Shown here: positions 1-22,874 of the stretch, piece by piece
Layout: the number at the start of each line of letters is the position of its first letter
Numbering within the stretch: position 1 is the first letter of the stretch
Notes under the pieces: model-generated
The model's database searches: none
Seen by the model: only the letters and a program-made list of their open reading frames with translations
What the model was told of the DNA's origin: nothing
Program-made: the position numbers and the translations under genes
Virus record (IMG/VR): IMGVR_UViG_3300031673_000512
Location: 1-22,874 of that record
From: a virus
Direction: 5' to 3' (one strand)
DNA length: 22,874 nt

Positions 1-110
1 CCAGTCTGAACATCACGGACGACGAGGTGCTGGAGTTCTTGATCCGAGACAACCTCACCACGTTGACGAACATGAGGGCCTACATCCACTACGGGAAGGA
101 AGCTCTCTGA
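1..110 (+). CDS. C-terminal end of an upstream phage gene (partial)
   Basis: Reading the frame that starts at base 3 gives 35 codons with no interruption before TGA at 108-110. The fragment is acidic then basic and contains the stretch NITDDEVLEFLIRDNLTTLT, probably a helix. Its stop overlaps the ATG of the next gene (TGATG), which indicates translational coupling within the same late operon. Too little is present to name the product; a head or neck protein would fit the position. Confidence 0.7.
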   Translation, partial: SLNITDDEVLEFLIRDNLTTLTNMRAYIHYGKEAL

Positions 111-937
111 TGGACCTGACCAAAAAGCCAGAGAAGGATGACGAAGGCCGCCTTCGCATCAGCCAGGAGCCCCGCAAGGTCGGCGATGGCCTGGTATTCG
201 TAACACACAACTGGTGTGACCCAACGACGTGGTACACGCAGTCCGCTCGTGTGGAAGGGGAAACCCTTACGGACAGCGGGGACGGGCTGACGTTCAACTC
301 TAGCCACGACAACTGGATCGACATGACGCACGGGAAGATCTACCGCGAAGATCTGCTCGCTGCGTCCTACTTGCCCGTCATCAAGGTAGATGGCACCACG
401 AAGACGCAGCGAGCGCCCTGGGCAGAAGCGGGCGGTGACTTCACCATCGACTACGCCACAGGGGCAGTGACGTTCTTCGTTTCGCAGTCCGGTAAGGTCG
501 TCACGGCTGATTACAGCCGAGAGAACGGCTCCCTGTTCATCGTCGGACCTACGGCAGGCAAGAGGCTCTGGGTCGAGTACAGCGAGGTCCAGTTCAGCCA
601 GGACATTTCGATCAACGGAACGATCCACTTCCAGCCGTGGGCCTACAACCCCGATGACCTGCCGAACAAGATGCCTGCTGGCTACCCGACGACCTACAAG
701 ACGATGGACAACTTCATCGAGGAGGCGAACGGAGCGTACCCGGTCATCCCTGCGATGGGAGGAGCACGCGGGTTCACCCAAGATCGGCTGACCTTCCCTT
801 TCAAGTATCAGACGATCAAGGAGCTACGCAGCAGCTTCGGTGTGGAGATCCGGGTGTGGATTGCGGAGCAGGTGAAGTTTGGTGGACAGTACGCCACAGC
901 CACTTTCTACTGCACGAGCTACGCGGAGACTGTGTGA
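110..937 (+). CDS. Putative beta-rich virion protein, function unknown
   Basis: A 275-aa protein with no signal peptide or membrane segment. The composition (many Thr, Tyr, Phe, Val and Gly residues in alternating patterns) suggests a mostly beta structure. Residues around 105-135 contain DFTIDYATGAVTFF followed by VVTADYS, a strand-turn-strand pattern that loosely recurs in gpJ at the end of this window (DFVVNRTNGEIEY). The start at 110 overlaps the previous stop, and the stop overlaps the next ATG (TGATG at 935-939), so it belongs to the same coupled series. I do not recognise the family. The position ahead of the neck genes makes a structural role (head decoration, neck or fibre attachment) a reasonable inference only. 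Confidence 0.8.
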   Translation: MDLTKKPEKDDEGRLRISQEPRKVGDGLVFVTHNWCDPTTWYTQSARVEGETLTDSGDGLTFNSSHDNWIDMTHGKIYREDLLAASYLPVIKVDGTTKTQRAPWAEAGGDFTIDYATGAVTFFVSQSGKVVTADYSRENGSLFIVGPTAGKRLWVEYSEVQFSQDISINGTIHFQPWAYNPDDLPNKMPAGYPTTYKTMDNFIEEANGAYPVIPAMGGARGFTQDRLTFPFKYQTIKELRSSFGVEIRVWIAEQVKFGGQYATATFYCTSYAETV

Positions 938-1230
938 TGACCAGCGACATCATCGATCTGTGGGCACTGATCCATCTCTTCTTCTTCGCGTTCATCGCAT
1001 CGACCATCCACGCGCGATGGCAGCCTCACGTTCTCTACCACCTGCTCTGGTGGTTTCCTCTGAGCTTCGGTTGGGAGACCGCGGAGCACTTTCTGCAGCG
1101 AGCCTACCCAGTGGCGTGGGGGGGCGTGATTGAGCATTGGGCTAACGCCTGGATTGCCGATCCCGCAGCAAATCTCATCGGCGTCATCGTGGGCATTGCT
1201 GTTGCTGACTGGTCTCATCACAGATTATGA
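937..1230 (+). CDS. Small polytopic membrane protein (97 aa)
   Basis: I place the start at ATG 937, which overlaps the previous stop; an in-frame ATG at 856 would sit deep in the preceding gene. Three hydrophobic segments are visible at about residues 8-25, 31-46 and 77-92. Polar residues are spaced as WETAE (46-50) and NAWIADPAANLIG (70-82), and the protein has eight histidines. The acidic-Asn-Gly spacing near and inside helices resembles small membrane proteins of the VanZ or YjdF sort, but this is a visual resemblance only. The gene ends in an ATGA overlap with a putative cysteine hydrolase, so the two are probably made together. It may be a holin, an exclusion protein or an accessory membrane factor; the sequence does not decide. 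Confidence 0.72.
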   Translation: MTSDIIDLWALIHLFFFAFIASTIHARWQPHVLYHLLWWFPLSFGWETAEHFLQRAYPVAWGGVIEHWANAWIADPAANLIGVIVGIAVADWSHHRL

Positions 1231-1766
1231 GCACTCACGGACCCACAGGAATTACGATCGGATTCTCCACTACCAACAAGTGGATGTCAGGTGTGATCCG
1301 TTGGATCACTCGTAGTCCAGTGAGTCATGCGTGGATCGGATTCGAAGACGCAACATTAGGGATCAGTTTGGTACTACAAGCAGAAGCGTGGGGTGTTGAG
1401 CTGCGGCCACGCTCCCGTTGGGAGAAAGAGAACAAAGCCAAAGCGGTGTTCAGTTCCCCCGATTCTGGAGATCGTTTGAAGGTGCTGATATCGGAGACGT
1501 TGGGGGCGAGGTACGACTGGCGTTCCGCCGGGCTTTTGGGGATCATTGGTTGGGCGAAGCGTTGGGTCAAGTCTCGATTCACTTTGAGGTTAAGTCGGTC
1601 TCCTAAAAGGTTGATGTGTGCGGAATTGGTCACTCGGTATTTGCACGCGCTTGGGTTGGCGAAAGATTTGGATGAAGAAACGTCGTCACCTTTGGATCTT
1701 TTGGCTTGGTCCAACCATCATCTAACGGCGCATTGGCGTCATGAGGATGTGTTGAAGGTGAGGTGA
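1227..1766 (+). CDS. Permuted NlpC/P60-like (LRAT/YiiX-type) putative cysteine hydrolase
   Basis: A 179-aa protein with the layout of circularly permuted papain-fold enzymes, in which the catalytic His precedes the Cys. His34 lies in SHAWIGFE, a YD motif lies at 96-97 (YDWRSAGL), and Cys131 lies in CAELVTRYL at the start of a helix. In this superfamily (YiiX/YaeF, LRAT, phage permuted NlpC/P60) such residues hydrolyse amide or ester bonds in peptides or lipids. No signal peptide or cell-wall-binding domain is seen, so calling it an endolysin is not justified. It overlaps the membrane gene upstream by ATGA. Leucine codons here are often TTG and the DNA is less GC-rich than the sheath and neck genes, which hints at separate acquisition. 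Assignment by motif only; moderately sure. Confidence 0.68.
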   Translation: MSTHGPTGITIGFSTTNKWMSGVIRWITRSPVSHAWIGFEDATLGISLVLQAEAWGVELRPRSRWEKENKAKAVFSSPDSGDRLKVLISETLGARYDWRSAGLLGIIGWAKRWVKSRFTLRLSRSPKRLMCAELVTRYLHALGLAKDLDEETSSPLDLLAWSNHHLTAHWRHEDVLKVR

Positions 1767-1835
1767 GCATACGGGGATGGTAGTTTCGACAACTGAAGGG
1801 ATCATGGCTGCTTGACCATAGGAGAACCAGTATCG

Positions 1836-2135
1836 ATGTCGCGCGAAGTTCCAGCTTTGCGAATCCTGCCCTCGATCGAGACGACGATCAGGGAACTTCG
1901 TAGGTGCGAGGTTGGCTGTCCTATGGCTAGAACACTTGATCAACAACTATACGATCTCAGGGTATTGGCAAATAAGATCAAGGAGAAATACGGTATCGAG
2001 TTGCCAGATGATCTGTTTGATGCTTCCAAAAACCTGGATACTGCGAGGCCCGACAACGCGGAGGGGCTTGATCTGATCCGCGAAATGCTGGAGAAGATTC
2101 TTCGGCTGGATGCTTACATTGACTCGTTGCGGTAA
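1836..2135 (+). CDS. Small helical protein of unknown function (99 aa)
   Basis: I choose ATG 1836 because AGGAGA at 1820-1825 is correctly spaced before it; an in-frame TTG at 1812 has no comparable site, and a further ATG at 1923 would give a 70-aa form. The N-terminal third carries a CEVGC pair of cysteines. The rest is charged and heptad-like (LDQQLYDLRVLANKIKEKYG, later LIREMLEKILRLDAYIDSLR), suggesting two helices or a short coiled coil. No membrane segment. I recognise no family. It sits between a putative hydrolase and a single-span membrane protein inside the accessory-looking cassette. Confidence 0.65.
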   Translation: MSREVPALRILPSIETTIRELRRCEVGCPMARTLDQQLYDLRVLANKIKEKYGIELPDDLFDASKNLDTARPDNAEGLDLIREMLEKILRLDAYIDSLR

Positions 2136-2146
2136 GGAAGCGGCCG

Positions 2147-2383
2147 ATGGAGACAGCTTTGGGCCCCGTGATAACGGCTCTGTTGAAGTTGGGGGCACCG
2201 TGGATCGTGGTGGCAGTTTTCGTGATCTTGTTTTTGGCAGAGAGAAAGAGAAAAGACGAGTTGGCTGACAAGCTGTACGACTTGGGACTCGCGATGACGA
2301 AAACGAACACTGAGGTCCACAGTACGCTGCAGCTGGTGCAGAGGGATCTCGAGGCGATCAAAGTATTTAGGAGGACCCGTTGA
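2147..2383 (+). CDS. Single-span membrane protein with cytoplasmic-type coiled coil (78 aa), holin- or spanin-like
   Basis: Residues about 7-30 form one hydrophobic span (LGAPWIVVAVFVILFLAE) followed directly by a basic cluster RKRK and then a polar helix to the C-terminus. The basic flank after the span predicts the C-terminal part stays in the cytoplasm by the positive-inside rule. A purine-rich GGTAAGGAAG precedes ATG 2147. The size and layout fit small phage membrane proteins such as one-span holins or inner-membrane spanin subunits, though a spanin would normally have the opposite orientation. No lipoprotein partner is visible nearby. The stop overlaps the next start (TGATG at 2381-2385). 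Confidence 0.65.
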   Translation: METALGPVITALLKLGAPWIVVAVFVILFLAERKRKDELADKLYDLGLAMTKTNTEVHSTLQLVQRDLEAIKVFRRTR

Positions 2384-2766
2384 TGCTACCAAAGGACGAC
2401 CCGTCGTCGATTGGAGCCATCCTGGTCGCAATGGGGGTCATCTCAGAGGAACAGTTGCAGGATGCGGTCCAGGAGCAGCATAATGTCCGCATGGACGTGA
2501 TGCTGGGAAAGCTGTTGCTGGCCAATGGGATCATTTCAGCAGCACAGTTGGAAACTGCGTTGCGATCACAGAATGATCTCCGTAGCGGTAAGAAACACAA
2601 GCGGGCGATGGCACAGTCTAGGATAGCGGAGCAGGGAGTTGGCGCAGTGATGTCGTTGGCAGCAAAACTTAGGCACAGTGCCTACGAAGCAAAGGAGAGG
2701 ATCACTGGATCAGATTTCCCATGTATCACAGCTGACATGGTAGCAGGTAAGAAGTCCGACAGTTGA
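2383..2766 (+). CDS. Protein with two MshEN/T2SSE_N-type 24-residue motifs
   Basis: Start at ATG 2383 is preferred over TTG 2380 because AGGAGG at 2369-2374 is 8 nt away and the ATG overlaps the previous stop. The 127-aa product has two consecutive copies of the pattern x-[LI]-G-x2-L-[LV]-x2-G-[VI]-I-x4-L-x3-[LV]-x2-Q, at residues 9-32 and 40-63. This is the repeat that defines the N-terminal domain of MshE/GspE-type ATPases, which in MshE binds c-di-GMP. Here the spacer is 7 residues rather than about 23, and the first-position Arg of the ligand-binding form is Ser and Met. The C-terminal half is helical and basic, with one Cys near the end. No ATPase domain. Role in the phage unknown. Confidence 0.72.
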   Translation: MLPKDDPSSIGAILVAMGVISEEQLQDAVQEQHNVRMDVMLGKLLLANGIISAAQLETALRSQNDLRSGKKHKRAMAQSRIAEQGVGAVMSLAAKLRHSAYEAKERITGSDFPCITADMVAGKKSDS

Positions 2767-2782
2767 TCGACGATGATGAGAC

Positions 2783-3208
2783 ATGACGTTTTCATCCGTT
2801 CGAATAAAGACCGGCGAGAAAGAGCCGATCGTCGTATTGATCGTAGATCAGCACGGCGACCCGTTAATAGGTCTCGTTGATATTGAGATCAAAGTACGGC
2901 GCGGTAGCGATGGCTTCTACCTCGATTGGTCGGACAACAGTTTCAAGACGTCCCCGACTCAGCTGTTGGTGGCGCTAGAAGAGATCTCGGCTACGTTTAG
3001 CCCTGGGGAGTATCAACTGAACACGCCGACGCATGTGGATGGTTTGGACACTTCGACATTCACGCAACTCGTCGATGAGGAACAGTACTTTGTGACATGC
3101 GTGCAAGACGGAGCAGACACCGCTACGAACGTGCCCCAGATCGGGGAGATCAAGGTCGGCGGGTTCGTTGACGATATCGTCGAGGATCGGTACCCTGTGA
3201 TCTTCTAG
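2783..3208 (+). CDS. Putative Ig-like beta-sandwich virion protein (141 aa)
   Basis: Beta-rich protein beginning with a strand pattern typical of bacterial Ig/adhesin-like modules: VVLIVDQHGDPLIGLVDIEI, in which a 'D-x-x-G-x-P-L-x-G' turn links two strands, then the segment FYLDWSDNSFK and FSPGEYQL, the usual closing strand of such folds. No Shine-Dalgarno sequence of note; only GATGAGA lies before ATG 2783. It is followed after 9 nt by a gene with a similar construction. A structural or decorating role on the neck or tail is an inference from the fold and neighbours. Confidence 0.68.
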   Translation: MTFSSVRIKTGEKEPIVVLIVDQHGDPLIGLVDIEIKVRRGSDGFYLDWSDNSFKTSPTQLLVALEEISATFSPGEYQLNTPTHVDGLDTSTFTQLVDEEQYFVTCVQDGADTATNVPQIGEIKVGGFVDDIVEDRYPVIF

Positions 3209-3217
3209 GAGTGACTC

Positions 3218-3859
3218 ATGTCGTGCATCAAAATTCTTCAAGGAACGCCGACCTGGCTACCGATCATTGCTGCCGACGTGGGTACTGGAGATCCGCGGAT
3301 TGGGATCACCTTCAATCAAATCGACGTCGCGTTCAAGAAATCTACCGATCTCACATTTGCGCTGAAGACGCTGGTGGGGCCTGGTACGGATTTCCGTGAG
3401 AACGGAAACGGCGTTTACGAGATCTTGTTCTCGGCTCCAGATCTGGCTGTGTTGGGGACCTTCCTGTATGCCGTGAACAGTAACGGCGCCCTTACACCAC
3501 CTGCTCTCCGACAATTCATCGGTCAGGCCTACATCGAATCGTCCAGCACGTACACCCCTGGGACGATCTCGTTGCCGACCAATGTCCTCACAGGGAATCT
3601 GGTCAACCTTCACGGGTACCCCTTGATCGGAGAAGCGGTAAGCGCGAGGATCGTTTCGGCTCCAGCCATCCAGGGTATCTCCCCCAACTTCGGTGGCATT
3701 GGGATGGACATCGTCAGTGCGAAGACCGACTCCGCCGGATTCTTTGCTCTGGAGGTCGTTCAAGGGTCCGTGATCGACGTTGTGATCCCGGTTGTCAACT
3801 ATCGTCGGACTCTGACTGTTCCGGCTAACAGCTCGGATAAGCTTTTCGAGATTCCATAG
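3218..3859 (+). CDS. Putative two-domain beta-sandwich virion protein (213 aa)
   Basis: ATG 3218 is preceded by TAGGAG. The N-terminal half (about residues 15-105) repeats the layout of the preceding protein, with paired strands ending in NGVYEILFSAPDLAVLGTFLY. The C-terminal half (about 115-213) has the look of a carboxypeptidase-regulatory-like/Ig fold: VNLHGYPLIGEAVSARIVS, then KTDSAGFFALEVVQGSVIDV, where 'T-D-x-x-G-x-F' is the characteristic turn. These folds usually act as spacers or sugar/protein-binding modules on phage surfaces. No membrane segment or signal peptide. Function not established. Confidence 0.7.
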   Translation: MSCIKILQGTPTWLPIIAADVGTGDPRIGITFNQIDVAFKKSTDLTFALKTLVGPGTDFRENGNGVYEILFSAPDLAVLGTFLYAVNSNGALTPPALRQFIGQAYIESSSTYTPGTISLPTNVLTGNLVNLHGYPLIGEAVSARIVSAPAIQGISPNFGGIGMDIVSAKTDSAGFFALEVVQGSVIDVVIPVVNYRRTLTVPANSSDKLFEIP

Positions 3860-3868
3860 GACGCCACG

Positions 3869-5278
3869 ATGGGAGCACCGACAAGCATAAGCGTCATCCT
3901 GGACCTCGATGAGTACTGCAAGTTCGAGCGGGACCGCAGAACTCTTCAGGTTCAGTGGACGGCTGTGGGCGGTGGGGACATGTCAGCGGAGCAGCTGACT
4001 GTCGAGCTGTTCAAAGCGCGTCGGTCGCGAGACACTGTTGTCCACTCCACTACGATCACAATTGGGTTGTCAACTGATCCAGCTTCTGGTTCGGTGTCGA
4101 TCAATCTCCTGGACGATGTGGTTGACTCCGACTATCTGAACCTGATCCGAAGGGGCCACTACTACATCAAAGTCACGTCTGTCACAGACACGAACGTGAG
4201 CGGAGTGTCGGCTGACTTTCCGATCTCTCTGGTGTCAGCGCAGCAGCTGCGGAACACGTACCTGTTTGGGTTGAATCTCCAGGCCAGTGATGTGAGAGCG
4301 ATGAAGTTCCAGCCCTCGCAGCTGACAGGCGTGGAGGTCATGGAGGTCAGCAGTTCCCACCAAACGGGGTTTGATAGGCTGACGTACATCTACAACGGTT
4401 CCCCGGCAGTGCTGAGACAGATTTCTTGGGGAGCGGGCCCTGTGGTGTCGTTGCTAGCGCCTGGACGCTATTTGTTGCGTCACGATTGCTCAGGGGGCGA
4501 CTACATCGTCATCCAGGTCAGGAACCTGTCCGCACTCCCTACAGACAACGTCACGGAGGACATGTTCGTCACCAAGGCTGAGATCACCGACGACATGCTC
4601 CGTAGGTGGATCGACCAGTCGTGTGATTGGCTCGAGAACGACAAGCTGGCTGGTGTCTTTCTGGAGCCTACTCGCGTGGTCACCGACCCCGTGCTGCCGG
4701 GCAATGTGATGCCGGACTGGGACTACATCGTCCCAGCAATCACGTTCTACACTAGGGCGCCAGCTAAGTGGATCGACATTCTGTTCCCCTACATGGGGCT
4801 TCTTCGAATTGATGAGTTGTTTGGGCAGATCGCTGAAACCAGGATCATCGATGTGGCCCTGGAGTGGTTGGAGATCTCCGAGAGGAACGGTTTCGTTCAG
4901 CTCGTACCATTCAACACGACGATCGCCTTCCAGTTCATCGGTCTCATGTGGGTGGAAGGGCTCCGAGGCACCATGGAGTTGCCCAACTTCTGGCACTTCA
5001 ATGCGATGGCTGGACTTCGTCAGGTGGATCCTGTCCTTCTGGAGGTTATCGCCAAAAAGGCAGCCGTGGATGCCCTCACGGTGGCTGGGCAGGCATTCCG
5101 AGGCGGGTTCGCCAGCCAGTCGCTGTCGAGGGACGGCGTGTCTGAGAGCGTGTCGTACACGGCTTCGGCCATCTACGGCATCTACTCAGCTACGATCGAG
5201 GACTACACAAAGTTCATCAACAGAGAGATCAAGCAGATCAAGGGCCGTTACCGCGGCGTAAATATGATCGTGATGTAG
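3869..5278 (+). CDS. Large neck-type virion protein (469 aa), N-terminal beta domain
   Basis: Residues 1-130 form a further beta-sandwich-like domain. The central part (about 225-385) is mixed alpha/beta with many aromatic residues. The C-terminal 80 residues contain AAVDALTVAGQAFRGGFASQ and then SLSRDGVSESVSYTASAIYG, followed by a helix ending KGRYRGVNMIVM; this 'LS-x-DG-x-S-x-S ... Y-x-G-x-x-M' ending is one I associate with neck or connector-region proteins in large phages, recalled rather than tested. The stop at 5278 is 3 nt before the next ATG. Position before the gp10-like and terminator genes supports a head-tail joining role. Confidence 0.72.
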   Translation: MGAPTSISVILDLDEYCKFERDRRTLQVQWTAVGGGDMSAEQLTVELFKARRSRDTVVHSTTITIGLSTDPASGSVSINLLDDVVDSDYLNLIRRGHYYIKVTSVTDTNVSGVSADFPISLVSAQQLRNTYLFGLNLQASDVRAMKFQPSQLTGVEVMEVSSSHQTGFDRLTYIYNGSPAVLRQISWGAGPVVSLLAPGRYLLRHDCSGGDYIVIQVRNLSALPTDNVTEDMFVTKAEITDDMLRRWIDQSCDWLENDKLAGVFLEPTRVVTDPVLPGNVMPDWDYIVPAITFYTRAPAKWIDILFPYMGLLRIDELFGQIAETRIIDVALEWLEISERNGFVQLVPFNTTIAFQFIGLMWVEGLRGTMELPNFWHFNAMAGLRQVDPVLLEVIAKKAAVDALTVAGQAFRGGFASQSLSRDGVSESVSYTASAIYGIYSATIEDYTKFINREIKQIKGRYRGVNMIVM

Positions 5279-5281
5279 ATC

Positions 5282-6070
5282 ATGGGACGTGGAACTGACA
5301 GAGGACTTGGGATCGATTGGGCCTTTCCCAGTCATCACGGACTCATCGACAATCGTGGGGAAACCCTTATCCACGAGACGGGTATTCGTTGCCCATGTAA
5401 CATTGAGGACACTCTGGCTGGTCAGATCACGCGAAAGGATGTCCCGCGGCGCAGGACCACGTACCGTTGCCCCAACTGTTTGGGTGAGGGCTATCTGTAC
5501 AGGCATCCAAGAAAGATCATCGCTCTGATCACTAATATCTCAGAGAATACGTCCCGTCAGGAGGAAGGTTGGATCATGCCCGGGGACGCAATTATGTCCC
5601 CCAAGCCAGGGTACATCGTCTCAAACGGAGACTTGGTTACTTTCACCTGGAGCCAACCGTTAGACGAAGGCCAGGTGATCATCCGAGGTGCGGCCACCCT
5701 GAGCGAGAATACCGCCAGGAAGACAGACATCGAAGAGAATGAAGATCGGCTGTGGTACAACGCAGAATCTCCCATCTGGTGCGAAGATGCGGATGGCGTC
5801 GTGTATCGTACCGGAGACTTCATCCTGGACGGCAGCAAGCGCATCATCTGGCAGGGCAACAGCCCTTCGATCGGTAAAGCCTACACGCTGAAGTACAAGG
5901 CCTACCTAGAGTGGGAGGCCTGGCAGCCGCCGGTTACTCGCCGGGATAGAGATCGGGACCTGGGTGGTCGTGTGCTGCTGCGCAAGCGCCACGTTGCTCA
6001 GGTCAACGACGACCCCACAATCCGGCAGCGCGACAAACTAACCTTCTGTGCTCGGATGGAGGGTTGCTAA
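5282..6070 (+). CDS. Putative virion/neck protein with N-terminal zinc ribbon (262 aa)
   Basis: The distinctive feature is a four-cysteine cluster, C37-P-C39 and C63-P-N-C66, the second followed by LGEGY, which is the geometry of a small zinc ribbon. After it come beta-strand segments (about 95-205), including WIMPGDAIMSPKPGYIVSNG and GDFILDGSKRIIWQGNSP, and a basic C-terminal tail with a terminal Cys. Small CxC...CxxC modules are known in phage head-tail joining and minor structural proteins. It follows the previous stop by only 3 nt, and its own stop is immediately followed by the GTG start of the next gene. Exact role not recognisable. Confidence 0.7.
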   Translation: MGRGTDRGLGIDWAFPSHHGLIDNRGETLIHETGIRCPCNIEDTLAGQITRKDVPRRRTTYRCPNCLGEGYLYRHPRKIIALITNISENTSRQEEGWIMPGDAIMSPKPGYIVSNGDLVTFTWSQPLDEGQVIIRGAATLSENTARKTDIEENEDRLWYNAESPIWCEDADGVVYRTGDFILDGSKRIIWQGNSPSIGKAYTLKYKAYLEWEAWQPPVTRRDRDRDLGGRVLLRKRHVAQVNDDPTIRQRDKLTFCARMEGC

Positions 6071-6700
6071 GTGATCCAGATCAAGATAAAAATACACACC
6101 GAGGTGGACCTGGAAGACAAGGCGAAGCAGATCGGTGAGGCTGTTGAGAAGGGCATGCGCCAGCTGACGCAGCAGACATATGAAGAGTGGCAGAACGTCG
6201 CTGCGCGAAAGCTGAAAACGACACGTCGTAGGTATCAGGACTCTCTGAGCTTCAGCATGGACGGTCCCAACAACGGATCGATTACCCTCTCAGCCAAAGA
6301 CAAAGCCACCAATTGGTTGGTTACGGCCATCGAGAACGGTATCGAACCGTATTCGATCCGGGAATCAACCATGGCGAAGGCCAAGAAGCATTGGCCTCGA
6401 GACATGTCCGATAGGCAACGTCGAGCCATGTTCGCCTACCTGGCCAAGGTTGGGCGCCTCGGGAAGCCTCCGGTCCCGTTCACAGACATTCCGTTTCGGA
6501 CGGGTGGCGCCAAGGAGCAAGGGAAGCCCAATTCGTTTCGTCGCATCTCTCCGAACACGGCTCCTGACGCTTGGGGTCATCCTGGGTTCAAGCCAAAGGG
6601 CGGCGGCGGACCAGGCCCCTTACGAGAAGAAGTGATCGAGTACGTGAAGAAGACGGCACAGGATGTCTTCGGTCCTCTTCTGGCGAGGGTTTTGGTATGA
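6071..6700 (+). CDS. HK97-gp10-like neck/tail completion protein (209 aa)
   Basis: Start is GTG 6071, directly after the preceding TAA, supported by GGAGGG at 6058-6063. The N-terminal helix (residues 10-45) is followed by a beta region, and residues about 150-180 read FRRISPNTAPDAWGHPGFKP. The combination of an aromatic-Arg strand with 'W-x-H-P-G' is the signature of the HK97 gp10/minor tail completion group, which joins head and tail just ahead of the tail terminator gene, as here. A glycine stretch KGGGGPGP precedes the C-terminal helix EEVIEYVKKTAQDVF. ATGA overlap with the next gene. Family assignment by motif and position. Confidence 0.72.
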   Translation: MIQIKIKIHTEVDLEDKAKQIGEAVEKGMRQLTQQTYEEWQNVAARKLKTTRRRYQDSLSFSMDGPNNGSITLSAKDKATNWLVTAIENGIEPYSIRESTMAKAKKHWPRDMSDRQRRAMFAYLAKVGRLGKPPVPFTDIPFRTGGAKEQGKPNSFRRISPNTAPDAWGHPGFKPKGGGGPGPLREEVIEYVKKTAQDVFGPLLARVLV

Positions 6701-7755
6701 GCATCCTTCCCGAACTGGTAATCCAACGCGTGTTGGTATTGGGGATCAACAAGTTCCGGGAAGACGGAGACTTGGTTGCGATGCTTTTCCGCAACCTCAA
6801 TCAAGCCGATGTAGATGGGGTTCGACAGTTCATCAGGGACGAGACAGTAGACATCGCCCTCAGCTGGCCCGACTCGATTGTGAAGTTGCCATCGATCGTA
6901 ATATCTTTGAAGAACGAGAATGAGGATCAAGCCTTCTTGGGCGACCTGATGCAGTCCGCGACCAACATCCAACACACGGGGACTCCGTTCAGGAAAGAGA
7001 AGCTCGAGTCCCCTGCGACGATCCTAGGTAGTGGGTCTGAAGGAAAGTCGGGAGAGCCAACGATCCCGTTGGACACTCCCTACCAAGTCACTCGGTCCAA
7101 GTCGACCTCCGTATTCTTTTCCTTGGAGCCCCCATTCAATATCGAAGATCCGTTCGAGTTCGATTCTGACGAAGAGCTGCTTGTAGTGATCCGAGAGGGA
7201 ACGGGGGCTGGTCAACGCAGGGTCGTGTCTGCGATCACCCCTCGAGCTGTCAGCAACGAGGTCGAGGTCGAAGTCTCATCCAATTGGGGAACGCTGCCGG
7301 ACTCGACGTCTGTCATGCAGTTCTTCTTGGAGTCCAACCGAGGGACTGTGGGTGAGCCGACGAAGTTGTTTGAGCCAGATCAACACATCGAGCGGTTGGG
7401 ATCCCTGTACCGCACGAGCTACCAAATCCTCATCTCAGGACCTAACCAAGAGATCACGCTCTTCCTCTACGCCATGGTCAAGGCGATTTTCGTGATAAAT
7501 CGCGAGTTCTTACAGCGACACGGTTTCATTGAGCCCAAGCTGGGTGGCACCGATTTCGTAGCTAAACCCGAGTACTTACCAGAACTTGCTTATCATCGTG
7601 CTCTGATCTTAGAATTCAAGAATTCGTTCGACGTGTATCTGTCCCCCGAGGTGATCACAGGGATCAATCTGAGTTTGGGGGTTTATGATCCTAATGTAGG
7701 TGATGGTTCTGGTGTGGGCCGAGTTGTTTCGGAAACTACTCTGGATCTTTCGTAA
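6697..7755 (+). CDS. Putative tail terminator/completion protein with inserted beta domain (352 aa)
   Basis: ATG 6697 overlaps the preceding stop; an in-frame ATG further upstream at 6571 lies inside the gp10-like gene and is rejected. N-terminal residues 1-80 (helix, then PDSIVKLPSIVISLKNENED) and C-terminal residues 225-330 (SYQILISGPNQEITLFLYAM and a long helix) resemble the two halves of a tail terminator/tail-completion fold. Between them, about residues 155-212, sits a beta module with GTGAGQRRVVSAITPRAV and WGTLPDSTSVMQF that is the same module found in the sheath and in the gene at 10675. The size, roughly twice a simple terminator, is explained by this insert. Position just before the sheath supports the role. 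Confidence 0.65.
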   Translation: MSILPELVIQRVLVLGINKFREDGDLVAMLFRNLNQADVDGVRQFIRDETVDIALSWPDSIVKLPSIVISLKNENEDQAFLGDLMQSATNIQHTGTPFRKEKLESPATILGSGSEGKSGEPTIPLDTPYQVTRSKSTSVFFSLEPPFNIEDPFEFDSDEELLVVIREGTGAGQRRVVSAITPRAVSNEVEVEVSSNWGTLPDSTSVMQFFLESNRGTVGEPTKLFEPDQHIERLGSLYRTSYQILISGPNQEITLFLYAMVKAIFVINREFLQRHGFIEPKLGGTDFVAKPEYLPELAYHRALILEFKNSFDVYLSPEVITGINLSLGVYDPNVGDGSGVGRVVSETTLDLS

Positions 7756-7765
7756 GGAGGCCGTC

Positions 7766-8020
7766 ATGGCGAAGCAAAAAGATAGTGCCGAGGCGACACC
7801 GACCAAGACGGTCGCGGAAACCAAACCCCAGGCTGTCGTCGCCCCGGAGAAGCCAACCAAGAAACAAGATCCAAAACCTGCTCCTCTGGCTGTCCCCTTC
7901 GCACGGTGGTTCAGTGCGCGGAGCTTCAAACCGCATTGGCGAGGCGGTATGGAGGCCTTCGCGGACACCACCGGGAAGAAGACGATGGAAGAGTGGAATC
8001 GGATCTTCAAAAACTACTAG
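7766..8020 (+). CDS. Small Lys/Pro/Ala-rich protein preceding the sheath (84 aa)
   Basis: The start at ATG 7766 is set by an excellent AGGAGG at 7755-7760; an in-frame upstream ATG at 7700 lies inside the preceding gene. The first 45 residues are low-complexity (Lys, Pro, Ala, Thr, Glu) and probably disordered. The C-terminal 38 residues are dense and aromatic (FARWFSARSFKPHWRGGMEA then GKKTMEEWNRIFKNY), looking like a short folded domain. A basic tail plus a compact tryptophan-rich end fits a small assembly or capping partner of the sheath. No family recognised. Confidence 0.72.
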   Translation: MAKQKDSAEATPTKTVAETKPQAVVAPEKPTKKQDPKPAPLAVPFARWFSARSFKPHWRGGMEAFADTTGKKTMEEWNRIFKNY

Positions 8021-8034
8021 GGTAGGAGCGAACC

Positions 8035-10620
8035 ATGTCGAGGTCAGTCACCTTCAATGGCATCACCCAGTTCCGGGCTGGTGGTATCACCCGGATCAAC
8101 GCAAACGCTCTTGCCCAGATCGGTCTTGCCTCGTTTGGCATCATCGGCTTGGTGGGAGAGGCGGATGGAGGAACCGCCGCACCCGGGGAGATCATCACGA
8201 TCGACGATCCGGCCCTGGCAGGAGACTACTTCAAGAGTGGTGCGTTGGCTGATGCCATCGCGCCAGCGTTTGATCCGTCCGTGGATCCCAGAATTCCGGG
8301 AGGCGCATTCCGGGTTTTGGGGATCAGGACCAATGCGGCACTCCAGGCTGCTCTGACGCTGTACGGTCGCCAGCAGACCGGGACAGTGGACGCTGGAGCG
8401 ACCACCACGGTCATCCCGATTGTGGGCGCTGCATTCACCGTGGATGCGTTGGCGTTGAACGTCCTTCGGATCGGTTCCGAGGACCGAGTTATCGCCAGCA
8501 ACACGGCCACGGACATCACGGTCTCTACGGCTTTCTCCGCCATTCCAGCGGCGACAACCGCGATCGAGATTCTGGCCCCCATGATCACCGTCACCAGCAA
8601 GCCATACGGCATCGAGGGGAACCAGACCACCTTCGAGTGGGAGCCTGGCATCACCCAGGGTGGAGCGTGGACCAACGCCAAGGGGGACAGGTCTCAGGCC
8701 AGCGAAGACGTCGGCGACAAGTCCCACCTGCAGGTAGAGTACGTGGGCCAGGCTTCGTCAATCGTGCAGGCCTCTGGTGTCGCTACGGGCGGCGCGGCCT
8801 CGCAGCTGGACGATTCGCTCGCAACGTGGGGCGTCAACGCCTTCACCTCCTACTTCGTGACCGTCACCCTTGCAGGTGTGGTCAACCTCCGCAAGATCGC
8901 CAGCAACACGGCCACTCAGCTGACGGTCACGTCAGCCTTTACGACTTCCCCAACGACCGAGGCCTATCAGGTCCTTTCGGGCATGGTCCGAACGGGAACT
9001 GCGGCGGCGGGGGCAGCTTCCACGATCACCTTGGAGGCGGCCCTCAACGTGGCGGCCAACGAGCTAGACGGTCTGGTTGTCGCCATCGTCAGCGGTACAG
9101 GGGTGGGTCAGCGCAGAACGATCGCTTCACACACGGTGGGGGTGTCATCGGTTCTGACGGTGAGCAACGCCTGGACCACGACGCCGGACGCTACTTCGGT
9201 GTACGAGATTCGATACGCCACAGCGGCGACGGGTTCGTTCATCGGTGCGGCAGGCGTGGCGACGTATTTCCGTACGTCGGTGGCGGTGGACGGTGGGGTG
9301 GCAGCTCAAGATCTGAACATCCAGCTGGCATCCACAGACACGCTGGAAGATCTCGCTGCGACCATCAACGCGAACGCGAACTACGTCGCGACCATCCCTG
9401 GTGGTGTCAACCGGCAGACCACGATGGCGTCGAGCTTCGACTTCGACCTTGGAAACACGGATGTCGATCTTCTCGACGATCGGAACACGGTGACGGCACA
9501 GCCGAATCCGACCTACAGCTACACGGTTCCGTGGCCGAACAACTTCAAGCGGAACATCGCGCAGCTGGTTGCCGATCTGAATGACAAGAGCCAGTATGTG
9601 ACGGCCGTGCGGGCAACTTCCGGCGGTACAGGGACAGGTGGTGGCCGTCCGGAGTGGACGGGGACGGGGACCATCGGTACGATCGGTGACTCGATCAAGT
9701 ACCTCACTGGTGGTGCCCGAGGCATCAGCGACAACACTGCGTTCCAGAGCGCTTTGGACAAGTTGCTCCAGATTCGCCACAACTTCGCGATCCCTCTCAT
9801 CGTGCAGGACCTGGCGAACGAGGGATTCGGATCAACGGCGACCTGGGCTTCGGTGGCGGCGCAGCTGTCGGCGCACGTCGACACTGCCAATGGCATCGCC
9901 AAGAACGAGTGCGGTGGCCTCATTGGTTTCAAGGGGACCAAGACTCAGCTGATCGCTGAGGGCAACAAGCTCAACAACGCCGACATCCAGATCACGAGCC
10001 AGCAGCTGCAGGTGCTCAACGTCAGTGGCAGCCTGGCGCTCATGGACGAGTGGTCTCTGGCAGTCGTCGCCGCGGGTATGCGTTCCGGTGCCCCGGAGGT
10101 CGCGGAGCCGATCACCCACAAGTTCATCAAGACGTTCGATCTGCAGCAGGACAACTCCTGGGATCCTCGAGATCGAACCGACGCCAACCAATTGATCGCC
10201 AACGGCATCCTCTTCGCCGAGTTCGTGCAGGGGAAGGGGTACCGGTTCGTTCGCGATCTCACCACCTATGTCCAGGACGACAACCTGGCCTACAGCGAGG
10301 GATCGGTTCGCGATGCGGTTCGATACATCGCCTATGGTCTGAGGACCACGCTCGAGGACAAGTTCACGGGCGTGAAGGGAACCCCCGCCAATGCATCGTC
10401 GATCAAGGACACGGTTGTGGCCTACCTCGATGCTGCCAACGCGGAGAACATCATCGTGACGAGTCTCAACGAGGATGGCCAGGTTGTGCCAGGCTACGAG
10501 AGGCTCCGGGTCACGGTTTCCGGCGATATCGCCACCATCAAGGTCCAGATCTACCCAGCTGTGGGGATCAACTTCCAGCTGAACGACATCTATCTCCAGC
10601 TGCCGAGACAGGCTGCGTAA
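8035..10620 (+). CDS. Contractile tail sheath protein
   Basis: 861 aa, preceded by GGTAGGAGC. The N-terminus has the sheath-type opening FRAGGITRINANALAQIG and GIIGLVGEADGG. The conserved C-terminal core is clear: LALMDEWSLAVVAAGMRSGA, KGYRFVRDLTTYVQDD, VRDAVRYIAYGLRTTLEDKF, and a final strand region IATIKVQIYPAVGINFQLND. It polymerises around the tube and contracts to drive the tube into the cell. It is larger than typical sheaths (about 350-700 aa) because residues about 115-395 hold three successive beta modules of one family (see the repeat entries), probably displayed on the outside. The stop is followed by a degenerate second copy of the last nine codons. High confidence in identity. 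Confidence 0.93.
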   Translation: MSRSVTFNGITQFRAGGITRINANALAQIGLASFGIIGLVGEADGGTAAPGEIITIDDPALAGDYFKSGALADAIAPAFDPSVDPRIPGGAFRVLGIRTNAALQAALTLYGRQQTGTVDAGATTTVIPIVGAAFTVDALALNVLRIGSEDRVIASNTATDITVSTAFSAIPAATTAIEILAPMITVTSKPYGIEGNQTTFEWEPGITQGGAWTNAKGDRSQASEDVGDKSHLQVEYVGQASSIVQASGVATGGAASQLDDSLATWGVNAFTSYFVTVTLAGVVNLRKIASNTATQLTVTSAFTTSPTTEAYQVLSGMVRTGTAAAGAASTITLEAALNVAANELDGLVVAIVSGTGVGQRRTIASHTVGVSSVLTVSNAWTTTPDATSVYEIRYATAATGSFIGAAGVATYFRTSVAVDGGVAAQDLNIQLASTDTLEDLAATINANANYVATIPGGVNRQTTMASSFDFDLGNTDVDLLDDRNTVTAQPNPTYSYTVPWPNNFKRNIAQLVADLNDKSQYVTAVRATSGGTGTGGGRPEWTGTGTIGTIGDSIKYLTGGARGISDNTAFQSALDKLLQIRHNFAIPLIVQDLANEGFGSTATWASVAAQLSAHVDTANGIAKNECGGLIGFKGTKTQLIAEGNKLNNADIQITSQQLQVLNVSGSLALMDEWSLAVVAAGMRSGAPEVAEPITHKFIKTFDLQQDNSWDPRDRTDANQLIANGILFAEFVQGKGYRFVRDLTTYVQDDNLAYSEGSVRDAVRYIAYGLRTTLEDKFTGVKGTPANASSIKDTVVAYLDAANAENIIVTSLNEDGQVVPGYERLRVTVSGDIATIKVQIYPAVGINFQLNDIYLQLPRQAA
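8377..8580 (+). repeat. Beta module, sheath copy A
   Basis: Sheath residues about 115-182. The module runs from TGTVDAGATTTVIPIVG through DRVIASNTATDITVSTAFSA to AIEIL. It shares with copy B the exact 20-nt stretch at 8491-8510. Pattern: Gly/Thr-rich strand, then '[RK]-x-I-A-S-N/H-T', then a strand ending in 'aromatic-x-T-x-P-x-[AT]-T'. Confidence 0.6.
8761..8982 (+). repeat. Beta module, sheath copy B
   Basis: Sheath residues about 243-316. Contains RKIASNTATQLTVTSAFTTS followed by PTTEAYQVLSG. Bases 8896-8915 are identical to 8491-8510 in copy A, 405 nt (135 codons) upstream in the same frame, which suggests duplication inside the gene. Confidence 0.6.
8983..9219 (+). repeat. Beta module, sheath copy C
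   Basis: Sheath residues about 317-395. Contains GTGVGQRRTIASHTVGVSSV and AWTTTPDATSVYEI. This copy is closer to the module in the putative tail terminator (GTGAGQRR ... WGTLPDSTSV at about 7171-7332) than to sheath copies A and B. Confidence 0.65.
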
Positions 10621-10661
10621 AGGCCAAAACCACTTTGCAGCTGCCTCGGCAGACTGCGTGA
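10591..10661 (+). repeat. Degenerate second copy of the sheath C-terminal codons
   Basis: The sheath ends at 10591-10620 with codons for LQLPRQAA and TAA. After 11 nt, bases 10632-10661 again read LQLPRQTA and TGA in another frame. The two 30-nt segments match at 21 positions, and within the nine shared codons every difference is synonymous except Ala to Thr. The upstream flanks do not match. This looks like a remnant of a diverged sheath gene end left by recombination or partial duplication. Confidence 0.75.
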
Positions 10662-10674
10662 CAGGAGAGTAAAC

Positions 10675-11376
10675 ATGGCGATCTCAATTCCGGCCCTGCT
10701 CGACACTCAGCTCACCGCTCTGAAGGCGACGTTGCTGCCAAAGCAGGATGCTGCGACTAACATCGCGTCGTCCCCCGTTCCGCCCTACGTCTTGGGGAAC
10801 CGGGCGGCAGACTTGCTGCAGCTGCTGACGGACCTCATCGACGTTGCCGCACTCACGGCCACGGGTGGCACGGCGACGTCAGTGGTAGACACGGCAGCCT
10901 TCACGGGCGTCAACTCACTGATCGGATGCAAGGTGACCTTCGTGGGCAACATCACGGCCGCTCTCGCGGGCGTTTCGGCCTACGTGGTCTCCAACACCGT
11001 CGATGCCCTGTTCTTCGCCCCTGGGGCGCTCCCAGGGACGCCTGCGGCGGGTGACACCTACGCGGTGGAGTTCACGGCTGTGGACGCCGATCTGGCGGCT
11101 CTGGCAGGCGATAAGGGTCTCGGCGACTCGGATTCCAACCCCTACGGCCCTGGCCCCAGCTTCGTCAACGCGGTGGTCAAGGTCATGCAGGCGGTGGGAG
11201 CCACGATGCCGGGCTACCTGGACACCCAGGACAAGATCACAGCCATCGCAGAGGCTTTCCATGTGGGCAGCCCGCATGCGGGAGCGGGCTCTCAGGGGCA
11301 CGGTGGGGCGGCTCTGATCGCCGATATGTTGCAGCAGGCTCGGGACGCGGTTGCGGGGTACACCGTTCCGGCGTAA
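10675..11376 (+). CDS. Unknown protein between sheath and tube, with one beta module (233 aa)
   Basis: ATG 10675 is preceded by AGGAGA. N-terminal residues 1-57 are helical. Residues about 58-133 (nt 10846-11073) form another member of the sheath/terminator beta module, with ATGGTATSVVDTAAFTG, the strand YVVSNTVDALFF and PAAGDTYAVEF. The C-terminal 100 residues are helical, with a Gly/His segment GSPHAGAGSQGHGG before the last helix. No membrane segment. In most myophages the tube gene follows the sheath directly; here this gene and a structured spacer intervene. Function unknown; a tail-associated structural protein displaying the same module as the sheath is a fair guess. Confidence 0.75.
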   Translation: MAISIPALLDTQLTALKATLLPKQDAATNIASSPVPPYVLGNRAADLLQLLTDLIDVAALTATGGTATSVVDTAAFTGVNSLIGCKVTFVGNITAALAGVSAYVVSNTVDALFFAPGALPGTPAAGDTYAVEFTAVDADLAALAGDKGLGDSDSNPYGPGPSFVNAVVKVMQAVGATMPGYLDTQDKITAIAEAFHVGSPHAGAGSQGHGGAALIADMLQQARDAVAGYTVPA

Positions 11377-11389
11377 CCGTTGGACTTTC

Positions 11390-11421
11390 CTACAGTCCCT
11401 GTTTCTTGACGGGGGCTGTAG
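11390..11421 (+). other. Long hairpin just after the stop at 11376
   Basis: CTACAGTCCCT (11390-11400) pairs with GGGGGCTGTAG (11411-11421) around a 10-nt loop, giving 11 pairs including two G-U in RNA. No T-tract follows, so it is not a standard terminator; it may protect the 3' end of the sheath-region mRNA or be a processing site. Its 3' arm overlaps the promoter-like sequence described next. Confidence 0.55.
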
Positions 11422-11434
11422 CATGAGATAGGCT
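11406..11434 (+). promoter_or_regulatory. Sigma-70-like promoter candidate
   Basis: TTGACG at 11406-11411 and TAGGCT at 11429-11434 are separated by exactly 17 nt, matching a strong -35 box and an acceptable -10 box of the form TAnnnT. A start near base 11441 would follow. It lies in one of the few real non-coding gaps of the window, which raises its likelihood, but a chance match cannot be excluded. Confidence 0.42.
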
Positions 11435-11440
11435 GATCGA

Positions 11441-11516
11441 ATCCTGTCGTCCGCCAGGCCACAGGAACCAGGCGGCGCCCCAGGGGGTCTTCGGGCCCTC
11501 TGGGATGCCGCCTTTT
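11441..11516 (+). ncRNA. Candidate small RNA (~76 nt) between promoter-like site and terminator
   Basis: If the promoter candidate is real, transcripts would start near 11441 and end at the T-tract 11513-11516. The product would contain a short 5' hairpin (CCTGT 11443-11447 with ACAGG 11461-11465) and the strong terminator stem. CCGCC at 11451-11455 can alternatively pair with GGCGG at 11471-11475, the 5' arm of the terminator, so an attenuator-like switch is also possible. No tRNA features and no start codon with ribosome binding site are visible inside. Speculative. Confidence 0.3.
11471..11516 (+). terminator. Rho-independent terminator with C(UUCG)G tetraloop
   Basis: GGCGGC (11471-11476) pairs with GCCGCC (11507-11512). 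After a 2x2 internal loop, 11479-11489 pairs with 11494-11504 and is capped by TTCG (11490-11493) closed by C-G, the most stable RNA tetraloop. TTTT follows directly at 11513-11516. The stem is very strong and the T-tract short. It separates the sheath-side genes from the tube gene. Confidence 0.72.
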
Positions 11517-11525
11517 CCAGCCAGC

Positions 11526-11570
11526 GGCGTACTCTGGAGCTGACACACAGCGGTCACCCTTCGGTACGCC
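11526..11570 (+). other. Stem-loop in the tube-gene leader
   Basis: GGCGTAC (11526-11532) pairs perfectly with GTACGCC (11564-11570), enclosing a smaller GCTG/CAGC hairpin (11539-11542 with 11548-11551). It lies 50 nt before the tube start, upstream of an A-rich stretch and the ribosome binding site, and may help expose or protect the tube leader. No function can be assigned. Confidence 0.4.
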
Positions 11571-11606
11571 CCCTCGAAGTAGAAAAACCGAACAAGCAAT
11601 CCTAAA

Positions 11607-11612
11607 AGGAGG
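11607..11612 (+). promoter_or_regulatory. Strong ribosome binding site of the tail tube gene
   Basis: AGGAGG within AAAAGGAGGATC, 8 nt before ATG 11621. It is the best site in the window, in an unstructured A-rich context, in keeping with the high copy number of the tube protein. Confidence 0.75.
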
Positions 11613-11620
11613 ATCGACCT

Positions 11621-12070
11621 ATGGCCGAAGCCACCCCAAACTTTGCTGGAGTACCTCAGGTGTTCTCCGGCGCGAGAGCCCGTTTCAAGGTGTCCGGTGT
11701 GACCGTCGGCTACGCGGCCGGGGTCAGCGGAGAGGAGACGATTGATTACGAGCCGATCGAAGTGCTCGACCTGCTCGAGGTTCGTGAGCATGTGCCGGTA
11801 GCATACAGATGCTCACTTAACGCGCAAATCTTCCGAATCATCGGCGACTCCCTCAAGAAGCAGGGGATTTTCCCCAAGCCCGAGGACATCATCACCAGCA
11901 ACGCTCTCGACGCTGCGATCGAGGATGCTGGCGTCACCCGCAACACGGCCGCCCTCTTCACAGGAGTGAGGACCGCGGGACACACCTGGGATGTTGCCGC
12001 TCGAGGGATCGTCTCCGAGAACGTCAACTTCGTGGCGATCAAGGTCACAGACGAGTACGAACGTCCATAG
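11621..12070 (+). CDS. Tail tube protein
   Basis: 149 aa, the usual size for a myophage tube subunit. The N-terminal part has the tube pattern VFSGARARFKVSGVTVGYAA followed by EETIDYEPIEVLDLLEVREH, then a beta hairpin VPVAYRCSLNAQIFRIIGDS. The remainder alternates strands and one helix (SNALDAAIED), ending in a conserved-looking strand VNFVAIKVTDEYE. Stacked hexamers would form the inner tube inside the sheath. Gene order, after the sheath and before the tail assembly chaperone and tape measure, supports this. It has its own structured leader, unlike its neighbours. Confidence 0.85.
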   Translation: MAEATPNFAGVPQVFSGARARFKVSGVTVGYAAGVSGEETIDYEPIEVLDLLEVREHVPVAYRCSLNAQIFRIIGDSLKKQGIFPKPEDIITSNALDAAIEDAGVTRNTAALFTGVRTAGHTWDVAARGIVSENVNFVAIKVTDEYERP

Positions 12071-12102
12071 ACTGTAGGCCTGGCGACAGATAGGAGATCA
12101 AT

Positions 12103-12693
12103 ATGAATCCGCATGATCCGAATGGGAACCAGTTCAGGCAACCACCATCCGGAAACCCTGCGCCTCCCGTTCCTCGAGAAATGACGCAGCCGCAGCATCC
12201 TCAGCAAGCGGGGATGACGGCGGTGCCGATCAACACGATGCACACCTGGAATTTCCACTTCAAGTCTGAGATCGACGGCAGGACGTACGAAGGTCAGTTC
12301 ACCTGCAAGAAGTTGTCGATCATGGAGATCTCCAGACTCGGTGTTCGGAAGGTGCAGCTGAACGGTGGGTTTCACTACAACGAAGATAGGCCTGGGTACG
12401 GGGTCGAGCCTCACATTGACAACATGAACTCCATGCTAGCGCACCTCGAGCTGGCAGTCATCCAAGCTCCCGTGTGGTTCAACCCCGAGGTGATCTACGA
12501 TCCGAGTCTCCTCCGGGCTATTTATGGGGAGGTCGCGAAGTTCGAAAACAGCTTTTTTCGGTCCCAGCGGTCAGTGCCTGAGCCTGGACAAGGCAGCCCG
12601 GATGATCGCAGCGGAGAGAGTCAAGAATCCGGGTCTGCTGGACGTGTTGCGGAAGTGGGCGGAAGCCAAGTACAGCCTTCCCTGGACCCATGA
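12103..12693 (+). CDS. Tail assembly chaperone, short (unshifted) form, gpG-like
   Basis: ATG 12103 follows TAGGAGA. Residues 1-45 are Pro/Gln/Asn-rich and probably flexible; residues about 46-150 form the folded part (HTWNFHFKSEIDGRTYEGQF, MEISRLGVRKVQLNGGFHYN, then helices). From about residue 153 on, the frame gives a polar, Gly/Ser/Pro-rich tail of 44 residues that looks non-native because the overlapping +1 frame carries good protein. The short form and the frameshifted form together are the standard G/GT arrangement found just upstream of tape measure genes in long-tailed phages, where they bind and chaperone the tape measure protein. Confidence 0.8.
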   Translation: MNPHDPNGNQFRQPPSGNPAPPVPREMTQPQHPQQAGMTAVPINTMHTWNFHFKSEIDGRTYEGQFTCKKLSIMEISRLGVRKVQLNGGFHYNEDRPGYGVEPHIDNMNSMLAHLELAVIQAPVWFNPEVIYDPSLLRAIYGEVAKFENSFFRSQRSVPEPGQGSPDDRSGESQESGSAGRVAEVGGSQVQPSLDP

Positions 12694-13030
12694 GTCGCTT
12701 CAGCAGCTCACGTTGTTGGAGCTGCTGGTCATGTTTTGGGAGGACTACTACCGGAAGAATCCGGTTGAGACCAGACGGGCAGCAGATGGTCGCGTCATCT
12801 ATTCGAACACGGGAGATGCGCTGATCGACAAGTGGGAGCAGGAACTGGCGATGGGGTTGGAACCAGATCTGTTGGAGGGTGTTGCTCCTGAAGAACGTAA
12901 GAAAGAGGCTGAAGCTTCGAAACGTCTGCAGCGACAGCAATCCGCGGTGGGGGCTGAGGGGGTAGGGGACGGATTTGCTGAAGAGTATGATCTTGAGCGG
13001 ACAGGGATTCCGTTTATCGGGAGAGGTTGA
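12524..13030 (+). CDS. Tail assembly chaperone frameshift extension, gpT-like
   Basis: This frame has helical, well-composed protein (LSLDKAARMIAAERVKNPG, LLDVLRKWAEAKYSLPW, LLELLVMFWEDYYRKNP) from about 12560 to TGA 13028-13030. The only early in-frame ATG (12524) has no ribosome binding site, and its first dozen residues are shadow sequence. I therefore read it as expressed by frameshifting from the preceding gene at the T6C run 12553-12559, which gives a fusion of about 308 aa. The stop overlaps the tape measure ATG (TGATG). The shift is +1 or, equivalently in frame, -2, not the commoner -1. Confidence 0.78.
   Translation: MGRSRSSKTAFFGPSGQCLSLDKAARMIAAERVKNPGLLDVLRKWAEAKYSLPWTHESLQQLTLLELLVMFWEDYYRKNPVETRRAADGRVIYSNTGDALIDKWEQELAMGLEPDLLEGVAPEERKKEAEASKRLQRQQSAVGAEGVGDGFAEEYDLERTGIPFIGRG
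12553..12559 (+). promoter_or_regulatory. Programmed frameshift site (T6C)
   Basis: Zero-frame codons are AGC TTT TTT CGG. Phe-tRNA on the second TTT (12556-12558) can move one base forward onto TTC, giving a better pair for a GAA anticodon, and continue with GGT in the gpT-like frame. A -2 slip on the same run reaches the same frame with one more Phe. No strong downstream hairpin or pseudoknot was evident by eye. Confidence 0.65.
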
Positions 13031-15267
13031 TGCCTGACGACAACAAAATCGTCATTGAGCTAGAAGTTCAGGTAAAGCAGCTTCAAAAAGACCTGAGTAC
13101 AGCTCAGAAGGACATCACTAAATTTTCTAAGGGCGCTGCAAAAGGATCGGAAGCGATCCTTGAGGTCCTGAAGGAGATGAAGGTTGATCTGAAGACGATT
13201 GCGAAGTCATATCAGGTTATCGGAGCTGCCGCTGACCGTGCTGCCAGAACTCAAAGCGAGGGTGCTCGTAAGGCGGCCAAGGAACAAAAGAAGCTTAATG
13301 ATGAACTTCAACGCACTATAGCGTTGATGGGGGGCGGGAGTGCAAGTGGAGGAGGAGGCGGAGGAGGAGGAAGAGCCAGGGGAAAGGGTGGATTTCTGTC
13401 TGGTCTTAAAGAAGGATCAGGCTATTCCAACCTAGCCCAACATAAAATAACTCGTTATGGGGTTGGTTCCGCGTTGGGGGGAGGTATCGTTGGGGGTATA
13501 AGCAAAATCGGTGGGTTCATGCTGGGCGGGATGCAGAAGGCCCACGGGGCCTACATGCAGTATGGCGCAGCTCGTTATGGCATGACCGGGTTGGGATCTC
13601 CAGCCCAGCTAAACCAGATGCGACGTACTGGAGCTTCGGGTGTGTCGTTGGGGTTCTCCCCCACACAGACGGCCCAGATGGCACCAGGAGTCGCTAGCGC
13701 CACAGGAAACCTCGGAGCCACAGGCGTAGCTCAACAACTTGCTCTTGCCGGAGGATTTGGTCCTGGTCGTGCGGGAGAAGCTATCAGCTACATGGGCACA
13801 ATGCGTCAAGCAGGAGCCCAATTTGGCGGTGCTGGGAACCTCAAAGATCGCCAAAAAGATCTGTCCAAGACGATCGCCCTTGGAATGGAGTCCGGTCTCG
13901 AGAAGGCCCGTCTTCCAGAGTTCTTCTCTGGTGTGGGTTCTCTCGTTCAATCCCAATTTTCGACAGCAGCAGGGGATGTAGACTCAGGTGCTATTGCCAA
14001 GCAACTGGCAATGTTAGGAGCTGGTGGATCTGGATTCCAGGGTGCTCGTGGTGCGCAAGTTATGGGCAAACTGGATTCAATGATTCGACAGCCAGGAGGC
14101 GGAGAAGCTGGGCAGGCGATGGTTCTCCAGTCCATGGGGTTCGGTAAGCCCGGTGGCAAATCGAGCTACTATGGTGCTTTGAAGCAACAGCAGCAGGGCA
14201 TTCGTGATCCTGAAAACCTAAAGAAAGTCATGAACGAGGTCTATGGCCAATTTGGTGTGGCCAGTGCAGGCGGCAAGGACAAGCGCAACGAAGAAGCCAA
14301 CATGGCGATGTCCACCATGTCAGGGTTGTCCCTCGAGCAGGTAGAGAAGCTGCAGGACATCAAGGTCAGCAACCTCGATAACGCTGAGAAGCAGGAAAAG
14401 ATCAACAAGATCCTCGAGGAGGCCCAACCCCTCGAGGTGCAGGCCCTGAAGGTTTCTAAAGAAGGCTTCGCGGGAATCCAGAAGCACATCGCTGGGATGG
14501 AAGCAAGGTGGATCAAGCTCGGGAGTGAGAATGCTGATATCTTCATGAAAATTGAGAAGTATCAGATGAAGGCTCTCGAGTACCTTGTGGAGTGGCTCCC
14601 CAAGATCGGTGGTCTCATGGGAGAGTTGTACTCCACGATGTCCAGCTGGGTAGAGACAGACGTCCTAGGTGATCCCACGAAGAACTACACAGAGTTCTTG
14701 GCACGCCTGGAAGAAGTTCAGAAATCGCTTGGCCTGAAAGACGTCGGCAAAATGACGGTGGAGGAGCGGGAGCAGTACCGAAAGGATCAGCTTAGAGTCG
14801 AGAAGACGAAACTGGATATTATCCAGAAAGAAAGGAAGAAGGGCGTTCAAGGAGTGGGTGGAATCCTGGGTCAGTTTCAGATGCCTGATGTTGAGGGGTT
14901 CAAGCAGGTAGTTGGTAAGGAACAAGATCAAAGAGCGAAAGTCAGGGAAATTGAGGCTGTCGCAGCTGCCGAAAGAGAGATCACAGAACGGTACAAGCTC
15001 GAAGGAAAGCCAGGTTTGGCTGCACGTCGTCTTCTTGGAAATGCTGCCCAGGTTGCTCGGGGTGAAGGTCAAATAGGGTCCAAAGTCTTGATGAAAACGG
15101 AGGAGCAATTAGAGGAAGAACAGGGATACAGACGCGGAAAGAAGACGAGTCAGGAACACTGGGAAAAAGGTACTCGTGGTTACGGACCTACGGTTCGTAC
15201 CCAACGGGTAGGGGGAGCCCGTAAGAAACTGCAGAAGGGCCAACGAGGGGCAGCCGAGGAAACATAG
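13030..15267 (+). CDS. Tail tape measure protein
   Basis: 745 aa from ATG 13030, which overlaps the previous stop and is served by GGGAGAGG at 13019-13026; TTG 13027 is less likely. Residues 1-100 are a charged coiled coil (VQVKQLQKDLSTAQKDITKF). A run of glycines lies at about 100-117. The centre (about 135-260) is Gly/Ala-rich and hydrophobic (GSALGGGIVGGISKIGGFML), and the C-terminal half returns to long charged helices. This is the usual tape measure layout, and the gene directly follows the tail assembly chaperone pair. At about 1.5 angstrom per residue the protein predicts a tail near 110 nm. I see no lytic transglycosylase or peptidase motif. Confidence 0.88.
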   Translation: MPDDNKIVIELEVQVKQLQKDLSTAQKDITKFSKGAAKGSEAILEVLKEMKVDLKTIAKSYQVIGAAADRAARTQSEGARKAAKEQKKLNDELQRTIALMGGGSASGGGGGGGGRARGKGGFLSGLKEGSGYSNLAQHKITRYGVGSALGGGIVGGISKIGGFMLGGMQKAHGAYMQYGAARYGMTGLGSPAQLNQMRRTGASGVSLGFSPTQTAQMAPGVASATGNLGATGVAQQLALAGGFGPGRAGEAISYMGTMRQAGAQFGGAGNLKDRQKDLSKTIALGMESGLEKARLPEFFSGVGSLVQSQFSTAAGDVDSGAIAKQLAMLGAGGSGFQGARGAQVMGKLDSMIRQPGGGEAGQAMVLQSMGFGKPGGKSSYYGALKQQQQGIRDPENLKKVMNEVYGQFGVASAGGKDKRNEEANMAMSTMSGLSLEQVEKLQDIKVSNLDNAEKQEKINKILEEAQPLEVQALKVSKEGFAGIQKHIAGMEARWIKLGSENADIFMKIEKYQMKALEYLVEWLPKIGGLMGELYSTMSSWVETDVLGDPTKNYTEFLARLEEVQKSLGLKDVGKMTVEEREQYRKDQLRVEKTKLDIIQKERKKGVQGVGGILGQFQMPDVEGFKQVVGKEQDQRAKVREIEAVAAAEREITERYKLEGKPGLAARRLLGNAAQVARGEGQIGSKVLMKTEEQLEEEQGYRRGKKTSQEHWEKGTRGYGPTVRTQRVGGARKKLQKGQRGAAEET

Positions 15268-15285
15268 CATTACTGAGTCAACACA

Positions 15286-17661
15286 ATGCCTGATATTTTC
15301 GGATCAGAAATCTACGACGTCCCCAGACAGCAATCTCGCTGCCGGATCATGGTGTATTCCCACATCACGAGCAACCCAGACGATCAGCAGTATGGGGGAG
15401 TTATAGATTGTTCTGCGGATGTGACGGAGTGTGCTACCAGTAAGACAATCAAATCAGGCGGTGGTGCCTCTTTCTCTTTAGTCCCTCGAAGGAATTACCT
15501 CAACTTCATCTACCCAAATGACTTCGTTCATATCTACTTCGATCCAGGGGACGGAAGAGGGTTCATCAGAACCTTCTTCGGGTTTGTGGATCGTGTTGAG
15601 CGGTCTATTGCAACCACAGGCACGGGAGCCACCACGACTTCGTTCAGCGTGACGTGCTCTGACTTCACCAAAGCGTTCGACCGGACGAACATCTACTTCA
15701 ACCCCCACATTGCCGATCGGGGGGATTTCGTAGCTCAGTTCTTTTCTGGGATCAAAAACTTCAATGGGGCTCTACTACGTACCAAGGGCGTTGCCATGTA
15801 CGGAACGCCTGCTGATGTGGTGATGAGTTTGGGGACTCTCTTGATGGGGTTCGCCACCCAGTTCACGATCCCAGCCTGCCATCCCCGAGATGAGTTGTTG
15901 ATTGATCTGAGTCGCAAGCAGCGTTTGAAGACGGCCATGGGGCAGCTGCATGAGGACTATCAGCATTTGTGGGGTGAGGGACAGCTCGAGGAGAAACGGA
16001 AAGAGGTTCTTGACCAGGCAGCGCAGATACGACAACGCGCGGCTGATGAAGCCTCAGACCCTATTGGCAGCTTCAAGCAGTTCGGGCGAAAGAGTGGACT
16101 TCTGGCCCCATCGATGCTCGAACTCATCGACAAGAAGGACATGATGGAAGCGGAGGAGGTCACCTCCGATAGGTACAACCGGGCCCGTTCAACAGTGGCT
16201 CAGTACTACTCGTCCAGCCACAGCCTTCTGGATATGATCGATTTCAGCTTTGTTGAACACGGGGCGATCGATGGATCGATCTTGTCCGCTTCGATTTGGC
16301 AGTCTGAGGGGACCTTGTGGTCCATCATGAATGCTTGGTCTAACGAGCTGGTGAATGAGCTGTTCTGCGACCTTCGCCTTGTGACTTCGGATCAATCCTA
16401 CGATCTTTCTGAGGGGGAGTTCTCTCGTAGAGGAGACGAGATCAAAGGTAACCATCCAGGTCTGCCGGATGGATCAAGTCGTGGAGTGGTGGGTTCCGGC
16501 GTGGGCGTTCGCACAGTTCCAGCGTTCGTGATGCGTGAGTACCCCTTCGCAACAGTAGAGGGGATTATACCTCCTGGTAATGTTGAGGTATTGAGCAAAA
16601 AGCTGGGCCTTGTAGCCTTCTCAGGAATTTCCGCAGATGGAAAGGTTCCCCTTTTTACTCGTGACGTCAACGTACCCGGTAGGAAGGTTGCCAACATTCT
16701 CACGCTGAATCCGTGGCGCGTTGTGGAAACGAAGGGGCAGGAGGTTGCTCAGAAGCACCTGGATGTAGCAGCGATTGGTGTTCAGGATATTGTCCAGGAA
16801 AGCATCGGGCGCAGTGACGAAGACATAGTAAATCTGATCGAGGTGTATTCTGACATCGGGATTGGGGCACACAGTCGATTTTTCTCACAAGATGTTCAAC
16901 CTGCAGCGAACCCGATCTCCATTGCTCGCAATGGGTTGCGAGTGCAAACTGTCTCCACCAAGTATGCGCGCTGGCCTACCAGCAAATATAAAGCTGATCA
17001 GGGTGGCGTCGATCACCACATGTCCAGATTCCAAACGATCCGCTGGGCTCTTCTCCTAGATCATTGGTACCAGCACAACGGGGAGTATCTAAACGGATCA
17101 ATAACTACCCGCGCCTTCCCTGAAATCAGAATCGGCTACCGGCTCGACATCATCGAGCGTCGGGAGTCGTACTACGTAGAGGGAACTAACCACAACTGGT
17201 CCCTCAAGGACAACGGGGCCGTTTTGACATCCGCCTTCACGTTGAGTCGGGGGCAGAGGAATGATCCGTTCCCGGTTTACGTGTTACCAGCTCTTGAAGG
17301 GTGGGGAGGGATCAACAACCGTGGAGGCCAGAGTCGGTTGGCGATCTACTTCAACCAGAAGAATCCAAGTGCTGTTGTTCGGTCTAGTATTCTATTTGGG
17401 CCAGAGAATCTCGATCACGAAATGCTAAAAAACCTGACGGACATGCCGTCCAAGGAGAACGCGTGGTCAGAGGATGAAAAAGGATATCTGGCTTCTGGAG
17501 CAACCAACGTCTCCGATCAAATTCGTGCCCAGAGGGCAGAGGAGGAGCGGTTCGGAGAGAATCGCTCTTGGGACGAACTCAAAGGCGACCTAGGACTGGG
17601 TGTAGAAGGTTTCCTGGGCGGGGGCGGCCGTTCTCCCATCACAGGTGGTAAAGGTTCCTGA
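15286..17661 (+). CDS. Baseplate/tail hub protein (gp27/gp44/XkdQ-like)
   Basis: 791 aa. The N-terminal 150 residues show the hub pattern: FSLVPRRNYLNFIYPNDFVH, then FIRTFFGFVDRVERS and TTSFSVTCSDFTKAFDRTNI. The second conserved block lies at about residues 610-660, IRIGYRLDIIERRESYYVEG then NHNWSLKDNGAVLTSAFTLS, and ends in an RGQ. These blocks define the gp27/Mu gp44/XkdQ hub that sits at the end of the tube and carries the spike. The protein is about twice the size of the simple versions, owing to a charged helical insert at about 205-300 and a 130-residue low-complexity C-terminal tail. No obvious ribosome binding site before ATG 15286. TGATG overlap with the spike gene. Confidence 0.82.
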   Translation: MPDIFGSEIYDVPRQQSRCRIMVYSHITSNPDDQQYGGVIDCSADVTECATSKTIKSGGGASFSLVPRRNYLNFIYPNDFVHIYFDPGDGRGFIRTFFGFVDRVERSIATTGTGATTTSFSVTCSDFTKAFDRTNIYFNPHIADRGDFVAQFFSGIKNFNGALLRTKGVAMYGTPADVVMSLGTLLMGFATQFTIPACHPRDELLIDLSRKQRLKTAMGQLHEDYQHLWGEGQLEEKRKEVLDQAAQIRQRAADEASDPIGSFKQFGRKSGLLAPSMLELIDKKDMMEAEEVTSDRYNRARSTVAQYYSSSHSLLDMIDFSFVEHGAIDGSILSASIWQSEGTLWSIMNAWSNELVNELFCDLRLVTSDQSYDLSEGEFSRRGDEIKGNHPGLPDGSSRGVVGSGVGVRTVPAFVMREYPFATVEGIIPPGNVEVLSKKLGLVAFSGISADGKVPLFTRDVNVPGRKVANILTLNPWRVVETKGQEVAQKHLDVAAIGVQDIVQESIGRSDEDIVNLIEVYSDIGIGAHSRFFSQDVQPAANPISIARNGLRVQTVSTKYARWPTSKYKADQGGVDHHMSRFQTIRWALLLDHWYQHNGEYLNGSITTRAFPEIRIGYRLDIIERRESYYVEGTNHNWSLKDNGAVLTSAFTLSRGQRNDPFPVYVLPALEGWGGINNRGGQSRLAIYFNQKNPSAVVRSSILFGPENLDHEMLKNLTDMPSKENAWSEDEKGYLASGATNVSDQIRAQRAEEERFGENRSWDELKGDLGLGVEGFLGGGGRSPITGGKGS

Positions 17662-19082
17662 TGACCCAATTCTCACCAGACGGAACTGTCGTTCCTTCCG
17701 CACAACTGACCGCTGAGGAGTGGGAAAAAGCCAAGAAGACTCCCATCTTCTATGGCGTCATTCTGACGGTTAAGCCCTCAGACAATCAGTCGAATTACAC
17801 AGCCCAGAACAGCGCAGCTTTTCGAGGGTACCGACACGAATGTACGGTTTTGGCTTCTGACTACGTGGGAAAAGATCCTGATATATTGATCCCCAATGTA
17901 ATTATCCCCCCAGGTCGACATTCTGGGATTGACAACTTCGAAGAAGATCTACCTCGAGGTTGCAGTTCCATGATCGACGAGAGCAAATTCAGAGACGATT
18001 TAGTCGGAATTGACTACTCAAAGTTGGACGGGGAGTGGTGCATGGTGGCGTTCATCGGCGGGCGCCTAGAGAATCCGTTCATCATTGGTTGGTGGCCGCA
18101 TCCGTCGAACATATTTGATCTAGCCACTAGCGGAGAGGGGGACAAGGGGAAGTCTCTAACGCAGTTTGATCCGAAAAAGAACAAGTCTAGGTTCATTCGC
18201 CGCATCAATGGCACTACCGTAGTGGTCAACAAAGAAGGCAGTGTCTACCTGGACACGAGTGAGTCCAACTCCTCAGTCAAGATCAAGGATGGAAAGCACA
18301 CACGCACGCTGGTTGATAAGGGCGGCCATCTCCAGATCGATCTTAGCAAGACGGCGCAGTTCGAGCTGAATTGGAACGAGAAGGAACACAAGAACCCACG
18401 TCTTGGGGCTGGTAGTACGAGTTCCTCTCCTATTACGGATGCCGATCTCCCTCACCCCGATCAACCGGTATCTGGAAAGCCGAAAGAGCGTGAGACGTCC
18501 AGGACGTTCATTCGTGGCAAAGAGTACGAACTCCTGGTCAAGACGTCGAACTTCAACATTTGGTGTGCAACAGAGGGGGACGAAAAAGGGGAGCTGCTCG
18601 TTTTGGTCGATGACAGCGCCACACTTAGCCAACGTACTGGGGATGATCCCACAGCTTTCGTTCAGGTGAAGGGTGGCGGAGTTACGTTGCAGGCGAAAGA
18701 CGGGTCGATCGTCACGATCAAAGACGATCAGATTGCTCTGGCGTCGAAGTCCGGCGCCCAGGTGTCACTCATTGGGGGTCAGGTCTCGATTACCGCTCCT
18801 GGTGGTATTTCGGCGTCAGCTCCGATGACGGTGGGCCCCCTAGCAGTGGACGGGGTCATGCTGGGAACGTCTTATGTGGCCTCACAGAAGACGCTGTTTG
18901 CAACATGGGACGCCTTCCTAAATGGGCTGACAGCGTATGTTGGAGCTATCAAGACGATCGCTGATCCAACTGGTGCTGCTACGGGGCTTTTGACTCCCCT
19001 GATCGGGGCTCTGGTCACAGCCAAGGCAGCACACGAGGCTCTGCAAGTGAAGTACGTCAGCCAGCAGATGAAATCACAATGA
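17661..19082 (+). CDS. Baseplate spike protein, OB-fold plus beta-helix (gpV/gp5/gp45-like)
   Basis: 473 aa. Residues about 28-148 form an OB-type domain ending in LDGEWCMVAFIGGRLENPFI followed by IGWWPHP, the usual seam to the helix part. Residues about 175-385 are short repeating strands rich in Asp, Gly, Thr and Ser (KEGSVYLDTSESNSSVKIKD, KDGSIVTIKDDQIALASKSG, VSITAPGGISASAPMTVG), as expected for a trimeric intertwined beta-helix that punctures the outer membrane. The last 80 residues are helical and alanine-rich. The start overlaps the hub stop and the stop overlaps the next ATG by ATGA. No lysozyme domain is present. Confidence 0.8.
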   Translation: MTQFSPDGTVVPSAQLTAEEWEKAKKTPIFYGVILTVKPSDNQSNYTAQNSAAFRGYRHECTVLASDYVGKDPDILIPNVIIPPGRHSGIDNFEEDLPRGCSSMIDESKFRDDLVGIDYSKLDGEWCMVAFIGGRLENPFIIGWWPHPSNIFDLATSGEGDKGKSLTQFDPKKNKSRFIRRINGTTVVVNKEGSVYLDTSESNSSVKIKDGKHTRTLVDKGGHLQIDLSKTAQFELNWNEKEHKNPRLGAGSTSSSPITDADLPHPDQPVSGKPKERETSRTFIRGKEYELLVKTSNFNIWCATEGDEKGELLVLVDDSATLSQRTGDDPTAFVQVKGGGVTLQAKDGSIVTIKDDQIALASKSGAQVSLIGGQVSITAPGGISASAPMTVGPLAVDGVMLGTSYVASQKTLFATWDAFLNGLTAYVGAIKTIADPTGAATGLLTPLIGALVTAKAAHEALQVKYVSQQMKSQ

Positions 19083-19468
19083 GCTGTCTGCCCCCACTTC
19101 CTACGCTGAATATTCCGGGAATATCGATCCCGCCTAGTATACCTACGCTCAGTTTGCCTACGATCCCAATCCCTGAGCTGCCAAACCTGAACTTGGAGCT
19201 TCCAGCTCTCACTCTTCCGCCATTGCCATCATTGAGTATCCCTGGGATTTCGATCCCCCCAAGTTTGCCGACGTTGGCGCTACCAACGATCCCTATTCCG
19301 TCGCTGCCAACACTGAATCTGGAGCTTCCGTCCTTGACGCTGCCACCGATTCCGACGTTGAGCATCCCCGGGATTTCGATCCCACCAAGTCTGCCTACGT
19401 TGGCGCTGCCGACTCTGCCGTCTCTTGATTTGATCTGCCCGACAGAGGCAGTGCAGGAGAAGTTGTAA
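19079..19468 (+). CDS. Pro/Leu/Ile repeat protein between spike and baseplate genes (129 aa)
   Basis: Pro, Leu and Ile make up about 62% of the residues. Three tandem 42-residue units each begin IPGISIPP (residues 12, 54 and 96); the third is cut to about 21 residues. The segment PTLALPTIPIPSLPTLNLEL gives the rhythm, with proline every 2-4 residues. There are no aromatic residues and almost no charge, and the only Cys residues (3 and 120) bracket the repeats. Both ends overlap their neighbours (ATGA and TAATG), so it is a coupled member of the baseplate operon rather than a spurious frame. A hydrophobic, polyproline-like rod or trimeric fibre associated with the spike tip is a guess; no family recognised. 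Confidence 0.78.
   Translation: MSCLPPLPTLNIPGISIPPSIPTLSLPTIPIPELPNLNLELPALTLPPLPSLSIPGISIPPSLPTLALPTIPIPSLPTLNLELPSLTLPPIPTLSIPGISIPPSLPTLALPTLPSLDLICPTEAVQEKL
19112..19429 (+). repeat. 126-bp tandem coding repeat, about 2.5 copies
   Basis: Units begin at 19112, 19238 and 19364, each with an ATC/ATT-rich start encoding IPGISIPP. Copies 2 and 3 are closest: both carry GGGATTTCGATCCC and CTACGTTGGCGCT or close variants. Most differences fall in third codon positions, so the protein repeat has been kept by selection. Confidence 0.8.
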
Positions 19469-21357
19469 TGGCCGATCTCACACTCATGGCCGATCCTACC
19501 ATCAATATTCCAGATCGTAAGTTTTGGGGTACGACAAAGGGGTTGACCCCCTTCGGTGGAGGGTATGCACTCTCGAGTGTGTACTCTTTCGCCATTTGGG
19601 ATCTAGAGAAGAATGAGATCGCGTCCGCTAGTTGGTACCCTCTAGACCCAGCTAAACGTACAGATTTGGCGACGTTCCAATTCCCTACTCCACCATCCCA
19701 GTACGAGATCTCTGAGCCCGCCGCAACAACGATCATCCCGACCCAAGATGGAGGAAAGTTCGTAGAGAGCCACGGCAGTATCTTCAAAGACATTCGCATC
19801 TCTGGGACCGTCGGCCTAAGGCCCAACGTCCCCTCGACCGAACTATTTGGAGGCTTGCAGGGATCGACCGGAGTTTCGATCCAATATCCGTCTACATTGC
19901 AAAGTCTGTCTAACGACGAGCGTGGGCTGAGTCGAAAGGAAGCTACAGGATTTGACGACATCATCTTCCTTCGCAATCTGTTTCGTTTCTACATGGATTG
20001 TAAGCGTGATCCGTTTCTGGCCCGGAAGACTGCACTGATCTGGGTGTACGCGAAGGAGAGCGAGGCCTACGTCGTAGAGCCCATCAGCTTCGTCACCAAT
20101 CGTGATGCCAAGAACCCTCTCGGGTGGACCTATACGATCCAGGTTCGTTCATTGATTAAGATCAAAGCTACCTACCGGGCCGTAGCTGATCCAATCAACA
20201 TCTTCTCTGCCCTCACGAAAGGTCTTCAAGCCTTCAACAGATTGGCTTTGGATCTAAGTAGGGCTTTGAACAGCATTGCCAGCGTGATCAGCTTCGTTAC
20301 TCGTCTTCCGATGAACATCATGGGGGCTATCATTGGGGGCGGCATCGAGGTTCTGAACGGACTCGCAGCTGTAAAGAACTCCCTGAAGTTCAACAAGCTA
20401 GCCGAAGGGACCGTTCGGGAGTGGGGAGCCAAGCTCAGAGAGGCAAACGAGCTTTTGGCTTCCGAGGAGACCAAGAGCGGGACCACGACCTCATGGCAGC
20501 TCGGTAACATCGGTCTGGCTCGCAAGGCTCTGCGCGACATGTGGCACATGTCCAGCCTTCTGCTGAGCTTGGATTACCTTTGGGCTGAGAACAAAAATGT
20601 TGCCGTCGCCAACTACTCGAAGGCCTACAAAGACGCTGGAGGGAACCCTCCCCTGACGTCCGGGTCTCCACTCAACGTAGCCAACATCTCGCTGCCGGGT
20701 GGGGCGAGCGCCCATTCGATCCTCGGTGGTGAAGACATCAGAACAATTGCCCGCCGGTTGACAGGTGATGAAGCAAATTGGAAGAAGTTAGTGCTCATCA
20801 ACAACCTGAGGGCCCCTTACATTTCTGCAGTGAGATCCGATGGAGTGCTTGGGTACGGAGATCAGATTTTGGCTCCGAAAGATCCCAATTCAAAGGATTC
20901 GTCCACTCAGGTCACTCGGCAGTTGGATGAGGATGCCGCCTACCAAAGTCTCCCGAAGTTGCGGCGACGATACGGCAGAGATTTGATGCTGATGAATGCT
21001 TCATCAGGCGATGGGTTGGCAGACGTTGGGGTTAACCAGCGTGGAGATCTGATGACCGTTGAGGACGAGGCGAACGTCCAACAAGCTGTGATGATCAAAA
21101 TGTCCACGGAACAAGGGGAGCTTCCGACGCATCCGACCTTCGGCGCTAAGTACCCTATCGGAACCAAATTTCCGACTCTGACAAAGCTCCAGGAGTTCGT
21201 GCTCAACGCTCAGATCACTTTCCTGCAGGACCCACGCGTCAATGATGTGTCTGACATCAAAACCTTTGTCGTGGGTGACAAAATCAACTTCAATGCGAAG
21301 TTGCAGCTGATCGCGTCTGATGAGAAACTCCCGATCACCTTCTCTGTGAGGAGATAG
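19468..21357 (+). CDS. Baseplate protein: N-terminal adaptor, LysM-like domain and gp25-like C-terminal domain fused
   Basis: 629 aa, start overlapping the preceding stop (TAATG). Residues about 65-230 carry the pattern FQFPTPPSQYEISEPAATTI, then FKDIRISGTVGLRP and LARKTALIWVYAKESEAYVV, known from tail/baseplate proteins that grip the hub. Residues about 245-400 are helical. Residues about 412-477 look like a LysM fold (ILGGEDIRTIARRLTGDEAN ... VLGYGDQILAPK), as in T4 gp53 and XkdP. Residues about 490-629 match the gp25/gpW/XkdS wedge fold: RGDLMTVEDEANVQQAVMIK, TEQGELPTHPTFGAKYPIG, then AQITFLQDPRVNDVSDIKTF. In simpler myophages these are separate genes. No separate gpW gene is seen, which supports the fusion. 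Confidence 0.75.
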   Translation: MADLTLMADPTINIPDRKFWGTTKGLTPFGGGYALSSVYSFAIWDLEKNEIASASWYPLDPAKRTDLATFQFPTPPSQYEISEPAATTIIPTQDGGKFVESHGSIFKDIRISGTVGLRPNVPSTELFGGLQGSTGVSIQYPSTLQSLSNDERGLSRKEATGFDDIIFLRNLFRFYMDCKRDPFLARKTALIWVYAKESEAYVVEPISFVTNRDAKNPLGWTYTIQVRSLIKIKATYRAVADPINIFSALTKGLQAFNRLALDLSRALNSIASVISFVTRLPMNIMGAIIGGGIEVLNGLAAVKNSLKFNKLAEGTVREWGAKLREANELLASEETKSGTTTSWQLGNIGLARKALRDMWHMSSLLLSLDYLWAENKNVAVANYSKAYKDAGGNPPLTSGSPLNVANISLPGGASAHSILGGEDIRTIARRLTGDEANWKKLVLINNLRAPYISAVRSDGVLGYGDQILAPKDPNSKDSSTQVTRQLDEDAAYQSLPKLRRRYGRDLMLMNASSGDGLADVGVNQRGDLMTVEDEANVQQAVMIKMSTEQGELPTHPTFGAKYPIGTKFPTLTKLQEFVLNAQITFLQDPRVNDVSDIKTFVVGDKINFNAKLQLIASDEKLPITFSVRR

Positions 21358-21359
21358 TC

Positions 21360-22874
21360 ATGGCGTTCCAACCGCGGAACTTCGAGCAGATTTTGACGGA
21401 CATGATCGCCCATGTCCGCGCCAACACGACTCTCACAGACTTCACTGTTGGATCGGTCATCCGTACGATTCTCGAGTCGGCAGCCCTCGAAGATGATGAG
21501 CAGTACTTTCAGATGGTCCAGCTTCTGGATGCGTTTCGGATTCAGACAGCCAGGGATTCGGACCTAGACGAGCGGGCCGCTGACTACAATTTGGTGCGTC
21601 TCCCTCCCAAGTCGTCCTTCACCAAGTCGATCGTAATTCAGAATGGGAGTTTGATCACAGACACGTTGGTCTTTGACCTCGTGTCCGGCAGCCCTAAGAC
21701 GGCGAAGCTGAACGACACTTCCGACTTCCCTACAGCCCCGTTCACGATCCGAATGGGTGAGGGTACCCCTCAGGTCGAAGACTGTTCAGTCACCATCAAC
21801 AACACCGTCACCAACGAGTTGACAGTGGCTTCCCTGGTCAACGACCACTCCGTAGGAGAACGCGTTTCTGTAACGGGCGGCGGGGACAAGACGATCAGTT
21901 CCGGGCAGCAGATTCAAGTCCCTCCTCAAGGCAACAACAGTCCCATCTTGTTTACGACTACTGACCCAGCCACCATTGTCGATGGAAACTACGAGTCCGG
22001 GAGTATCGGCGGTAGCGCGAACGTCGCTGGCCGCATCGGAAACGTAGCTGCCGGGCGCATATCACAGTTTCAGGGTTCCCCTCCGTTCGCAGGAGCCCTT
22101 GTTACAAACAAGACGTCCACCAGTGGTGGTCGTGATCTGGAAACTGATTCTGACCTGCGGGCCCGTTTGACGCGGAGACTGGCAGAGCTGGTTCGCGGGA
22201 CGGTTCAGGCACTCGAGTCAGGGGTGATTGGTGTCGAAGACCCTCAGACGGGTCAAAGCGTTGCGACTGCGAAACTCAGAGAAGACTTTGACGATCCCTA
22301 CAACCACGTTCTCTACGTGGACGATGGGACGGGGTTCCTTCCGTCATTCGTCAACATGGCTCAGTCCACACTAAACGGGGTTCATGGGATCGGGGTGGTC
22401 GTTCTGAATGTGAACGACTCAACCGAGTTCCCCGATTCTGGAGACATCCTTCTTGAGCCCGAGGGTGCGGAACCTGAGTACGTGACCTACTCCTCCAAGG
22501 GAGCAGGGATTCTGAATCTGGACGCTGCTACGCTTTACGCGCACGCCAGCGGTGCTGAAGTGTTGCTAGTCGATCACCTTGGGGCTGCTGAAGAGGGACA
22601 GAACTACTTCCAGCTATCCGACTTTCCATTGCTCAAGAACACGTTGGAATTGTACGACGACGACACGGGGTTCTTCACCAAACGCACTGAAGAATCGGAT
22701 TTCGTCGTCAACAGAACCAATGGCGAGATCGAGTACCTTAGGGCGGGCCTGGCAGGGGGCTCTGTTCCGTTGGCACGCTATGGTTACTACACAGGTTTGA
22801 TCCAAGAAGTTCAGAAGGTGGTAACCGGCGATCCAAACGACCGCATCAGCTACCCGGGGATCGTCGCAGGCGGC
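21360..22874 (+). CDS. Baseplate wedge protein J-like (gp6/gpJ/XkdT family), partial at window end
   Basis: ATG 21360 follows GAGGAG at 21348-21353. The frame is open for 505 codons to the end of the window. The N-terminus has the J signature: FTVGSVIRTILESAALEDDE (residues 28-47) and ARDSDLDERAADYNLVRLPP (64-83). Further on, VTNKTSTSGGRDLETDSDLR is the conserved GG-x-D-x-E-x-D segment. Residues about 355-405 contain a small inserted beta module (EPEYVTYSSKG ... LYAHASGAEVLLVD), common in tail proteins. The end repeats a strand pattern (ESDFVVNRTNGEIEYL) like the gene at 110. It forms the baseplate ring that links hub and fibres. Confidence 0.85.
   Translation, partial: MAFQPRNFEQILTDMIAHVRANTTLTDFTVGSVIRTILESAALEDDEQYFQMVQLLDAFRIQTARDSDLDERAADYNLVRLPPKSSFTKSIVIQNGSLITDTLVFDLVSGSPKTAKLNDTSDFPTAPFTIRMGEGTPQVEDCSVTINNTVTNELTVASLVNDHSVGERVSVTGGGDKTISSGQQIQVPPQGNNSPILFTTTDPATIVDGNYESGSIGGSANVAGRIGNVAAGRISQFQGSPPFAGALVTNKTSTSGGRDLETDSDLRARLTRRLAELVRGTVQALESGVIGVEDPQTGQSVATAKLREDFDDPYNHVLYVDDGTGFLPSFVNMAQSTLNGVHGIGVVVLNVNDSTEFPDSGDILLEPEGAEPEYVTYSSKGAGILNLDAATLYAHASGAEVLLVDHLGAAEEGQNYFQLSDFPLLKNTLELYDDDTGFFTKRTEESDFVVNRTNGEIEYLRAGLAGGSVPLARYGYYTGLIQEVQKVVTGDPNDRISYPGIVAGG

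Follow-up and report, generated by a model that had tools for sequence, protein, structure and literature searches.

A predicted small all-beta module recurs in the terminator, sheath and post-sheath proteins of a contractile phage tail

The DNA analysed in this study is called the window and comprises 22,874 bases of a virus record (IMG/VR IMGVR_UViG_3300031673_000512, positions 1 to 22,874) from an uncultivated phage, and a contractile-tail gene cluster lies inside it. The tail terminator gene (6697-7755, plus strand) was identified by the match of its product to the Pfam family PF23932, SP10_terminator (E 4.9e-9, 36.4 bits versus a cut-off of 27), and by gene order, the series of terminator, small gene, sheath and tube being common to the window and Exiguobacterium phage EalM-132 (Herelleviridae); a comparison of the terminator with PDB sequences gave no match. 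The product of the tail sheath gene (8035-10620, plus strand) matched phrog_279 (E 7.9e-36) and its model was closest to the sheath of phage 812 (Z 33.6), both locating the conserved sheath core in this protein, while PF04984 alone scored under its cut-off (23.9 versus 31.4 bits). The gene at 11621-12070 is inferred from phrog_985 and its position to be the tube gene. Between sheath and tube lies a further gene (10675-11376, plus strand), defined by its position and giving no family match of note in Pfam and PHROGs scans. In EalM-132, unlike the window, the tube gene directly follows the sheath gene.

Several other features were noted in the window. ORFs 12103-12693 and 12524-13030 overlap in different frames, and the former weakly matches tail assembly chaperones (phrog_25000 and phrog_1038). 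Programmed frameshifting is usual for tail assembly chaperone genes, and this pair is a candidate for it. The gene at 19079-19468, located between a spike-like gene and the gene starting at 19468, encodes a 129-residue protein of Pro/Ile/Leu-rich repeats (SIPPSLPTLALPTIPIPSLPTLNLELP...) without a family match. The open reading frame at 21360-22874, cut by the window end, contains a Baseplate_J domain (PF04865, E 4.3e-10). The product of 1227-1766 resembles an enoyl-CoA hydratase/carnithine racemase-like protein of the moron class (phrog_1128, E 3e-9), with an empty Pfam scan. Rfam and tandem-repeat scans of the window detected neither Rfam families nor tandem repeats.

Five segments of approximately 68-81 residues each, all encoded on the plus strand, were delimited by a family HMM. 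Segment T (7090-7332) lies in the terminator, and A (8377-8580, iE 5.4e-19) occupies insertion site 1 of the sheath; B (8770-8982, iE 5.8e-14) and C (8989-9219, iE 7.7e-22) are the first and second copies at sheath insertion site 2, and P (10864-11079, iE 2.2e-16) is in the gene after the sheath. The original prediction, made from the sequence alone, had proposed one module in the terminator, three in the sheath and one in the next gene, with a motif beginning GTGxGQRR in the terminator and sheath C. The motif was found letter for letter in both proteins (GTGAGQRRVVSAITPRAVSNEVEVEVSSNWGTLPDSTSV in the terminator and GTGVGQRRTIASHTVGVSSVLTVSNAWTTTPDATSV in sheath C), C and T being only about 38% identical. 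The predicted limits of C (8983-9219) and P (10846-11073) were close to those of the HMM, but the predicted 7171-7332 corresponds to just the last two thirds of T.

Relatedness of the five segments was examined at several levels. BLASTP among the ORFs of 16 loci and the window matched sheath to terminator with E 4.7e-5 (7.1e-5 in reverse). Profile-profile comparison by hhalign with orthologue-only alignments, containing 9-10 orthologues per segment, gave 97.9% for C-T, 97.1% for A-B, 95.4% for B-C and 85.7% for A-C, followed by 51.6% for B-P, 26.6% for C-P, 21.2% for A-P, 3.7% for B-T, 2.7% for A-T and 0.1% for T-P. Among 81 pairs involving control segments, 80 were at or below 2.6% and one reached 26.4% over 15 columns; therefore, in this test A-P and C-P do not clearly stand out from the worst control. 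Wider class alignments (28 rows for sheath site 1, 24 for T and 9 for P) raised A-P to 93.9%, A-T to 92.1%, B-T to 94.9%, C-T to 98.9%, B-P to 56.5% and C-P to 56.2%, with T-P at 0.2%. These wider classes were recruited with the mixed family HMM, which favours family-like members, so the orthologue-only test is the one free of recruitment bias and the wider test the sensitive one. Column shuffles (40 per pair for A-P, B-P, C-T, A-T, T-P and three pairs with the hub proteins described below) reached at most 4.0%. In the profile-profile comparisons the links C-T, A-B, B-C and A-C are strong, and P joins clearly with the wider classes through A-P; T and P showed no direct match in either test and are linked only via the sheath copies.

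The family HMM found the same five places among the 162 ORFs of the window, with iE values of 6.9e-11 or better, and nothing better than iE 0.44 in any other window gene; the beta-rich stretches of 21360-22874 scored iE 1.2. With 3,711 ORFs, the best value was 0.51 for shuffled and 0.066 for reversed proteins. Similarity due to chance or low complexity was ruled out by these shuffled and reversed proteins together with the column shuffles. Searches of Pfam and PHROGs with 32 module members gave isolated matches only, each family being hit by a single member at most.

Structural models were compared for A, B, C and P. The model of the P protein had a pLDDT of about 90 over the module, and block means in the sheath model were 81-95 through A, B and C. 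DSSP assigned strands to residues 126-130, 143-146, 149-156, 160-163 and 176-191 for A; 257-259, 274-279, 282-291, 295-298 and 310-322 for B; 330-332, 348-353, 360-366, 373-376 and 389-393 for C; and 69-71, 86-89, 101-107, 111-114 and 128-132 for P. The strand order was alike in all four, and in these predictions, as anticipated by the original proposal of a beta module, the module is a small all-beta domain, probably a barrel. When the P model was searched with VIA-align, the top match was the RcGTA hub (6tba_7A, chain residues 145-258) with Z 8.7 over 91 residues at a high rmsd of 4.7; the next rows, at Z 7.0, were tail proteins of Chi and JBD30 and then the unrelated barrel Uba1. No Ig domain was among the matches listed for the P model. 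With Foldseek, the same model had no PDB match that reached E 0.001 and matched one viral protein in BFVD (5.2e-4). The module profile matched only two chains among PDB sequences: an asparaginase chain at E 0.29, taken as chance, and, independently of the fold search, 6tba_7A at residues 187-247 with E 0.59, which is weak and not significant alone. Against a profile of seven hub proteins, C scored 78.6% and modules from other phages 74.9%, with values of 1.3% for A, 1.0% for B, 3.6% for T and 14.0% for P and a shuffled maximum of 1.7%.

A contrary reading of these similarities would be that T and C on the one hand and A, B and P on the other are two or more unrelated beta stretches, rich in Gly and Thr, whose resemblance stems from their composition. 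The failure of the direct T-P comparison and the position of A-P and C-P within the worst control of the orthologue-only test are what such a reading would predict. However, column shuffles, which keep composition, did not exceed 4%, the strand order is alike in the models, and the sheath A profile by itself detected a second, A-like module in P orthologues of other clades (iE 1e-12 in L027 and 3e-10 in L025, relatives numbered by locus). This reading is already disfavoured, and we consider it very improbable. With hhalign, the HMM and the controls in agreement, T, A, B, C and P almost certainly share a common identity as one module family, and sequence comparison shows that T and P each share common descent with the copies in the sheath.

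The distribution of the module was followed in related phages. An IMG/VR scan yielded 51 sheath loci; near-duplicates and fragments among the other loci were excluded by hand, 33 sheaths were aligned, 31 of them passed a length filter, and collapse of one duplicate left 30 for the tree. In this tree, 27 of the 30 sheaths carry 1-4 detected modules and form one clade, under midpoint rooting only, and the three module-free sheaths (L046, L047 and L049) sit on a long branch. The site of A is a short turn in these three sheaths, and B and C are missing as a block. Terminators carried the module in 25 of the 30 phages and lacked it in the three with module-free sheaths, two not being judgeable; the module-free terminators are stop-to-stop ORFs of 255-265 residues, and the short terminators of L045, L047 and L048 are without T. 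In the three module-free phages, which are distant relatives, the sheath and tube genes are likewise not separated by another gene. A module-bearing gene after the sheath, orthologous or analogous to the P gene, was present in 21 of the 30 phages and absent in eight, the contig of L012 ending there; it carries one or two modules. Relative to module-free orthologues, these sequence comparisons show the modules to be insertions. A module of about 65-80 residues would be placed in variable loops, once per terminator subunit, three times per sheath subunit and once per post-sheath protein.

Further variable parts were seen in these proteins. Just before P, six of 17 aligned orthologues (L003, gene 7432-8538, and L008, L011, L017, L018 and L021) have a stretch of approximately 130 residues in which helical YN-x-H-like motifs recur; this stretch is absent from the window gene 10675-11376 and is a second interchangeable part of the post-sheath gene. 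Sheaths of L010, L011 and L023 have a third insertion site, after a position equivalent to window sheath residue ~496, which holds an additional, apparently beta-rich domain of some 80 residues that was unmatched by the module HMM.

The module was also found in other genes and in other phages. An A-like module is carried by the L041 and L042 orthologues of the window gene 3869-5278; the L041 copy and sheath A share 44% identity across 64 residues (E 5e-9). The corresponding site in the window (4385-4417, plus strand) is nearly empty, with about 10 residues, and other inserts were seen in four further relatives; the orthologues compared were L024 214-1959, L051 2618-4447, L026 2891-4720, L025 2398-4236 and L041 4557-6233. 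More distantly, the module was present in gp92 of phiM19 (phrog_438, baseplate wedge), in two proteins of L013 (one with DUF4815, the other a PF23786 wedge protein), in two of L014 (one Prophage_tail, the other bearing laminin-G), and in a tail-fibre-type protein (phrog_11439) of Microcystis phage Mae-JY22. Among cultivable phages, the Sinorhizobium phage phiM12 group has a wedge copy. A tblastn search of 50,697 phage records returned nine records with C and two with T. The best match of window C outside its own class was one DUF4815 copy of L013 (55% identity over 78 residues), and among ten C copies the best cross-class partner was a protein of another phage in eight, T in one and P in one. 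An origin of C as a duplicate of the neighbouring A or B was considered and is disfavoured by these eight best matches.

The check proposed with the original prediction, for the same module in other phage virion genes, was positive in wedge, fibre and other tail proteins. Its occurrence in a fourth tail gene and in proteins of distant phages supports exchange between genes and between phages, though no particular direction or timing of it. For the predicted exchange between genes, module-free orthologues, the L041/L042 gene and unrelated phages speak for spread; a recent event within the genome of the window is not supported, C and T being only ~38% identical and eight of ten C copies having their best partner in other phages.

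Several functions are possible for the modules. The sheath copies would project outwards from the tube, as inferred from known sheaths, and the modules could form a low-affinity, highly multivalent tail surface touching envelope or capsule glycans, a contact modelled on the proposal for the RcGTA hub domain, which P resembles most. By this analogy, weak multivalent adhesion to envelope glycans is the role we place first, at a little short of an even chance, and the predicted fold match is compatible with decoration or glycan binding, as the original prediction had suggested. Against adhesion are the location of T at the neck, an odd adhesion site; the oligosaccharide label of the hub, which itself rests on fold; the failure of A, B and T to match the hub profile directly, P reaching only 14%; and the high rmsd (4.7) of the top fold match, with unrelated barrels such as Uba1 following at Z 7.0. 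Mean identity in the sheath was 0.48 for A, 0.41 for B and 0.49 for C, compared with 0.48-0.50 in the linking regions and 0.62-0.68 in the core. The modules diverge no faster than other outer parts of the sheath and thus give no sign of an arms race; no signal of diversifying selection or receptor binding was seen in the form of faster module divergence.

The main rival is a structural clamp or lattice, in which the modules pack on adjacent subunits and lend stability to the outer sheath, with T bracing or capping the last sheath ring and mimicking a sheath subunit there. It takes this place because the outer beta-sandwich of gp99, the tail terminator of phage 812, clamps the sheath (PMC12886913). 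Extra residues are likewise present in the EalM-132 terminator in the region of T, sheath and terminator modules are gained or lacking together (25 both, three neither, two not judgeable), and stabilisation is one of the roles proposed for extra sheath domains in PMC9230969. However, the 812 domain is a beta-sandwich and at most a putative counterpart of the module, the module HMMs found no module in two Herelleviridae loci, and wedge, fibre and other tail proteins carry the module where the same contact would be impossible. The three module-free phages form one long branch, so one event could account for the absence from sheath and terminator alike. Alternatively, the loops may simply tolerate a compact, easily accepted module as a neutral or weakly useful insertion without a defined job. 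The varying copy number (1-4 in the sheath, 1-2 in the post-sheath gene) and the 3869-5278 site, which is empty, module-bearing or otherwise filled depending on the phage, would suit this, yet at least one sheath copy in 27 of 27 bearers and T in all 25 terminators judged among these bearers have been kept despite deep divergence, and large proteins in hundreds of copies are costly; mere tolerance seems quite improbable. Taking the fold label, the sheath-domain proposals, the 812 clamp and the divergence together, adhesion ranks first and clamping second, the latter being a serious alternative for the terminator copy and somewhat below an even chance. An extended form of the adhesion reading is in our estimate unlikely. 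In it, a general plug-in barrel of tailed phages roams the tail proteins (those of sheath, terminator, wedge and fibre, hub-like ones and others), and in this lineage matched sheath and terminator copies form a single continuous, host-facing layer along the entire contractile tail, which would turn the shaft into a multivalent adhesin.

The module has no family of its own, and its profile follows the same part across tail genes, making it usable for annotating unnamed tail proteins. It appears as an interchangeable part that re-equips the outside of phage tails and can be traced through several genes of one tail. Natural pairs with and without the module, together with the link to a hub called oligosaccharide-binding, make the choice between an adhesive and a braced shaft addressable.

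In comparison with known systems, extra domains on tail sheaths are already known. As described in PMC9230969, such domains, Ig-like and others, sit away from the tube, with adhesion or stabilisation as proposed roles. The modules resemble them as beta domains inserted midway along the sheath, in its variable part, and presumably lying outside, but are compact, have their own signature and are common to the terminator and other tail genes; they may also differ from Ig-like sheath domains in fold, the matches listed for P being barrels with no Ig domain among them. No description of one module common to sheath and terminator was recognised in searches of an open-access library. Phage 812 gp99 is similar in carrying an outer beta domain on the terminator of a related myophage (PMC12886913), and Herelleviridae terminators align with the window terminator in the flanks of T, but no module was detected in two Herelleviridae loci, and the gp99 beta-sandwich is at most a putative homologue. 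A close counterpart is the RcGTA hub, representing the PF09356 (Phage_BR0599), lambda gpL-like hubs. Its domain shares with the modules a G-rich turn followed by R/E-x-I/V in the same order and is likewise inserted in a tail protein, whereas the modules occur in the sheath, terminator and post-sheath protein in several copies. PF09356 had no match in the window modules or the window record; the only scores, 20.9 and 21.3 bits, both in L014, and 14.9 for the module consensus, are under the gathering cut-off of 22.9. The flanking cysteines that in the hubs serve an iron-sulphur cluster (GCDK and others) are present in seven of seven hub sequences and in none of the five window modules. Although near to the BR0599 hub domain, the module family falls outside it by Pfam score and cysteine motif. 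In PMC7296036, hub residues 168-249 are named oligosaccharide-binding because of a fold-based likeness to the insertion domain of gp49, the tailspike of phage LKA1, which is stated there as shown to bind sugars. This LKA1 domain (PDB 4ru4) also matched P (Z 6.8, rmsd 5.6, 97 residues aligned), a weak match in a range common among unrelated barrels.

Follow-up and report, generated by a model that had tools for sequence, protein, structure and literature searches.

A conserved promoter and a covarying RNA, probably a cis-acting leader, directly before the tail tube gene of uncultivated phages

Why should a closely packed run of phage tail genes be interrupted by 244 nt without a gene, just ahead of the gene for the tail tube? 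The question is raised by the IMG/VR record IMGVR_UViG_3300031673_000512, of which positions 1-22,874 were analysed on one strand (hereafter the window, meaning this whole stretch of 22,874 nt). Its rightward genes follow the order sheath, a 233-aa protein, tube, tail chaperones, a presumed tape measure and baseplate, and the spacer between the stop of the 233-aa ORF (10675-11376) and the tube ATG (11621) is the sole gap among them that exceeds about 60 nt. The tube gene is identified by profile A1, which matches the PDB entry 8q01_A ("Tail tube protein") over 12-145 with an E value of 6e-4. The AlphaFold model of the protein was useless (pLDDT 41), and this identity rests on sequence. Further downstream, the ORFs 12103-12693 and 12524-13030 overlap in the tail-chaperone position, and the run CTTTTTTC near 12550-12558 could be the site of a +1 or -2 programmed frameshift that joins them. 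An earlier note on the same DNA had described the spacer as a gene-free region with three stem-loops and a promoter-like pair, which the sequence confirms, and had read it as the possible source of a small RNA or as a possible attenuator. We show here that a real promoter and a structured RNA tied to the tube gene stand up to comparison, which supports neither the small RNA nor the attenuator of that note.

Hairpins are predicted in the spacer (11377-11620) at 11390-11421, at 11470-11513 with a UUCG cap and followed by TTTT, and at 11523-11573. The whole spacer folds with -109.5 kcal/mol (z -4.85), and none of 200 shuffles was equally good. Its 128-nt core has a z of -4.0, whereas 33 control windows averaged -0.73 (sd 1.14, lowest -3.3). 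The proposed promoter pair TTGACG-N17-TAGGCT is present in the window. However, matches to TTGAC-N18/19-TANNNT number 2 in the window versus 0.63 expected, which is weak by itself and not significant, and a strict sigma-70 scan of the window does not list the pair at 11406-11434. Relatives were therefore needed to decide.

Searching IMG/VR with the tube protein returned eight relatives; the L019/L023/L028/L034 group and L044 came in through pattern scans. Most other matches of the pattern scans (for example L010-L013, L040-L043, L128 and L129) were discarded as chance matches that lack promoter and P3. The carriers of the element amount to eight distinct lineages (the window, L002, L003, L004/L005, L006, L007, L019 and L044), a modest sample in which all members are metagenome contigs. 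All eight share the same anatomy in the same order, namely promoter, P1, P2, P3 enclosing P4, linker and AUG, with a leader of about 180 nt (Table 1). Thus, promoter and stem, whose absence from related phages would have spoken against the earlier note, are found in every lineage, the window included. The element always lies directly 5' of the tube gene on the same strand, the position of a cis-acting leader. The promoter is kept as TTGACN-N17/18-TANNNT in every lineage, and P1 begins 7-12 nt past the -10 element. P1 thus occupies the very place at which transcription has to start, so that promoter and RNA look like a single unit, and the RNA is predicted to begin at about 11441 from this host-type promoter. 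A TANNNT -10 element does not fix the identity of the host, and WhiB and SSB searches as well as tRNA scans gave no host clue. The promoter region of L044, upstream of 5702, holds a perfect 11-bp inverted repeat (GGTACTTGACC/GGTCAAGTACC) that overlaps the -35/-10 region and is operator-like. Operator palindromes over the promoters were nevertheless dismissed as a common feature; the one in L044 (11 bp) is striking and those in the window, L003 and L006 are suggestive, but there is no consistency among carriers, the inverted repeats outside L044 being weaker and unrelated.

Table 1. Coordinates of the leader element, of neighbouring genes in the window and of the hairpins in the sister clade
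Feature	Position	Strand	Remarks
Sheath gene	8035-10620	+	phrog_279
233-aa protein without known relatives	10675-11376	+	between sheath and spacer
Promoter: -35 TTGACG (11406-11411), 17-nt spacer, -10 TAGGCT (11429-11434)	11406-11434	+	kept in 8/8 distinct carriers
Predicted transcription start, +/- 2 nt	11441	+	inferred from the -10 position
P1, 5'-terminal hairpin CCTGT-loop-ACAGG	11443-11465	+	loop motif GUYGUCCRCCAGG, core 11446-11455
P2, long stable hairpin with C(UUCG)G loop	11470-11513	+	hairpin here in every carrier, sequence different each time
P3 (11526-11532 with 11564-11570), enclosing P4 (11541-11544 with 11553-11556)	11526-11570	+	covariation; covariance model R1
A-rich linker with Shine-Dalgarno AAAAGGAGG (11604-11612), without terminator	11571-11620	+	P3-to-ATG spacing
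Tail tube gene served by the leader	11621-12070	+	profile A1 vs PDB 8q01_A; sheath on one side, tail chaperone genes on the other
Sister-clade hairpins	L008:1717, L052:4294, L054:4910, L062:4932, L069:4108, L073:4925, L083:2941, others		

The P3/P4 domain carries the compensatory changes. In the alignment 97.6% of cells are paired, and 8 of the 14 base pairs vary on both sides, including six of the seven pairs of P3. The alleles of P3 illustrate this well: GGCGUAC/GUACGCC, GGCGCAC/GUGCGCC, GGCUUAC/GUAAGUC, AACGUGC/GCACGUU and GGUUCAC/GUGAACU. The covariation score of P3/P4 is 0.462 versus 0.225 in shuffled alignments (0/500), and sliding the partners against each other yields at most 0.09. Compensatory exchange between diverged homologues thus marks this domain as a conserved structured RNA. 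The helices surround an internal loop that is itself conserved, CUCUGG/CCUUCGG in the window and CYCUGG/CCUUCRG over the carriers. P1 has the form CCUGY..loop..ACAGG with the loop GUYGUCCRCCAGG, near-invariant in seven of the eight carriers, and L007 has a variant loop; covariation cannot test P1 because it hardly varies. A pseudoknot between CCRC of the P1 loop and GYGG before P3 was considered and rejected, being possible in five of the eight carriers and absent in L007, L019 and L044, so that a 5' pseudoknot of the gene 32 type is not common to the eight. The distance from the end of P3 to the ATG is 44-50 nt in seven of the eight carriers, the exception being L003 with 77 nt and an extra small hairpin, and the sequence of the linker is not conserved. 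A spacing that is held though the letters vary, and the lack of a terminator after P3, fit a leader that continues into the tube gene. The linkers of the carriers contain no conserved hairpin, yet the Shine-Dalgarno sequence is predicted to be partly paired locally. Within the window's group the leader does not sequester it in every carrier, and hence the step of control is invisible in the sequence.

A covariance model finds a single copy of the element in each of ten carrier records, and over 24 phage records it gave nothing convincing outside those tube-leader copies. With one copy per genome and none elsewhere, a mobile or repeated element can be dismissed. Rfam returned no match at gathering score in the window or its relatives; the permissive matches (eukaryotic microRNA and lncRNA models and M23) were all far under their cut-offs. 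The shape of the leader is kept by evolution while its letters mostly are not and, as judged from these sequence comparisons, it belongs to no catalogued RNA family. Searches of GenBank phages and plasmids gave no real match to the element. In 84,980 species genomes a strict pattern gave a single match, which is due to chance and lacks both promoter and P3. A bacterial origin was therefore discarded, since an alignment of the tube against genome_contigs found nothing and the lone pattern match is due to chance. In the L019 group, a group I intron splits the tube gene (L089:3990-4970; also in the contigs L090-L092). It is inserted after the GEETI codons and carries an ORF for a LAGLIDADG_2 endonuclease (E 8e-24); the intron's score against the Rfam model Intron_gpI is 44.5 bits (E 9e-10), just under gathering.

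More distant relatives of the tube gene lack an element of the window's type according to the covariance model and have other structures in its place. A sister clade (clade 2) of about 15 distinct phages (L008, L052-L069, L073, L075, L083, L093, L101 and L124) has one hairpin per locus ahead of the tube gene. Its stem is free in sequence and covaries (0.599 vs 0.279 in shuffled alignments, 0/500). G-U pairs are favoured over A-C by 59 to 13 in this stem, which marks it as sense RNA. The apical loop reads GUCGUCCCCUCC with an invariant GUYGUCCCCUCC (GUUGUCCCCUCC in L083), and a scan for this loop before any AGGAG-ATG found convincing hairpins before tube genes only. A TTGAC promoter was not found upstream of the clade-2 hairpin, which may therefore act on a read-through transcript. 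This loop and that of P1 in the window's group have the core GUYGUCC in common, be it by descent or by coincidence. A third clade (L071, L077, L078, L079 and L086) has a TTGAC promoter 160-250 nt upstream, with none listed for L086, and its leaders are predicted to pair over 7-10 nt with the tube Shine-Dalgarno sequence (probability of being paired 0.72-1.0). Some 60-80 nt upstream of that sequence, third-clade leaders contain (C)CUCCGUC, which is complementary to the tube ribosome-binding site GACGGAGG, with a compensatory AUC/GAU variant in L071. In the tube tree a branch (82/86) sets the window's type apart on one side, and the loop type falls within a 100/98 clade. Leader type thus agrees with tube phylogeny: the leader passes down with the phage, and what stays constant is the gene behind it, that of the tube.

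An obvious alternative to a leader is a free-standing small RNA. The earlier note had placed the end of such an RNA, about 76 nt long, at the UUCG hairpin, taken as a terminator. P2 keeps its position and differs in sequence in every lineage, the segments of the carriers having z values of -2.0 to -6.8. It sits inside the leader RNA, the covarying P3/P4 domain lies 3' of it, and its U-tract is not conserved, so that the short RNA is not supported. Four T in a row follow P2 in the window only, relatives having 3-4 scattered T within 8 nt, and a terminator scan of the window omits 11470-11513 because only four T follow; P2 does not qualify as an intrinsic terminator made of a GC-rich hairpin and a U-tract. 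The attenuator of the earlier note relied on CCGCC at 11451-11455, which can pair with GGCGG in the 5' arm of P2. In the window this 5-bp complementarity is no better than chance (45% of shuffles are as good), in relatives it is at chance level or absent, and no conserved version of the mutually exclusive pairing between P1 loop and P2 arm was found in the window and its relatives. A longer small RNA of about 130-180 nt could still start at the same promoter, end or be cleaved after P3 or at P2, and act in trans on host or phage targets, with the tube gene a mere neighbour. Its own promoter, its compact independent fold and a conserved P1 loop that could serve as seed would suit such an RNA. 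However, no carrier has a hairpin with a T-run between P3 and the ATG, and hence no intrinsic terminator after P3, although a processed 3' end is conceivable. Moreover, the element is always beside the tube gene and never elsewhere, the 44-50 nt spacing to the AUG is fixed (7/8), and in sister clades this gene has leader structures of other kinds. We therefore regard a trans-acting RNA as unlikely.

The element might also act on transcription, either as an antiterminator like put RNA or boxB at the head of the operon that runs from tube to baseplate, or as a regulated terminator that is read through late in infection. Located where the transcript of a long operon begins, the structure would be well placed for this, and there is a moderately U-rich stretch after P2 as well as T runs after some clade-2 hairpins. 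In the window's group, however, the U-tract is weak and not conserved, antitermination does not need a constant spacing to the AUG, and the third-clade leaders point to translation, which makes this reading improbable. A riboswitch for a ligand or a sensor of a host factor in the tube leader is very improbable: the internal loop CUCUGG/CCUUCGG within covarying helices is aptamer-like in general form, but no Rfam family matches, a virion structural gene would be an unusual target and there is no conserved alternative fold.

We consider it probable that the spacer combines a promoter with a structured 5' leader of the tail tube mRNA that acts in cis, in which a factor bound to the P1 loop sets the level of the tube protein. 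The element and its position are well supported; comparison of the aligned lineages establishes the promoter, the fold, the order of parts, the fixed position before the tube gene and the vertical inheritance. That the leader controls the amount of tube protein is probable, the effector and the direction of regulation being putative. In the proposed mechanism, the host-type promoter would start the RNA near 11441, and the first hairpin, P1, would present its loop. P2 would serve as a rigid hairpin of free sequence and P3/P4 as a conserved folded domain, and ribosomes would start on the tube gene after the A-rich linker of about 50 nt. A trans-acting factor, most likely a protein encoded by the phage, may bind to the P1 loop and perhaps to the internal loop of P3/P4 too. 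Once bound, the factor would set the amount of tube independently of the upstream sheath operon, by altered mRNA stability or altered access to the ribosome-binding site. More tentatively, a trans-acting factor that reads GUYGUCC, either in the lone hairpin of the sister clade or in P1 of the window's group, might possibly set tube synthesis throughout a large lineage of uncultivated myoviruses.

In its layout, the nearest worked example is the autogenous translational operator of gene 32 in T4 and RB69, where a folded 5' domain nucleates the repressor, followed by about 45 open nt to the AUG (PMC535899). Here, a folded 5' domain of a phage mRNA leader likewise precedes the start codon by 44-50 nt. 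In contrast to the gene 32 operator, the leader has no conserved pseudoknot, is a much larger fold and serves a tail tube gene; the comparison is an analogy, and no kinship in sequence is claimed. Cyanophage leaders such as the manA and wcaG RNAs, which are catalogued in Rfam, also covary and stand before particular phage genes, and their function is mostly unknown. The tube leader is a covarying phage gene leader of this sort, and the Rfam scans of the window and relatives match none of them. The sister-clade leaders occupy the same place and have the GUYGUCC core in common, but they consist of a lone hairpin without the TTGAC promoter and without P3/P4. For phage K (Herelleviridae), sheath and tube are encoded as gp166-gp165, and late promoters without a -35 motif have been reported (PMC9241854). 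The window has a distantly related sheath and the same order of sheath, then tube. Unlike in phage K late promoters, the TTGAC -35 is conserved here, and the element is unmatched in GenBank phages.

The balance of phage tail genes is usually credited to operon order and translation strength. A covarying tube leader whose form changes by clade, and which is found at no other gene, suggests that virion stoichiometry is controlled at the level of RNA. The leader further provides an RNA family with an alignment and a covariance model, which can be tested with reporters without culturing the phage. If a trans-acting factor does read the GUYGUCC core, one part of the virion would be under dedicated and perhaps autogenous control at the RNA level, which keeps tube in balance with sheath.
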